From NCBI GenBank assembly GCA_021792095.1, contig JAJYVH010000001.1:573324-637323 (forward strand): a stretch of DNA of 64,000 nucleotides. The letters run 5' to 3'. Positions 1-64,000 of the stretch are shown piece after piece. The position numbers and the translations under genes are program-made. Below the pieces are notes generated by a model. It was not told the origin of the DNA. It was given only the letters and a program-made list of their open reading frames with translations, and searched no databases. The first letter of the stretch is position 1; the number at the start of each line of letters is the position of its first letter. This DNA comes from Microcaldota archaeon. GTDB lineage: Archaea > Micrarchaeota > Micrarchaeia > Micrarchaeales > CABMGC01.

Positions 1-481
1 TCGTCCTCCTGTTTATCTTCTCTATCTCGTAGAGCAGCTTCCTGAGCGAGTTCTCCTTCTCCGCCACCTCGACGAGCATGTTGAACAGCGTCAGGTAGCT
101 CCTCTTTGCGTCCTCTACAGACGTGGGCACCGATATGAGCTCGTATGCCTCGGACAGCTTTGCCCTGTTTCCCAGCTCCACGTTCGGTATCTTGACGCCC
201 ATGACGTTCCTCGCCTCCACGCTTGCCCCTATGTGGCTCTGCTCCGCAGCTATCCTCTCGAGTATTATGCGGCCCGCGTGCAGCTCAGCCAGCCTGGCGC
301 TCTCCATCGCGCTGCTGACCGCGTTCCTCATGCTCTCCCGCATGAGCTTTATCTGCCTCGCGAGGTCGAAGAAAGCGAGCACGAGGCTGGTGCGCTTCAT
401 CTTCAGCAGCGTGAGCCCCTTGCTCGCCACCTTTATCCTCGCCTTAGTGCGTATGAGCTCCATCCTTGTTGTCTTCACGCT
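1..481 (-). CDS. atpD: A/V-type ATP synthase subunit D (3' end runs off the window)
   Basis: Minus-strand translation MELIRTKARIKVASKGLTLLKMKRTSLVLAFFDLARQIKLM is typical of subunit D; directly follows atpB; possible GTG start at 481 or ATG at 463. Confidence 0.85.
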
Positions 482-485
482 GCCC

Positions 486-1868
<1,383 letters not shown>

Positions 1869-1876
1869 ACCATCGC

Positions 1877-3622
1877 CTACTTAGCCTGCGCAGCCTCCAT
1901 GCCGCCTATCGCGGCTATCTCCCTGTCTACTTCCTTGGAATATGCGTCTATCTCGCCCTCCTTCGCGTACTTCATCCTGGCTATCTTGTCCTTGACGCCG
2001 AGGCTGGAGAGCTGCTCCGCGGTCACGCCCTTCTTCAGCGCCTTGCCGCCTTCTTCAGCGAGTTCCATTATGGCGTTGAGCATGAGGTGCTGCTTGCGCA
2101 GCGTGGTGTACGTGTCCACCTCGTCGAAAGCGCTCTGCTGCAGGTAGTCCTCGCGTATCATCTTTGCGGTGTCGAGCGTGAGCTTGTCCGCCTCGGGCAG
2201 CGCGTCGTAGCCCACGAGCTGCACCACCTCGTTTATCTCAGCTTCCTTCTGCAGCGTCTTCATCGCTTCCTGATAGAGCGCGTGCCACTCCTTGCCCACG
2301 TTGTCTGCATACCACTTGGACAGGTCGTCCACGTACAGCGAGTAGCTGTTGAGCCAGTTTATCGACGGGAAGTGCCTGCTGTTCGCCAGGGAAGCGTCGA
2401 GCGCCCAGAATACCCTTGTGACACGCAGCGTGTTCTGCGACACGGGCTCGGAGGTGTCGCCTCCCGGGGGCGACACAGCGCCTATCGCGGTGACGCTGCC
2501 CACTGTTCCGCCAAGTGTGTGTACCTTACCTGCACGCTCATAGAACTCGGCTATTTTTCTGCCGAGGTATGCGGGATAGCCTTCCTCCCCGGGCATCTCC
2601 TCGAGCCTGCCCGATATCTCCCTCAGCGCCTCTGCCCATCTGGACGTGCTGTCTGCCATGAGCGCCACGCTGTAGCCCATGTCCCTGTAGTACTCTGCTA
2701 TTGTTATGCTAGTGTAAATGCTAGCCTCCCTGGCCGCTACTGGCATGTTGGATGTGTTTGCTATCAGTACTGTCCTATCCATAAGAGGTTTGCCTGTCTT
2801 TGGATCCTTGAGTTCAGGGAATGTAGTAAGGACCTCTGTCATCTCATTACCACGCTCCCCTGCGCCGCAATATACAATCACGTCTGCGTCAGACCATTTT
2901 GCAAGCTGATGTTGAATTATGGTTTTCCCGGATCCGAATGGCCCGGGCACAGCTGCAGTGCCTCCCTTTGCAACTGGGAAGAACGTGTCTATCACTCTCT
3001 GGCCGGTGATCAGCGGCGCATCAAGCATCATCTTGTCCACCACGGGTCTCGCAACCCTGACCGGCCACTTCTGCGACAGCCTTATTTCATCGTCGCCCAC
3101 TTTCGCTATGGTGTCCTCTATCGTGTAGCTGCCAGCCGCAAGGCCCGATATCTTGCCGGATACGGTGGGAGGCACCAGCACCCTGTGCTTTATCAGGCTC
3201 GTCTCTTCCACCTCCCCTATTATGTCCCCGCCCTTCACCTCGGCTCCGTTCTCGACCGTGGGCTTGAAGTTCCATTTCTTCTTCCTGTCGAGCGGGTCCG
3301 CGCTCACCCCTTTGGCGATGAAGTCTCCGCTCGTGGCCCTTATCTTGTCCAGCGGCCTCTGGATGCCGTCGTATATGGAGCCTATGAGCCCGGGCCCGAG
3401 CTCCACGGAGAGGGGCGCGCCTGTGTTCTCCACCTTCTCGCCGGGCCTCAGCCCGTTCGTGTCCTCGTACACCTGGACTATCGCCATGTCCTTGTCGAGC
3501 TTTATTATCTCGCCGATAAGCCCCTGGTCGCCAACCCTGACCACGTCGTACATCTTCGGGTCCTGCAGCCCCTGCACTGTAACCACGGGACCGGACACTC
3601 TATATATTACTCCTGCCATCAT
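1877..3622 (-). CDS. atpA: A/V-type ATP synthase catalytic subunit A
   Basis: 581 aa ORF with P-loop GPFGSGKT and [38 protein letters not shown] motifs. Confidence 0.97.
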
Positions 3623-3942
3623 TTCACGCTTTGAATATTAACCCCGAGCACGCGCTTCGCCAGCGCCTCCACTGACTCCTCGCCCTCGCTCGCTCCGGGA
3701 GCGGGTATGAACACCACGAGCGGCCTCAGCGTCGTCTCCGCGGTCTTTAGGGCCGCCTTGCTCAGCGTCTTCCTTATGCTCTCTGACACTATCACAAGGC
3801 CGTACTCCTTGCCCGTGAGCAGCTCCGCGAAGCGCTCAGCAGCCGCCTCGCCCGTCTCCATGAACACGTCGCTTATGCCCACTAGCTTGAAGCCCAGCGC
3901 GATCTCTCTTTCGCCTATCACTGCGATCCTGTCGAATTCCAT
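3619..3942 (-). CDS. atpF: A/V-type ATP synthase subunit F
   Basis: [27 protein letters not shown]...; located between C and A subunits. Confidence 0.88.
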
Positions 3943-3956
3943 GCCATACACGCAAA

Positions 3957-5012
3957 CTATTTGAGGTGCTTCAGCACCTTCACGTTCTCTACCCTTTCCC
4001 TGCTCACGTTGTAGTACCTGTTCATCCAGGCAAGCCTGAGCTCGTCCCGCTCTATCTCTGCCCTTATCATGTAGCCTACTATGTATGCGAGTGAGATCGC
4101 GGACTCGTCGAACAGCTTGAGGTACTTCCTGTACAGCTGCCCCCTGAGCGCCGCCTCGAAGTATGCGAGATAAGGATCCCTCTTGTAGAGCTCGAACGCC
4201 TCGTCTATGTTGAACGGCATCGCGCTTTTGGCGTCCTCTATCGGCTTGCCCGCTATCTCCGCGATCTTCGATTCGGGTATGTTGCCCCCCTTTATCAGGT
4301 AGTTGCCAACGTCCCTGTATCCGAAAGCAGACGCTTTCAGGGCGCTCATTATGTTCTTTACGTCCACCAGCTCCTTGACGTATCTCAGCATGAGCCCCTC
4401 GTCGCCGTTGTAGAACTTCAGGGACGACATTAGCCTGTCGTAGTAGGCGAGGTCCAGGGCCACCACCATCTCTGATATGTCGCCCGTCCTGAGCACGTCG
4501 TTCAGGTACTTTAGCAGCACTGTGCCGTAGCCGTAGCGCGTCAGCGCGTGCACCACGGCCTCCATGTCCTTCTGCTCTATTATCTCCCTGTACTCCTCCA
4601 TGGTGATCGGCCCGCTTATGACGCCAACAGGCACGTTCCTCTGCACCATGAGGAATATCTCTGTGCTTTCCAGGCCGTAGCCCAGCTTCTTCGAGGACAG
4701 TATCAGCTTTATGTTCTCTATGTCCCACTTGCTCGCGTAGGCCATGACGAAGTCGCGCGCGAGGGGAGGCACTGCCATGTACGCGTTCCTCATCATTCGC
4801 ATCGCGTGCGCGTTGAGCGCCACCTCCACGAGGTCGGGCACTTTGTAGAGCGCGGAGAACGCGTCTATCTCCCTCCTGTAGCCCGTGGAGCTAAGGGACT
4901 TGAGGAACTCCTCAGGCTCCTTCTGCTCCAGCTGCTCTATGAAATCGCTGCTGAGCAGCTCCGTGCCGAGCACGCTGAGCTGGCCGTACTTTCCCGCGTA
5001 AGTGGAGTCCAA
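3957..5012 (-). CDS. atpC: A/V-type ATP synthase subunit C
   Basis: 351 aa all-helical subunit C-like ORF in operon context. Confidence 0.9.
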   Translation of the reverse strand: MDSTYAGKYGQLSVLGTELLSSDFIEQLEQKEPEEFLKSLSSTGYRREIDAFSALYKVPDLVEVALNAHAMRMMRNAYMAVPPLARDFVMAYASKWDIENIKLILSSKKLGYGLESTEIFLMVQRNVPVGVISGPITMEEYREIIEQKDMEAVVHALTRYGYGTVLLKYLNDVLRTGDISEMVVALDLAYYDRLMSSLKFYNGDEGLMLRYVKELVDVKNIMSALKASAFGYRDVGNYLIKGGNIPESKIAEIAGKPIEDAKSAMPFNIDEAFELYKRDPYLAYFEAALRGQLYRKYLKLFDESAISLAYIVGYMIRAEIERDELRLAWMNRYYNVSRERVENVKVLKHLK

Positions 5013-5597
5013 TCAATCGCCCTTTTCGCGCACCCGCTCCAGCAGCTCCTGCGCCAGCCTGTCGTGCAGCTTGTTGAGAAGCGCGTCCAGCGTATAGTCT
5101 ATCTCCCTCTTGCCGTCTGCCGAGACGGCGATCAGGCCGCCTGAGAGCTGAGAATCCGCGACTTCCACGTTGAAGCCCGCTTCTTGCGGCAGGATCTGCG
5201 CATCCTCCTTCCGCACGAGCACCCTGCAGCCCCTGCCGAGCTCCTTGGCGGCCTTGGCCGCGAGCGCGTCGAGCAGCTTCCTGTACTTCACCCCTTTCGT
5301 GTACTCGTGGATCTTGCCAGGAATCTTGCCGATCGCGGATTCCACCCTGGCGTTTGCGGCCACATCGTAGGCCATCTTGGCCGCTATGTTGGCCTTGGAC
5401 GTCTCCCGCACCATTATCTGCTCTGCGTCGTTCTTCGATTTCGCGGCCATGCTCTGCTCCTTCTCCGCCGCCTTCGCCTCAGCCTCGCTGCGTATGCGTC
5501 CGGCCTCGTCGTCCGCCTTCTGCATTATGCCTTCTATCTCGGCGCCCGTCTTCGAGTCTATGTCCTCAAGTATCTCTTTCAGTCCCATGCAAGGCAC
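5013..5597 (-). CDS. atpE: A/V-type ATP synthase subunit E
   Basis: Ala/Lys/Glu-rich coiled-coil N-terminus and subunit E-like C-terminus; operon context. Confidence 0.88.
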   Translation of the reverse strand: MPCMGLKEILEDIDSKTGAEIEGIMQKADDEAGRIRSEAEAKAAEKEQSMAAKSKNDAEQIMVRETSKANIAAKMAYDVAANARVESAIGKIPGKIHEYTKGVKYRKLLDALAAKAAKELGRGCRVLVRKEDAQILPQEAGFNVEVADSQLSGGLIAVSADGKREIDYTLDALLNKLHDRLAQELLERVREKGD

Positions 5598-5606
5598 TCG
5601 GGTACG

Positions 5607-5828
5607 TCAGAGTATCTGCAGCAGGAGTATGAGGCCGAGCACGAAACCTATTATCCATAGTGTTTCGGGTATGACGAAGAAGAAGAGCACCTGCCCGAAC
5701 TTCTCCGGCCTTTCCGCTATTATGCCCATTCCAGCTGCGCCTATTCCCTGCTGCGCCATTCCAGTGCCAATCAGTCCTCCGGCTATCGCTATGGATGCAG
5801 CAATAGCAAACTCAGGGTCTACTGCCAT
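5607..5828 (-). CDS. atpK: A/V-type ATP synthase subunit K (c-ring proteolipid)
   Basis: 73 aa, two TM helices, Gly-rich TM1 and conserved Glu in TM2 (FFFVIPETLWIIGFVLG). Confidence 0.93.
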   Translation of the reverse strand: MAVDPEFAIAASIAIAGGLIGTGMAQQGIGAAGMGIIAERPEKFGQVLFFFVIPETLWIIGFVLGLILLLQIL

Positions 5829-5938
5829 TTGTTCACCAAATTCAACACGAACGCACCTCGCGGGTGCACTTCAAAAGAGCGGTTACGTTATTCCGGCTCA
5901 TACCTCTACAACCTACAATTTAAAAATAACTTCTTTAT

Positions 5939-6592
5939 CTAGCGTTGCCGCCTTTGCCCGGCGTCGCTGCTCGGGCACATGTCCTTGAGCGCGCACCTCG
6001 CGCACTCCTTATTCCTTGCTTTGCACGTGTCCCTGCCGAGCTCTATGAGCGTGTTGGACACGCGGCCCCATTCGCCCTTCGGGTAAAGGCGCATAAGATC
6101 CCTCTCTATCCCGTAGGGATCCCTGTGCCCGGAGAGGCGGAGCCTCCTGGCTACGGTGGCCACGTGCGTATCCACGGCTATGCCCTCGTTTATGCCGTAG
6201 CCCTCGTTGAGTATCACGTTGGCCACCTTCCTGCCCACGCCGTAGAGCCGGAGCAGCTGCTCCATGCTCCTTGGCACCTCGCCGCCAAAGCTCTCCATTA
6301 TCTGCTCCGAGGCGCGCTTCAGGTATCTGGCTTTGGTCTTGTAGTAGTTGAGCCCCCTTAGGTAGCGCGCGAGCGTCCTCGTGTCCGCGTTCGCGTAGTC
6401 CCTGAAGTCCCCGAAATGCTTGAAGAGGGCGGCTGTCGCCGCATTTACCTGCCTGTCGGTGCACTGCGGGGAGAGCAGCACGGCCACAAACAGCTCCACC
6501 ATGCCCCTGTGGCTGAGCTGCGTGTGCAGCCTGGCTCCGTATCTTGCTGACAGCCGCCTCAGCACCGACCGCGCATAGGCACTGGAATGCAT
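5939..6592 (-). CDS. nth: Endonuclease III (HhH-GPD, 4Fe-4S)
   Basis: LLSPQCTDRQVN, GVGRKVANVIL, VDTHVATVARRL and C-x6-C-x2-C-x5-C FeS loop; likely start MHSSAYARS. Confidence 0.93.
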   Translation of the reverse strand: MHSSAYARSVLRRLSARYGARLHTQLSHRGMVELFVAVLLSPQCTDRQVNAATAALFKHFGDFRDYANADTRTLARYLRGLNYYKTKARYLKRASEQIMESFGGEVPRSMEQLLRLYGVGRKVANVILNEGYGINEGIAVDTHVATVARRLRLSGHRDPYGIERDLMRLYPKGEWGRVSNTLIELGRDTCKARNKECARCALKDMCPSSDAGQRRQR

Positions 6593-6629
6593 AAAAAGAA
6601 TGCTGGTCTCAAGTATTAAATGTGTTGGC

Positions 6630-7460
6630 ATGCTGAGGAAGCCGGTTGTGGCTGGCCAGTTCTACCCGGAGCAGGAGGGCGCGCTGGCGCGCATGGTCGG
6701 CGAGCAGCTTGCTGCAGCCAAAAAGGAAGGCCCGACCGGGCCTGAAGGCGGCATGGCCTTTGTCGCCCCTCACGCAGGTTACGTTTACTCCGGCGCCATA
6801 GCTGCGCACACGTACGTGGCACTGCTCGAATCGCATTCCAGGAAGAAGTTCGATTCCCTGGTTGTCATAGGGCCTAACCACACGGGCTACGGCTCGGCCA
6901 TAGCGGTCTCGATGGACGACTGGCAGACGCCATTGGGCGTGGTGAAGAACGACATCGAGCTGTCCAAGCTCATAGCCGGCGCGCCCGGCATGAGCGCCGA
7001 CGAGGTAGCGCACGGGTTCGAGCACTCGGTCGAGGTGCAGCTGCCGTTCATACAGAAGGTGCTGCCCGGCGTGGGCTGCTCCTTCATATGCATGGGCGAT
7101 CAATCGTACAGGGCGAGCGTGGAGCTCGCAGACGCGATAACCGGCGCTGCCAAGAGGCTCGGCAGAAGGGTGGCTGCGATAGCGAGCTCAGACTTCAACC
7201 ACTACGAGTCTGCGGAGACAGCAAGGAAGAAGGACATGCCCGCGATAGAGGCTGTCCTGAGGCTCGACGCGGAGAATTTCCACGAGCTGATACGCAGGAG
7301 CAAGGACAGCGCCTGCGGCTACGGGCCCGTAACTGTGGCCGCGCTCTTTGCGAGGCGGGGCGGCGCGAAGGAGGGCAGACTGCTGAAGTATGGAAATTCC
7401 GGAGATGCGACGGACGACTACAAGTCTGTGGTCGCCTATGCTAGCATAGTGTTCTTGTGA
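6630..7460 (+). CDS. MEMO1 family protein (AmmeMemoRadiSam system protein B)
   Basis: MLRKPVVAGQFYPEQEGAL...APHAGYVYSGAIAAHTY...SSDFNHYE. Confidence 0.93.
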   Translation: MLRKPVVAGQFYPEQEGALARMVGEQLAAAKKEGPTGPEGGMAFVAPHAGYVYSGAIAAHTYVALLESHSRKKFDSLVVIGPNHTGYGSAIAVSMDDWQTPLGVVKNDIELSKLIAGAPGMSADEVAHGFEHSVEVQLPFIQKVLPGVGCSFICMGDQSYRASVELADAITGAAKRLGRRVAAIASSDFNHYESAETARKKDMPAIEAVLRLDAENFHELIRRSKDSACGYGPVTVAALFARRGGAKEGRLLKYGNSGDATDDYKSVVAYASIVFL

Positions 7461-7744
7461 CCCGCACCAGGGCCGCAGACCTGGGTTGCAGTGGCAGAGC
7501 GCCTGCAAAGCGGCAGATTATCCGCCCCGGTCGGGGAAAGGTTTAAACAGGTTGTGCAGGCCCAGCGTACCATATACAAAAGTTTATATAGCGGGGAAGA
7601 GAGTGCTGTGTAAGGCCCTTGCGCCATTTGTGGAGGCTGTGCAAGGTACTGGGGAATGCAATGAGCAACTACTTTTTGCCTAGGCAGATAGTGGCGCCCA
7701 TTTCCTGCTGATTCAAAAATTCATACTTAAAACAAAGCGAGAAG

Positions 7745-10700
7745 ATGAATAACAGGTTCTTTCTACCAATAGTCGCGGTCTTCCTTGTTTTCGGCATGGG
7801 CATGCAGTTGGCATCTGCTACACCAACGCCCGTACAGCTAGCATCAACAACTACAACCACATCGTGTCCGCCTTTCCCTATCGGTTCTTCTACAACTTGT
7901 ACCGCAACAGTAACAGGAGCTTCTCCGACAGGAACAGTGACATTTTCAACTTCTGATTCTACAGGATCATTTACAGGAGGCAACACGTGTACCTTAAGTT
8001 CAGGTTCGTGCACCGTAGAGTACACAGATACGGCAGTTGGGACACCAACAATAACTGCAACTTATAGCGGTGATGCCAACAATATAGGAAGCTTATACTA
8101 TACGGCAACAACCGCGTCTTCGAAGTTCTACAGGTCGCCCGTACCTATTGTTGATACACCAGTCACAGAAACAAATACAGCGGGCAGTGTGACACTGAAC
8201 ATAGTAGCCACCTCAAGCACCTACTATGACGCTGGTTTCTATTACGGAGTTGGCACTCTTAGTCAACTTGACAGCAACCCCATTAACATCACCGGCACTA
8301 CTGGTAACTTCGATGTAAACCTCTATGTTAATCCAGGAAATTGGATTTGGAAGGACAACACGTATGTCGGCCTTGGTTCTACTGGTGCCTATGCGGCCTA
8401 TAACGCCGGTTATCCTGTGGGTACACCGACACTTACAGTAAATGGGTTAACGACATTCTCTATTTATCAGGCGGCGACAGGTTCATGCCTTGCAGGTGAT
8501 GACAATCCCAGCCTGACGCTCTCGCTATCAACTATACTATCGAACTGCCCAGGAGCAACATTTGCTCTATGGGTAGGCACCACAAGCACCTCTAGTGGAA
8601 CAACCACCGCAACTATAGATGACGTTTCTTCAGGGACAGTAGGAACTACGACAGTAAACGTCAAGCCTCAGTTAGTCATGTACGTAAATGCTAACGTCAT
8701 CAACGATGAGGATAGCGGCAACTCGGGCTACTACTGGGCGATGGACACCTTCAATAGAGTGATAAAGGTTTGGCAGACAGGCGCGTCCAACTATACGATC
8801 AACTTCACAGACTCCGGAAGCTCCTTCATACCTGCTGGCGCGCACAGCCCCCAGAATGGGATCCTAGAACCTGTCAACGGAATAGCGACCATGAATGGCC
8901 AGCAGAGTTGGATAGTCATCGGCACGTTTAACGCGTTGGCAGTAGCTCCTAATGCGCCCAACAATGGATTTATTACTCCTAGCTCATTGACAGGCAACAC
9001 TCCTCTAGGAACCTATAATGCGTTCGGAACGATAGCAGACCTCCTGAGCAGCACTCAGAATGGGGGTGTAGGCTCTGTTTCTAACACGCTTAACTTTGTA
9101 AACAGCTATTTCTCGAATGCACCTTTCCTGAATGTGCTCAACGAATATCAGCCAGGGTTCACCTACACATACACCTACAACTCTCCTCTCGGTGTGCAGA
9201 CTTGGATAGACACTTCAAACACTGCAGTAACTAATTTTGGGGATATAATAACAGGGCCTTTGATAAACGTCATGATGAATGTAAAGAATGACGAGGATGC
9301 CAGTCCGACTTGGGGTGGTTACTGGGCGCTTGACAACTACACAAAGAATATAAAAGTGTGGCAGATAGGAGCAAATACTTTCTATACAAATGTTACGTAC
9401 TCCGGCACGTGGAATACATTTGCCAATGCACTTAGTCCAGTCTACGAAATAAAAGAACCTGTGAATGGAGGTGGTGCGTACACTGCAAGCTATAATGGTG
9501 TATTCACAGGTAATTTGCTGCCGACGTTTGGAGCAAATGCAATAGGCAACATAGGTACCTATGTTTTCGGTGGCACTGAGAATGACATACTTTCTTCAAA
9601 TCAAATTGGAGATACGTCTTATACAAACTGGATGTCATTTTATTTCAGTAGTTCAAACTTTGATTCCGTCTATACGAACCCATCAGTGTTCTCAGCCAAT
9701 TTCATATATACTTACAATACACCTATTGGAACTGAGGTCTCTTCGAATAATTGGTTTGGCCAGCATACAGGCGACATAATAACAGGGCCTGCAGTTAATG
9801 TTATAATACCTGTAAATAATCTTCCCGACCAGGGTCAAAATGGTGCATGGGCTCTCGATACGGTGAATACCACATTGCAGGTGTTTCAGACAGGAACAAA
9901 CAGTTTTGTTGCGACGTTCTCGTACAACGGTATCGCACATACATTTGCAGGCCTCAGAAGCCCTGGTTCGTATAACGCAATAGAGCCCCTGAATGGGATT
10001 ATTCCATTCACAGGGAATGCGATATTTTCGTTCAACGGTGTGCTTCTGTCGACGCCAACCGCCAACACAATGGGAACATTACCCCTATTTGACGATGGCG
10101 CTTCCCTTTCCGGCAATGCAATAGTAAATTCCACATCAACACTCTCTGTAGGTGATCAATACCTTAAGCCGCTAGAGAACTATTTTGATGCTAGCAGCAT
10201 GTCATTTGATGGCAATACTCTCCTCTCTTCTTGGTATCTAGGACTTGGATCCTGGAGCTTTAGCTACGCCAACGGCACCTACCCTGCTGGGGCGAACTCT
10301 TGGACCGAGGGTGCATCATCTGGAACAACGCTGCGTGCCTATAACGGAGAGATAATGACAGGGCCTATTGTAAACATCACTGCCGACATAATCAACAACC
10401 CCGACAGCGGAAACTACGGCTATTGGGCGCTTGACAACTTTGTAAGGAAAATAACAGTGTATCAAACAAGCGCAAACAGTTTCGTCATGAACTTTGCGGA
10501 CAACGGCCTCGCCTATACGTTTGCCGGAGTTAATAGCCTAGGTGCAGGGATACCCGAACCCTACAACGGCGTAGTGCAATTTACTGGGTATGCAAGCACG
10601 CCGTTTAACGGAGTATTCAGTCCCGGCAGCAATGCTGTGGCAACGAATGGAATGCTGATTGGTACGTTCAACAACAACGGCGCGCCTGTGGGCAACACCA

Positions 10701-11635
10701 TAGACATAACAAACAGCATCTCAACATTCGAACACTATATCGATATGTATTTCACAGGGGCGACAAATTATGAGCCTAGCACGTGGTCGTGGACCTACAC
10801 GAATGCGACCTATCCTGCAAATGAGAATAAGTGGGTAGACGCATACACGGGCATATCAGGAGAAATAATAACGCCAATTCATGTGACTGGCACTCATGCC
10901 ACTACTAAAGTAAGCCTGCCGTCCAACACGCTGGTAAACCTCAACTATACGTCCGCGGGCGCTGTCCTGTCCATAAAATCTTCCGGCAGCAATACCATAA
11001 CTGCCAACATACTGATTGCGAACCTGACCTCGACCGCCTCTAGCAGTCCCTCATCGACAGGCACGACATTCACAAAGCTGGTGGTTCTGAACATTAGCAG
11101 CGACGTAGTCTCCAACAGCATAACTTACGGCCTTACTGTCGGCTATCCTTGCGGCTCATCCAACGCTGCGCCCTACAAGCAGAATGCGACCACGGGTTCC
11201 TGGGTCGCCATAACGCCATTCACTAGGAACACAACCGGCGCTCCCGCCCTGTGCACCATGAGCTTCAACATACCTCCGGACCCCGTGATAGGCTTGTTTA
11301 GCAGCGCGCCAACGCCAATAATCAACTCTGGCGGAGGCGTGCCTACTCCTGTCGGCCCTGCGCCTGCGACCACTACTGCGACCACTGTGACTCCAACAAT
11401 AGCGCCGACGACTGTGCCAGCGCCCACCACGGTAGCGCCGCCTGTCACGGTCACGCGCCCCACAACCGTCGCGGCCCCTACGACCAGCGTAGCTCCGGCC
11501 GCATCAGCCACACCTAGCGCGTTCTCCTCCGAGCTGTTCGGAATAATCGCCGGAATTGTGGTCATCGCCGTTGTGGCAGCATGGCTTTACCTGAGGAGAA
11601 AGGGAAGAAGTGCCCGGAAGCAGGAGAGGAAATAG
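7745..11635 (+). CDS. Giant secreted/surface protein: signal peptide, Ig-like domain, four long internal repeats, Thr/Pro-rich stalk, C-terminal TM anchor
   Basis: 1296 aa; hydrophobic N-terminus; Ig-like segment (GTVTFSTSDSTGSF...TYSGDANN); T/P-rich segment; C-terminal TM followed by RRKGRSARKQERK. Confidence 0.88.
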   Translation: MNNRFFLPIVAVFLVFGMGMQLASATPTPVQLASTTTTTSCPPFPIGSSTTCTATVTGASPTGTVTFSTSDSTGSFTGGNTCTLSSGSCTVEYTDTAVGTPTITATYSGDANNIGSLYYTATTASSKFYRSPVPIVDTPVTETNTAGSVTLNIVATSSTYYDAGFYYGVGTLSQLDSNPINITGTTGNFDVNLYVNPGNWIWKDNTYVGLGSTGAYAAYNAGYPVGTPTLTVNGLTTFSIYQAATGSCLAGDDNPSLTLSLSTILSNCPGATFALWVGTTSTSSGTTTATIDDVSSGTVGTTTVNVKPQLVMYVNANVINDEDSGNSGYYWAMDTFNRVIKVWQTGASNYTINFTDSGSSFIPAGAHSPQNGILEPVNGIATMNGQQSWIVIGTFNALAVAPNAPNNGFITPSSLTGNTPLGTYNAFGTIADLLSSTQNGGVGSVSNTLNFVNSYFSNAPFLNVLNEYQPGFTYTYTYNSPLGVQTWIDTSNTAVTNFGDIITGPLINVMMNVKNDEDASPTWGGYWALDNYTKNIKVWQIGANTFYTNVTYSGTWNTFANALSPVYEIKEPVNGGGAYTASYNGVFTGNLLPTFGANAIGNIGTYVFGGTENDILSSNQIGDTSYTNWMSFYFSSSNFDSVYTNPSVFSANFIYTYNTPIGTEVSSNNWFGQHTGDIITGPAVNVIIPVNNLPDQGQNGAWALDTVNTTLQVFQTGTNSFVATFSYNGIAHTFAGLRSPGSYNAIEPLNGIIPFTGNAIFSFNGVLLSTPTANTMGTLPLFDDGASLSGNAIVNSTSTLSVGDQYLKPLENYFDASSMSFDGNTLLSSWYLGLGSWSFSYANGTYPAGANSWTEGASSGTTLRAYNGEIMTGPIVNITADIINNPDSGNYGYWALDNFVRKITVYQTSANSFVMNFADNGLAYTFAGVNSLGAGIPEPYNGVVQFTGYASTPFNGVFSPGSNAVATNGMLIGTFNNNGAPVGNTIDITNSISTFEHYIDMYFTGATNYEPSTWSWTYTNATYPANENKWVDAYTGISGEIITPIHVTGTHATTKVSLPSNTLVNLNYTSAGAVLSIKSSGSNTITANILIANLTSTASSSPSSTGTTFTKLVVLNISSDVVSNSITYGLTVGYPCGSSNAAPYKQNATTGSWVAITPFTRNTTGAPALCTMSFNIPPDPVIGLFSSAPTPIINSGGGVPTPVGPAPATTTATTVTPTIAPTTVPAPTTVAPPVTVTRPTTVAAPTTSVAPAASATPSAFSSELFGIIAGIVVIAVVAAWLYLRRKGRSARKQERK
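8668..10865 (+). repeat. Four ~175-190 aa protein repeats (about 520-575 bp each) within the surface protein
   Basis: Recurrent D/N-rich start (VNANVINDEDSG / MNVKNDEDA / IPVNNLPDQ / TADIINNPDSG), YWALDNxxxxIxVxQTG, EPxNG and terminal G(D/E)I(I/M)TGPxxNV. Confidence 0.85.
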
Positions 11636-11691
11636 GGGCCGGGCGGCCAGGGAGGGTGATTGGCGCGGGCGGCATAGGTCCATAGCGCAGG

Positions 11692-12465
11692 CTATGCCTT
11701 CTTCCTCTTGCGCTTGGTCTCGACTTCTTTCTCGATGTCTTTCTCCACCGTCTTGACCCCTTTCTCCACGTCTGCCTCCACGTCCTTGCCTACCTCTTTC
11801 AGGTCGCGCTCGACGTCCTCTTCCAGCACTTCCTCGAACCTGTCTATCCTCGGCCTTACCCATCCGTTCAGGTACAGGTAATAGCCTGCCCCGAAGATTA
11901 TGCCCCCGAGAATGTGTATATACCAGAACTGGTTGCCGTTCAGGTATATGAAAAGTATGGCCGAGATCATAAGCAGGAGCGCGACGAAAGACAGCGAGGC
12001 TATCTCGAGCTTCCTCCTGAAGCGTTCGCCCCTCTCAGACATGCGCTTTATCAGCTCTGCGTCGTACGTTTCGAACGCAGCGAAGATCAGCACGTTGAAC
12101 GCGAGTATCGATGTGCCGCTGGAGGGGAAGCCGGTGTGCCACCACACGAGCGCCGCAGCTATGTACGAGGCGAGCACGCTCAGCAGGCCTGCGTTCCTGA
12201 TCAGCGCGACCCTGCCCTTCAGATGAGCCAGGTTCCTGGTGTAGAGCTCGACTATCAGGTAAATGACAACCAGGAACGCGTAGTTGTAAAGAATGCCGTT
12301 CCCCTGCAGCTCGTAGGTTATGTTGAACGGCGAAGTCAGCCACACGAGCAGGCTGGTGTGCCATGCAGCCGGTGCCTGGTTGTAAAGGAACGTGATCAGC
12401 GGCACCAGTATGGCTATGTATATTGTGGTCCACGGGAACCTGAAGTGGAACCTTATCCCTGCCAT
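11692..12465 (-). CDS. Polytopic membrane protein, possibly rhomboid-like, with charged coiled C-terminal tail
   Basis: Six hydrophobic segments; PSSGTSILAFN and HILGGIIFGAGYYLY resemble rhomboid TM4/TM6 motifs; tail is K/E/V-rich. Confidence 0.6.
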   Translation of the reverse strand: MAGIRFHFRFPWTTIYIAILVPLITFLYNQAPAAWHTSLLVWLTSPFNITYELQGNGILYNYAFLVVIYLIVELYTRNLAHLKGRVALIRNAGLLSVLASYIAAALVWWHTGFPSSGTSILAFNVLIFAAFETYDAELIKRMSERGERFRRKLEIASLSFVALLLMISAILFIYLNGNQFWYIHILGGIIFGAGYYLYLNGWVRPRIDRFEEVLEEDVERDLKEVGKDVEADVEKGVKTVEKDIEKEVETKRKRKKA

Positions 12466-12485
12466 GCCGGTCAGTTTGCTATACT

Positions 12486-12600
12486 ATGACGTGCCTTAGT
12501 GACATCCTCCCACGCCTAAAGGCCGCGGGCTTCCCCAGCATTCGACATCATGGATACTTCTTGCTGGGTATGTTCTCGCTTCAGCGACCCGGCTCGCCCG
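12486..12600 (-). ncRNA. Putative TnpB omegaRNA (reRNA) scaffold 3' region overlapping the tnpB 3' end
   Basis: The tnpB stop codon lies inside the conserved hairpin GCCCGCGGCCTTTAGGCGTGGG-AGGATGTCAC typical of TnpB right ends; 5' boundary not determined. Confidence 0.6.
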
Positions 12601-13895
12601 TCCCTTACGGAATGGGTGGAGGCCAGGTCTCCACGAGCGTGACTTCCGGCCTGCCCGGCCGTAGCTCTGTTGAGTATGTTTATAGCGGCGTTCACGTCCC
12701 TGTCCGCGACGTATCCGCAGGCGCAACTGAATGTCCTGTCTGACAAGGACAGGGAATTTAGTTTTCCGCACTTGCTGCATTCCTGCGATGTGTTCCTTGC
12801 GTCCACCACCGTCATTGTCATGCCAGCCTCCTCCGCTTTGCATGATAGCGTGCTTATGAACCTGCTCCACGAGGCGTTCTGTATTGACCTTGCGAGCCTG
12901 TGGTTCTGGAGCATGTTTTGTATATGAAGCCCTTCGACAGCGAAGGAGGTGTAGCCAGAGCCGATCAGGTCGCCTACCGCCTTGAAGACGAAGTCCTTGG
13001 TCTGGTTGTTTACCGCCTGCCATTCCCTTTCGAGTTTGAGCCTCGCCTTGTCCCTCCTCTTTGAGCCTTTCTGCCTCCTCGCCACAACCCTCTGCCATTT
13101 GGCGATGCGCCTCTCCGCTGTCCTTGCGAAGTCCGGCTTCTTTATCTTCCTGCCATCCGACAGGGTGGCGAAGGTCTCCAGGCCCATGTCTATGCCTACT
13201 GGGTAGGTGTCCATGACCCTCGGTGTGTCTAGGACTCTGTCTATCGCGGAGAAGATTGCGTAGTATTCTCCAGCCTCTTTCTTTATCGTGAGTGTCTTGA
13301 TGTCGCCCTCTATCGGCCTGTGGAGCTCTATCCTCATGCCGCCTATCTTCGATACGCGGAGCATGTGGACGTCCTTCCTCTCTCTGTCCACACGGAAGCC
13401 GAACTGCGGGTAGGTTATCGATGCGTATCTGCCCCTTGCCCTGAAGCGCGGGAAACCTGCCTTGACTTTTTTGCCCACCCTCTTTTCCTTGACCCTCCTG
13501 AAGAAGTTCTGGTATGCTTTTATCAGGCGGAAGTATGCCTCTCTCTGAACCTGCGAATAAAGCCCTGAGAATTCCTTGTTCTCCGCCTTTGCCTCACGCA
13601 GGAATCTATTGAACGTCGAGGGCTTGATGCCGAGATTCTTAGTCCTCTTGTATTCGTCCTTCGCCTTTCCGAGGAGTTTGTTGTAGAGAAGGCGAGCAAG
13701 CTCTATCTGCCCGTCCAGCTCCCTCTGCCTTTTGGAATCGGGGTAGAGCCTGTACCGGTAGGCTTTCGCAATGTCCACGTATTCTATTTTGACATTCGGA
13801 TTATTATCTCTTCCACCATTATACGCGACCGTGTTCGTCTTCCTTTTTCGCCCTCGCTCCCATCCCACCGCCGAAGCATGCGGGATTTCCCGCTC
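12486..13895 (-). mobile_element. Stand-alone IS200/IS605-family element (tnpB only) with LE/RE-like hairpins
   Basis: TnpB ORF plus RE-type hairpin GAAGCCCGCGGCCTTTAGGCGTGGGAGGATGTCAC (minus strand) and similar hairpin at the 5' end; no tnpA adjacent. Exact ends not certain. Confidence 0.8.
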
Positions 13896-13925
13896 CGAAG
13901 AGTTAATTCTTTCAATATCGGCCAT
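12516..13925 (-). CDS. tnpB: RNA-guided nuclease TnpB / OrfB transposase-associated protein (true start probably downstream of the annotated ATG)
   Basis: RuvC motifs GIDMGLETFATLSDG, FAVEGLHIQNM, ADRDVNAAINIL and zinc finger CSKCG...CACG all intact. Confidence 0.93.
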   Translation of the reverse strand: MADIERINSSEREIPHASAVGWERGRKRKTNTVAYNGGRDNNPNVKIEYVDIAKAYRYRLYPDSKRQRELDGQIELARLLYNKLLGKAKDEYKRTKNLGIKPSTFNRFLREAKAENKEFSGLYSQVQREAYFRLIKAYQNFFRRVKEKRVGKKVKAGFPRFRARGRYASITYPQFGFRVDRERKDVHMLRVSKIGGMRIELHRPIEGDIKTLTIKKEAGEYYAIFSAIDRVLDTPRVMDTYPVGIDMGLETFATLSDGRKIKKPDFARTAERRIAKWQRVVARRQKGSKRRDKARLKLEREWQAVNNQTKDFVFKAVGDLIGSGYTSFAVEGLHIQNMLQNHRLARSIQNASWSRFISTLSCKAEEAGMTMTVVDARNTSQECSKCGKLNSLSLSDRTFSCACGYVADRDVNAAINILNRATAGQAGSHARGDLASTHSVRDGRAGSLKREHTQQEVSMMSNAGEARGL

Positions 13926-13983
13926 CGGTCCGCGCCCCGCCAGGAAGCAGCAACCTTTTTAGGTGTGTCTTCGATATGAATGC

Positions 13984-15207
13984 ATGGCGCGGGCAGGCAT
14001 GCCGAACATAAGCGTGATAGTGCTAGACACGCTGAGGCTCGACGCGTTCAACAGGCTGGAAGGGCGGAAGGGCAAGAGCCTTTCAGGCATTGGCGACTTC
14101 GCGTTTCTGGACAGGTGCATAGCCCCGTCCTCGTGGACGCTGCCCTCGCACGCCTCCCTGTTCACGGGCATGTACCCGAGCGAGCACGGCGCGCACGAAT
14201 CGAAGACGGTGAAGGGGCTGGACATAGCGCAGATAAAGCTGAGGCGCAGGACATTCGTCTCAGACCTCAACGACCTCGGCTATTCAACATATGCCATCTC
14301 CGCCAACCCGTACGTGCACCCCATATACGGCTTTGACGAATTCAAGCATTTCGAGGAGGAGTCGTATTTCACCGATCTCTGGGGCTACACGATAGAGGTG
14401 CCGGAGAGGCTGAAGCCGCTGCTGGCCAAGTACAGGGCGCAGTACGGAGGAAATTTCTTCAAGATCGGGTTCGCCATGCTGCGCGACGACCCCGGCCTGA
14501 TACGCGAAATAACGGGCCTGCCGCTGACAGGCGCGCTCACGCTGAAGAACCTGGCGAAGAAGGCCAAGGCGAAGGCGATAGAGGGCTGGCCCATAGAGAA
14601 GGGGGGCAGGAGGATAGCGCGAAGGGTGAGCGAGATGCGGCCCAGGAAGCCGTTTTTCCTGTTCCTGAACCTGATGGAGGCCCACGACCCCTATACTGCC
14701 TCAAGGAGGCTGAAGATGGACTGGTCCACGCCGTTCCTCAAGAAGCCGGTAGACAGCGCTACTGTGCAGATGTGGAAAAGGCTCTACGCCAAGGCTGCCC
14801 AGAGGGCATATTCGTATGCTTACGGCATAATAGAGGACCTGGTGGAGCGTTTCGGGGACAACCAGATGATAGTGCTTACCAGCGACCACGGCCAGGAGTT
14901 CAACGAGCACGGCTACATAGGCCACGGCACAGTGCTGCACGACGAGGTGGTGAAGGTGCCGTTTGCAGTGATGATGCCGAAGGGGTTTGCAAAACCGGCC
15001 GGCAAAGGCTACTCTTCGCTTGTGAACGTAAGGCGCTTCATCTCAGAGGCGCTCCAGCGGAATGTTCGCGCCGCAGATTACCTGTACAGCAGCGAGGTGC
15101 GCGCCGAGAGCTTCGGCGTTCCTGCTGCGATACCAAAGCGGGACGACATAGACCTGCGGAAGTTGAGTTCATACGATAGGAAGACAGTGAGGCGGTTCAG
15201 GGCGTGA
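13984..15207 (+). CDS. Sulfatase / alkaline-phosphatase-superfamily hydrolase
   Basis: MPNISVIVLDTLRLDAF, SSWTLPSHASLFTGMYPSEHGAH, TSDHGQEFNEHGYIGHG. Confidence 0.88.
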   Translation: MARAGMPNISVIVLDTLRLDAFNRLEGRKGKSLSGIGDFAFLDRCIAPSSWTLPSHASLFTGMYPSEHGAHESKTVKGLDIAQIKLRRRTFVSDLNDLGYSTYAISANPYVHPIYGFDEFKHFEEESYFTDLWGYTIEVPERLKPLLAKYRAQYGGNFFKIGFAMLRDDPGLIREITGLPLTGALTLKNLAKKAKAKAIEGWPIEKGGRRIARRVSEMRPRKPFFLFLNLMEAHDPYTASRRLKMDWSTPFLKKPVDSATVQMWKRLYAKAAQRAYSYAYGIIEDLVERFGDNQMIVLTSDHGQEFNEHGYIGHGTVLHDEVVKVPFAVMMPKGFAKPAGKGYSSLVNVRRFISEALQRNVRAADYLYSSEVRAESFGVPAAIPKRDDIDLRKLSSYDRKTVRRFRA

Positions 15208-16420
15208 CTGTGCCTATGCCCGCGAACCTGCCTTTCCTGTAGAGCACGAACCTCCCCAGTTCCTTGGTGACGCTGTAGTCCTCCACAGGCACCTTTCTTG
15301 CCAGCCGCAGTTCCGCCTCGACCGCCTCGAGCACCTTGGCCGTCTTGGATTTGACCACGTCTCCAGTGGTGGTGCTTATTCCATGCAGCACCCTGATGCC
15401 CCTGCACTGTATGTCTATGCCGTTGAATTTTGCTGTCATGCCGTCACCGAATTTCCCGGTCACGAATATCCTGAGCTTGACAGAGTCGCTGACTGCCGGC
15501 TTGTGCCTGCTGTCGGATATGACGGTGCCCCTCATGCCGTCGGGAACCGGACCGCTTAGCCGCATCGCAACGTTTTCACCAACTTCGCCCGCGCCGCTCC
15601 TCCTGCCCTTTACTGTTATCTCGTCCACCTTGGCGTCGGCTCCCATGGGAAGTATGCTTACCCTGTCTCCGACTTTCACCCTCCCGCTCGCCACGCGGCC
15701 CACTACGAGTTCGCCGTTCCTGCCCGGTATCGTGCCCTGAGTTATTATTCTGAGCGCGCCATCCTGCTTCCTGCCTCCCTTGGCCGCAGCCTCATACAGC
15801 ACGTCGAGCAGCGGTTTGCCCCTGTACCACTTCATCCTGGCGCTCCTCCTCACCAGGTTCTCGCCCTTGTATGCTGATATTGGCACGAACGCGACATTGC
15901 CTGCCCCGAATCCTATCTTTTCTACGAACCCCACAAGCCCTTTTTTCACTTCCTCGAACCTGCCTTCGCCGTAGCCAACTATATCCATCTTGTTTACAGC
16001 GACCACGAGCCTGTCTATGCCGAGCATCCTGGCTATGAACAGGTGCCTCTTGGTCTGGTCCCTTATCCCCTCGTCCCTCTTCGCCGAGACGAGCAGGAGC
16101 GCGATCTCCCCGTAGCTCGCTCCGCTTATCATGTTCTTTATGAGCTCCTCGTGCCCCGGCACGTCGATAAGCGCGAAGGCCAGGTCCTTGTGCCTTATCT
16201 CGGCCCTGGTCGTGTCTATCGTCATCTCCTGCAGCCTCTCCTCCGCAAAGCTGTCGAGTATGAATGCGGGCTCGAAGTTCTTGTGGAGGCGTCTGCTGTA
16301 CTGCTCCGCCTCCTTTATCCTCACCTTGGTGGCGGCTCCCGTCTGCATCAGCAGGCTCCCGATCAGCGTTGATTTCCCGTGATCCTTATGCCCGAGTAAT
16401 GCGATAGACTTTACCTGCAT
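15197..16420 (-). CDS. cysN: Sulfate adenylyltransferase subunit 1-like GTPase (CysN/EF-Tu family)
   Basis: GHKDHGKSTLIG, DVPGHEELIKNMISGAS, DQTKRHLFIARMLGIDRLVVAVNKMDIVGY; next to cysD. Confidence 0.8.
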   Translation of the reverse strand: MQVKSIALLGHKDHGKSTLIGSLLMQTGAATKVRIKEAEQYSRRLHKNFEPAFILDSFAEERLQEMTIDTTRAEIRHKDLAFALIDVPGHEELIKNMISGASYGEIALLLVSAKRDEGIRDQTKRHLFIARMLGIDRLVVAVNKMDIVGYGEGRFEEVKKGLVGFVEKIGFGAGNVAFVPISAYKGENLVRRSARMKWYRGKPLLDVLYEAAAKGGRKQDGALRIITQGTIPGRNGELVVGRVASGRVKVGDRVSILPMGADAKVDEITVKGRRSGAGEVGENVAMRLSGPVPDGMRGTVISDSRHKPAVSDSVKLRIFVTGKFGDGMTAKFNGIDIQCRGIRVLHGISTTTGDVVKSKTAKVLEAVEAELRLARKVPVEDYSVTKELGRFVLYRKGRFAGIGTVTP

Positions 16421-16424
16421 TGGA

Positions 16425-17222
16425 TCACATGTAGCCGAGGCTCCTCAGCCTTAACATTGCATACTCGCTCTCCTTGTCCATGCTCCTCCCGGAGCGCTCC
16501 TCCTGCTTAGTGGTCCTTAGCTCCCTTATTATGTCGTCGACGCTTCTCGCGTTCGATTTGAGGGCGATCGTGCAATGCGTGCAGCCGAGGCTCCTGTACC
16601 TGAAGCCGTTCCTGGAGAAGTAGAGCGGGTTTATTGGTATGCGCTCCTGCTTTATGTACCGCCACACGTCCAGTTCGTTCCAGTCCAGCAGCGGGTGCAC
16701 TCTGATGTGCCCCGATGTGTCCATCTTGCTCGAATAATCGTCCCACAGCTCTGCCGGCTGGTTCTTGTATTCCCACCTGAAATTCTTGTCGCGGGGGCTC
16801 ATGTATCTCTCTTTCGCTCGAACCCCGTGCTCGTCCCTTCTTATTGACACGATGAGCGCGTCGAAGCCGTACTCTTTCATTATCTTCTTCAGCGTCTCCG
16901 GCTTGTTCTTGCCGCAGCACGCCGAGCCCACCAAGTCCGGCTTTATCTCGCTGTGCCCGACTATCACCTTGAAGTTCCATTTCTTGGCCAGGTACTCCCT
17001 GAAGGCGTACGTCTCCGGGAAGTCTATGGAATTGTCTATGTAAATGACAGGGAACGGTATCTTGCCGAGGAACGCCTTCCTGGCCAGCGCCAGCATGGTG
17101 GTGCTGTCCTTGCCCATGCTCCACAGCGCCGCTATGTTCTTGAACTTGAGCTTCGCCTCGCGTATTATGTAGATACTCTTCTCTTCAAGCGTCTTCAAAT
17201 CCTGTTCTATCATTTGACCCAC
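16425..17222 (-). CDS. cysD: Sulfate adenylyltransferase subunit 2 (CysD, PP-loop ATPase)
   Basis: SMGKDSTTML PP-loop, IYIDNSIDFPETYAFREYL, RRDEHGVRAKERYMSPRD, HPLLDWNELDVWRYI, YRSLGCTHCT, ERSGRSMDKESEYAMLRLRSLGYM. Confidence 0.93.
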   Translation of the reverse strand: MGQMIEQDLKTLEEKSIYIIREAKLKFKNIAALWSMGKDSTTMLALARKAFLGKIPFPVIYIDNSIDFPETYAFREYLAKKWNFKVIVGHSEIKPDLVGSACCGKNKPETLKKIMKEYGFDALIVSIRRDEHGVRAKERYMSPRDKNFRWEYKNQPAELWDDYSSKMDTSGHIRVHPLLDWNELDVWRYIKQERIPINPLYFSRNGFRYRSLGCTHCTIALKSNARSVDDIIRELRTTKQEERSGRSMDKESEYAMLRLRSLGYM

Positions 17223-17518
17223 TCCTCGGGCCTGTTTACGGTAAGAAGGCCCTTCATGTAGTAAGTAGCCCCTGTTATTTTGCCTCCATCTCTTTTGAAT
17301 ATCGGCACTTTCGCCACAAGCTTCTCCTTCGAGTCATAGAGCTCAACATATGATTTTGTGAGGTCCTGCGCCCGGTTGAGCTTGCCGCCGTTCTGGTAGA
17401 CGGCCCTGTAGTACACTATTCCGCTCTTTGGCAGCGCCTTCGCGAACCTCTTCCAGTTGGCCTCGCTGGGCTCCTTCCAGAGCGTGTCTGCTATCTCGCT
17501 TATGCCTGTCTTGGCCAT
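17210..17518 (-). CDS. Uncharacterised 102 aa protein in the cysDN operon
   Basis: MAKTGISEIADTLWKEPSEANWKRFAKALP...; overlaps cysD start by 13 bp. Confidence 0.75.
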   Translation of the reverse strand: MAKTGISEIADTLWKEPSEANWKRFAKALPKSGIVYYRAVYQNGGKLNRAQDLTKSYVELYDSKEKLVAKVPIFKRDGGKITGATYYMKGLLTVNRPEEWVK

Positions 17519-17526
17519 CGCAACCA

Positions 17527-17760
17527 CTAGGTGTAGCCAAGCGCCTTGAGCCTCTCCAGGACGCTTTCGGTTTCCTTCTTCCCTGTTTTCCTGAGCTCGA
17601 TCTCTGACATCGTTTCGCGGAGTATGTACGTCGCATAGTCCGAAACCGAGGAAAAGCCTGTCGCTTTTATCCTGTCCTGTATCTTCTGGAAAAGCGGCGC
17701 AGGGATAGTTATTGTGGTGTACTTCCTTTTCGTCTGGGCGACCTTCGCCATCATAATCAC
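17527..17760 (-). CDS. Ribbon-helix-helix (CopG/MetJ-like) DNA-binding regulator
   Basis: KRKYTTITIPAPLFQKIQDRIKATGFSSVSDYATYILRETM is a classical RHH pattern. Confidence 0.8.
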   Translation of the reverse strand: MIMMAKVAQTKRKYTTITIPAPLFQKIQDRIKATGFSSVSDYATYILRETMSEIELRKTGKKETESVLERLKALGYT

Positions 17761-17778
17761 ATAATGTCATTACATTAT
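17761..17778. promoter_or_regulatory. Inverted-repeat operator 1: A-TAATGT-CATT-ACATTA-T
   Basis: Perfect 6-bp arms (7 with flanking A/T), just downstream of the TATA-like tract for the minus-strand RHH operon. Confidence 0.65.
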
Positions 17779-17822
17779 AATATATATAAATCTATGCCTC
17801 CCGCAGGCTCTCATTTATATAA

Positions 17823-17838
17823 TAATGTTATCACATTA
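17823..17838. promoter_or_regulatory. Inverted-repeat operator 2: TAATGT-TATC-ACATTA
   Basis: Same arms and 4-bp spacer as operator 1, just downstream of TTTATATAAT (TATA-like) for the plus-strand gene. Confidence 0.65.
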
Positions 17839-17855
17839 AATTACAAGATGGTGGA

Positions 17856-18230
17856 ATGGTTGGACGAACCGGAAAGGATGCACCTATGGAAACGCACAGG
17901 AGGAGCCTAAGCAAGTCCCTGCTTTACAGGGCCTACACTATAGTGCTCGTAAACCCCGTCTCTTCTTTCGTCGTGGCCGGAGTGGTACCCTCCCTGCTCT
18001 CGGGTCACTGGTCGTTCAGCGTGAGCCTCTGGGCCACGGTTCTCGGCGGGCTGACGATAGCTGAGCCGCTTGTCAAGATACCTACGTACGACATATTCGA
18101 GAGGGTAGCCGCAAGGTTCGAGTGGGGGTACAGGGCGGACGCCATGATGCACCATTTCGCCAAGAGGTATCCGGTAACTTTCGCCAAGATAGCGCGAGAG
18201 GAGCTGGCAAGGTTGTCGAAAGGAGCATGA
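17856..18230 (+). CDS. DUF2061-like small membrane protein
   Basis: RRSLSKSLLYRAYTIVLVNPVSSFVVAG...GGLTIAEPLVKIPTYDIFERVAARFEWG fits the DUF2061 pattern (RSxxKxxxxR...E...K...hER.W..). Confidence 0.6.
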   Translation: MVGRTGKDAPMETHRRSLSKSLLYRAYTIVLVNPVSSFVVAGVVPSLLSGHWSFSVSLWATVLGGLTIAEPLVKIPTYDIFERVAARFEWGYRADAMMHHFAKRYPVTFAKIAREELARLSKGA

Positions 18231-18470
18231 ATGTGCTTATCGGAGAAAGCGGATCAGGGGGCAGAATCGTCGTTTCCCCACAGCCAGCCGTTGCCTAACC
18301 TTCCTGGTCCGCCTCCAACCTGCACGGAACCAATAAAAATGTGGCACTGGAAAGGAATGTGGTCGGCATGGCGGAGGCACGGTACTTCCAAACAGCATGC
18401 GCCTAGGCGGCGCGCCAGAGCCTGCCCCTCTTTTTATTAATGCTGCTTCCAATAGTAGCGAGGCCTTTGC

Positions 18471-20168
18471 ATGAGAGTCCTGCAGCTCGACGTGGAGAAG
18501 ATAGGCTACGAGATGCTTAAGCCCGAGGCGGGCGTGTACGAGGAGACAGAGGAGAAGAGGGCCGAGATGGATGACGCCCTGGTGCTTATGGTCTGCGTGG
18601 AGGCCGGCGATACGGAAGAGACCGGAGAGGCGGCGCTGAAGGACGCTTTGGCTTTCATGGAGAAGACAGGCAGGAAGAGGCTGGTGATATACCCGTATGC
18701 CCACCTGAGCAGCAACCTGGCGGAGCCGAAGGAGGCGGTAAAGGTGCTGGAGCACATGCGCAGGCAGGTGCCCAAGGGCATAGAGACGAAGAGCGCGCCG
18801 TTCGGGTGGAACAAGAAATTCAGCATAGAGATGAAGGGACATCCGCTGGCCGAGCAATCCAGGGGCTACGACTCCAAGGGCATGGGCACTAGGTTGAAGA
18901 AGGGGAAGGCGAAGCCGCAGGGCATAAACACCTCGATAGTCAAGAAGAGCGACTGGTCGGGCCTGCCCGAGAACGACCACAGGACGATAGGCGAGAAGCT
19001 AGACCTCTACAGCTTCCAGGAAGTGTCTCCGGCCATGGTCTACTGGCACCCCAGGGGCTTCACGATATACAAGCAGCTGGTTGCCTTCGTCCGCGAGAAG
19101 GAGGAGGAGTACGGTTACGAGGAGATAAGCACTCCTGCAGTGGCGAACGTGGCTCTCTGGCAGGTTAGCGGGCACCTGGACCACTACAAGGACAACATGT
19201 TCTCCTTCGACTCCGGCTTCGGCACGCTTGGCATGAAGCCGATGAACTGCCCGTCCACCATGCTGATATACAAGTCCAGGAAGTGGAGCTACAGGGAGCT
19301 GCCCTTCAGGACCGCAATATTCGACAAACTGTACAGGAGCGAGCTCAGCGGCGCCGTGACAGGCCTGCTCAGGGTCAAGGAGCTGACGCAGGACGACGGC
19401 CACATATTCGCTAGGGAAGACCAGATAAGCAGCGAGATAAGCCTTGTGCTGAAGATGCTGAGCGAGATTTACGGCGTTTTCGGAATGAAGTACACAGCAA
19501 AGCTCTCCACCATGCCTGACGACCATATGGGGGACGAGGCGCTGTGGGACAGGGCCACAGCTGCCCTGAAATCGGCCCTGGAGGCCAACAGCATGGATTA
19601 CGTGGTCAAGGAGAAGGAGGGCGCGTTCTACGGGCCCAAGATAGACTTCGACGTGCTCGACTCGCAGAACAGGGCCTGGCAGCTCGGCACGATCCAGCTT
19701 GATTACCAGCTGCCCACGAGGTTCGGGCTCGAGTACACGGGCGAGGACGGCAAGCCGCATATGCCCGTGGTGATACACAGGGCGCTTCTCGGCTCGCTGG
19801 AGCGCTTCATAGCCATACTTGTCGAGCACTACCAGGGCAAGTTCCCCACGTGGCTCGCGCCCCTGCAGGTAAAGGTGCTCCCCATAAGCGACCCGCACAA
19901 CGCATACGCTGAGAAGGTGCTCGCTGCGCTCAGGAAGGCGCACATACGCTCCGCCATAGACCTCAGCGACCGCACGATGGAGTACAAGCTGCGCGAGGCC
20001 ATAATGGAAAAGGTGCCCTATGCTCTGGTGGTGGGGAAGAAGGAGCTGGACGCTGGCACTGTGGCTGTCAGGGCCAGGAGCGGTTCGCAGAAGTTCGGCG
20101 TGAAGCTGGAGGACTTCATAGCGCAGGTCGAGAAGGAATCCAGGGAGAGGCTGCCTGCCCCGGCCTGA
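18471..20168 (+). CDS. thrS: Threonyl-tRNA synthetase (archaeal, with N-terminal editing domain)
   Basis: Archaeal-type N-terminal domain; MNCPSTMLIYKSRKWSYRELPFR, LTQDDGHIFARE, VLPISDPHNAYAEKV. Confidence 0.95.
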   Translation: MRVLQLDVEKIGYEMLKPEAGVYEETEEKRAEMDDALVLMVCVEAGDTEETGEAALKDALAFMEKTGRKRLVIYPYAHLSSNLAEPKEAVKVLEHMRRQVPKGIETKSAPFGWNKKFSIEMKGHPLAEQSRGYDSKGMGTRLKKGKAKPQGINTSIVKKSDWSGLPENDHRTIGEKLDLYSFQEVSPAMVYWHPRGFTIYKQLVAFVREKEEEYGYEEISTPAVANVALWQVSGHLDHYKDNMFSFDSGFGTLGMKPMNCPSTMLIYKSRKWSYRELPFRTAIFDKLYRSELSGAVTGLLRVKELTQDDGHIFAREDQISSEISLVLKMLSEIYGVFGMKYTAKLSTMPDDHMGDEALWDRATAALKSALEANSMDYVVKEKEGAFYGPKIDFDVLDSQNRAWQLGTIQLDYQLPTRFGLEYTGEDGKPHMPVVIHRALLGSLERFIAILVEHYQGKFPTWLAPLQVKVLPISDPHNAYAEKVLAALRKAHIRSAIDLSDRTMEYKLREAIMEKVPYALVVGKKELDAGTVAVRARSGSQKFGVKLEDFIAQVEKESRERLPAPA

Positions 20169-20443
20169 CGCGCATAGAGTTGTGATACACCGGCCGCTCC
20201 ACCCACATCGGGCCGGCTTCCCTTTCGCTAGCAAATGATTGTGTTTGTTATCGCTATTAATTGAAGCACAGGTGAGGGATGTTCCAAATTTGGACTGGAA
20301 GGGGAGGTTTTTAGTAGTGGTTTGGAATGTGTTCTCAAAGTAGGGTATTGCCTAATAAATACTGGAATTTGTTGGCAAAATATATTATTTCTAACAATTC
20401 GACTTAACTGGGTGTAGGAAGGAGACTGCAAGTTTAACTCACG

Positions 20444-20518
20444 TGCTCCGGCCGGGATTTGGACCCGGGTTACAGGCGTGAGAGGCCTGTGTCCTTGACC
20501 GGACTAGACGACCGGAGC
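20444..20518 (-). tRNA. tRNA-Glu (anticodon CTC)
   Basis: Cloverleaf: acceptor GCTCCGG/CCGGAGC, anticodon arm CAGGC-CTCTCAC-GCCTG, T arm CCGGG-TCCAAAT-CCCGG. Confidence 0.92.
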
Positions 20519-20567
20519 AAACCTTATTAGCATCGCTCCCAACATATTAATACGTTCAGGTGCGCCG

Positions 20568-21779
20568 ATGCTTCTGTATGAAAAATACTCCCCTTCGAGC
20601 CTCAGCGGTTTCGTTGGCAACAGGCTTAGCATCGAGAAGATAAGGAAATTCGGCGCTTCGGCACTGGCCGGCAAGGTGCAGAAGCCCATAATGGTGTATG
20701 GCCCGAGCGGCACGGGCAAGACATCGGCGCTCGCCGTGCTGGCGAAAGAAAGCGGTTTCGAGCTCGTGGAGCTGACGGCCAGCGACTACCGCGATGCGGA
20801 CACGCTGGGCAAGAGGCTGCTGCCCGCGGTCAAGAGCCGCGGCCTTTTCTCGCGCACCACCCTTTTCCTCTTCGACGAGGTCGACGAGCTCTCGCGCACG
20901 TTCGACAAGGGGGCCGAAAGCGTCATACTTAGGATTATAAGGGAATCGAAGCAGCCGATAGCGTTCACAGCAAACAACTACTGGGACCAGAGGATAAGCT
21001 TCCTCAGGGGCTACGTAGAGCCCGTGGAGTTCAAGAAAGTGGACACCGAATCGATAGCTGCATATCTGAAGGTCATAGCCGCTAGGGAAGGCAGGACGCT
21101 GGAGGAAGGCGTGCTGAAGGAGATCGCCTACAGGGCGGGGGGCGACGTGCGCAGCGCGCTGAACGACCTGGAGATGGTGCTGCTCGGGGGCAACGACATA
21201 ATAGAGCACCTCGGAGTGCGCGACAGGAAGCGCGAGCTCTTCAGGGTGCTGGACAAGGTGCTCCTCGGCGGCGGCCTCATGGAGGCGAGGGCCTTCGTGG
21301 ACAACAGCGACGTCGACACTGACATGCTCATAAAATGGGTGGACGAGAACATACCCAACAGGTACTACCTGCCCGGTTCGCTGCGCGACGCGTACCAGGA
21401 GCTCTCGTTCGCGAGCATGTTCCTGCACAGCGCGGAACGCGACAGGCACTACGGCTACATGAAGTACGTCCTTACCTCTATAGCGGGCGTGTCGCTGACC
21501 AGCGGCGGCCACTCGAAGTTCATAGGCACGTACACGTTCCCGTCCGCGATAAAGTACCTGAGCGCCACGAAGCAGACCAGGGGCATGCAGCGCGGCATAG
21601 CGGCCAAGCTCTCGCCGATACTGCACACCAACACACATGAGATAATCTATTCGTACCTGCCTCTTTTCAGGAGCCTGCTAGGCAGGGATGAGGAACGGCG
21701 GGTTGCGGTGAAGACGGTGCTCGAGGACTACGCGAAGCTGGACGAGGACGAGATGAAGTACGTAGCATCATCGGGCTGA
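20568..21779 (+). CDS. rfcL: Replication factor C large subunit
   Basis: YEKYSPSSLSGFVGN, GPSGTGKTSAL, LFLFDEVDEL, GGDVRSALNDLE. Confidence 0.93.
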   Translation: MLLYEKYSPSSLSGFVGNRLSIEKIRKFGASALAGKVQKPIMVYGPSGTGKTSALAVLAKESGFELVELTASDYRDADTLGKRLLPAVKSRGLFSRTTLFLFDEVDELSRTFDKGAESVILRIIRESKQPIAFTANNYWDQRISFLRGYVEPVEFKKVDTESIAAYLKVIAAREGRTLEEGVLKEIAYRAGGDVRSALNDLEMVLLGGNDIIEHLGVRDRKRELFRVLDKVLLGGGLMEARAFVDNSDVDTDMLIKWVDENIPNRYYLPGSLRDAYQELSFASMFLHSAERDRHYGYMKYVLTSIAGVSLTSGGHSKFIGTYTFPSAIKYLSATKQTRGMQRGIAAKLSPILHTNTHEIIYSYLPLFRSLLGRDEERRVAVKTVLEDYAKLDEDEMKYVASSG

Positions 21780-21788
21780 GCCGCGAGC

Positions 21789-23450
21789 TCAGCGCTCCCG
21801 GGGCTTCGCCTCCTTCCTTTCGAGCGGCGACAGGTTGAGTTCGAGCGCCAGTGTCGCTTCCTCTATGCCGAAGTTGGAGAGCACCTCAGGGTGCACCTCG
21901 CCCATCGTGCCGATGGGCTTGCCTCCCACGCTTATCTCTGCGCACCTGCCCTCGATGAAACTGCTGTGCTTGCAGGCGCGCACATCAGTCCCTATGCCCG
22001 TCTTCTTCGAGATGCCCTCCAGCACTGCCTTGATGTAGTTGAAGTTCGCCTGCGGGTAGCACGCTATGGCGGCCAGGTGCTGCTCCTCCACGGGCCTGCC
22101 GCCCTCGAGGGCGAAGGCCATGTCGAGCTCGAAGAGCTTTATTGGCATCCTGTCGTGCATCGACGCCCCGGCGTCCTTTAGCAGGCTTGGCAGGAGCCAC
22201 GTGCGCAGCATTGTGGCCGAGGAGGACTTGGGGTTCTGTATCGTTATAGCTCCACCTTCCCTGATGCGCATAGCAGCGAAGTTGGTTTCTGGATTGGTAA
22301 GGTACGAGCCCATCTCCTCGTCGAAGCCGAGGCCCACCAGCGCTGCACCGAGCTGCTCGTGCCGCTTCGTCGCCTGCTCCAGCTCTCCCTGCTGGCTCGA
22401 GACTATGTCAGCGAGCTGTATGTAGTCGTAGCCGTAGGCCACGGCTATGTCCTCCACTATGTCCTGGTCGTTGATTATGTCGAGCCTGTATGCCGGGCTC
22501 TTGAACCTTATGCGCTTTCCAACGAGCGAGGCCATGTAGCCCATCTTGTTCGATAGGAGGATCGCGTTGTTGAAGCCTATCTTCACCCCTATCTCGCGCT
22601 GCACCTGCTCCAGCTGCATCTCGATGGTGCTGCTCTGCATAGCCGGGGTCACTTCGTCTTTCCTGCCGTACCTTACGCTCACCTGCCCGACCTCGAAACC
22701 CATGTCCGAGAAATCTGCCGCAAGAAGGTCAGCGACCTTGCCGACCACCTCGCGTGACGTGCCCGTTATGTCCACCAGCATCTCCTGCGTGGATGCGGAC
22801 ACCCGCGTCCTGTCCGAGTTTAGCACCGGTATGAGCGACATCGTGCCCAGCGTGTCCTTCAGCGCCACGTACCTGCCGTGGCCGCCTGCCAGGCGGCCGT
22901 ACTGCACGCCTTTCTCCTCCATCGCCACCACTTCGCTGTACTTCATCTGCTTGCTCCTCCCAAGCGGCACATAGTACTCGTCCTCGTACGCGTCGTAGAA
23001 GAAGGGCGCCTTGGCGTTCCTAAGGTCGTGCAGGCCCAGCGCTATCTTGCTCCTGTGCCTGCCGAAGGTGTCGCTCAGCTTCTCTGTCATGTTTATTATG
23101 TCGCGCAGCTGCACCTCGCTAAGCCGCATCTCCCTGGCAATGAGCGCCGCGATGAAGGGACGTACGCCGGCCGCATGCCGGCCTACGTTTATCACGTCGG
23201 TGCTTCCGGGCGCCTTGAGCCTGTAGTCGAACTTCCGCGTCCTGCGCATGAAGTGCCGCAGCGCGCGCGCCATCCCTACAGTGCCTATGAGGTCCGGCCT
23301 GTTTGCCGGAAACTCTACGGCCATTTCCTTTTCGTTCGTCTCTTCCACGCTGAGCCCCATGCTCTCCATGTTCCTTACGAGCTCCCTGTCGGCTATGCTG
23401 AAGCCCAGGCGCTCCAGCAGGTATTTCTTGTCGTATCTGGATACCGGCAT
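21789..23450 (-). CDS. pheT: Phenylalanyl-tRNA synthetase beta subunit
   Basis: 553 aa archaeal PheT-like; MPVSRYDKKYLLERLG..., B3/B5 domains, adjacent to pheS. Confidence 0.95.
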   Translation of the reverse strand: MPVSRYDKKYLLERLGFSIADRELVRNMESMGLSVEETNEKEMAVEFPANRPDLIGTVGMARALRHFMRRTRKFDYRLKAPGSTDVINVGRHAAGVRPFIAALIAREMRLSEVQLRDIINMTEKLSDTFGRHRSKIALGLHDLRNAKAPFFYDAYEDEYYVPLGRSKQMKYSEVVAMEEKGVQYGRLAGGHGRYVALKDTLGTMSLIPVLNSDRTRVSASTQEMLVDITGTSREVVGKVADLLAADFSDMGFEVGQVSVRYGRKDEVTPAMQSSTIEMQLEQVQREIGVKIGFNNAILLSNKMGYMASLVGKRIRFKSPAYRLDIINDQDIVEDIAVAYGYDYIQLADIVSSQQGELEQATKRHEQLGAALVGLGFDEEMGSYLTNPETNFAAMRIREGGAITIQNPKSSSATMLRTWLLPSLLKDAGASMHDRMPIKLFELDMAFALEGGRPVEEQHLAAIACYPQANFNYIKAVLEGISKKTGIGTDVRACKHSSFIEGRCAEISVGGKPIGTMGEVHPEVLSNFGIEEATLALELNLSPLERKEAKPRER

Positions 23451-24923
23451 TCACGCACCACTCTCACGCAGCGCGCCAGCGCTGTTGTTGTAAAGGCTGA
23501 CTATGCTCCTTATGCCCTCGTGGCGTATCAGCGCTATCCGCTCCACGCCCAGCCCCCAGGCGAGCACTGATATGCTCTTCCTGTCCACGCCCGTTATCTC
23601 GCGCCTTATTATGCCCGCGCCGCCGAGTTCGAGCCAATCGCCGCCGTGCTTTATCTGCACCTCGACTCCGGGCTCCACGAACGGGAAGTACGATGGCTTG
23701 AACTTGACGCGCACCCCGAGGCTCGAGTAGATGCGTGCCAGCACAGAGAAGAGATTCGAGAGCGTCATGCCCCTGCCTATCACTATTCCGTCGGCCTGGT
23801 AGAAGTCCGCGAGGTGCTTGTAGTCTAGGTTCTCGTTCCTGAAGACCCTGCCGATCGTGAATACCTTTATTGGCTGGCCGAGGCTCAGCCTGCCCTCCCT
23901 GAACGCCTCCACTGCGTCGCGTATGTACCTGCCTGTGACGCTGGTTGTGTGCGTCCGCAGCACCGCCTTCTCCGCTGCTTCCTGCGACCACTGGCTGTGC
24001 CATGCCCTCTCGTGCTCTTCCTTCACCGCCTTGACAAGGTCCCTGTCTTCGAGCTTTATAGACTCGGGCGCTGAGAGGAAGAATGTGTCCTGCGCGTCCC
24101 TTGCAGGATGGTCCTGCGGCACGAAAAGATGGTCGAAGACCCAGAATGCAGGCTCTATCACCGGGCCGCTGATTTCCCTGAAGCCCATACTTGTGTATGC
24201 CTGCTTCATCTCGTTGATCAGGTTCCTGAGCACGTGCCTGGATGCGGGCACCTCCGCCTCTATGCCGGCCTCCACGTTGTAGGGCCTGAACTTCTTGCCG
24301 GCCCACAGCCTGCCCCTTATGGCGTTCCTGTCGAGCGAGTCTATGTAGCTCTCCGCCTGCCTCTCCTTCGCCAGCTCCAGCATGCCTTTCTGCGTTATGG
24401 ATATGCTCCTTGTCTCTTCCTTGCCGCTCGCCTCTATAAGCCCGCGCTCAAGCAGCTCCTTGGCGGCCTCGCCGCCCTTGGCGCGCCCGAATGCGTCAGC
24501 GTCGCGGGCGAGTTCGGCCAGGAGCCTGCCCGCCGCAGTGCCGAACGCCCTTGTCTTCAAGCCCTCCTGCGTGGCCGTAAGGAGGCCGTTGTCTATCACA
24601 GCGAGCCCTTTCTTCTTGGCCCAGATTATCCCTATCTGTTCTTCCTTGCCTGACAGCTCCCTGAGCGCTACCGGCTTCCTGGCTATGCGTTCTGCCAGCA
24701 ATTCCTCGGGCAGCCCCTCTTTGGCATAGCGTTTGCCCTCGTCCGTAAGAGAGGCCGAATCAGCCTTCACCGACTCGGTCTCCACGAGCTTCGCTTCCGA
24801 GAGGTTGCTCAGCGCCCAGCGCGCCTCGTCAGCGCTAAGCCCGGAACGCTCCAGCAGCTCGCCGAAGCTCAGCTTCCTGGCCTCCTTCAGGGAGAGCAAG
24901 ACCGAGAGTTCGTGCTTGTGCAT
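23451..24923 (-). CDS. pheS: Phenylalanyl-tRNA synthetase alpha subunit
   Basis: MHKHELSVLLSLKEARKLSF start typical of archaeal PheS; HPARDAQDTFF, HTTSVTGRYI, GxGVERIALIRHEG; upstream ORF extension to 25037 considered doubtful. Confidence 0.94.
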   Translation of the reverse strand: MHKHELSVLLSLKEARKLSFGELLERSGLSADEARWALSNLSEAKLVETESVKADSASLTDEGKRYAKEGLPEELLAERIARKPVALRELSGKEEQIGIIWAKKKGLAVIDNGLLTATQEGLKTRAFGTAAGRLLAELARDADAFGRAKGGEAAKELLERGLIEASGKEETRSISITQKGMLELAKERQAESYIDSLDRNAIRGRLWAGKKFRPYNVEAGIEAEVPASRHVLRNLINEMKQAYTSMGFREISGPVIEPAFWVFDHLFVPQDHPARDAQDTFFLSAPESIKLEDRDLVKAVKEEHERAWHSQWSQEAAEKAVLRTHTTSVTGRYIRDAVEAFREGRLSLGQPIKVFTIGRVFRNENLDYKHLADFYQADGIVIGRGMTLSNLFSVLARIYSSLGVRVKFKPSYFPFVEPGVEVQIKHGGDWLELGGAGIIRREITGVDRKSISVLAWGLGVERIALIRHEGIRSIVSLYNNSAGALRESGA

Positions 24924-25357
24924 GCCTATACTGCCGTTGCCCCAATCCTTAGTTACTTCTGATAGCTTGTTTTTAATGATTTCCCCCAGCGTGCGCTCAG
25001 GTATCCGTGCTATCGCCTCACCGCAACGCCTTCGCAACGCTGCCTCCTCAATCTCAGCAGCATGTAGTCGATGTCTTCCTTGTTCATGGCTCCGTGCGCG
25101 TTTAGCCTGTCAGGGATGTGCTTTACGTTCCACTGGCCAAGCGAATCCGGCCCGCTCCACACCACGCCATCCGAATCGAAAAATAGGCATTGCCTGCCAG
25201 GTCCGCGCTCCGACGGAGCTTCGGTTTGCGCCCCTGCTTTGTCTCCGCTCACTCTGCCCTTAGCATCCTTGCCCGCGTTGCAAATTGGCTCGGCATCACA
25301 TCAACAATCGTACATTGCGGCTCAGCTGGTATATATGCGTTCTGTGCAGGTGCCAAT

Positions 25358-26128
25358 TCACTTGAAGAACCTGTTATACGCGTATACCGCCACCGCCACA
25401 AGGAAAAGGAGCAAGAGCAGGTACAGCAGCGCCGCGTAGTGGTCGTAGATGTCGCTGAAGAAGCTCATCACCTCCTGCTGCGGCGTTTGCGTTATGATGT
25501 ACGAGAACTGGAAGTTCTGGAGCGGCTCGCCCGAATACCATGCGAATTGCGTGCCTGTGTAGTTGCCCGCCGCGCTGGGCAGCGGGAAGTCGGGCGCGGG
25601 GTACACGCCCACTATGCGTGTGCCGTTCGGCACTATCAGCGTGAGCCTGGCGTTGGCAGGGAGCGCCTGGCCGCTGGCCGTGTGGAGGAAGTTGAATACG
25701 TCGGGGTTTAGCGAATACTCGAACTGGCGCGGCGCTATGTTGGCCTCGCTCGTGACGTTGCTCACGTAGTAGCTCATTGTGAGCGACGCGTAGCCGCCGC
25801 TGTTGTTTGCTGACACTATGGGGCCCGGAAGGAAGGTGAAGTTGCTTATGCTCGAGTACGGGTTGAGTATGTGCTCGGTGAGGAACGGCGAGCCCGTGGC
25901 CTTCTGCCAGTTGCTCAGCGAGAGGTTGAACGCCTGCCTGTCCTGCGTGTACGTGCCGAGCGACGAGTTGCTTACGTAGAGCTCTATGCCCTCGACCACG
26001 TGCGCGGTGGTCGAATTGGTGAGGAAGACCGTCGTCGACAGGGCCGTGGTGTTGAAGTATGCTTTGGTGCTGACCGCAGACATGAGCAGCAGCAGCGAGA
26101 AAACAGCCAAGGCGCCCAAACCCTTCAT
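25358..26128 (-). CDS. Secreted/membrane-anchored protein of unknown function
   Basis: N-terminal signal peptide, many N-x-S/T sites, C-terminal TM (YAALLYLLLLLFLVAVAVYAYNRFFK). Confidence 0.75.
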   Translation of the reverse strand: MKGLGALAVFSLLLLMSAVSTKAYFNTTALSTTVFLTNSTTAHVVEGIELYVSNSSLGTYTQDRQAFNLSLSNWQKATGSPFLTEHILNPYSSISNFTFLPGPIVSANNSGGYASLTMSYYVSNVTSEANIAPRQFEYSLNPDVFNFLHTASGQALPANARLTLIVPNGTRIVGVYPAPDFPLPSAAGNYTGTQFAWYSGEPLQNFQFSYIITQTPQQEVMSFFSDIYDHYAALLYLLLLLFLVAVAVYAYNRFFK

Positions 26129-26182
26129 CCTGACACTCGCAATCCCATGGTATTACAAAGTATTAAATCCTATCAGTATCGC

Positions 26183-26851
26183 TCAGAGGCCGAGCCCTTC
26201 TACGATGTGCGCGAGCTCGAACCCTGTGGTTTCGCTGCCCGCTATCACGCCGTTGGAGTTGGCTATCGCGCAGAGGCCGACGTACACCGAGCCGAGGTTC
26301 GCGGTGGACTGCTCGGAGCCCGTGCCTGTAAGCGCCTCGAGCCCGCGCTTCTCGTCCTCGCTGGCCCTGTTGTTGACCACCATGCCCTTGTTGGTGAGTA
26401 TGTTCGTGGCCCCCACGGTCCTGAAGCCCGCTATGCTGGCCCTCACGGTGCGCACGCCGAGCACTCTGGCTATCACACTCTCCTCCTCCCTCCCGTAGTC
26501 CGGGTTTATGACAGCTATGCTGTCGTTGGCTAGTATGTTGTTCTTGAGCGCGTTGTACTCTGTCTTGAATATCTCCACCCTGGCGCCAGGCAGCGCCTTG
26601 CGCACGGCCTCGAGCTCGTTGTCCTCGGTGCCGTAAGGGAGCAGCACTCCTTTGCTGTTCGCCACCGTGTATATGCCGATCAGGTTCGATCCGGCCACGC
26701 TGGCGCGCACGCACTCCACGCCCAGCGTCTTGGCTATGCTCCTTTGCTCATCCTCGCTCGCGCCCTTGCCGAGCAGGAAAAACGCGTCCGTGGCCGTGGC
26801 AAGCGCACCTATGTAGTCGTTGCCCAGTATGCTCGTCCTGTCTACTGCCAT
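26183..26851 (-). CDS. eif6: Translation initiation factor aIF6
   Basis: Pentein repeats (GVLLPYGTEDNELEAVRKALP, NGVIAGSETTGFELAHIVEGLGL). Confidence 0.96.
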   Translation of the reverse strand: MAVDRTSILGNDYIGALATATDAFFLLGKGASEDEQRSIAKTLGVECVRASVAGSNLIGIYTVANSKGVLLPYGTEDNELEAVRKALPGARVEIFKTEYNALKNNILANDSIAVINPDYGREEESVIARVLGVRTVRASIAGFRTVGATNILTNKGMVVNNRASEDEKRGLEALTGTGSEQSTANLGSVYVGLCAIANSNGVIAGSETTGFELAHIVEGLGL

Positions 26852-26861
26852 TGGATCGTGC

Positions 26862-27230
26862 TTATTCTTTCGGCTTCCCGGAAGCCTGCTTTGGCGCCTG
26901 CAGCTGCTTCTTCTCCTCTTTCTTCGGAGCCGCAGCCTTGGCCGGTGCCGGAGCCTGCGCCGGGGCAGCGGGGGCAGGCAGGCGTAGCTCCATGCCGCCG
27001 TCCTTCTGCTCCACGCTGACCGCGACCCTTGCTAGCATGAAGGAAGAGCCCTGCGCGCCCTTCAGCAGCGCCTCGTTGAGCTGCTTGCTTATCGTTATGC
27101 TCTCCGGCTCTGACTTGGTCAGCCTCGCCGCCTCCTCTCTCACTATGCCGCTTATCCTCTGCCTGCGCCTGTTCCTGTGCAGCCTCATCAGCTTCTTCCT
27201 TATGTTTATTGTTATCGTCCTGGTCTGCAT
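26862..27230 (-). CDS. rpl31e: Ribosomal protein L31e with Ala/Pro/Lys-rich C-terminal tail
   Basis: RTITINIRKKLMRLHRNRRRQRISGIVREEAARL...; next to L39e and aIF6. Confidence 0.88.
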   Translation of the reverse strand: MQTRTITINIRKKLMRLHRNRRRQRISGIVREEAARLTKSEPESITISKQLNEALLKGAQGSSFMLARVAVSVEQKDGGMELRLPAPAAPAQAPAPAKAAAPKKEEKKQLQAPKQASGKPKE

Positions 27231-27234
27231 CGAA

Positions 27235-27393
27235 TCATTCCTTTATCTTCAGCTTCCTGTGGCGCCACTCACGCCTGAACTTGTTGTAGCCCACGCGCCT
27301 GTGCGTGCGAACTATCGCCAATAATGGTATGCGCCTGTTCTGCTTCATGCGCTTGCCCAGCCTTCTCTTCTTCAACGCGCTCTTCTTAGACAT
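27235..27393 (-). CDS. rpl39e: Ribosomal protein L39e
   Basis: 52 aa: MSKKSALKKRRLGKRMKQNRRIPLLAIVRTHRRVGYNKFRREWRHRKLKIKE (not in the ORF track; read from the minus strand). Confidence 0.93.
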   Translation of the reverse strand: MSKKSALKKRRLGKRMKQNRRIPLLAIVRTHRRVGYNKFRREWRHRKLKIKE

Positions 27394-27402
27394 GCAAATC
27401 AA

Positions 27403-27717
27403 CTACTTGTGCCTGAACTCGATCTTCGGCTCCGGCCTGTATGTCAGCCTGGCCAGGAGGTTCCTAAGCTCCTGTTCGCTTATCGGCTTGCTTATCCTGT
27501 TGCCCTGCGCCATGCCTACAAGCATGTCGAGGAGCTGCGCGTACAGCTCGTAATTGGAGACGCGCACGTTCATCAGCCGCTCATACGCTGCCGGTTCCAT
27601 GAGCCTCTTTACCACGGCCTTCTTCTCCTGCTCTATCTGCATCTTCCTTAGCTGCTTGTAAACGTCTTTCTCGCGCCTTTTGGCCGCGCCCTCTTCCTCG
27701 TCGCTTGCCACTTTCAA
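27403..27717 (-). CDS. DNA-binding protein, PDCD5/TFAR19 family
   Basis: LRKMQIEQEKKAVVKRLMEPAAYERLMNVRVSNYELYAQLLDMLVGMAQGNRISKPISEQELRNLLARL. Confidence 0.9.
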   Translation of the reverse strand: MKVASDEEEGAAKRREKDVYKQLRKMQIEQEKKAVVKRLMEPAAYERLMNVRVSNYELYAQLLDMLVGMAQGNRISKPISEQELRNLLARLTYRPEPKIEFRHK

Positions 27718-28142
27718 GCACCGCGCACAATGCTTGTCGCTATCTTGTCCAGGAACGACTTGCCCTGCGGCGTTATCTCCCTGCCCGTCTTGCCCTTCTT
27801 GACGTAGCCCGCCTTCTCGAGCGCGTTGAGCGCGTCCGTTATGACGCTGCCGCCCGCCCGCTTCTGGTGGTGCCTCGTGACGTTGTGCAGCTTCCTGCTG
27901 CCGTACCTTGTCCGCAGCCTGCTCACGCCTATCGGCCCGTGCAGGTATACCTGCCTGAGCACAGCGGCGCTCCTGAAGTACCAGAAATCGGCCCTTTCCG
28001 GAGGCCTCTCCCTGCTGGGTCCTGTCTTCACCAGTGTGACGTAGCCAGGCATGGGCAGCTTCTGCTCCTGAAGCTTCGCCGCTGCCGCTTCCACGAGCCT
28101 GCCGGAGTCCACCTCCTGAACATTTGCCATGCTGATAACCAA
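27714..28142 (-). CDS. rps19e: Ribosomal protein S19e
   Basis: RPPERADFWYFRSAAVLRQVYLHGPIGVSRLRTRYG...HHQKRAGGSVITDALNALEKAGYV. Confidence 0.96.
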   Translation of the reverse strand: MVISMANVQEVDSGRLVEAAAAKLQEQKLPMPGYVTLVKTGPSRERPPERADFWYFRSAAVLRQVYLHGPIGVSRLRTRYGSRKLHNVTRHHQKRAGGSVITDALNALEKAGYVKKGKTGREITPQGKSFLDKIATSIVRGA

Positions 28143-28209
28143 TTTTTGTTATTAGTGTGGCACGTTAACCTATATATATCTAAGTGGTGCCAATCCTGCA
28201 TAACTGCAC

Positions 28210-28491
28210 GTGTTTTTCATGGAGATAAGCGTGAACGTGATAGAGGACGATGGCAAGAGCTTCGTGGCAGAGTTCGTCGGGGCGGACAGGAGCCTGCCCG
28301 ACCTGATAAGGTCCAAGGTCGCGGAGTCCAAGGAAGTGGAGTTCGCGAGCGTGGAGAAGGACCATCCGGAGATAGGCAACCCCAGGCTCGTGGTGAAGGC
28401 GAGCAGGAACGCGAAGGGGCACGTGCTCAAGGCGATAGAGGAGCTCGAGGAGCAGCTGAAGGAGCTCTCCGCGGAGCTGCCCAAGAAGTAG
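28210..28491 (+). CDS. rpoL: DNA-directed RNA polymerase subunit L
   Basis: Rpb11/RpoL-like 93 aa: HPEIGNPRLVVKA...LKAIEELEEQLKEL. Confidence 0.87.
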   Translation: MFFMEISVNVIEDDGKSFVAEFVGADRSLPDLIRSKVAESKEVEFASVEKDHPEIGNPRLVVKASRNAKGHVLKAIEELEEQLKELSAELPKK

Positions 28492-28495
28492 TCGC

Positions 28496-29053
28496 ATGCA
28501 GCTAAAGCGCGGCATAAGGATACTGGCGATAGACGACTCCCATTTCACAAAGGAAGACGGGCGAGCCCTGGCTGTGGGCGTGGTGGGCAGGCCGGGCGTG
28601 ATAGAGGGCATACTCTCTTTCAGAGTCGCGGTGGACGGAAATGAAGCGACGCGCGCGCTGATACACAGGGTGCGCACCTCGAAGTTTGCCGGCCAGATAA
28701 AGCTCATAGTGACAAACGGCATAACGCTCGCCGGTCTCAACATGCTCGACCTGGAGGAGATAAGCGAGAGGCTGCGCGTGCCCGTTGTCAGCATCGTGAG
28801 GCGCAGGCCGCACAAGACGAGGCTCGAGGCAGCGATACGCAAGTCTGGCAAGGACGTAAGGGTGAAGCTGGCGCTGCTCAAAAAGCTCAACGCGAACCTC
28901 AGCATAAAACGCGTTGAGGGCCTTTACGTGCAGCCAGCCGGCATAAGCAACGAGGCGTTCAAGCCGATGCAAGCTAATGCATACTATTTCCTCAGGCTCG
29001 CGCACCTGATAGCGAGCGGAGTGGCGAAGGGAGAGTCAAGGGGCAGGGTGTAG
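28496..29053 (+). CDS. DUF99 family protein (endonuclease V-like fold)
   Basis: RGIRILAIDDSHF...GVVGRPGVIEGILSFRVAVDGNEAT...IVTNGITLAGLNMLDL. Confidence 0.88.
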   Translation: MQLKRGIRILAIDDSHFTKEDGRALAVGVVGRPGVIEGILSFRVAVDGNEATRALIHRVRTSKFAGQIKLIVTNGITLAGLNMLDLEEISERLRVPVVSIVRRRPHKTRLEAAIRKSGKDVRVKLALLKKLNANLSIKRVEGLYVQPAGISNEAFKPMQANAYYFLRLAHLIASGVAKGESRGRV

Positions 29054-29125
29054 GCTCCTTGGCTGTTTGAGGCTGCCTCTGATTGCAGGCGCATGCGTCT
29101 TTTTGTAAGCCGACTGCGTAATGGA

Positions 29126-29962
29126 TCAACTGCCGCGCTGCAGGTTTTCCTCCTTGAGCTTGAGGACATCTAGAGCCTTTCGCATCTCGTTCATTCCCCT
29201 AAGACACTCCTTTACCTGCTCTGTCGATGTAAATGCATAGTCGAAGTCAATATCGCCTTCGAAAAGGCGAGTATCGCCTTTTATGTGCGTGTGGCCATAC
29301 ACGTGTGCGTTGCCAGAAATCTGTGCGTTGCTATTAACTCGTGCGTCGCCAAAGACCCGTGCGTCACCATATATCTGTGCTTTATCCGAGACATATGCGT
29401 CGCCAAATACAAATGCATGGTCCCAGATCCGAGAGTCGCCAAAGACCCGTGCGTTACCATATATCCGTGCGTTTTCCCAGATCCGAGAGTCGCCAAAGAC
29501 CCGTGCGTTGTCAGAGACCTGTGCGTTGCCAAAGACCCGTGCGTTACCATATATCCGTGCGTTTTCCCAGATCCGAGAGTCGCCAAAGACCCCTGCGTCG
29601 CCAGAGACCCATGCATCGCCAAAGACCCATGCGTCGCCAGCGACCCGTGCGTTGTCAGAGACCTCTGCGTCGCCATAGATCCATGCGTTGTCATAGACCC
29701 GTGCGTCGCCAGAGACCCGTGCGTCGTCAGAGACCCGTGCGTCGCCAGAGACCCATGCTTTTGACGCAAAGTCCAGATTGCCTTCTTTCTCTATGAAACC
29801 GCCCACCTGCCCTCTCTTTACAGAACCAAAATCTTCAAGCGCCACTATCCTGTAAAGCTTGTGCCCGTTCGCAGCCGTTACTGTCTCCCCTGTGAAACCG
29901 AATTTTGTATTCTCTTTGCTCAGTTGCGGAAGCGTCGCCGTCTCGGCTTGTCTAATAGCCAT
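29126..29962 (-). CDS. Left-handed beta-helix-type hexapeptide-repeat protein
   Basis: ~30 tandem copies of (F/Y/S)GDA(R/W)V-like hexapeptides. Confidence 0.88.
   Translation of the reverse strand: MAIRQAETATLPQLSKENTKFGFTGETVTAANGHKLYRIVALEDFGSVKRGQVGGFIEKEGNLDFASKAWVSGDARVSDDARVSGDARVYDNAWIYGDAEVSDNARVAGDAWVFGDAWVSGDAGVFGDSRIWENARIYGNARVFGNAQVSDNARVFGDSRIWENARIYGNARVFGDSRIWDHAFVFGDAYVSDKAQIYGDARVFGDARVNSNAQISGNAHVYGHTHIKGDTRLFEGDIDFDYAFTSTEQVKECLRGMNEMRKALDVLKLKEENLQRGS
29281..29762 (-). repeat. Degenerate 18-bp tandem coding repeat, including two exact 65-bp copies (29438-29502 and 29528-29592)
   Basis: Direct reading of the sequence; copies 90 bp apart are identical over 65 bp. Confidence 0.9.
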
Positions 29963-30139
29963 GCCTTCTACCTAATTATCGTCTTTCTTCCCTGTATATA
30001 TTCATTTGCTTTGGAACTGACATACACTGTCCGTGCATTCGGTAGGGGCATTACCTCACAGCAGCATTGTGTACGGTTTATGTCGCCCACTTGATTGCGA
30101 GAGTTATCGAAAGGCAAATCCAGGGGCAGTATGTGAATC

Positions 30140-30181
30140 ATGCAGCCCATGCAGCCCATACGGCCCACGCAGCCCATACGG
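30140..30181 (+). repeat. Short tandem array of ~9-bp units (AYRCRGCCC)
   Basis: ATGCAGCCC ATGCAGCCC ATACGGCCC ACGCAGCCC ATACGG. Confidence 0.7.
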
Positions 30182-30195
30182 AAGCATTTTAAGTT

Positions 30196-31212
30196 ATGAC
30201 TGCAATTGCGATACCGATAGGCATGCCAAATGTGATAGAGGTAAGCGGTGCAAGGAAGAGCTTCAAGACCTACGAGACGCCGCGGTCCGGCTTCCTGGCA
30301 TCGCTCAGGAAGAAGCGCATAGTCAAGTATGCGCTGCGCGGCGTTTCGTTCGGGGTGAGGCAGGGCGAGATAGCCGCGCTCTTGGGCAAGAACGGGAGCG
30401 GCAAGTCCACGCTCATAAAGCTGCTCAGCGGCATACTGCACCCGGATGCGGGCACGGTGCGCGTGCTCGGCCTGGACCCTTGGAGCGAGAGGAGGAAGCT
30501 GACCAGCAGGATAGGCGTTGTCATGGGCGCCCACGGCCAGCTCTGGTGGGACCTGCCGGCTACTGACACGTTCAACCTTATGCGCGCCATATACAAGATA
30601 CCTGAGAGGCAGTTCCGCGAGAGGCTGGAATTCCTCACCAACATACTGGAGCTGAAGGGCGTGGTCAAGCGCCAAGTGCGCACCCTGTCGCTAGGCGAGC
30701 AGATGAAATGCAACTTCGTCGCCTCCGTATTGCACATGCCCGAGCTGGTCATACTGGACGAGCCCACGATAGGCGTGGACCTGCCTTCGAAGCAGGCGCT
30801 GCGCACTGCCATAGAGAGCATGCGCGACGAGCGGAAGACGACCTTCCTGATCACGACACACATAGTCGAGGACCTGGCTATGGCAGAGAAGATATTCGTG
30901 ATGGACCGCGGCAGGATAGTGTACGACGGCTCAAGGGAGAGCCTCGAGAGGTACTTCGGAGACAGGAGGGAAGTGAACATAGAGTTCGAGAGCGCCGGGG
31001 ACGTCAAGGCGTACACCCGATTCGGCAAGGTGCTCGAGCTGGAGAGCAACTACATTAAGCTCGAGGTAGAGCAGGCGCAGCTCAGGAACAGGGCGTTCAT
31101 CAATCTCCTTTCTTCGGAGAACGTGGTGGACTACTCTGTGATGGAGAGGGACCTCAAGCCCATACTGCTCCGGCTCTACGCGCAGCACGGCGGGAGGCGG
31201 GGGCATGTTTGA
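30196..31212 (+). CDS. ABC-2 type transporter ATP-binding protein
   Basis: Walker A GKNGSGKST, signature LSLGEQMKCN, Walker B LVILDEPTIGVD. Confidence 0.93.
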   Translation: MTAIAIPIGMPNVIEVSGARKSFKTYETPRSGFLASLRKKRIVKYALRGVSFGVRQGEIAALLGKNGSGKSTLIKLLSGILHPDAGTVRVLGLDPWSERRKLTSRIGVVMGAHGQLWWDLPATDTFNLMRAIYKIPERQFRERLEFLTNILELKGVVKRQVRTLSLGEQMKCNFVASVLHMPELVILDEPTIGVDLPSKQALRTAIESMRDERKTTFLITTHIVEDLAMAEKIFVMDRGRIVYDGSRESLERYFGDRREVNIEFESAGDVKAYTRFGKVLELESNYIKLEVEQAQLRNRAFINLLSSENVVDYSVMERDLKPILLRLYAQHGGRRGHV

Positions 31213-32011
31213 AGACGCGGGCAAGTACGCCGCTTTCTTCAAGATGGGGATCAAGGACGAGCTCGCATACGTAGGGGACGTGATAATAAGCCTAATACTC
31301 AGGATAGGCGCGCCGTTGGTGATGCTTGCGGTGTGGTACGCGATCTACCTAGCAAGCGGCACGGCCACGATAGGCGGCTTCAGCCTTTCACAGACATACT
31401 CGTACTTCTTCGCTGTTTCGCTCGTGGCCGTTTTCACTGTGCCCAGCGTGCTTTGGATGATCCAGGATGACATACAGGGAGGCGCCCTCGGCGCGAACCT
31501 CGTGAGGCCGGTCAACTATGTGCTCTCCACTATAGTAATGGACCTCTCGTGGGGCCTCCTGCAGGCAGCACTGATAGGCGTACCCATGGGGGTGCTGCTT
31601 GTGCTGCTGCTGCATATCGCGCTTTCGCCTATGTACCTGGCCCTTTTCGTCTCAGAGCTTGCTGTGGCGCTGCTGCTCATGTATGCGATAGAGATGCTCA
31701 TCGCCGCCCTTGCGATATACCTGACGTACATAAACAGCCTGTACAGCGCGATATACACTGCTATAGCGTTCATCAGCGGCATGACGCTGCCCCTCAACTT
31801 TTTCCCGCAGTGGGCAAGCGGCATACTGCAGTACGCCCTTCCGTTCCAGATATTGGCCTATACCCCTGCCGCAACATTCATAGGGGCCATAGCTGTGCCG
31901 CAGGCGCTGGAAAGCACCGCTGTGGCGCTCGCGTGGGCTCTGGCACTCTCGCTCGCCGCGGCGCTGTTCTGGAGGCACGCGATGAAGCGCATAACTATAG
32001 CGGGTGGTTGA
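31205..32011 (+). CDS. ABC-2 type transporter permease (DUF990-like)
   Basis: Six TM segments; overlaps ATPase stop; SGMTLPLNFFPQWASGILQYALPFQ. Confidence 0.82.
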   Translation: MFEDAGKYAAFFKMGIKDELAYVGDVIISLILRIGAPLVMLAVWYAIYLASGTATIGGFSLSQTYSYFFAVSLVAVFTVPSVLWMIQDDIQGGALGANLVRPVNYVLSTIVMDLSWGLLQAALIGVPMGVLLVLLLHIALSPMYLALFVSELAVALLLMYAIEMLIAALAIYLTYINSLYSAIYTAIAFISGMTLPLNFFPQWASGILQYALPFQILAYTPAATFIGAIAVPQALESTAVALAWALALSLAAALFWRHAMKRITIAGG

Positions 32012-32801
32012 TGTGTCTCTTGGGATAGCCGATGAGCTAAGGTACCTGGTTGTGAGCCAGTACTACACCATGAAAGCGTATCTGACCTACAGGGTGCGCT
32101 TTTTGGCCTCGCTGCTTTCGACTGGTGTGGGCTTCGCGACACAGATACTGGCAATAACTGTGATATACACAGTGTCCTCGGGCGTACCCGGCTGGAGCTA
32201 CCTGCAGCTGCTCTTCCTGAGCTTTCTCTCTTCCCTAACGTTCACTTTCCTGGGCTATTTCAACATCTACAGCCTCCCGGGCATGCTGAGGCGCGGGCGT
32301 TATGATGGATTCTTCAGCAAGCCCGTGAGCATGGAGGCGCTCTTCTTCTCTCCGCCTTCGAATGTTGGCATGCCGATCGGGATCGTTTTTTCAGCTGTCC
32401 TGCTCGCTTACGTGGCTTCGTTGCTTGGCCTATCCTGGATGTGGCTGCTTATGTTCCTGCCCCTCTACCTGCTCGGGCTTATCGCGCTCCTGTTCCTGGT
32501 TACTGTGGTCGCGGTGCTCGCCTACCTCTTCGTGAAGAGCGGAAACTTCATAAACAATGTGCTGGAGCTGCTCAGCACCACTTCGAAGTATCCGTTGAAC
32601 ATCTATGGCATATTCCCGCAGCTGCTGCTCTCCATACTCCTGCCAGTGGGTATAGCCACGTACTACCCGGCCGAACTGCTGCTCGGAAGGATCGGCATTC
32701 CTGTCTATGCCGGCATCCTTCTCTTCTCTGCGGCCGTGATCATAGTCTCGCGCTACCTGATCCACAAGCTGATGGAGCGCTATACAGGAGGCGGCGGCTA
32801 G
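32004..32801 (+). CDS. ABC-2 type transporter permease (second subunit)
   Basis: Six TM segments; LRRGRYDGFFSKPVS motif; overlapping reading frames in the operon. Confidence 0.82.
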   Translation: MVDVSLGIADELRYLVVSQYYTMKAYLTYRVRFLASLLSTGVGFATQILAITVIYTVSSGVPGWSYLQLLFLSFLSSLTFTFLGYFNIYSLPGMLRRGRYDGFFSKPVSMEALFFSPPSNVGMPIGIVFSAVLLAYVASLLGLSWMWLLMFLPLYLLGLIALLFLVTVVAVLAYLFVKSGNFINNVLELLSTTSKYPLNIYGIFPQLLLSILLPVGIATYYPAELLLGRIGIPVYAGILLFSAAVIIVSRYLIHKLMERYTGGGG

Positions 32802-32898
32802 CCTGTGTTAAGTAAGACGTCATTGATTAGTAGGATTACTTTAAATAGTAAGGCATAAATATGTGTTCCTGCATAATGGTCAACGTCTGGGTGATGCA

Positions 32899-33153
32899 AT
32901 GGAACAGGTGGAGATAGAAATGTCATCGAAGGGTCAGATTGTGATACCAGCGGAGATGAGGAAACGGTTCGGCTTGACAAGAGGGGACAAGTTCGTGGCA
33001 TGGTCCAAGGACGACCTCATACTGCTTAAGCCTGTCATCAAGCTCTCAAGCCTGCGCGGCAAGTACAAGCTCAGGGGGGGAACCAGGGAGCTGGCAAAGC
33101 TGAGGTCTGAGGACCTGAGGCTCGAGAAGGAGCGTACCGGAGAGAGGCGATGA
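32899..33153 (+). CDS. AbrB/MazE-type antitoxin (VapB-like)
   Basis: MEQVEIEMSSKGQIVIPAEMRKRFGLTRGDKFVAW = SpoVT/AbrB domain. Confidence 0.85.
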   Translation: MEQVEIEMSSKGQIVIPAEMRKRFGLTRGDKFVAWSKDDLILLKPVIKLSSLRGKYKLRGGTRELAKLRSEDLRLEKERTGERR

Positions 33154-33154
33154 A

Positions 33155-33541
33155 GTGTATGTGTTCGATGCCAGCGCCCTGATAGCATTCCTGAGCGATG
33201 AAAAGGGAGCTGGCGCAGTAGAGGCGATGATAAAGGAGGTCGAGGCGGGCGACGAGGAAGGAATCATCGGGCCCGTAACGCTTGCCGAGACGTTCCACGC
33301 ATATGCGAAAAATCATGGCGAAGCCGAAGCGTACGAGGTGGTGACGCAGCTGAAGCTCTCCAAGCTCAGGGTGCTGCCGCTCGGCGAGGATATCGCGATA
33401 AAGGCAGGTAGCTACAAGCTGAAGGGCATGCCACTGGCCGACGCGATAGTTGCCGCTACTGCGAAGAGGCTCAGGGCCAAGCTTGTGGCCGCTGACGCGC
33501 ATTTCAGGGAGCTCGACATAGACCTGTTGGAGTTCAGGTGA
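33155..33541 (+). CDS. PIN-domain toxin (VapC-like)
   Basis: YVFDASALIAFL...E(T)FH...PLADAIVAATAKRLRAKLVAADAHF; GTG start; directly follows antitoxin. Confidence 0.87.
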   Translation: MYVFDASALIAFLSDEKGAGAVEAMIKEVEAGDEEGIIGPVTLAETFHAYAKNHGEAEAYEVVTQLKLSKLRVLPLGEDIAIKAGSYKLKGMPLADAIVAATAKRLRAKLVAADAHFRELDIDLLEFR

Positions 33542-33573
33542 CCGCCCAGCGCTGCGGCCTGGCCTGCATCATC

Positions 33574-33582
33574 TATATAAAG
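33574..33582 (+). promoter_or_regulatory. TATA box of the 16S rRNA gene
   Basis: TATATAAAG in ATCTATATAAAGCAT, ~80 nt upstream of the processing stem. Confidence 0.5.
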
Positions 33583-33660
33583 CATATCGTACATAACATT
33601 AGCTGCGCTATTTGCTTTTAATAGCCCGTAGCGCGCTGTGAAAATTGCAGTTTTGCAATT

Positions 33661-33688
33661 AGATTTAGTCTTGAGGAATGCAAAGGAG
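33661..33688 (+). other. 5' half of pre-16S processing stem (BHB-like)
   Basis: AGATTTAGTCTTGAGGA-ATGC-AA-AGGAG complementary to 35234-35262. Confidence 0.75.
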
Positions 33689-33720
33689 AATGCGAACCTT
33701 AAAATTGCGATGCGGCAACG

Positions 33721-35203
33721 ATACCAGTCGATGCTGCTGGAGGACACTGCTATCAGATTTCGACAGCCATGCAAGTTTGCTCACCGGCTTCGGTGGGCGG
33801 CGTACGGCTCAGTAACGCGTAGTCAATCTACCCCAAGGAGGGGCATAACGTTGGGAAACTGACGCTAATATCACATAGGCCAGGGGCTCTGGAATGGAAT
33901 CCTGGCCCAAAACGGGCGCGAATTGCAGCGCCGCGGCCTTGGGATGAGACTGCGTCGGATCAGGCAGATGGCGGGGTAACGGCCCACCATACCTTTGACC
34001 CGTAGGGGCTGTGGAAGCAGAAGCCCCGAGAAGGGCACTGAGACAAGGGCCCTAGCGCTACGGCGTGCAGCAGGCGCGAAAACTCTACAATGCGCGGAAG
34101 CGTGATAGGGGGAGTCTGAGTGGCGCACTTCGGTGCGCCTTTTGCCAAGTCCAAACAGCTTGGCGAATAAGTGCTGGGTAAGACCGGTGGCAGCCGCCAC
34201 GGTAATACCGGCGGCACGAGTGGTGTCCGCTATTATTGGGCTTAAAGGGCCAGTAGCCGGTCCGAACCGTCCCGGGTGAAATGTCAATGCTCAACATTGG
34301 CGCTGGCTCGGGATACCTTTGGGCTAGGGAGCGGGAGAGGTCAGGGGTACTTATGGGGTAGGGGTAAAATCCTGTAATCCTATAAGGACCACCGGTGGCG
34401 AAGGCGCCTGACCAGAACGCGTCCGACGGTGAGTGGCGAAGGCTAGGAGAACGAATCGGATTAGATACCCGAGTAGCCCTAGCAGTAAATGATGCAGACT
34501 CTGGTGTTGCGTCAGTTTTTGGCGCAGTACCGTAGGGAAACTGATAAGTCTGCCGCCTGGGGAGTACGGCCGCAAGGTTGAAACTTAAAGCAATTGGCGG
34601 GGGAGCACCACAAGGGGTGGATGCTGCGGTTTAATTGAATTCAACGTCAGAAATATTACCTGGAGCGACGGCAGGATGAAGGCCAGACTAAAGATCTTGC
34701 CTTACGAGCCGAGAGGTGGTGCATGGTGACCGTCAGCTCGTGCTGTGAAGTGTCCGGTTAAGTCCGGGAACGAGCGAGACCTTCGCTGACAGTTGCAACC
34801 GGTGCAGAGATGCGCCGGGCACTCTGTTGGGACCGCCTCCGTTTAAGGAGGAGGAAGGAGAAGGCGACGATACGTCAGTATGCCCCGAATCTCCAGGGCT
34901 ACACGCGGCATACAGAGGCTGCTACAATGGGCTGCGACCCCGAAAGGGGAAGCCAATCCCCCAAAAGCAGTCAAAGTTCGGATTGAGGGCTGGAACTCGC
35001 CCTCATGAAGCTGGAATCCCTAGTAATCGCTTGTCACTAACGAGCGGTGAATGTGTCCCCGCTCCTTGCACACACCGCCTGTCAAATCACCCAAGCGAGG
35101 TTTTAGTGAGGCAGTGCCGTATGGCGCTTTCGAACTAAAGTTTTGTGAGGAGGGTTAAGTCATAACAAGGTATCCGTAGGGGAACCTGCGGATAGATCAC
35201 CTC
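33721..35203 (+). rRNA. 16S ribosomal RNA (archaeal, highly divergent, no intron)
   Basis: 5' ATACCAGTCGATGCTGCTGGAGGACACTGCTATC aligns ungapped to archaeal 16S 5' end; ATTAGATACCC, AAACTTAAAGCAATTGGCGGGGG, CACACACCGCCTGTCA and 3' GGAACCTGCGGATAGATCACCTC. Confidence 0.97.
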
Positions 35204-35233
35204 GAATGTGTATCGTGCATCGCGCGGCTCGCG

Positions 35234-35262
35234 CTCCTGCATAAGTCCTCAAGGCTAAATCT
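35234..35262 (+). other. 3' half of pre-16S processing stem (BHB-like)
   Basis: CTCCT-GCAT-AAG-TCCTCAAGGCTAAATCT complementary to 33661-33688. Confidence 0.75.
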
Positions 35263-35387
35263 CACATTTTTAATGCCGATCGCTTCAGCCGTGCCCGGCT
35301 TCGGCGCATATCTCATTATAACAAATACCTGTGTTAATTTTGTAAATATCATCTATGCTTAAATATCAGGGACTGCACAATACTATT

Positions 35388-35484
35388 GGTTGGGATGGAA
35401 ATGGACAACGGCGAGTTGCATAACATTCTATATGTTTCAGCCCCGATGGGCAGCGCGCCATACCCCACCCTGTTTCCATCCCCC
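35388..35484 (+). ncRNA. Candidate structured non-coding RNA
   Basis: Closing stem GGGATGGAAA (35392-35401) / TTTCCATCCC (35473-35482), inner helix GGCG-A-GTTGC / GCAGC-G-CGCC, hairpins AACAT-tctat-ATGTT and CCC-CGAT-GGG; TATA-like CTTAAATATC about 25-30 nt upstream. Confidence 0.5.
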
Positions 35485-35522
35485 GTGCATTCGTGCTAAT
35501 CTATGATCTAAATGGTGTCTAT

Positions 35523-35666
35523 ATGTGGTTCGATATTTTCAGGCGCGGCCAGGGCAGGGAGCAGAAGGATGGCGTGCAGGACAGCGACGCCGACAGGCCG
35601 ATAAAGTTCGTGCCCGACGGCTATAATTCTTGGCGCGTGGTCTGGGCCGACGAGAAGCCCAGCTGA
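35523..35666 (+). CDS. Small 47 aa protein of unknown function
   Basis: MWFDIFRRGQGREQKDGVQDSDADRPIKFVPDGYNSWRVVWADEKPS; lies between the ncRNA candidate and the next gene. Confidence 0.5.
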   Translation: MWFDIFRRGQGREQKDGVQDSDADRPIKFVPDGYNSWRVVWADEKPS

Positions 35667-35708
35667 CCGCAGCTTACCTGTTTTAATACTGCGCAGCCTA
35701 TTCCTATC

Positions 35709-36200
35709 ATGCGTTTCAAGCTCAGCAGGGAGCTCTGCTACATGTCCGGCCTAGCCGGCAGGACGCACTGGCCAGAGCGCAGCAGGGTAGGCATAAGGAC
35801 CACGAACAGCGCGGTCGAGGAGAGGTTCGTGGAGTACGCCGTGGGGCTCGGCGTGCTGCCGAACAGGATGGTGGTGGCTTACGAAGGCTCTTTCGTTACT
35901 GCCTATTTCTACCACTCCAAGATAGCCCGCATGGTGCGCGAGGTCATGGGCATGCGCTCGAACCTAGCTGGCAAGAAGAACGGTCTCGCCGAGGCCTTCA
36001 TAGCGGGCACCTTCGATGCCAACGGCCACGTGCTGCCCGATACCATAAACATCCGCGGGCTGCAGGGCAGCGACATTCTCCTGCTCGAGCGCATGGGCAT
36101 ACACACGTCGGGGGGCAGGGTGCGTAACATAAGCGCCTTAGTCGCCCTGATAAAGGGTATGAGCGTGGTGCTTGGGCAGAGCAAGCTGTCTGGCGCGTGA
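35709..36200 (+). CDS. LAGLIDADG homing-endonuclease-like protein (possibly catalytically degenerate)
   Basis: Two LAGLIDADG-like helices: CYMSGLAGRTHWPERSRVGI and LAEAFIAGTFDANGHVLPDTINI separated by ~100 aa, followed by LERMGIHTSGGRVRN. Confidence 0.6.
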   Translation: MRFKLSRELCYMSGLAGRTHWPERSRVGIRTTNSAVEERFVEYAVGLGVLPNRMVVAYEGSFVTAYFYHSKIARMVREVMGMRSNLAGKKNGLAEAFIAGTFDANGHVLPDTINIRGLQGSDILLLERMGIHTSGGRVRNISALVALIKGMSVVLGQSKLSGA

Positions 36201-36267
36201 AGCGCGAAGCGCGGTGCACAGTAAGATATATCTATTTTAGAATCGCAATGCTCCATGCAGTGGTAGA

Positions 36268-36618
36268 GTGCTTGCTGGTATAAGAAGGGTGTACGATAAG
36301 CGCAGCGTGACGGACGGCAGGCGCGTCCTTGTGGACAGGCTTTGGCCGAGGGGCATAAAGAAGGGCACGCAGAGCGTTGACCTTTGGATGCGCGACGTGG
36401 CCCCCAGCACTGAGCTCAGGAAGTGGTTCTCCCACGACCCGGAGAAGTGGCCGGAGTTCAGGGAAAGGTACAGGCACGAGCTCAGCGGGAGCAAGGCGCT
36501 GGCCGAGCTCGTGGGCATGGCAAAACGGCAGACAGTGACGCTGATTTATGCGGCCAAGGACACGGAGCACAACGATGCGGTAGTGCTCGCAGAGCTGATG
36601 AGGGAGAAGGGAGCTTAG
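36268..36618 (+). CDS. DUF488 family protein
   Basis: IRRVYDKRSVTDGRRVLVDRLWPRGIKKGTQSVDLWMRDVAPSTELRKWF...HDPEKWPEFRERYRHEL. Confidence 0.93.
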   Translation: MLAGIRRVYDKRSVTDGRRVLVDRLWPRGIKKGTQSVDLWMRDVAPSTELRKWFSHDPEKWPEFRERYRHELSGSKALAELVGMAKRQTVTLIYAAKDTEHNDAVVLAELMREKGA

Positions 36619-37184
36619 AACTCTATCCTTTTGATCTCTACCTTGGAGATCGGCGCGCTCTCGCCCAGCTTTGTGATCCCCTCGCCCTGCAGCTCGCCCG
36701 ATATGAGCGACTTGAGAAGCTCCTCCCTGCTCCTCGCCGCCGCGTAGCCTGCGACGAACGCGCTCGCATTCTTCCTTATGACCGCCTTTGTCCTGGCCGG
36801 CACCTTGGACTGCGTGGTTATGAGTAGCTTGAATGTTATTGCCTTGCCTTCCTTGTCGTTCACCCTGTCGTGCGTGTACACCACGTTGCTGTGCCTCCTG
36901 ACCAGGGAGTGGAGGTAGCTGTACTGCTGCTCAAGGTACGCTATGCTCGTGTTTGCTATGTTGCCGCTGGCGTCGGTCACGCGGAGGCCCACCACGCTGA
37001 AGGAGTGGTTCGGGTTGTGCGTTATCCACGAAAGGTTGACCTTCATTATCCTGCCTACCATGCTCTTGTCGTCCGCGGCAGGCACGCTGCCTATCACCTC
37101 CCCGGAGATGACCTTAGGCGGGTAAACCTCGAACCATTTCTTGAGCTTCCACTTGTCAACGCTTTTCTGGGTAGTAGTCGCCAT
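36615..37184 (-). CDS. rps3ae: Ribosomal protein S3Ae (S1e)
   Basis: KKWFEVYPPKVISGEVIGSVPAADDKSMVGRIMKVNLSWI... Confidence 0.92.
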   Translation of the reverse strand: MATTTQKSVDKWKLKKWFEVYPPKVISGEVIGSVPAADDKSMVGRIMKVNLSWITHNPNHSFSVVGLRVTDASGNIANTSIAYLEQQYSYLHSLVRRHSNVVYTHDRVNDKEGKAITFKLLITTQSKVPARTKAVIRKNASAFVAGYAAARSREELLKSLISGELQGEGITKLGESAPISKVEIKRIEF

Positions 37185-37190
37185 GTGTAA

Positions 37191-37655
37191 TCACCTGCCC
37201 CTTATCCTGAGCTCCGCCTGCGCGGGGTCGTACTTCCAGTCCACAGGCAGCTTGCCCGTGCTCTTGTAGTACTTGCTCAGCCTCCATATCTTGCTCTCCA
37301 CGCGCTGCAGCCTTGTCTTGTTGTGGATGTCTCCGTTGTTCGAAGTGAGGTGCTTCCGCATGCTCACCGCCTTGGCCATGAGGTCTAGCAGGTCGTACGG
37401 TATGTCGCTCCTCACGCCCTTCTCCTCCAGGTATGCCGTTAGCCTCTTGCCCAGGATCTGCTTCAGGTCCTTGGCCTGCATGTCCTTCTTCAGCCTCTCG
37501 CCTATGAGCGCAGGCTTGGTCTCCTGCTTCGCGTAAGCGATTATGGCCTGCTCCACCGCTTCCTTGTCAACGCCAGCGTTCGCGTCGCTACCCAACGCCT
37601 TCCTGGACTTGGATTTTCCCTGCCTTCTAGTGTGTAGTCTTGCCATTGGGCTCAC
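37191..37655 (-). CDS. rps15: Ribosomal protein S15
   Basis: MARLHTRRQGKSKSRK...DIHNKTRLQRVESKIWRLSKYYKSTGKLPVDWKYDP. Confidence 0.95.
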   Translation of the reverse strand: MSPMARLHTRRQGKSKSRKALGSDANAGVDKEAVEQAIIAYAKQETKPALIGERLKKDMQAKDLKQILGKRLTAYLEEKGVRSDIPYDLLDLMAKAVSMRKHLTSNNGDIHNKTRLQRVESKIWRLSKYYKSTGKLPVDWKYDPAQAELRIRGR

Positions 37656-37808
37656 TCAAAGCCTAAGGAACAGGTAGACTATGTGCCGATAATATTTATA
37701 ACCTTGCGTGCATCGCGGGCCTGCGTTTGAATCTGGCCGGGCCGCCCGCCGCAAAGAGCCAGCCGCTACTGCATAGCGTTCAAAAGCGTATGCGTAGTAT
37801 ATTCTCTT

Positions 37809-38549
37809 ATGGCGCCCGCGAAAAAGTACGAGCTCGCAGTAATAGTGCCGACGAGGAACGAGGAGGAGTACGTGGGCGAGATGCTCCTGCGCATAAGAAG
37901 TCAGGTAGCAGGAAAATTTGCCTCCTACGTGATAGTGGTCACGGATGGCGGGTCGACAGACGGCACGAAGAGGATAGTGAAGGATGCCGCGGAACGCGAC
38001 GGTCACATAATGTTCATAGGCCACAAGGTGCACACGCTGCGCGGCTACGACGCGCGTGATGCGATTAGGAAGGTGGATGCGAGGCTGTACTTCTATGTCG
38101 ACGTGGACCTGGCGCCGAGCATAGGCCACTTCAAGGATCTGCTTGTCGCGCAGAAGAAGGGCTACAATGCGGTCCTCGGGTCGCGTTACGTAGGCTCGAG
38201 CGCGCTCGAGAGGCCGCCGCTCAGGCTCTTCGTCTCGAAAGCGTACAACAGGCTGCTCAACCTGTTCTTCCGCGAGAGCATAACGGACCACCAGTGCGGA
38301 TTCAGGCTGTTCGACGAACGTGCCGCTGAGATAATACGCACGGAGTCGCGCGAGGCGCACTGGATGTGGGACACCGAGGTGATTCTGCTTGCGCTGCGCG
38401 GCGGGCTCAGCGTCTGCGAGGTCCCGATACCGTGGCGCGAGCGCAGGTCCAAGCGCACGCCATTGCGGAGGCTGGTTGGCGATATCTGGCTGCACGGCAC
38501 AGGCATACTGAGGCTGTTCGTGAGGTTCAGCCTCGGCATAGGCTCTTGA
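37809..38549 (+). CDS. Family 2 glycosyltransferase (dolichyl-phosphate sugar synthase-like)
   Basis: ELAVIVPTRNEEEYVGEML...VVTDGGSTDGT...YVDVDLAPSIGHF...DHQCGFRLF. Confidence 0.88.
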   Translation: MAPAKKYELAVIVPTRNEEEYVGEMLLRIRSQVAGKFASYVIVVTDGGSTDGTKRIVKDAAERDGHIMFIGHKVHTLRGYDARDAIRKVDARLYFYVDVDLAPSIGHFKDLLVAQKKGYNAVLGSRYVGSSALERPPLRLFVSKAYNRLLNLFFRESITDHQCGFRLFDERAAEIIRTESREAHWMWDTEVILLALRGGLSVCEVPIPWRERRSKRTPLRRLVGDIWLHGTGILRLFVRFSLGIGS

Positions 38550-40584
38550 ATATGGCTATGCTGCTTCCCTGGCTGTCGTTGGCTGAGTATACCTGTTTGA
38601 AATTTCCGTTGCCGGAGAGCGCGCTCACGTTCGCGCTCACGCAGCCCCAGGCGCCCGTCTGCGTTATATTCTCTGCAACAAAGTAGCTTATGTTGTACTC
38701 GTTGGCGAGCGAACAGCTCGGGTTGGAGAAGAAGCCGTCTATCTGGCCGCTGACCACATTCGGATCAGCGCCCTTGTTGAATATGCCCACGTTGTAGCTG
38801 TACGTGTATATGTCCAGCAGCGTGTCCCTCCCTGCTATCGTCGATACGAAATCGTAAGTGTAGGTGTAGCAGTTAGACTGGAACACGGAATGCGCAGGCG
38901 TATTGTTTATGATCCACGCGCTCGCGTTGAGCTCCAGCGGAGTGGCAACAGTGTAGCTGCCGTTGAATATAAGATAGTCTGCAGCAAACCCGCTGAATGT
39001 TGCCAGTATGAATAGCAGGACTGCAAGCGCCTTGAACGGCACCCCCTTCCAGCCCTTCCTGAATACGAAGAGCTTGTAGAGAAGCAGCATCGCAGCGAGG
39101 GAGAGGAACATGACGAAGTATATGGTCGTCTTGTTGTTGTCGCCGTCGCTAGGCTGCAGCCTGTAGATGTTGACGATGAGGAACGAGATGACCGATGGCA
39201 GGAACGCTATCAGCCCGCGCCTCCTGAAGTATACCAACCCTATTATGCCCAGGGGCAGCAGTATGCCTATGCTTTCGAGCCAGAAGAGCGCATGCGCGAC
39301 CAGTATGTTTGTTATGCTCGGTATCTGGGGCCACCAGTAGCTCTGCTGCAGTATGGAGCCTATGAAATTTGACTCCAGGTGCTGGGAGAACATGTAGAGC
39401 AGCAGCGGCGCAGCCACGATGGCAGTGACGGCCCCATACACGATCCAGGGCTTGAGCCTCTCGGCCAGCCAGCCGTGCCTCTTCTCCACAGCAGAACGCC
39501 TGCGCACCAGCGAGTATGCGAGGAGCACGACAGAGAACAGGAAGACGAAGACCAGCGAGAACGGGTGTATGAGCGGCATCAGGCCAGCCATAAGGCCCAG
39601 GAACGCCATCGTGCCCAGCTGCCTCCTGCTGGGCCTGCCCTCCATCCGCCTGCCTTCCAGGAAGAGCACGTAGAGCGTAGCCAGTATCACCAGCGCGTAC
39701 GGGAAGCCCAGCAGGTAGTCGTGCTGTATTATGAAGTTGCTCACGAAAGGATCGGAGAAGTTGAAGAATGGGTACGTGATGAGTCCGAACCAGTTCTGGT
39801 CCAGGTTCGCTATGGTCTGCTGAGTGACGCCGTATATAGGCACATGGAAGTAGCCTATTATCAGGAAGTTGAAGCCGAGGCTGAAGAACAGGAACATGAA
39901 TACTGCGGCTGCCGACACCTTGTAGTTCTTGCCGATCAGCGTGAAGAAGAGTATGAGCATCGCTGTGAACGCAAACCACAGTGCGTAGTCGCTCGCGTTG
40001 AACGCTGCTGCTATGTTGAAGCCGTTGTAGAGCAGCATGGCTGAGTAGAAGTCGGATATGAACGGGAACACGTTGGTCGCGTTGTACGAGTACAGGTACC
40101 TGGGCGGGAAGCCGGAGTATATGAGCGAGTTGCCTTGGCCAAGGTGGAAGAGCAGGTCGCCGCCGTAGTTGAAGCTTGCGATCACGCTTCCGGTGCTGCT
40201 CGTGCTGATGCCGTGCGACTGCAGGAATATCAGGAAGGCGGCTATCAGTATTATCGCTATGTACATGCCCCTGTTATTGTTTCCCTCAGCGGCGAGGTCC
40301 CTGGGGCTGAACACTTTCCAGTTGCCGTTATGCCTGAGCATGAGGTATGAGAGCGCGAGCTCGATCGCAGCGGCGATGACCATAAGCCAGCCCGAGAAGC
40401 TGCTGTTCATCGCTTCCAGCGCGAGCACCATGTATGTGGAGAAGGCGAAGCCCACGGGTATGCCTGCGGCTAGACGGAACACCTTGAGGCCGAGAAGGTC
40501 GCCTATGAAGCGCTCCACCGCTGCCACTCCGAAGAGCACGCTCACTGCGTAGAACGCTACGCCGAGCGCAAGGGACTGCAGCAT
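38527..40584 (-). CDS. Large polytopic membrane protein, possibly GT-C-like
   Basis: 685 aa with ~13 hydrophobic segments and a ~150 aa extracytoplasmic C-terminus; convergent overlap with the GT2 gene. Confidence 0.65.
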   Translation of the reverse strand: MLQSLALGVAFYAVSVLFGVAAVERFIGDLLGLKVFRLAAGIPVGFAFSTYMVLALEAMNSSFSGWLMVIAAAIELALSYLMLRHNGNWKVFSPRDLAAEGNNNRGMYIAIILIAAFLIFLQSHGISTSSTGSVIASFNYGGDLLFHLGQGNSLIYSGFPPRYLYSYNATNVFPFISDFYSAMLLYNGFNIAAAFNASDYALWFAFTAMLILFFTLIGKNYKVSAAAVFMFLFFSLGFNFLIIGYFHVPIYGVTQQTIANLDQNWFGLITYPFFNFSDPFVSNFIIQHDYLLGFPYALVILATLYVLFLEGRRMEGRPSRRQLGTMAFLGLMAGLMPLIHPFSLVFVFLFSVVLLAYSLVRRRSAVEKRHGWLAERLKPWIVYGAVTAIVAAPLLLYMFSQHLESNFIGSILQQSYWWPQIPSITNILVAHALFWLESIGILLPLGIIGLVYFRRRGLIAFLPSVISFLIVNIYRLQPSDGDNNKTTIYFVMFLSLAAMLLLYKLFVFRKGWKGVPFKALAVLLFILATFSGFAADYLIFNGSYTVATPLELNASAWIINNTPAHSVFQSNCYTYTYDFVSTIAGRDTLLDIYTYSYNVGIFNKGADPNVVSGQIDGFFSNPSCSLANEYNISYFVAENITQTGAWGCVSANVSALSGNGNFKQVYSANDSQGSSIAIFKSLCRG

Positions 40585-40786
40585 CTATGCACACCTACGC
40601 AGTAGCTTAGTAATCAACTCATTTAAACCGTTGCGGGCGCGAGGCCTGCGCTGCTGCGGCAGTTTGGCAGCGCCGTTCCGGGTAGGCCTACAGAAAGCTT
40701 TAAATATCTTGTCCTACTCAAATAATCCTGCTTGTTTTAGGAAGGTTTAAAAGCTTAATCAATATTTTTGCGATTAAAGTAAATCG

Positions 40787-41911
40787 GTGAGAAGCTTGGT
40801 AAAGGCAAAGAAGAAGAGTTCGATTAGGGCTAAGCCCAGGCATGCAAAAGCGCACGCGAGCGCAAGGAAGAATGTCCGCGCCGCTCCCTTAAGGCCGCTC
40901 GATTTCGGCGAAGGCGCCGGGAGTCCCATGGCGCAGCTAATTCACTCAGTACCGGAGCTGCAGCCTGCCGTGGTGCACGGGGAGGGGGGCCCGAAGGCGT
41001 CTGAGGGCATAAGGCGCTGCCCAAGCTGCAACAGCACTGACGTCATATTCGACAGCGAGAGGGGCGAGTACGTCTGCAATAACTGCGGCCTGGTCATAGA
41101 GGAGAATGTCACGGACGTGGGCCCGGAGTGGCGCGCATTCGATGCGGACCAGAGGAACGCCAGGGCGCGCACAGGCGCCCCGATCAAGTACATAAAGCCC
41201 AACAAGGGCCTCGTTACCGAAATAGACATGTACAACAAGGACATCAGGGGGGCTAAGCTGCCCAGCAAGCGCCAGGCGCAACTCTACAGGATAAGGAAGT
41301 GGCACAAGCGCGCTAGCATAGCGAGCTCCAGCGAGAGGAACTACCTCGTGGCGCTTCCAGAGCTCAACAGGGTGGCCAGCTACCTCGGCCTGCCGGAGAA
41401 CGTGCGGGAGAGCGCAGCGCTGCTCTACAGGCAGTGCGTGAAGAACAACCTCATAAGGGGCAGGCCCATAGAGACTGTTGTCAACGCCGCCCTGTACGCC
41501 ACATGCAGACAGGCGGGGATGCCAAGGACGCTTGACGAGATATCGCAGATATCGGGCGTGCCCAAGAAGGAGATAGGGAGGACGTACAGGGTTGTAACGC
41601 ACGAGCTCAGCCTTCGCATACCGCTTACTGATCCTGTCAGCTACGTGCCGAGGTATGTGGCCGCGCTGAAGCTCAGCGGGGAGGCGCAGGAGAAGGCGGT
41701 GCAGCTGCTCAAGCAGGCCATGAAGAAGGGGCTTGTCAGCGGCAGGAGCCCAACCGGCGTTTCCGCGGCTGCGGTGTATATAGCCAGCGCGCTCGTAGGC
41801 GAGCGCAGGACGCAGAAGGAAGTCGCCGAGGTGGCGGGGGTCACCGAAGTGACCATAAGGAACAGGTACAGGGAGCTGAAGAAGGAGCTCGACATAGACG
41901 TCAACCTCTGA
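40787..41911 (+). CDS. tfb: Transcription initiation factor B (TFB) with N-terminal basic extension
   Basis: Zn ribbon CPSCNSTDVIFDSERGEYVCNNCGLVI, GPEWRAFDADQ, two cyclin repeats. Confidence 0.96.
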   Translation: MRSLVKAKKKSSIRAKPRHAKAHASARKNVRAAPLRPLDFGEGAGSPMAQLIHSVPELQPAVVHGEGGPKASEGIRRCPSCNSTDVIFDSERGEYVCNNCGLVIEENVTDVGPEWRAFDADQRNARARTGAPIKYIKPNKGLVTEIDMYNKDIRGAKLPSKRQAQLYRIRKWHKRASIASSSERNYLVALPELNRVASYLGLPENVRESAALLYRQCVKNNLIRGRPIETVVNAALYATCRQAGMPRTLDEISQISGVPKKEIGRTYRVVTHELSLRIPLTDPVSYVPRYVAALKLSGEAQEKAVQLLKQAMKKGLVSGRSPTGVSAAAVYIASALVGERRTQKEVAEVAGVTEVTIRNRYRELKKELDIDVNL

Positions 41912-41915
41912 CCCG

Positions 41916-42335
41916 GTGGTATGCTTGCGTAGCGCATTCGCAGCAGCGTTGCTCGTGTTTGCCATGATTGGCGTTGCGGGAGCGGCGCAGGTGGCCACTG
42001 CAAATGCGTCTTACGCAAACCGCACGCTGCAGCAGGCAGAGACTGTCCTGGCGCAGGTGAACGAAAGCGGCTACCTGGTCTTCTACCCGAACCTCACCAA
42101 AGCGTACGCTGACCTGTCAAAGGCGCAGCAGCTTTACAACACGTCGCCGCAAGGCTCGCTGTTCTACTCGCAGCGCGCGATCTCAGAGGCAGAGGCGCAG
42201 TACCAGAGCATGAGCTCCTACAGGCTCTACTCTGCGCTTGTGATGGGGGCGGCTACGCTCGTGTTCATCTTCCTGCTGCTCCGGCTGTTCACCCCAGCAA
42301 AGGGACGCCGGGCCGGTGCTAAGCCGCGCGGGTAG
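41916..42335 (+). CDS. Small secreted/membrane protein of unknown function
   Basis: Signal-like N-terminus, helical ectodomain, C-terminal TM ALVMGAATLVFIFLLLRLF. Confidence 0.65.
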   Translation: MVCLRSAFAAALLVFAMIGVAGAAQVATANASYANRTLQQAETVLAQVNESGYLVFYPNLTKAYADLSKAQQLYNTSPQGSLFYSQRAISEAEAQYQSMSSYRLYSALVMGAATLVFIFLLLRLFTPAKGRRAGAKPRG

Positions 42336-42344
42336 CCGTGCAGG

Positions 42345-42959
42345 TCACACCTTTATGCTCACGGACTTCTGCCCGTGTATCGCCTTCGCTATCTGTATGT
42401 CGCGTCTTGCGTCGTCCAACCGCCCGAGGTCTACGTACGTCTTGGCCCTGCCCAACCTTGCGCCAAGCTCCTCGTTCGCGTTCAACTGTTCGTTGTACGC
42501 CCAGAGCTTCTTGTGCCTGGTGTACGTTATCTGCTCGCACACGCTCTCCAGCGAGGCAGCGTCGCTCTCCACTATCGACCTGTCCGCTTCCCTTAGCAGC
42601 GAGTCCTCGAGCGAGCCGAGCGCCCTGATCCTCACCTTGTAGAAAGCGCTGTTCTCATCCAGTGCGCCGCTGCCGGGCCGCGTATCAATGAGCCGCATGC
42701 TTATGAAATCGCAGAGCTTTACCGCCTTCCTGTACTCCTGCATGTCGTAAAGCCGCTTGGCCACTCTGATTGCGTACCCGACACGCTCCTCCGGTTTCAT
42801 CCCGAACACTGCCCGCTCGAAGACTTCAAGGCCCTGAGCCAGGTACCCATCGCCGTCATTATCGAAGGGTATAAGACGTATGACCTTGTTCCATTCTGCT
42901 TCGTCCCCCGTGCCCTCAGGATCGTTTTTTTCCGTATCCCCACCCCCAACGAAATACAT
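42345..42959 (-). CDS. Hypothetical helical-repeat protein
   Basis: 204 aa, predominantly helical (VGYAIRVAKRLYDMQEYRKAVKLCDFI). Confidence 0.65.
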   Translation of the reverse strand: MYFVGGGDTEKNDPEGTGDEAEWNKVIRLIPFDNDGDGYLAQGLEVFERAVFGMKPEERVGYAIRVAKRLYDMQEYRKAVKLCDFISMRLIDTRPGSGALDENSAFYKVRIRALGSLEDSLLREADRSIVESDAASLESVCEQITYTRHKKLWAYNEQLNANEELGARLGRAKTYVDLGRLDDARRDIQIAKAIHGQKSVSIKV

Positions 42960-43078
42960 TATGCATTTCTTGATATTTAAGCATTCACTTTCTTGGCGTC
43001 TGCCAGCGCCGCGCCAGAGCCTGCAGTGCGCAGCAACGCATAAAAGGGTTGCAAGGGAAAGGGCGGTAGGCGAGGCGT

Positions 43079-44422
43079 GTGCTGTCCGTTGGCGTCGTGT
43101 TCATTTTCATAGCTGGCATAGCGTTCGTCGGCTTCGTGATAAACGCTCTCTTCGACAGGTTCAGGGTCACAAGCATACTGCCCCTGATGCTCATAGGCCT
43201 GCTTCTCGGCCCTGTGCTCAAGCTCATAAACACCACGGCGCAGAGCACGATAGTGCAGCTGGCGCCTTACGTTGCCGCAGTAGCGATATCGTTCGTGATT
43301 TTCGATGTCAGCATCAACATAAAATTCAAGAGTCTCGGAGCCGTGCTGTCCAAGGCCACGCAGTTCACGTTGCTTGTGCAGGTGACGATGGGGCTAATGA
43401 TGGCCATAATCGTGCACCTGGCCTTCGGATGGAGCGCGCTGATATCGCTCATCTTCGGTTTTGCTGCATCTGGCCCGAGCAGCATAATAACGCCCACGTT
43501 CATACGCAGGCTCGGCATAGGCGAAAAGGTGAAGACCACGCTCACGTATGAGAGCGTCTTCAGCGACATTCTCCAGCTTGTGGTGCCTTTGACCCTGCTC
43601 GGAATATTCCCGAGCGCTGGCGCCTCGCTCTCGCTGGGCGCGCTCGGAGCGGAGGTGTTCACTGTGCTCGTGGGGGCCGTGCTGCTCGGTGGCGCATCCG
43701 CCTTCTTCTGGCTCTATGTGCTGAACAGGTTCGGCGACTACTCGCGCGGCTACAGCTGGATGCTCACCATAACGATGATAATAGCCACGTACGGCATATC
43801 GCAGCAGCTGGGGCTGAGCAGCACCATCGCAGTATTCGTATTCGGCCTCATATTCGCGAACGTGGGCTTCGCCCCCGCGCCGGAACTGCAGAAGAGCGAC
43901 GACGCGGTAGGACTGTTTGTAAGCAGGCACTTCGCCATAAAGCAGGATGTTGAGCATACTGTCGCATACCAGAAGGAAGTGGTGTTCTTCGTAAGCACCT
44001 TCTTCTTCGTGTACATAGGCCTTATCTTCAACATATACGCGCTCACGTACTTTGCAGTGGCCGTGGCTCTCCTCATGGTGCTGCTGATGCTGCCCGTGAG
44101 GGGCGCCTTCATCCCCATGCTCCGCAGCATGTTTGCCAAGGACGAGGAGGGGCGCAGAACAGAGAAATCGCTAGTCTTCTTCAACGTGCCCAGGGGCCTG
44201 TCCCCTGTGATAATAGGGTCTGTGCTCGCCGGCTACGGCTTCGTTGTCACGGGCTTCACCGACCTCATATTCCTGGTGGTGCTCCTTACCAACATAGCCT
44301 TCAGCGTGGGCATAATGTATACCTACAGGCCATCGGCAGTTAAAAGCGCTGGTGACTCCGGAAAGGGGCAAAAGCAGCAGCCGCAGCGCAGCGAGAGAAA
44401 TGGAGCCAAGGAAAACGCTTAG
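43079..44422 (+). CDS. Monovalent cation:proton antiporter (CPA2/Kef-type membrane domain)
   Basis: ~12 TM segments; ILPLMLIGLLLGPVLKLI, FGFAASGPSSIITPTFIRRLG, GLSSTIAVFVFGLIFANVGF. Confidence 0.85.
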   Translation: MLSVGVVFIFIAGIAFVGFVINALFDRFRVTSILPLMLIGLLLGPVLKLINTTAQSTIVQLAPYVAAVAISFVIFDVSINIKFKSLGAVLSKATQFTLLVQVTMGLMMAIIVHLAFGWSALISLIFGFAASGPSSIITPTFIRRLGIGEKVKTTLTYESVFSDILQLVVPLTLLGIFPSAGASLSLGALGAEVFTVLVGAVLLGGASAFFWLYVLNRFGDYSRGYSWMLTITMIIATYGISQQLGLSSTIAVFVFGLIFANVGFAPAPELQKSDDAVGLFVSRHFAIKQDVEHTVAYQKEVVFFVSTFFFVYIGLIFNIYALTYFAVAVALLMVLLMLPVRGAFIPMLRSMFAKDEEGRRTEKSLVFFNVPRGLSPVIIGSVLAGYGFVVTGFTDLIFLVVLLTNIAFSVGIMYTYRPSAVKSAGDSGKGQKQQPQRSERNGAKENA

Positions 44423-44793
44423 CCGGCCAGCCTGTAGACTTCGCTGCCCTTAGTCACCGGCACGCTGACCTTTACGCCTACGTCGTCGCCTGCGCCCGCA
44501 GAGCCTACGTCCTTCCTGTCTATCTGCATGCTGCTTATTTGCTGCCTCAGCGTGTACTCTCCATTCTCTATCTCCACGGTGTCGCCTACGTTGAGCCTGT
44601 CGCTGAGCTTTATCGCCGCCACGCTTATGTTCTTGAAGAAATCTTCAACCACGCCTACCGGGACGCGCGTCGCCTGCCTGCTGCCGACGTCTGTCGCGGC
44701 CTTCCTGCGTTCCATGGCATCGAGCGCCTCCATCGCGCTGTCAAGGTCCTGCTTCCTCTCTTTTCTCAAGCAACCACAATTATCATGCTGCAT
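44419..44793 (-). CDS. EF-Tu domain 2-like (translation factor-like) protein
   Basis: VPVGVVEDFFKNISVAAIKLSDRLNVGDTVEIENGEYTLRQQISSMQID. Confidence 0.7.
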   Translation of the reverse strand: MQHDNCGCLRKERKQDLDSAMEALDAMERRKAATDVGSRQATRVPVGVVEDFFKNISVAAIKLSDRLNVGDTVEIENGEYTLRQQISSMQIDRKDVGSAGAGDDVGVKVSVPVTKGSEVYRLAG

Positions 44794-45111
44794 GCTGGAT
44801 TAAATAATTGCTTGCGCAACATAGTGTCTGGTGATACGGTGCAAGAGGGGAGCATTGAGGAAAAGGTAAAGGATCTGAGCAGGGCGAGGCAGAGCCTGAT
44901 AGAGGAGATACAGGCGATGATGTGGTATGACGAGCGCGTAGCCGCAACGAAGGACAAGGGGCTAGCTGACGTGATGGCGCACAACAGAGACGACGAGAAG
45001 GAGCACGCGAGCCTGCTGCTGGCGTGGCTTAGGCGTAATGACGCGCCGCTGGACAAGGAACTCAAGGAGATACTGTTCAGCAAGAAGGAGCTTAAGGAGC
45101 TCTGGGACTGA
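44790..45111 (+). CDS. Encapsulated-ferritin-like (EncFtn) protein
   Basis: LIEEIQAMMWYDERVAATKDKGLADVMAHNRDDEKEHASLLLAWLRRNDAPLDKELKEILF closely resembles EncFtn (EELEAVDWYDQRVDAS...AHNRDEEKEHAAMTLEWLRRND). Confidence 0.82.
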
Positions 45112-45148
45112 TGCCGGAGTAGGGCCAAATGAAGCTGTGCGAGCAGGC

Positions 45149-45691
45149 CTATCTGCGCGGCCCGAACTTCTCCAGTGTTGCCTGCTTCTGTGCCGCGCTA
45201 TCTGCCGATCCCGCTTTGGTTTCGGAAAGCGCCTCTTTCAGCAGCGCAGGCACTTCTGCCTTTTGAAAACGGAACGTCACTGCGATGGCTCCGGCCATGT
45301 CAAAATTTTCCTCACTGGCAGATTTCTTGAACATTTCCTTCGCTGCAGGCAGCAGGGAATCCAGGGGAACATCATTATCCACAGCTGCTGTAATCACCGA
45401 GTGCATGCTTCCGCCGTTTTTCATGAGCGACTCTATGCCCCGTCTTGCTGAGTTCCTCAGCTCTTCAGCCTCTTTCGAGAGCGGGTGCTGTTTGCCCACT
45501 GCCTTAAGCGTCTCTCTTGCATCGTCCAGGCATCCGTTGGCGAGATCCGATTCGATTTTACCAGGCAGCCCTGACTTCATATTTTCGCTTTTCTTTATTG
45601 TTTCTGCGATTTTCTTTATGTCAGTCGAAGCTTCGGTTGCAGCATTGTAGCGCTCGTTCCTTTCGTTTGTTTTTGCGATGTTGTTATTCAT
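45149..45691 (-). CDS. Hypothetical helical protein
   Basis: 180 aa ORF with normal codon usage and no antisense competitor. Confidence 0.6.
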   Translation of the reverse strand: MNNNIAKTNERNERYNAATEASTDIKKIAETIKKSENMKSGLPGKIESDLANGCLDDARETLKAVGKQHPLSKEAEELRNSARRGIESLMKNGGSMHSVITAAVDNDVPLDSLLPAAKEMFKKSASEENFDMAGAIAVTFRFQKAEVPALLKEALSETKAGSADSAAQKQATLEKFGPRR

Positions 45692-45916
45692 ATAGGCACC
45701 ATGTATCCGATGCGGTTTCCTGGTATTTAAACATTATTCACGATAACGCGGTAGTCAGGGTTGGTCGGGCAAGAAAAACAGAGATGTTCCTGGGATTCGA
45801 AAACAGCCACTTTCAAGCCAATTTATTTAAGGGCAGGTGCAAATGTTATGCTGCGCACGGCTGCAAAAAAGAGAAACGACTGAGGATGTTCCTGCACAGT
45901 GTCGATGGTGATTTTT

Positions 45917-46969
45917 ATGAAGGTCTATGAGATGCCTGAAGAGATTGAAACGCTCTCCGACGTTGCGGAATTCGTGGGCTCTAACCTTCTCAGCTACGGG
46001 ATAGATACTAGAAACATAAGGATCGTGGCCTACACTGGCGAAACCAGTGACGCGACCCGCTGGGATACTGGCGTGATACCCATAGACGTGCATGACATAG
46101 GGAAACGGCTTAGGGAGAAGGAGAAGGACGAAGACTACTACGCGCTTTTTGCATACTCGCTTGCAGTCAGGCTCTCAAAAGCAGTGGCCCACAAGCTGAT
46201 TGCGGGCGGTAAGCCCGCCGTTTACCGTGGCGATATGGCGCACTGCGCCGTTGAGTGGTTCAAGCACACACTCTTTCCTGAAGTGGGCAGCTGGGCGTTC
46301 CCGTATCCCGGTTCAAGAACGGGTAGGCTCAGAGCTGTAGCAGACGACCTGCCCGAAGCCATAGACACGGCACTTGTGGCCGCCGTGACGACCGCGGCGC
46401 TGGTACCCGGGCTCCAGCAGACGGAATTCATGCGCTATGTCGTTAACGAAGTCAGGTACAAGGGCGGGATGAGCTTCGATAGCATGCTTTCGATGTTTGG
46501 CGAAGAGATGAGGCGTTCGTTTGCTCCACTGATCCGCAACAGCTCGCCCGAAGAGGTGATTGATGAAGTATTAAGGTCTGCGAACCGGAAGGTAGAGGCT
46601 GCTAACGAGCGAATATCTGACGAGTACCCGATACGCATGCGCGAATTTTTGATGGAAGCGCTCAAGACGTCGGGCGCCAATCCTGTCGCATTCTGGCGGG
46701 ACCTGGCGGAGCGCGCGGCTGTCACGAGCGAGGAGTCCACAGCGGGCGTATATTATGTTTCAGGTGCGTTGGCTGCAGTAGTGCCGAACTCGTTCGGCAG
46801 CACCAGCGAGGGGCTGCGCGAGATGCTCAGGAATCCTAAGCTTACCGAGTACAAGGCGATCACTGACGGGAGGGTGTTGGATACTGTGGCAGTGCTGGCG
46901 CACTCGCTGAAGACGCTGCCTGTCACGCATCACGTGGACCTGCCCAACAGGAATAGGGAGAAGGTTTAG
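45917..46969 (+). CDS. Hypothetical protein (~350 aa)
   Basis: MKVYEMPEEIETLSDVAEFVGSNLL...; start at the second or third Met probable. Confidence 0.65.
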   Translation: MKVYEMPEEIETLSDVAEFVGSNLLSYGIDTRNIRIVAYTGETSDATRWDTGVIPIDVHDIGKRLREKEKDEDYYALFAYSLAVRLSKAVAHKLIAGGKPAVYRGDMAHCAVEWFKHTLFPEVGSWAFPYPGSRTGRLRAVADDLPEAIDTALVAAVTTAALVPGLQQTEFMRYVVNEVRYKGGMSFDSMLSMFGEEMRRSFAPLIRNSSPEEVIDEVLRSANRKVEAANERISDEYPIRMREFLMEALKTSGANPVAFWRDLAERAAVTSEESTAGVYYVSGALAAVVPNSFGSTSEGLREMLRNPKLTEYKAITDGRVLDTVAVLAHSLKTLPVTHHVDLPNRNREKV

Positions 46970-47018
46970 GGTAAACTCTGCAGGCCTCGATGGTAAGCAT
47001 GATATTCGATTTTCGCAA

Positions 47019-47426
47019 ATGTTTTTGGAAATCGAAGCGCACAAGGCGAGAAAATTGAGTGGTGATTCGAAAGCGCTGGACCGCAAAGTGAGCGCTACCT
47101 TTACATACTTCGATGGCGCACTGGAGCTGCTGGGAAGCGCCTACTTTTCAAATAGACGCGATGAATTCATGGACGAGCTAACAAAGGACGCTTTTCCAGC
47201 GCTGGATATCAAGTCAAATCTCCAGAGAAGATATCGTCCCTACTTCGGGTTCGTGATATTCGAGACCGCTCACATAGATCGCAAGGACAGTCAGGCATTC
47301 AAGGCGTTCAAAGTTGACGATAACGAATTCCAGACCCAAAGAATCAAGGATGTTGCTGATTATGTGTTCCACTTAAGGACTGATGACAACAAAATACTTT
47401 ATCTCATAAGAGTAAAGAGAGACTGA
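47019..47426 (+). CDS. Hypothetical protein
   Basis: 135 aa ORF in an AT-richer segment. Confidence 0.5.
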   Translation: MFLEIEAHKARKLSGDSKALDRKVSATFTYFDGALELLGSAYFSNRRDEFMDELTKDAFPALDIKSNLQRRYRPYFGFVIFETAHIDRKDSQAFKAFKVDDNEFQTQRIKDVADYVFHLRTDDNKILYLIRVKRD

Positions 47427-47911
47427 ACAATAAGGTGTTGGCATTTCTAAAAACCTCTTTCCATTTTCATTTTGCTGAAAACACGCACACTGTGTTTGGT
47501 TCCTATCGCATTTTCATGTTTCTGGTGCAATAATACAATCTTCTAAAAGCTTGCGTGCCAGATTTATGGAAAACAGGGCCTGTGGGCCACGCAAGCTGCA
47601 TTAAGAGGCGAAAGAGATCTAACTGAAGCATCTTTCCTCGTGCGTTGATTTTTCTTCTATAAACATGGAAATGCTCTTCTGTATATCATTTGCATGGGCT
47701 TTTTCCTGGCATGTTGCAAAGATGCCTCGGAGAAGCCTCCGACGACAAAAGTTGCACGTATTTGGGCGCAGGTCGACAAATGTATTTCGTATGATAAAGA
47801 ATAGGGGTTAGGTGATGCGTGCGCAGGCAGAAACGTAGTGCAAACTGTATCTTTCTAACATCATATGAGCAATTCTCATTCAATGTTAGCATCACAGCAT
47901 GCAGCTGCTAT

Positions 47912-48526
47912 CTAGACCTCAGAAAGGTATGTTTTGTTTGCATGACTTTCAAGTGTAGGAGGCAGTATGAAGTACCCTGAGTTGTTTAAGGCTAGGCCTA
48001 GGGTGTGCTCTACTGAAATGTGCGCCAGATCGTAGTCGCTTTTCTCTTTTAATTCTACAATTATAGGTTGCAGATGCATGTATACGCCCCCGTCATTCCG
48101 CATGGGGTACAGAGTAAGGACACTGCCGTTCTGCGTCTCGGTGAACGAGCCGTAGTGCTCTGTCCTTACGGGCTTGAATCTAATGCCTGACCCCACTGGC
48201 ACGATGCTGGGGTCGTCTTTCCCAGATGTGTTTATCGAGGCACCACTTATGTGTATAGTGAAGCCTGTCGCATACGCAGCGATATTGTCATTTTCACTCT
48301 CATAATAGGCATAGTCTATCTCCTGTGCCCTTACCACGGACTTGAAATCAACGTAGTTTACCAGCTCCTTTTTTGTTTTTGTGGTTAGCCTTACTGCACC
48401 ATTTGTGTCATCCGTCCTCTTGCAGTCCAATATTATGGTCGCTGTTCCGTTTTTTACCATCTCGTATATCTTGTGGCTCTCCACCTTCCAACTTCCAACA
48501 GTCCACTGCATGGATTCATCGATCAC
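47912..48526 (-). CDS. Hypothetical protein
   Basis: 204 aa ORF; no recognised domain. Confidence 0.55.
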   Translation of the reverse strand: MIDESMQWTVGSWKVESHKIYEMVKNGTATIILDCKRTDDTNGAVRLTTKTKKELVNYVDFKSVVRAQEIDYAYYESENDNIAAYATGFTIHISGASINTSGKDDPSIVPVGSGIRFKPVRTEHYGSFTETQNGSVLTLYPMRNDGGVYMHLQPIIVELKEKSDYDLAHISVEHTLGLALNNSGYFILPPTLESHANKTYLSEV

Positions 48527-48762
48527 TGCATCGTGACGCTTCGTCAGCGGTGCTTTATAAGCATTTCTGGGGTTTGTTGAATTGCACAGCTGTTCCTACC
48601 TTAGGCATCAGGTGCACTTGCTGCTGCCTATGCACAGCAGATCGTTGACAGTCATGCTATCATAATCTCCCTTCCTTACCAGGATTAACATGCCTTTTCT
48701 TCGAATCGCACGGTTTCGCGTGGCGAACCAATGCTGCCCTTAATTAAATACAAGGTAGACCG

Positions 48763-49155
48763 TCACCTGTGTCTTATGTAGAGAGCAACAATCACTATGG
48801 CTATGAATGTTGCTAAAGCATAAATCCAGCTATAAGGAATCACTGGCACACTTCCATAAGGTAATGGATTCTCAATGCTTTCTTTAACTCCATTACAGGA
48901 ATAGGTAAAGAAAGTCTCATTAAAAGCAATCAAAGGACAACTTACCAAATAAGTGTTGCTTACGTACGGTATCATGTCTCCGCTCCAGCCATACCAGACA
49001 ATCGAGCCGTTGCTTTTAGAGACTACCGCCAATGCTGGAACAGTATTGGAATAGAGTCCGCCGTTATTCCCTAAAAAGATAAAATATATCAAAAGAGCCA
49101 CTAAAATAACTAGAATGACTTTGTAAATGACCTTATTGCCTGCCCTTCCTTTCAT
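48763..49155 (-). CDS. Small bitopic membrane protein
   Basis: 130 aa; TM helices at both ends flanking an extracytoplasmic loop with two Cys. Confidence 0.6.
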   Translation of the reverse strand: MKGRAGNKVIYKVILVILVALLIYFIFLGNNGGLYSNTVPALAVVSKSNGSIVWYGWSGDMIPYVSNTYLVSCPLIAFNETFFTYSCNGVKESIENPLPYGSVPVIPYSWIYALATFIAIVIVALYIRHR

Positions 49156-49242
49156 GATACGATTTACTTATAAACGAATTTAAATTACCACACAAAGGGC
49201 GGGTAATTTAATATACTTTGATTTCCAAAGCTTATCGATTTC

Positions 49243-49494
49243 ATGATAGATGCGATAGTGACCTCTCTTGATAAGGAGAAGCTGCTAGTGACGCCGAACA
49301 GCGATGTGGAGCTCGGCACCCTTGTGGGCAAGAGGGTCAGGTACAGGGATAACAGCGACAAGATATGGACGGGCAAGGTAACGGGGGTCGAGGACACATA
49401 CGTGCTTGTTGCGTTCGACAAGTTCCCGTCCGGGCTGGGGCAAGGACAGATACTGCAGATACTCGACGAAGGCGAGCCTGAAGACATGGAGTGA
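49243..49494 (+). CDS. Hypothetical small beta-rich protein
   Basis: LGTLVGKRVRYRDNSDKIWTGKVTGVEDTYVLVAFDKFP; operon-like with the next gene. Confidence 0.6.
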   Translation: MIDAIVTSLDKEKLLVTPNSDVELGTLVGKRVRYRDNSDKIWTGKVTGVEDTYVLVAFDKFPSGLGQGQILQILDEGEPEDME

Positions 49495-49497
49495 TGT

Positions 49498-50247
49498 GTG
49501 TTGGTACGCATGAAGCTGCCCCGCATTTTCGGTAACAAGGACAAGATAGATTCAGGGGGCTTCAGCGTGATCGAGAACGAGAACGAGAAGGTGCTAGTAT
49601 ACAACGGCATAACGTACTCCAAGATAAAGAAGAACAGCGTGTACACGCGCGAGTACTGGGACTTCTTCCTGCCTGTCGCCTATGCCTTTGACAAGCCTAA
49701 AGTGCTCCTTATAGGCGTGGGCGGAGGCACAGTGGCGTACCAGCTTGTCACTCTGCTGAAGGAGAACACGACGATTGACGCCATAGACCTCAGTCCCAGG
49801 GCCTTGGAGATTGCGAAGAGCTTCGCCCTGCCCGCTAGCGTCAACGCCATGGTTGGCGAGGGTTCCGAGTACGTAGCGAAGACTAGCAAGAGGTACGACA
49901 TCATAATGGTGGACGCGTACATAGCGTCTTCCATACCCGCGCAGTTCACCAGCGCCGGATTCATAGGCGATGCTTATAAGGTGCTGAGCGACGACGGCAT
50001 ACTCGCCGTAAACTACGCAGTCGGCATGATGGGCATCTTCAGGATGCGCGACTTCGTAGCCAGGCTGAAGGAGCACGGGTTCAGCGTCTTCAGCGCGTCA
50101 ACTGCCTTCTTCGAGGGCAACGTAATACTTGTCTGTTCCAAGGCTCCGGATTCCGGCAAGCTGCTCGAGCGCATAAAGCAGCGCATGCCAGCAAGCGATG
50201 ACAACATGTTCCTGCTGAGAAGCTACGAGTCGTTGAAGGAACTCTGA
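49498..50247 (+). CDS. Spermidine synthase-like SAM-dependent transferase
   Basis: VLLIGVGGGTVAYQL, IDAIDLSPRALEIAKSF, YDIIMVDAY. Confidence 0.83.
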   Translation: MLVRMKLPRIFGNKDKIDSGGFSVIENENEKVLVYNGITYSKIKKNSVYTREYWDFFLPVAYAFDKPKVLLIGVGGGTVAYQLVTLLKENTTIDAIDLSPRALEIAKSFALPASVNAMVGEGSEYVAKTSKRYDIIMVDAYIASSIPAQFTSAGFIGDAYKVLSDDGILAVNYAVGMMGIFRMRDFVARLKEHGFSVFSASTAFFEGNVILVCSKAPDSGKLLERIKQRMPASDDNMFLLRSYESLKEL

Positions 50248-50345
50248 GCCTGTCGTTTTAATATTTGCATCTTCTCCCGTCCGCTTTCATCCCGGCAATG
50301 AAGCAGTGGGATTTTCAGCTCCAGAGGGTCTATTGACAGGCCGCT

Positions 50346-51071
50346 TTGCAGTCTACTAAACGTATTAAAAGAGTGCCGTGCGATTTAAAGCACGTTTCGG
50401 GTTGTTCCTTGGATTACTCAGACACAACGGTAGTGATTCCGGTAAAGAACGAGCCTGCGGTGGGCATAGTTGCCGGGGAGGCGCTCAGGAAGCTGCCCGG
50501 CGCTGGTGTGATAATAATCCATAAGGGCGCCTTGAGGGACGCAAGGGGCGTTATAGGCAGCCCGCGGGTCAGGGTCATGCAGCAGAGGAGCGATGGCAAG
50601 GGTGCGGCGGTTCGCGAGGCGTTGCGCCGCGTAAAGACGAGCATAGTCTGCCTGATCGACGGGGATGCGACATACAGCGTCGACGACCTCAAGAAGGCGA
50701 TAGACGCGGTGCGCCAGGGCGCCGATCTTGTCCTGGGCAACCGGTTCCACAGCATAGACGACGACGTCATGCCTGCTTACGTGCAGTTCGGCAACAACAT
50801 ACTGACCGCCACGGCGAACATCCTCTACGGCATGGGCCTGCACGACTCGCAGACAGGCCTCAGGGCCATGCGCACTGACGCGATAAGGGCCCTGGAGCTC
50901 GCAGAGCGGGGCTTCGGGATAGAGGAGGAGATGAACATACTCGCCAGGAAGGCCGGGCTCAGGATAAGGGAGATACCGATAAGCTACAGCGTCCGCGTCG
51001 GGGAGTCGAAGCAATTCAAGCCGCTTGACGGCGTGCGTCTGTTACTGACAAACTTCAAGTTTCTTGGTTAG
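50346..51071 (+). CDS. Family 2 glycosyltransferase
   Basis: TTVVIPVKNEPAVG...VCLIDGDATYSVDDL...LVLGNRFH...DSQTGLRAMR. Confidence 0.88.
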   Translation: MQSTKRIKRVPCDLKHVSGCSLDYSDTTVVIPVKNEPAVGIVAGEALRKLPGAGVIIIHKGALRDARGVIGSPRVRVMQQRSDGKGAAVREALRRVKTSIVCLIDGDATYSVDDLKKAIDAVRQGADLVLGNRFHSIDDDVMPAYVQFGNNILTATANILYGMGLHDSQTGLRAMRTDAIRALELAERGFGIEEEMNILARKAGLRIREIPISYSVRVGESKQFKPLDGVRLLLTNFKFLG

Positions 51072-51477
51072 GCTTCTCGCTTCCGCCCATCTCATAGGCG
51101 GAAATCAGGAAGAGCCCGATTGCCGCGATGTGGACCCCGGTGCAGTACGGGCAGATGCTGCCGAGCACGTACTCGGCATGCACCAGATACGCGACGAAGC
51201 CTATGCCTATAGTTGTCACCGCGACTAGCGCGCCCCTCTTGCGCAGGTATGCGAGCGCAATGACGAGCACGAAGAACAGTATGCCGTAGTAGCCGTTGGG
51301 TATGCCGAAGATAGTGGCGTAGCTGCTCGTAAGCACCTTGCCGCAGTCCAGCACCCCGGTGTTAGGGCACAGCACGCTGGTGTCGAAGAACGCGAGGTAT
51401 ACGGAAAGGACCAGGCCTATGGCCGCGAGCGCATACCTGGTGTAAATGAGGCGCCTGCCTAACTCCCTGTACTGCAT
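51055..51477 (-). CDS. VKOR-family membrane thiol oxidoreductase
   Basis: VLDCGKVLTSSYATIFGIPNGYYGI and CPYCTGVH motifs in a four-TM protein. Confidence 0.9.
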   Translation of the reverse strand: MQYRELGRRLIYTRYALAAIGLVLSVYLAFFDTSVLCPNTGVLDCGKVLTSSYATIFGIPNGYYGILFFVLVIALAYLRKRGALVAVTTIGIGFVAYLVHAEYVLGSICPYCTGVHIAAIGLFLISAYEMGGSEKPNQET

Positions 51478-52293
51478 TCAGCTCAACTCGGCCTGTATGT
51501 CCTTGACGTACGTCTGGCTGCACACGCTGCTGGGGGTGTTGTTGGTAAGCATGCATATCTGTGCGGTGAAGACGTCGGCTGTGCCCACTATGACCTGCGA
51601 CTGCACGCTGCTTGTGGTGTTCAGCTGTCCTGCTATCCGGCTCCAGTTCATCGAGTCGAGTATGGTGGGATCTGGGTAGCTGGAGCCCTGCTGTATGCCC
51701 TTGTTTGCGAAGTCTATGAAGGGTATACCTCCGCTCGTGTCGTACTTGCTCGCCAGCGCCTGCTCAGAGGCATCGGGCTTCTCGAGCACCTGGTAGTAGT
51801 TCGTGCTGCTGTTTATGTAGTTCGTGAACTCCTCCAAGCCAACGAACGATATGTAGCTGCTGCTGTAGCTGGAGTTGTAGAACGTGAATGTGGGCGTGTT
51901 CGCGTAAGAGTCGACAGCGCTGCTTGTCATGTAGTGCAGGCTGGAGAAGTTGCCGAACCTCATCAGCGCCACTATCAGCCCCCAGCGCTCCAGCGCGCAG
52001 TACGGGCAGTAGTCCGCGCCCACGTAAAGCACCTCGGGCTTGCCGTTGAGCGTTAGCGCCGTCCCGTTTACCTGCTGCGGCATGTACTGCTTGAGCACAA
52101 GGCCCTGGCCCACCGCATCGCTTACTGAATTGCTCACATGCAGCATGGCCATCACAGACGTGGAGACTGGCTTGTTGTCTGATGCCGACAGCGCACCGCC
52201 GCTGTTGCTGCTTGGCGCGCTGCTCGAGAAGAGCACAGCCACTACTATTATTATCACTGCGGCTATCGCGAGATACAGGTATTTCCTCTGCAA
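51478..52293 (-). CDS. DUF929 family thioredoxin-like secreted protein
   Basis: N-terminal [34 protein letters not shown]. Confidence 0.88.
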
Positions 52294-52337
52294 GGAATCA
52301 GGAATTGCTTGGCGTGCAAAATATTTAAGCGTGCTGG

Positions 52338-52604
52338 CTACATCTCGTGCAGTACCTCCATCATGCTTACCGCTATTATGTTTGCGGCTGCCCTGAATGC
52401 GGCGGTGCCTGCCCTGCCCCTCTTCCCGTAGGCATAGCCCTCCAGTTTCCTTACGATGGTGTCCCTTTCAGAAGGCTCCTCGAAGGCGAGCTCCTGCAGT
52501 ATAGATATGCATTTCATCTCAGAGTCGGGCAGCTTCCCGAGCACATGCTCCTCGAAGCCAAGCCGCTCTAGGCCGCCGAAAGGCACCGTTTTCCCCACCA
52601 ACAC
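52338..52604 (-). CDS. Hypothetical small protein
   Basis: 88 aa ORF; helical. Confidence 0.5.
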
Positions 52605-52663
52605 ACCCCGAGTGTATTTCTGCGTTTCCTCATATTTAAAGATATTGTTGGCACACGACAGCG

Positions 52664-54223
52664 TTATGGAATTGCGTTGCGGAAAAGCCTCGCCTGGCCT
52701 TTCGCGCGACCAGCGAGCGTCGTGTTTATGCCGTGTATCAGATAGAGCATCTTCCTCTCCCTGGCCGCGGCGACGTGCAGGTATACCTCGTCCTTGGTGT
52801 CCGCTGCCACGAGCACGTATACGTCGCCCTCCCTGAACCTGGCCGTCCTCCCCTTGCGCTGTATGTTCCTTATCTCGTTGGGTATAGGCTCGTAGAAGAG
52901 CACAAGGTCGACGCTGGGTATGTCAAGGCCCTCCTCGCCTATCGAGCTGGCCACGAGCACGCTGAACCCGCGCTTCCTGAACCGCTCTATTATCTCCTTC
53001 TGCTTCTCCTGCGTGACGCCCTCCTTCTTGCCTACGAATGGCATCGCTGATATGCCGGCGCCTCCGAGCTTGTCCACAAGCATCTTCACCGTAGACCTGT
53101 ACTGCGCGAACACGATTGCGCTCATGCCTTTGTGCTGCTCAAGGATGCCAACAGCCTGCTCTACTTTCGCGTTCTCCTCGCCCTTGGCGACAGCCGCCTT
53201 GGCCATCTCCACCGCCTGCTTGACGTTGGGGTTGGCCAGCAGATTTGCCACCGCCCTGCTCTTCTTCTCCCTCGCCTCCAGCGAGTCCATGTAGGTGACG
53301 AATGGGTAGAGGCCTTCGGTCACAAGCAGGTCGTAGGCGTGCGACACGTTGAGCAGCTTTATGTAGCTGAAGAAAGCGCCGAACCTGAAGCCCTGCGCCT
53401 CTATGCGCTTTATCTCGTCTCCAAGCCTGAGCAGCATGCCTTTGGGTATGCGTTCGAAACCCTTGGCGTGGAGCAGGCCCATCCTGCCCAGGCTCGCGAG
53501 GCTCTCCTCGCCTATGGGCCTGAGCAGTGCCGCTATTTGCTTGACAGTCTCGCTCTGCTGCACCCGGATTACGTGCATGTAGCTCGGCATCACGTACTTC
53601 TCCACGTCTGGATCTGAGGATATCCTGGCCTCTATGTGCTCTATGTTGAGCGTGCTTACCAGTGCGTTTATGCGCTCTTTCTTGCTGCCCGGGGAGGCCG
53701 TGAGCCCCACGACGATCGAGTTCCTGACTGATATTTCGTTGGCTATGTACGTGTATGCGTACTTGCCCACGGCCCTGTGGCATTCGTCGAAAACAGCGGC
53801 CCCGAAGCCGGCTAGGGAGAAGTTGCCCGACTTAAGGTCGTTAGCTATCGTCTGCGGCGTGGCTATTATCAGCTTGGCGTTCTGTTCGGCTTCGCGCCTC
53901 TGCTTCTTGCCTACGGAGCCAAGCAGCAGCGCGATCTCGCTCTCCTGCAGCCTCAGCAGCCTGGTGACGCTGGAGTAATGCTGCTCGCACAGCGGCCGCG
54001 TGGGTGCAAGGAGCAGCGCGCGCTGCCCGCGCGATACGGCGTCGGCGACTATGGCGACGCCTATCAGCGTCTTGCCCAGGCCGGTGGGAAGCACCACGAG
54101 CGTGTTGCCGTGCTTCAGTATGGACTCTATTATGTTGAACTGGTATTCGCGGAACTCCACGCCGTCAAGGTTCAGCCTCTCCGCCAGCGGCCCAAGCCTG
54201 CTCCATCGCTCGTCAACGGGCAT
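52664..54223 (-). CDS. Hef/FANCM-like DEAD-box helicase lacking the XPF nuclease part
   Basis: PTGLGKT, FDECHRAVGKYAYTYIA, GLTASPGS, VASSIGEEGLDIPSVDLVLFYEPIPNEIRNIQRKGRTAR. Confidence 0.9.
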   Translation of the reverse strand: MPVDERWSRLGPLAERLNLDGVEFREYQFNIIESILKHGNTLVVLPTGLGKTLIGVAIVADAVSRGQRALLLAPTRPLCEQHYSSVTRLLRLQESEIALLLGSVGKKQRREAEQNAKLIIATPQTIANDLKSGNFSLAGFGAAVFDECHRAVGKYAYTYIANEISVRNSIVVGLTASPGSKKERINALVSTLNIEHIEARISSDPDVEKYVMPSYMHVIRVQQSETVKQIAALLRPIGEESLASLGRMGLLHAKGFERIPKGMLLRLGDEIKRIEAQGFRFGAFFSYIKLLNVSHAYDLLVTEGLYPFVTYMDSLEAREKKSRAVANLLANPNVKQAVEMAKAAVAKGEENAKVEQAVGILEQHKGMSAIVFAQYRSTVKMLVDKLGGAGISAMPFVGKKEGVTQEKQKEIIERFRKRGFSVLVASSIGEEGLDIPSVDLVLFYEPIPNEIRNIQRKGRTARFREGDVYVLVAADTKDEVYLHVAAARERKMLYLIHGINTTLAGRAKGQARLFRNAIP

Positions 54224-54278
54224 CCAAACGATAGACTATGGAATCGGTTTATATTAATTGCACGCAATGGCTATGCGT

Positions 54279-54350
54279 GCCGCAGTAGCTCAATGGGAGA
54301 GCGCCGCGCTGAAGACGCGGATGTTGCTGGTTCGAATCCGGCCTGCGGCA
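54279..54350 (+). tRNA. tRNA-Phe (anticodon GAA)
   Basis: Cloverleaf GCCGCAG...CCGCG-CTGAAGA-CGCGG...GCTGG-TTCGAAT-CCGGC-CTGCGGC-A. Confidence 0.95.
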
Positions 54351-54525
54351 ATTTTCGTTTGCTAGCGTAGAGCAGTGTAAACACACTGTGTTTGCTGATT
54401 TAGAGAAAATAGGGTTAAGGTATTGCGCCACGGGCCTGGATAACGTGGCGGCCGTTTGCTACTACTTTTCCCTTCATCCTAAGTGTATGCTTAAATAGAG
54501 GGAAAACACACATGTTTCGAAGGAA

Positions 54526-55974
54526 ATGCCAATTCTCTGCAAGAAGTGCGGTGCCGAGAACAAGGACGATGCCCAGTTCTGCCTGCGCTGTGGCTCCAAG
54601 CTTGCCCCAGAAGTCGAACATGAGCGGAAGCGGCCCAAGCTCAGCTTCATAGGCACGAGGAACTTCGCGATAGCCGTAGTCCTGCTCGCAATAATAGGCA
54701 TAGTCGTGGTGCTGCCCCTGTCCAGCTGGGGGGCAACCGCCAGCGGTGGCCCGAGCACTGCTAGCACAACTACAGTAGCCGTCACCACCACGATAGTGCC
54801 GCAGGGCGTGCTGCCCACCATATACAATCCTGCATACGGCGTTACGTACTATGGCAACGTACAGTATAACCAAAGCATGGCTTTGTGGGGAGATGTTGCG
54901 GCCACGGGCAACATAACTATAGACAAGGGGGTAGTCTTGACCACCAATGGCTCGTCGCTGCTCGCAGGCGGAACGTTCGCCAATCTTGGCGTCATACATA
55001 CGGGCAATACAGGTAATCATGCGGCCCTTGGCATCAAGGGCAAGAGCTATCCCAATTCCTACGGCGGTTCGGGAGGCTCTGGAGGCGGCGGGGGCGGGCA
55101 CGCCACCAACGGGTTCAGCGCCACAGCCCCGAAGCTGACCACGCTTCTGATCCAGCAGTGGTACGCCGGCGGCATGCGCAACTATCTGACGGGAGCCGGG
55201 GGCGGCGGGGGATGCCCCACCCACGCTTACTCTGGCGCAGGGGGCAACACCAAAGCGCAGGGTGGAGCCTACGTGGATTCCGGTGTTGCATGCACCGGAG
55301 TGGGCGGCACTGGAGGAGCAGGCGCCTACGGCATCTACATACAGGCTAACAGGATAATCGCAGGAACAATAAACGCAAGCGGCCTGGCCGGCACACTCGG
55401 CAATCCGGATGCGGGAGGCGGCGGGGGCGGAGGCGCCATATTGCTAGCGTACGGCGCAGGCGGTTATGTGCCGGGCGCATACAACACAGACGGAGGCAGC
55501 GCGACAGCCGACAGTGGCGCTGGCGGCAAGGGCATAGTGCTCAACTATTCATACGCGCCAGGACCCCAGCCGGTGTACCTCCACGCTACCCCGAACCAGA
55601 GCAAGAGCGTCAACACGACAGGCGGAGGCCCTGTTCCTTTCCCTAGGATAATGCCGCTGCTCTCCGCCAACCAGGGCAACGAGTCTATAACGCAATCCGG
55701 TGCCGCGGTCTGGCTGCTGCCAAACAGCATGGAGGCGAGCGTTGTGCCGATAGCTTTCATAGGATACAGGCCAGGCATAGTCGTCAACTTCACTTCGTCA
55801 TCGCAATCCGGAGCATTCGTAAACACCACAGGCCAGGAGTATGCCAACCAGTGCGTGACAGGCTACAGCGAGAGCTGCGTTGTTGCTTACATGCTCCCTC
55901 CTAAGCAGGCAAACTTCACGATAACGGCTGCCGGGGGCAACAGCACGGCCTATGCGGGCATAGAACTGCGCTGA
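54526..55974 (+). CDS. Zinc-ribbon, single-TM, glycine-rich surface protein
   Basis: CKKCGAENKDDAQFCLRCG; TM FAIAVVLLAIIGIVVVLPL; multiple GGGGGG tracts. Confidence 0.82.
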   Translation: MPILCKKCGAENKDDAQFCLRCGSKLAPEVEHERKRPKLSFIGTRNFAIAVVLLAIIGIVVVLPLSSWGATASGGPSTASTTTVAVTTTIVPQGVLPTIYNPAYGVTYYGNVQYNQSMALWGDVAATGNITIDKGVVLTTNGSSLLAGGTFANLGVIHTGNTGNHAALGIKGKSYPNSYGGSGGSGGGGGGHATNGFSATAPKLTTLLIQQWYAGGMRNYLTGAGGGGGCPTHAYSGAGGNTKAQGGAYVDSGVACTGVGGTGGAGAYGIYIQANRIIAGTINASGLAGTLGNPDAGGGGGGGAILLAYGAGGYVPGAYNTDGGSATADSGAGGKGIVLNYSYAPGPQPVYLHATPNQSKSVNTTGGGPVPFPRIMPLLSANQGNESITQSGAAVWLLPNSMEASVVPIAFIGYRPGIVVNFTSSSQSGAFVNTTGQEYANQCVTGYSESCVVAYMLPPKQANFTITAAGGNSTAYAGIELR

Positions 55975-56028
55975 GAGGCAAAAGCCTAATTAATCCGCTA
56001 TAGGTAACTGAGTAACGCTGGTGCAGCT

Positions 56029-58386
56029 ATGCTCGACAAATACGACGCGAAGGAGGCCGAGCGCAGGCTCATCGAGTTCTGGGACTCGAAGAAAGTATAT
56101 GCCTTCGACGAGAAATCCAAGAACAGCGTCTATTCCATCGACACGCCCCCCGCCACAGTCAGCGGCAGCCTCCACATAGGGCACCTGATGTCATACACGC
56201 AGATGGACTTCATCGCCAGGTACAGGCGCATGCGCGGCTACAACCTCTTCTACCCGATGGGCATGGACAGCAACGGCCTGCCTACAGAGAACTTCATAGA
56301 GCAGAAGTACAACGTGACGCCGCAGAGCGCAGGCAGGGAGAAGTTCCTGGAGCTGGTGCTTAAGACAGTGGCGGATTACCAGGAGGAGTACAAGCAGGTA
56401 TGGCGCTCCATAGCGCTTTCAGTGGATTGGTCGCTGCTCTACGACACAATGGGCGATGAGGAACGCAAGACATCGCAGCTCTCTTTCATAGAGCTCTACA
56501 GATCGGGGAACGTCTACAGGAAGGAGACGCCGACGCTCTGGTGCCCCGTGCACAAGACCGCTGTTTCACAGATAGAGCTTGATGACGTGCCGGAGAAGAC
56601 CACGCTAGTATACATAAAATTCAGCGACGACATCACTATAGCCACCACCAGGCCCGAGCTGCTGCCTGCTTGCGTGGCCGTGTTCGTGAACCCCAACGAC
56701 GAGAAGCATTCAGCGCTCGCAGGCAAGGAGGTGCGGGTCCCTATCTCGAACGACACTGTTAAGGTGATAGCAGACTCGCGTGTAGACCCGAGTTTCGGCA
56801 CAGGCGTTGTGATGTGCTGCACGTTCGGGGACCAGACGGATATAGAATGGTACAAGGCCTACAACCTGGGGCTTAAGCTGGTCATGGACGATTCGGGCAC
56901 GATGACGTACGGCAGGTACGCCGGGATGAAGGCAGCGGGTGCAAGGAAGGCGATAGTGGAGGAGCTCCGCGGGGAGGGCAGGATAGTCAAGGAGGAGCAG
57001 GTGGAGCACTACGTCAAGGTGCACGAGCGCGGCAAGCACCCGATAGAGTTCATGGTGAAGAAGCAGTGGTACGTCAAGGTGCTAGACCTCAAGCAGGAAC
57101 TGCTCAGGCTCGGGAACGAGCTGGAATGGCATCCCGAATTCATGCACGTCAGGTACGATAACTGGGTAAACGGCCTGCAGTGGGACTGGTGCGTATCCAG
57201 GCAGCGCTTCTTCGGCATACCTTTCCCTGTATGGTACTGCAAGAAGTGCGGCGCCGCAAAGCTCGCAGAGCCCGACCAGCTGCCCGTGAATCCGGAGAAG
57301 GACAGGCCGATCGGCAAGTGCGACTCGTGCGGCTCTGGAGACTTTGAGCCGGAGACCGACGTGATGGATACGTGGGCCACGTCGTCGCTGACGCCCCTGA
57401 TACTCGCAAGGTGGGCCGGAGACAAGAAGTACATGCCAATGATGTACCCTATGTCGCTGAGACCCCAGAGCAACGACATAATATCCTTCTGGCTCTTCAC
57501 GACCGTAGTGAAGTGCTACCTGCACACTGGCAAGCTGCCCTGGAGCGACGCCTTCATATCCGGCTACGGCCTTGACCCGAAGGGCAGGCCCATGCACAAG
57601 TCGCTGGGCAACGTGATCGACGCAAAGGAGGCGATAGACGGGCACGGCGCAGACGCCGTGAGGTACTGGGCCGCTTCTGCGAGCCTTGGCGAGGACCTCT
57701 CCTTCCAGGAGAAGGAGCTGGTGAGCGCGCAGAGGCTCGTGAACAAGCTCTGGAACGTGGCGAAGTTCGTGGAGAAGGCAGGCGTGGAGGCAGGCGGAGG
57801 CGGCGAGCGGGCGATAGACAGGTGGATGCGCTCCAGGGCGATGCTGGCCGCGAAAGAGGCTACCGACGCGTTCGAGGCGTTCAACTACGCTGCCGCGAGG
57901 CGCAGCGCCGAGCAGCTTTTCAGGCTCTTCAGTGACGACTACCTTGAGTTCGTGAAGCACAGGGTGTACGGGGGCGACAGGTCGGCTAACGCTACGCTCT
58001 CCGGAGTGCTGCTCACTGTGCTCAAGCTGCTCGCTCCTTTCATGCCGTTCATCACCGAGGAGATATACACGAAGCTCTTCGCCGGCAGGCTGGCCAGCGA
58101 GGAGTCGGTGCACGTGTCAGCATGGCCCGGGTACGACGCGGGGAGCGTGGACGAGAGGAACCAGAAGATCGGCGACACAGCGGATCTGGTCATAGCGCAG
58201 GTCAGGCGCTGGAAGCACGACAACAGGCTCGCCCTGAACGCGGAGATCAAGGAGCTGGTGCTGAGCGAGAGCCTCGGCGAGCTGGAGGACGACATAAAGG
58301 GCGCTATGAAGATAGGCAGCGTGCGCATCGGCGAGGCAGGAACGCCGGTGGAGGGCACCGATATCAGGATGGACGTAGTGAGGTAG
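56029..58386 (+). CDS. valS: Valyl-tRNA synthetase
   Basis: PPATVSGSLHIGHLMSYTQ, GLPTENFIEQKYNV, MHKSLGNVIDAKEAI (KMSKS variant HKSLG), 785 aa. Confidence 0.95.
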   Translation: MLDKYDAKEAERRLIEFWDSKKVYAFDEKSKNSVYSIDTPPATVSGSLHIGHLMSYTQMDFIARYRRMRGYNLFYPMGMDSNGLPTENFIEQKYNVTPQSAGREKFLELVLKTVADYQEEYKQVWRSIALSVDWSLLYDTMGDEERKTSQLSFIELYRSGNVYRKETPTLWCPVHKTAVSQIELDDVPEKTTLVYIKFSDDITIATTRPELLPACVAVFVNPNDEKHSALAGKEVRVPISNDTVKVIADSRVDPSFGTGVVMCCTFGDQTDIEWYKAYNLGLKLVMDDSGTMTYGRYAGMKAAGARKAIVEELRGEGRIVKEEQVEHYVKVHERGKHPIEFMVKKQWYVKVLDLKQELLRLGNELEWHPEFMHVRYDNWVNGLQWDWCVSRQRFFGIPFPVWYCKKCGAAKLAEPDQLPVNPEKDRPIGKCDSCGSGDFEPETDVMDTWATSSLTPLILARWAGDKKYMPMMYPMSLRPQSNDIISFWLFTTVVKCYLHTGKLPWSDAFISGYGLDPKGRPMHKSLGNVIDAKEAIDGHGADAVRYWAASASLGEDLSFQEKELVSAQRLVNKLWNVAKFVEKAGVEAGGGGERAIDRWMRSRAMLAAKEATDAFEAFNYAAARRSAEQLFRLFSDDYLEFVKHRVYGGDRSANATLSGVLLTVLKLLAPFMPFITEEIYTKLFAGRLASEESVHVSAWPGYDAGSVDERNQKIGDTADLVIAQVRRWKHDNRLALNAEIKELVLSESLGELEDDIKGAMKIGSVRIGEAGTPVEGTDIRMDVVR

Positions 58387-58451
58387 GCGGACTACGTCGC
58401 GTCACGACTCGCAGACATACTTATATATACGGGCAGCCGCATAACGCATTA

Positions 58452-58535
58452 TCGCAGGAGCAATCTCACCGGGGTGGGAGAAAGGCCAAAGGCCAGGAGG
58501 GCTGTGAGGCATCCCGACTGGCCTTTCGATTTTGG
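58452..58535 (+). ncRNA. Candidate hairpin RNA / terminator between convergent genes
   Basis: Perfect 9-bp stem GAAAGGCCA (58480-58488) / TGGCCTTTC (58519-58527) followed by GATTTT; TATA-like TTATATATAC at 58421-58430. Confidence 0.35.
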
Positions 58536-58565
58536 TGCGCAGCGCAAGCCTTGCTACGTGCCTGA

Positions 58566-59945
58566 TTACAGCTCCCTGAGCGCGTCTATGGGTTCCATCC
58601 TGCTGGCGCGCCACGCCGGATAGAGGCCGGCGACGACGCTGACGCCCATGGCTATCAACAGCGCGAGCAGTATCGTGGTTATGGGGAACGCGGGCTTGAT
58701 TGATATGCCCGACGATGAGGCCGAGGATGATGTTGGGCCGCCTGCGAAAACAGCTCCGCCTCCGCCTGGTGCAGATTCAAATCTGCTGCCGCTCCTGTAA
58801 CCTGAAGCAGCAAACGTAGGCGAAGACGATACGCCAGCGGAAGAGCTACCCTGTACCCCTGAAGGGCCAGACGCCAGGCTAGACAGGCCCACCAGCCCGT
58901 AGGCAGTGCCTGCCCCTGCCGCTATGCCTATCACGCCGCCCATGAAGCCTATAATCAGTGCCTGGAGCATGAAGACGAGCATGACGTGCCTGTTCTTGAA
59001 GCCTATCGCCTTGAGCACGCCTATCTCGTGCGTGCGTTCCATCACGCTCATCAGCATTATGTTCATTATGCCTATCGCTGCGACGAAGAGCGATATGCCC
59101 GCTATCACTGCAAGCAACAGCGTTATCGAACCTATGATCGACGAGGCAGTAGAGAGGAGCTGCGCAGTCGTCAGCACTCTTGCGCTGCTCCCGAAAATCG
59201 TTGTTATCAGCGCTGCTGTGGCATTGACGCTGCTCAGGTTGTCAGCCGTGACAACCATCTCGTTGTACGATGTCTTGTGCAGCAGTACGCCTGCAGCCTG
59301 CACAGAAACAAACACGGCCGAGTCTATGGGTATGAGCGACGTGCCGTGCGAAGCCAGTATGCCTATCACGGGCACTGTAATCTCTGAAGCGTTCCTCGAT
59401 GCGCCGGAGAGCTTCAGGGCTGCGCTCTGGCCCGTTGTCACTGTCTGCTGGCCGGCTGCGCTGGATGGGAACGCAACATCGTAGCCTATGACGGCTTCGG
59501 GTGCTATAGTGTCAGTGTACGCGGATCCCTGGATCAGCGTGACGTTGCCCCCCAGCAGCTGTGCGAGGCCGGAGCTGGATATGCCCACTACAGTCACGCT
59601 CGTGTTCTGGTTCCCTGCGTAGAATGTGCCTGCGCCCGTTATCAGAGCGGTGACTGAGGTAACGTTGGGCAGCGCCTCCATCTCGTTGACGTCCCCTTGG
59701 GTGAAGCCCAGCTGGGTGCTGCTGCCCACTATTATAGAGGTCGGCCCTAGCGACTCCAGCTCCCCGGTTATGCTGTTGCTTATGCCAGATGTGAACGAAG
59801 TCAGCGCCACTATCGCTGCTATGCCTATGACTACCATCAGTATCGTTAGTGCTGTCCTTACCTTCTTCTGGCTAAGGTCGTTGTAGCTCAGCCAGAATAT
59901 GTCCTTCAGGTCCACAGCGCTCGCCCGTAATTGGCAGGTATGCAA
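58566..59945 (-). CDS. MacB-like ABC transporter permease (FtsX domain)
   Basis: MacB-like N-terminal TM/periplasmic core and MSVMERTHEIGVLKAIGFKNRHVMLVFMLQALIIGFMGGVIGI. Confidence 0.9.
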   Translation of the reverse strand: MHTCQLRASAVDLKDIFWLSYNDLSQKKVRTALTILMVVIGIAAIVALTSFTSGISNSITGELESLGPTSIIVGSSTQLGFTQGDVNEMEALPNVTSVTALITGAGTFYAGNQNTSVTVVGISSSGLAQLLGGNVTLIQGSAYTDTIAPEAVIGYDVAFPSSAAGQQTVTTGQSAALKLSGASRNASEITVPVIGILASHGTSLIPIDSAVFVSVQAAGVLLHKTSYNEMVVTADNLSSVNATAALITTIFGSSARVLTTAQLLSTASSIIGSITLLLAVIAGISLFVAAIGIMNIMLMSVMERTHEIGVLKAIGFKNRHVMLVFMLQALIIGFMGGVIGIAAGAGTAYGLVGLSSLASGPSGVQGSSSAGVSSSPTFAASGYRSGSRFESAPGGGGAVFAGGPTSSSASSSGISIKPAFPITTILLALLIAMGVSVVAGLYPAWRASRMEPIDALREL

Positions 59946-61250
59946 TCACTTCCTGCCGGTGTGCCACTTCTTCATGCGCTCCGCAACCGCGCGCCTCTTC
60001 ATGTATAGCGCCGCAAGGATCGCAACAACCACTATAATTGCCACTATGACAACGGGCAGGTCGCTGCCGCTCCTGGAGTAGACGCGGTAGCCTGTTGCCG
60101 AATTGCCAGACACATACGTGTGGGTGCCGTTGCCCACTAGCGCGTTGGATGGGAGCGCTGTGCTGAAAGCGATCGGTACGTCTATAGTCGTGTTTATCTT
60201 CTGGCGTATGCTGTTTATGTAGCTTACCACCATGGGCACTACGTAACTGCCGCTAGCTGTCGGGCTTGCTTCCAGGGTTACTGTCACAGGCTCCTGCGAG
60301 TCGGTTGACATGTCGCCCACGAAAACAGAGTTGGAGCCGTACACGCTTATGCCGCTGGGGGGCAGTGGCGTTACTGTGACAGCCGAAGCTCCGGCGGTGC
60401 CCGTATCCGTAAGTATGAACGACACTGAGAAGATGGAGCCTGGAGTCAGCGTGGTCGGCGAGAAAGTTATGCTGCTGGCCGTCATGTTTATGGTGCCGGT
60501 CGAGAGCGTGGGGAATGTGTCGAGTATCTGCACGGGCTTTGAGCTCTCGTAGAACTGCGCAGAGACGTTGAGCGGGAACGTCTGCGAAGCTGAGCTGAAG
60601 ACGAAGGTGCGCAGGCTCACTGTTGTGCTGCTTCCCGGTGCAAGCGAGCTTATGTCTGTGGGCTGGGTCGTGAGTATGGCCGCATCAGTTGACGGTATCG
60701 ACATCTGAAGCGATATGTCGCTCAGCGTCGTGTTTGCCACGTCGGTAAGGTTCAGCGTTATGTTCTCTATCTCGCCGGAGGTTATGACCTGGTTGGTCTT
60801 GACCTGAAGCGGAGAAGGGCAGGTCTCCACGCTGAAGCTCACGTTCCTCTCCTCGCTATCGGAGTATAGCGTCAGGTAGTTGTAGTTCACTGTGACTCCT
60901 GCCGACACCAGGTTTGATGTGTTAAGGCTAACGTAGATAGGCAGGTCGATAGTAACGCTGCCGTTAGCCGGGACCGTCGATGTGGTCACTGTGCCGTTGC
61001 CCACCGTGTATATGTTCCTCGAAGCAACCAAGCCTAGCTGCAGGCTTGTCATGTTGTCCGCACCGGGGTTTGTCACCTTTATGGGCACACTATTCTCTAT
61101 GCCCCTGCAGAGCGTAGTGACAGTAGTGCTAAGCTGCCAGTTTGGCGGGGGCGGTATCGGCGATGGGCCGCTGGTGCCTGCCGAAACAAGCATCGGCATG
61201 GCTGCGACAAGCATCGCTGCAAATGCCACGTAAGCGAGTCTCGAAATCAC
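59946..61250 (-). CDS. Secreted membrane-anchored protein with CARDB/NEW3-like domains
   Basis: Signal peptide from probable GTG start VISRLAYVAFAAMLVAAMP, beta-rich repeats, C-terminal TM plus basic tail; between ABC subunits. Confidence 0.75.
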   Translation of the reverse strand: MISRLAYVAFAAMLVAAMPMLVSAGTSGPSPIPPPPNWQLSTTVTTLCRGIENSVPIKVTNPGADNMTSLQLGLVASRNIYTVGNGTVTTSTVPANGSVTIDLPIYVSLNTSNLVSAGVTVNYNYLTLYSDSEERNVSFSVETCPSPLQVKTNQVITSGEIENITLNLTDVANTTLSDISLQMSIPSTDAAILTTQPTDISSLAPGSSTTVSLRTFVFSSASQTFPLNVSAQFYESSKPVQILDTFPTLSTGTINMTASSITFSPTTLTPGSIFSVSFILTDTGTAGASAVTVTPLPPSGISVYGSNSVFVGDMSTDSQEPVTVTLEASPTASGSYVVPMVVSYINSIRQKINTTIDVPIAFSTALPSNALVGNGTHTYVSGNSATGYRVYSRSGSDLPVVIVAIIVVVAILAALYMKRRAVAERMKKWHTGRK

Positions 61251-61264
61251 ATCTCTCTCTAGTC

Positions 61265-61963
61265 TCAATTCACCACTTCTCGTTCTATCCTGCCGTCGCG
61301 TATGTGTATTACGCGGTCGCAATGTTTTACTATGTCCAGGTTGTGGGTCACCATGACTATGGTGACGTTCCTCTCTTTTGATATCGCTTTGAAGAACTTT
61401 ATTACCTCATCCCCTGATTTGGTATCAAGGTTGCCAGTAGGCTCGTCGGCAAGTATAAGCGTAGGCTCGTTGACAAGAGCCCTGGCGATTGCCACACGCT
61501 GCTGCTCGCCTCCGCTCAGCTGGTTGGGTCGCATCCCAAGCCTCTCGCCAAGCCCAAGATGCCTTAGCAGCGCCTCTGCACGCTTCCTGCGCTCACCCTG
61601 GCTCACATTGCCGGTCATCAGCGGAAGCTCGACGTTCTTCTCTGCATCCAGTCCAGTCACAAGATTGTACGCCTGAAACACAAAGCCAAGCTTCCTGTTT
61701 CTGAACTCGGCCAATTCGTCGCCGTCCATCCTAGAAGTCGCCACGCCATCTATGTATACCTCTCCGCTGGTAGGCTTGTCTATCGTGCCCAGTATGTGCA
61801 TTAGCGTGGACTTGCCGCTGCCTGACGGCCCCACTATGGCGTCGAACTCTCCGGACTTGAGCGAAATGGAAACGTCCTTGAGCGCGTCTACCTCTATCCC
61901 GCCCATCTTGTATACCTTTGATACATTCTGTACCCTTACCGAGTAGGGTTGGTGTGTTGCCAT
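61265..61963 (-). CDS. MacB/LolD-type ABC transporter ATP-binding protein
   Basis: GPSGSGKST, LSGGEQQRVAIARALVNEPTLILADEPTGNLD; probable start MATHQPYS. Confidence 0.94.
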   Translation of the reverse strand: MATHQPYSVRVQNVSKVYKMGGIEVDALKDVSISLKSGEFDAIVGPSGSGKSTLMHILGTIDKPTSGEVYIDGVATSRMDGDELAEFRNRKLGFVFQAYNLVTGLDAEKNVELPLMTGNVSQGERRKRAEALLRHLGLGERLGMRPNQLSGGEQQRVAIARALVNEPTLILADEPTGNLDTKSGDEVIKFFKAISKERNVTIVMVTHNLDIVKHCDRVIHIRDGRIEREVVN

Positions 61964-62109
61964 GTTTACATCACAAGGATTGCAAAGAACTAACACAATC
62001 TGAATATTGGTTGACTGTGCTAGCCAATTATATATGCCTTCTGATGCGTTTCGGTTTGAGGTGCGCGCCATGTCTAGCAAGTAATTTAACTCTTGCAACA
62101 ACAGTAGGA

Positions 62110-63333
62110 ATGTTGCCCATGGCCTACCTGTCGAAGCTAAGCAGATACGCTACAAACCCTATAGAGGAGGACGACGCGATAGCGGAGCGGCTAGAGCACA
62201 GGGGCAAGGGCATAATAAGGCTCAACAAGGGCGACCCCGCCGTCTACTTCCCGACCCCTGATTACATCAAGCGCGCGTATGTGCGCGCCATAATGCAGGG
62301 CAAGACCGGCTACGCCAGGCCCGGCGGGGCCAGGGAGCTGGTCGACGCTGTAATCGCCAGGTACAGGCGCATGTACGGGCTTGGGCTGGACGGGGACGAC
62401 GTTGTGGTGACGCAGGGCGTCTCCGAGGCGCTCTACATGCTCAACTCCGCACTGCTGGACCCCGGAGACAGAGCCATACTCTTCAAGCCCTACTACACGC
62501 AGTACGTGCCATATGTGGGCCTGGCCGGAGGCAGAGAGTACTTGCTCGATTACAAGGAGAGCCTCGGCTGGGGCATAGATGTGGATGAGCTGGACAGGCG
62601 CGTGAGGAAACTGAAGCACAAGGCCAGGATAAAGTACCTGATGGTAACAAACCCGAACAACCCCACGGGCACAGTGCTGGGCAGGAGCACGCTCAAGAGC
62701 GTGGTGGAGCTGGCGAACGAGCACGGCATCACGCTAGTAAGCGACGAGATATACGACGAAATAGTCTACAACGGCGCCAAGTTCACCAGCGTGGCCACGC
62801 TCGCGAAAGGGGTGCCGCACGTGATACTCAACGGCGCATCGAAGGACTTCGACGCCACGGGCTTCAGGATAGGCTTCGCCATCGTGCCTGGCGACGACGC
62901 AAAGTCTGCATCGCTCAAGAGGAAGATCGCGGATTTCGCCTCTGTCCGCGTGTCCGCTAACGCACCGGCCCAGTACGCTGTGGCCGAAGGCATGAACAAC
63001 CGCAAAGAACACGCCAAGGCGATCCGCAGCATGGTTAGGGAGATAGAGGAGAGGGTCAACTTCGCGGTGAAGCTGCTTGGCGAGAACCAGTACCTGGAGA
63101 CTGTGAGGCCGCAGGGCGCCTTCTACATCTTCCCAAAGGTAGACTTAAAAGCGTTGAAATTCAAGAGCGACAAGGAGTTCGTAGACGCTTTCCTGAAGAG
63201 CGAGTATGTGCAGCTCACCAGGGGCTCGGGCTTCGGTTCGCCGGGCCACATAAGGATCGTGTCGCTGCCTCCTAAGGGCGAGCTGGAGGCTGCTATAACG
63301 AGGTTGAACGAATTCTGCAACAAGGAGGCATAG
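62110..63333 (+). CDS. Class I/II aminotransferase (AspC-like)
   Basis: VTNPNNPTGTVLG, VSDEIYDEIVYNG, GASKDFDATGFRIGF (PLP lysine). Confidence 0.92.
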   Translation: MLPMAYLSKLSRYATNPIEEDDAIAERLEHRGKGIIRLNKGDPAVYFPTPDYIKRAYVRAIMQGKTGYARPGGARELVDAVIARYRRMYGLGLDGDDVVVTQGVSEALYMLNSALLDPGDRAILFKPYYTQYVPYVGLAGGREYLLDYKESLGWGIDVDELDRRVRKLKHKARIKYLMVTNPNNPTGTVLGRSTLKSVVELANEHGITLVSDEIYDEIVYNGAKFTSVATLAKGVPHVILNGASKDFDATGFRIGFAIVPGDDAKSASLKRKIADFASVRVSANAPAQYAVAEGMNNRKEHAKAIRSMVREIEERVNFAVKLLGENQYLETVRPQGAFYIFPKVDLKALKFKSDKEFVDAFLKSEYVQLTRGSGFGSPGHIRIVSLPPKGELEAAITRLNEFCNKEA

Positions 63334-63378
63334 TCTAGTGTAGCAGGGAACGAAAAATAGAAAGGAGTTGTTAGTTTA

Positions 63379-63645
63379 ATGTGTTTGTTTATTGTTAGAC
63401 TATTTGATTGGATGACTCATATTGTAACAAAAACAGACTTTGTGGTCACGGACAAAGATTTGCTCAAATACAAAGATCCTGAAAAAAGGAAAAAGTATAA
63501 AAGAGAATTTATGTGGGAGTACACAAAAAAATGGAGGCACAATCATCCAGATGCACAGCATAAAAGAGAGCGCAGGCATTATGCAAATCTTAAAGATGTA
63601 GGATTTGTAATGCACTCCATTATGTTCAAGAGATTCGTGGAATAA
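63379..63645 (+). CDS. Small basic hypothetical protein
   Basis: 88 aa K/R-rich ORF in low-GC segment. Confidence 0.45.
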   Translation: MCLFIVRLFDWMTHIVTKTDFVVTDKDLLKYKDPEKRKKYKREFMWEYTKKWRHNHPDAQHKRERRHYANLKDVGFVMHSIMFKRFVE

Positions 63646-63676
63646 AAGGATATACAGTAATGTATACAAAACCCAA

Positions 63677-63748
63677 GGAGGTGTCGTCTAATGGTCAGGA
63701 CATTACCCTTACACGGTAAAAGTCGGAGTTCGATTCTCCGCACCTCCA
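63677..63748 (+). tRNA. tRNA-Val (anticodon TAC)
   Basis: GGAGGTG...TTACC-CTTACAC-GGTAA...CGGAG-TTCGATT-CTCCG-CACCTCC-A. Confidence 0.95.
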
Positions 63749-63816
63749 TACACTTTCAGCTAGCCGCTTTCACGAAAGAATAAATACAGGGAAAGAGTAT
63801 GCAATAAGGAGTTTCT

Positions 63817-64000
63817 TTGTCAGAAAGCGCCATCCAATATATGACAAACTGGGAGCCTAAAATCGACACAATGTGCCATGGGCATGCAGACAAAGTTATG
63901 CCAGACGGGCGCATAGAGCGCCATCTGGGCGGACGCCTGTTCATGCTGAACTACACGTACAAGGTAAAGAAGATACTGGAGATACGCCGCCAACCCACAA
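63817..64000 (+). CDS. Partial ORF running off the window end, unknown product
   Basis: Open frame from TTG/ATG: (M)SESAIQYMTNWEPKIDTMCHGHADKVMPDGRIERHLGGRLFMLNYTYKVKKILEIRRQPT... Confidence 0.4.
   Translation, partial: MSESAIQYMTNWEPKIDTMCHGHADKVMPDGRIERHLGGRLFMLNYTYKVKKILEIRRQPT

Follow-up and report, generated by a model that had tools for sequence, protein, structure and literature searches.

The U1406·U1495 pair at the top of h44 has been called universally conserved, the sole exception named being the trypanosomatid mitochondrial SSU rRNA (PMC3101183), in which U·U has become C1406-G1495. Changes at U1406 lower the susceptibility to 4,6-linked aminoglycosides (PMC3101183), and an engineered C1406-G1495 pair was reported to leave drug MIC almost unchanged (PMC3140962). 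Closer to the archaeon studied here, introns in related 16S genes (PMC5498576) and primer mismatches in DPANN 16S genes (PMC8407392) have already been reported. A literature search, with subscription papers outside its reach, found no paper describing the 16S signatures given below in Micrarchaeota.

The window, the whole stretch of 64,000 nucleotides that was analysed, contains one intron-free 16S gene. Its match to the archaeal SSU covariance model RF01959 is full length (positions 1-1478 of 1478, 1375.6 bits against a gathering score of 50). The original prediction had located the gene correctly and ended it at 35203, 2 nt short of the end given by the model. The gene is the only SSU match (G000:C1:607044-608528) in the single-contig genome of 771,545 bp; a second, canonical 16S was not found in the search of the whole contig. 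The 23S is a separate full-length gene, unlinked and approximately 236 kb from the 16S. The 16S flanks fold into a long stem, whose clearest portion is a 17-nt arm with 94% complementarity to its partner; judged by sequence and folding, this is the usual pre-16S processing stem. The features of the locus are listed below with E. coli numbering (reference sequence rrsH); those within the gene were assigned by alignment, and the paired positions also by pair counts.

33661-33677, forward strand: 5' arm of the predicted pre-16S processing stem, pairing with 35246-35262
33721-35205, forward strand: 16S (SSU) rRNA gene, intron-free, single copy
33729, forward strand: C14 (U14C), uncompensated
33733, forward strand: G18, central pseudoknot, pairs with C917
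33968, forward strand: A252, pairs with U274 (swapped from U-A)
33990, forward strand: U274, partner of A252
33999, forward strand: C283 (U283C)
34057, forward strand: G341 (h14), pairs with C348 (swapped from C-G)
34064, forward strand: C348 (h14), partner of G341
34190, forward strand: G518 (C518G), 530 loop
34199, forward strand: A527 (G527A), 530 loop, opposite C522, uncompensated
34591, forward strand: C917, central pseudoknot partner of G18
34638, forward strand: A963 (h31), pairs with U972 (swapped from G-C)
34647, forward strand: U972 (h31), partner of A963
34728, forward strand: G1060 (h34), pairs with C1197 (C-G in other families)
34873, forward strand: C1197 (h34), partner of G1060
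35080-35083, forward strand: top of h44, 5' strand, U1404 G1405 U1406 C1407; U1404 pairs with A1497, and U1406 is kept here
35159-35162, forward strand: top of h44, 3' strand, G1494 U1495 C1496 A1497
35246-35262, forward strand: 3' arm of the predicted pre-16S processing stem, pairing with 33661-33677

The gene ends in GATCACCTCG (35190-35205). Most of the order to which the window belongs has CACCTCA or CACCTCG, which makes the anti-Shine-Dalgarno core shorter by one C than the CACCTCC that predominates in other families. Downstream of the 16S, on the opposite strand, lie the genes for eS1 (S3Ae family) and uS15 (36615-37655, reverse strand). Elsewhere in the window a beta-solenoid protein (YdcK repeat/bactofilin-like; 29126-29962, reverse strand) adjoins an ABC-2 type exporter operon (30196-32801).

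Comparison with the archaeal SSU rRNA (RF01959) delimits what is unusual. The window shares with it the full length, the secondary structure and the decoding bases A1408, A1492, A1493 and G530, but swaps the pairs 18/917, 252/274, 341/348, 963/972, 1060/1197 and 1404/1497 and carries an unpaired A527 and C14. Alignment to rrsH places C18G, G917C, C518G, G527A, C1404U, G1497A and U1393C (35069) where the original prediction had put them. All the changes it named are present, and its list overlooked the swapped pairs A252-U274, G341-C348, A963-U972 and G1060-C1197 and the single-site changes U14C and U283C.

The phylum was sampled by searching 301 genomes; 198 gave SSU matches, from which 142 16S stretches were extracted and aligned. 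Rows in which introns or breaks crossed the sites were dropped, 13 from the pair counts and 17 from the tree and the decoding-base counts. The pair counts given below cover 71 usable rows of families f1 (that of the window) and f2, and 55 rows of other families. The tree was built without the odd columns; it is a quick maximum-likelihood tree with several long branches, and the change counts given below rest on it. On this tree families f1 and f2 come together as a single clade (SH-aLRT 100); the window lies inside f1, grouped with rows of the same genus (SH-aLRT 99), and its nearest row is 94% identical. As f2 includes 16S contigs identical to the A_DKE (NZ_CP060530) and ARM-1 (AP024486) records, the clade is the ARMAN-2/Micrarchaeum order, here called Micrarchaeales. 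G18-C917 and A527 are common to all its 16S genes (A_DKE, ARM-1 and the Mia14/ARMAN-2 relatives), and both are present in the window. C1406-G1495 is found in most of these relatives and 16S introns in many of them, whereas the window keeps U1406·U1495 and lacks an intron. The insertions are approximately 500 nt or longer and occur in A_DKE and ARM-1 among many others (L176-L210 and further rows). Five records labelled 'bacterium' or 'Marsarchaeota' (L012, L053, L055, L065 and L076) also carry a Micrarchaeales 16S, and their public bin names look wrong.

The central pseudoknot provides the clearest case of an exchanged pair. Positions 18/917 are G-C in 75/75 16S genes of f1 and f2; the remaining families have C-G, apart from f7-f9 and f12. 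In f7-f9 the G18-C917 pair occurs together with G19-C916, and in f12 G19-C916 occurs alone; the double swap of the former and the single swap of the latter (L173, L115, L085 and L183) form an independent series of swaps within this helix of the pseudoknot. Once intron-misaligned rows are left out, no mixed 18/917 state is seen among the 142 16S stretches of the phylum, and when column 18 is compared with all 818 variable alignment columns, 917 comes out as its best Watson-Crick partner (score 1.000). The predicted flip to G18-C917 is thus real and its positions are assigned correctly. Searching 85,462 species genomes for a C917 preceded by G or T at 916 yielded 82 stretches, of which 80 were examined. 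All but two of these (78/80) best match f1 or f2. The two outside Micrarchaeales are from Heimdallarchaeota BWSM_123 (L024) and Armatimonadetes CG06 (L071), and both show the same G18-C917 swap, of independent origin. Every C917 match with a readable 5' end has G18, 56 as read by script and 4 (L007, L012, L059 and L071) by alignment or from identical copies. A single origin within the phylum for all G18-C917 pairs was rejected (p-AU 0.002). Together with the two genomes outside the phylum, this implies four or more origins of the swap, spread over two domains. Such recurrence is strong evolutionary evidence that it is the pairing that is kept and not the identity of the bases.

At the top of h44 the same strictness is observed. 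The U-A pair proposed for 1404/1497 is confirmed, and of the 71 usable rows 55 have U-A here and 16 have C-G, with no mixed pair; a tree built without these columns requires at least ten changes between the two states. Column 1404 has 1497 as its best Watson-Crick partner among the 818 variable columns (score 1.000), so that the covariation anticipated for both 18/917 and 1404/1497 is found. The swaps named by the original prediction stand, but its list of paired changes was incomplete, as it overlooked those at 1405/1496 and the fact that most of the clade no longer has U1406·U1495. Positions 1405/1496 are G-C in 62 rows and A-U in 9, the latter seen only alongside U-A at 1404 and C-G at 1406. 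Positions 1406/1495 are C-G in 60 rows, U·U in 10 (the window included) and G-C in 1, that is, Watson-Crick in 61/71; a single origin of the Watson-Crick state is compatible with the tree (p-AU 0.18). Outside the order, the three phyla sampled here for this pair have U·U throughout (55/55 phylum rows, 30/30 Asgard and 30/30 Armatimonadota genomes). The replacement seen in 60/71 Micrarchaeales is the same as that of the trypanosomatid mitochondrion, although there it is found in an organellar, highly reduced rRNA and here in the main cellular ribosome. Heimdallarchaeota BWSM_123 differs from the order in having a normal C1404-G1497, G1405-C1496 and U1406·U1495. Not every claimed change is a deviation: U1393C, which places G923 opposite C1393, is the ordinary archaeal state, present in 55/55 phylum rows of other families, and was rejected as such. 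The bases G530, C1054, C1402, C1403, A1408, A1492, A1493 and U1498 are unchanged in the window and in 71/71 rows, so the codon-reading bases are retained. The base adjoining the wobble position, C1400, is U in several genomes of the phylum, L176, L189, L199 and L204 (also in L086, L107 and L185), with at least five changes on the tree.

For each tested pair except 1406/1495 the known partner is also the best Watson-Crick partner among the 818 variable columns; 1406/1495 is exempt because its ancestral state is not Watson-Crick. The 252/274 pair shows at least nine changes on the tree and is 100% Watson-Crick. U283C occurs in 71/71 members of the order and U14C in 70/71. In the 530 loop both predicted deviations are real. 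G527A occurs in 71/71 members and in 0/55 rows outside, and is uncompensated: the canonical C522-G527 pair is absent and C522·A527 stands in its place in the window as in the entire order, at a conserved position that does not decide membership in the archaeal SSU. C518G, seen in 69/71 members, is not specific; it is shared with families f4 and f6 and was rejected as a marker of the clade. The PGVRY loop of ribosomal protein uS12, which in ribosome structures adjoins the 530 loop, has become PG(L/M)KY in the order (R to K in 32/35; V to L, M, I or W in 35/35). The uS12 proteins of the order (L260-L294) also have a lower Pfam score than those of most other families. In 23S H69 no order-specific change was found: UAACUCUGA is present in 30/31 members of the order (UAACUCUAA in one) and in 13/13 others.

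What kind of RNA is this? Taken alone, the window would leave room for a sequencing or assembly error or a chimera. A further 70 genomes, drawn from many assemblies, show the same changes, among them the complete genomes of A_DKE (L045) and ARM-1 (L011), and this state shared across independent assemblies refutes an artifact, to which we assign a negligible probability. A decaying or duplicated pseudogene, which the unusual bases at conserved sites and the unlinked 23S might suggest, is equally implausible: the gene is the sole SSU copy in its genome, it scores as a full-length match, its pairing is strict, it is flanked by a processing stem, and the unlinked 23S is itself a separate full-length gene. 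The argument of the original prediction that the paired changes mark a functional RNA rather than errors is borne out, since they are common to the whole order, keep Watson-Crick pairing, and have independent counterparts in one Asgard archaeon and one bacterium. Across the order as a whole, rare pair swaps affect h11, h14, h31, h34, the upper end of h44 and the central pseudoknot, and Watson-Crick pairing is almost always maintained. We therefore regard a single functional 16S, whose deviations would represent compensated drift along a fast-evolving lineage, as the probable account. Slightly harmful changes at these sites would have been fixed in a fast-evolving symbiont lineage, and a match on the opposite strand would quickly have followed each fixed change, selection presumably acting on pairing and not on base identity. 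Decoding would stay normal, with small adjustments such as that of the uS12 loop beside the 530 loop.

Pairing alone does not explain everything, as the changes of G527 and U14 have no visible compensation, and the alteration of many near-universal sites on one stem branch could reflect selection rather than drift. The decoding centre might have been remodelled adaptively, through a concerted change of h44, the 530 loop and uS12 that would have altered codon-anticodon monitoring or the response to 2-deoxystreptamine drugs. The loss of U1406·U1495 in 61/71 rows, G527A throughout the order with G518 in 69/71, the shifted uS12 loop in the same clade and the aminoglycoside effect of U1406 changes (PMC3101183) are all consistent with this. 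We consider it unlikely: the directly decoding bases are all unchanged, the h44 partner H69 has no order-specific change, the swaps extend to h11, h14, h31 and h34, mostly distant from the codon, and engineered C1406-G1495 hardly affected drug MIC (PMC3140962). The related proposition that a whole cellular order functionally remodelled its decoding centre (Watson-Crick 1406/1495 with G527A and the uS12 loop), so that fidelity or drug response would differ measurably, is doubtful, if a shade more conceivable. Were the 530-loop change an adaptation to acid, C522·A527 might be a protonated A+·C wobble; the combination is present in 71/71 members, and cultured relatives come from acid sites, but related sequences have also been noted outside acid settings (PMC5498576), and we hold this reading to be very improbable. 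Compensated drift of a functional 16S remains our preferred reading.

The changes also bear on detection. In silico, the window mismatches A21F at 5 positions, 340F, 515F (Parada) and 1492R at 2 each, and 806R, 926R and 1391R at 1 each; Arch349F has 0 mismatches. Of the order's members, 69/71 mismatch 515F at 2 positions and 71/71 mismatch 926R at one or more; the mismatches number 0-4 for 1391R and 3-7 for A21F. The predicted mismatches (515F, 926R, 1391R and A21F) and under-detection hold at this level, and the finding is a refinement, since mismatches in DPANN were already published. Because the changes cost primer sites, the order is probably under-counted in amplicon surveys, and they explain at the level of sequence why Micrarchaeales are missed or diluted by common 16S primers.

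Micrarchaeales, for which co-cultures exist, provide natural cellular counter-examples to 16S base identities treated as universal, namely C18-G917, C1404-G1497 and U1406·U1495. That the decoding-site pair 1404/1497 has to form is cleanly supported, on evolutionary grounds, by its repeated alternation between C-G and U-A. In these ribosomes what the ribosome needs, the formed pair, can be told apart from what is mere habit, the particular base.
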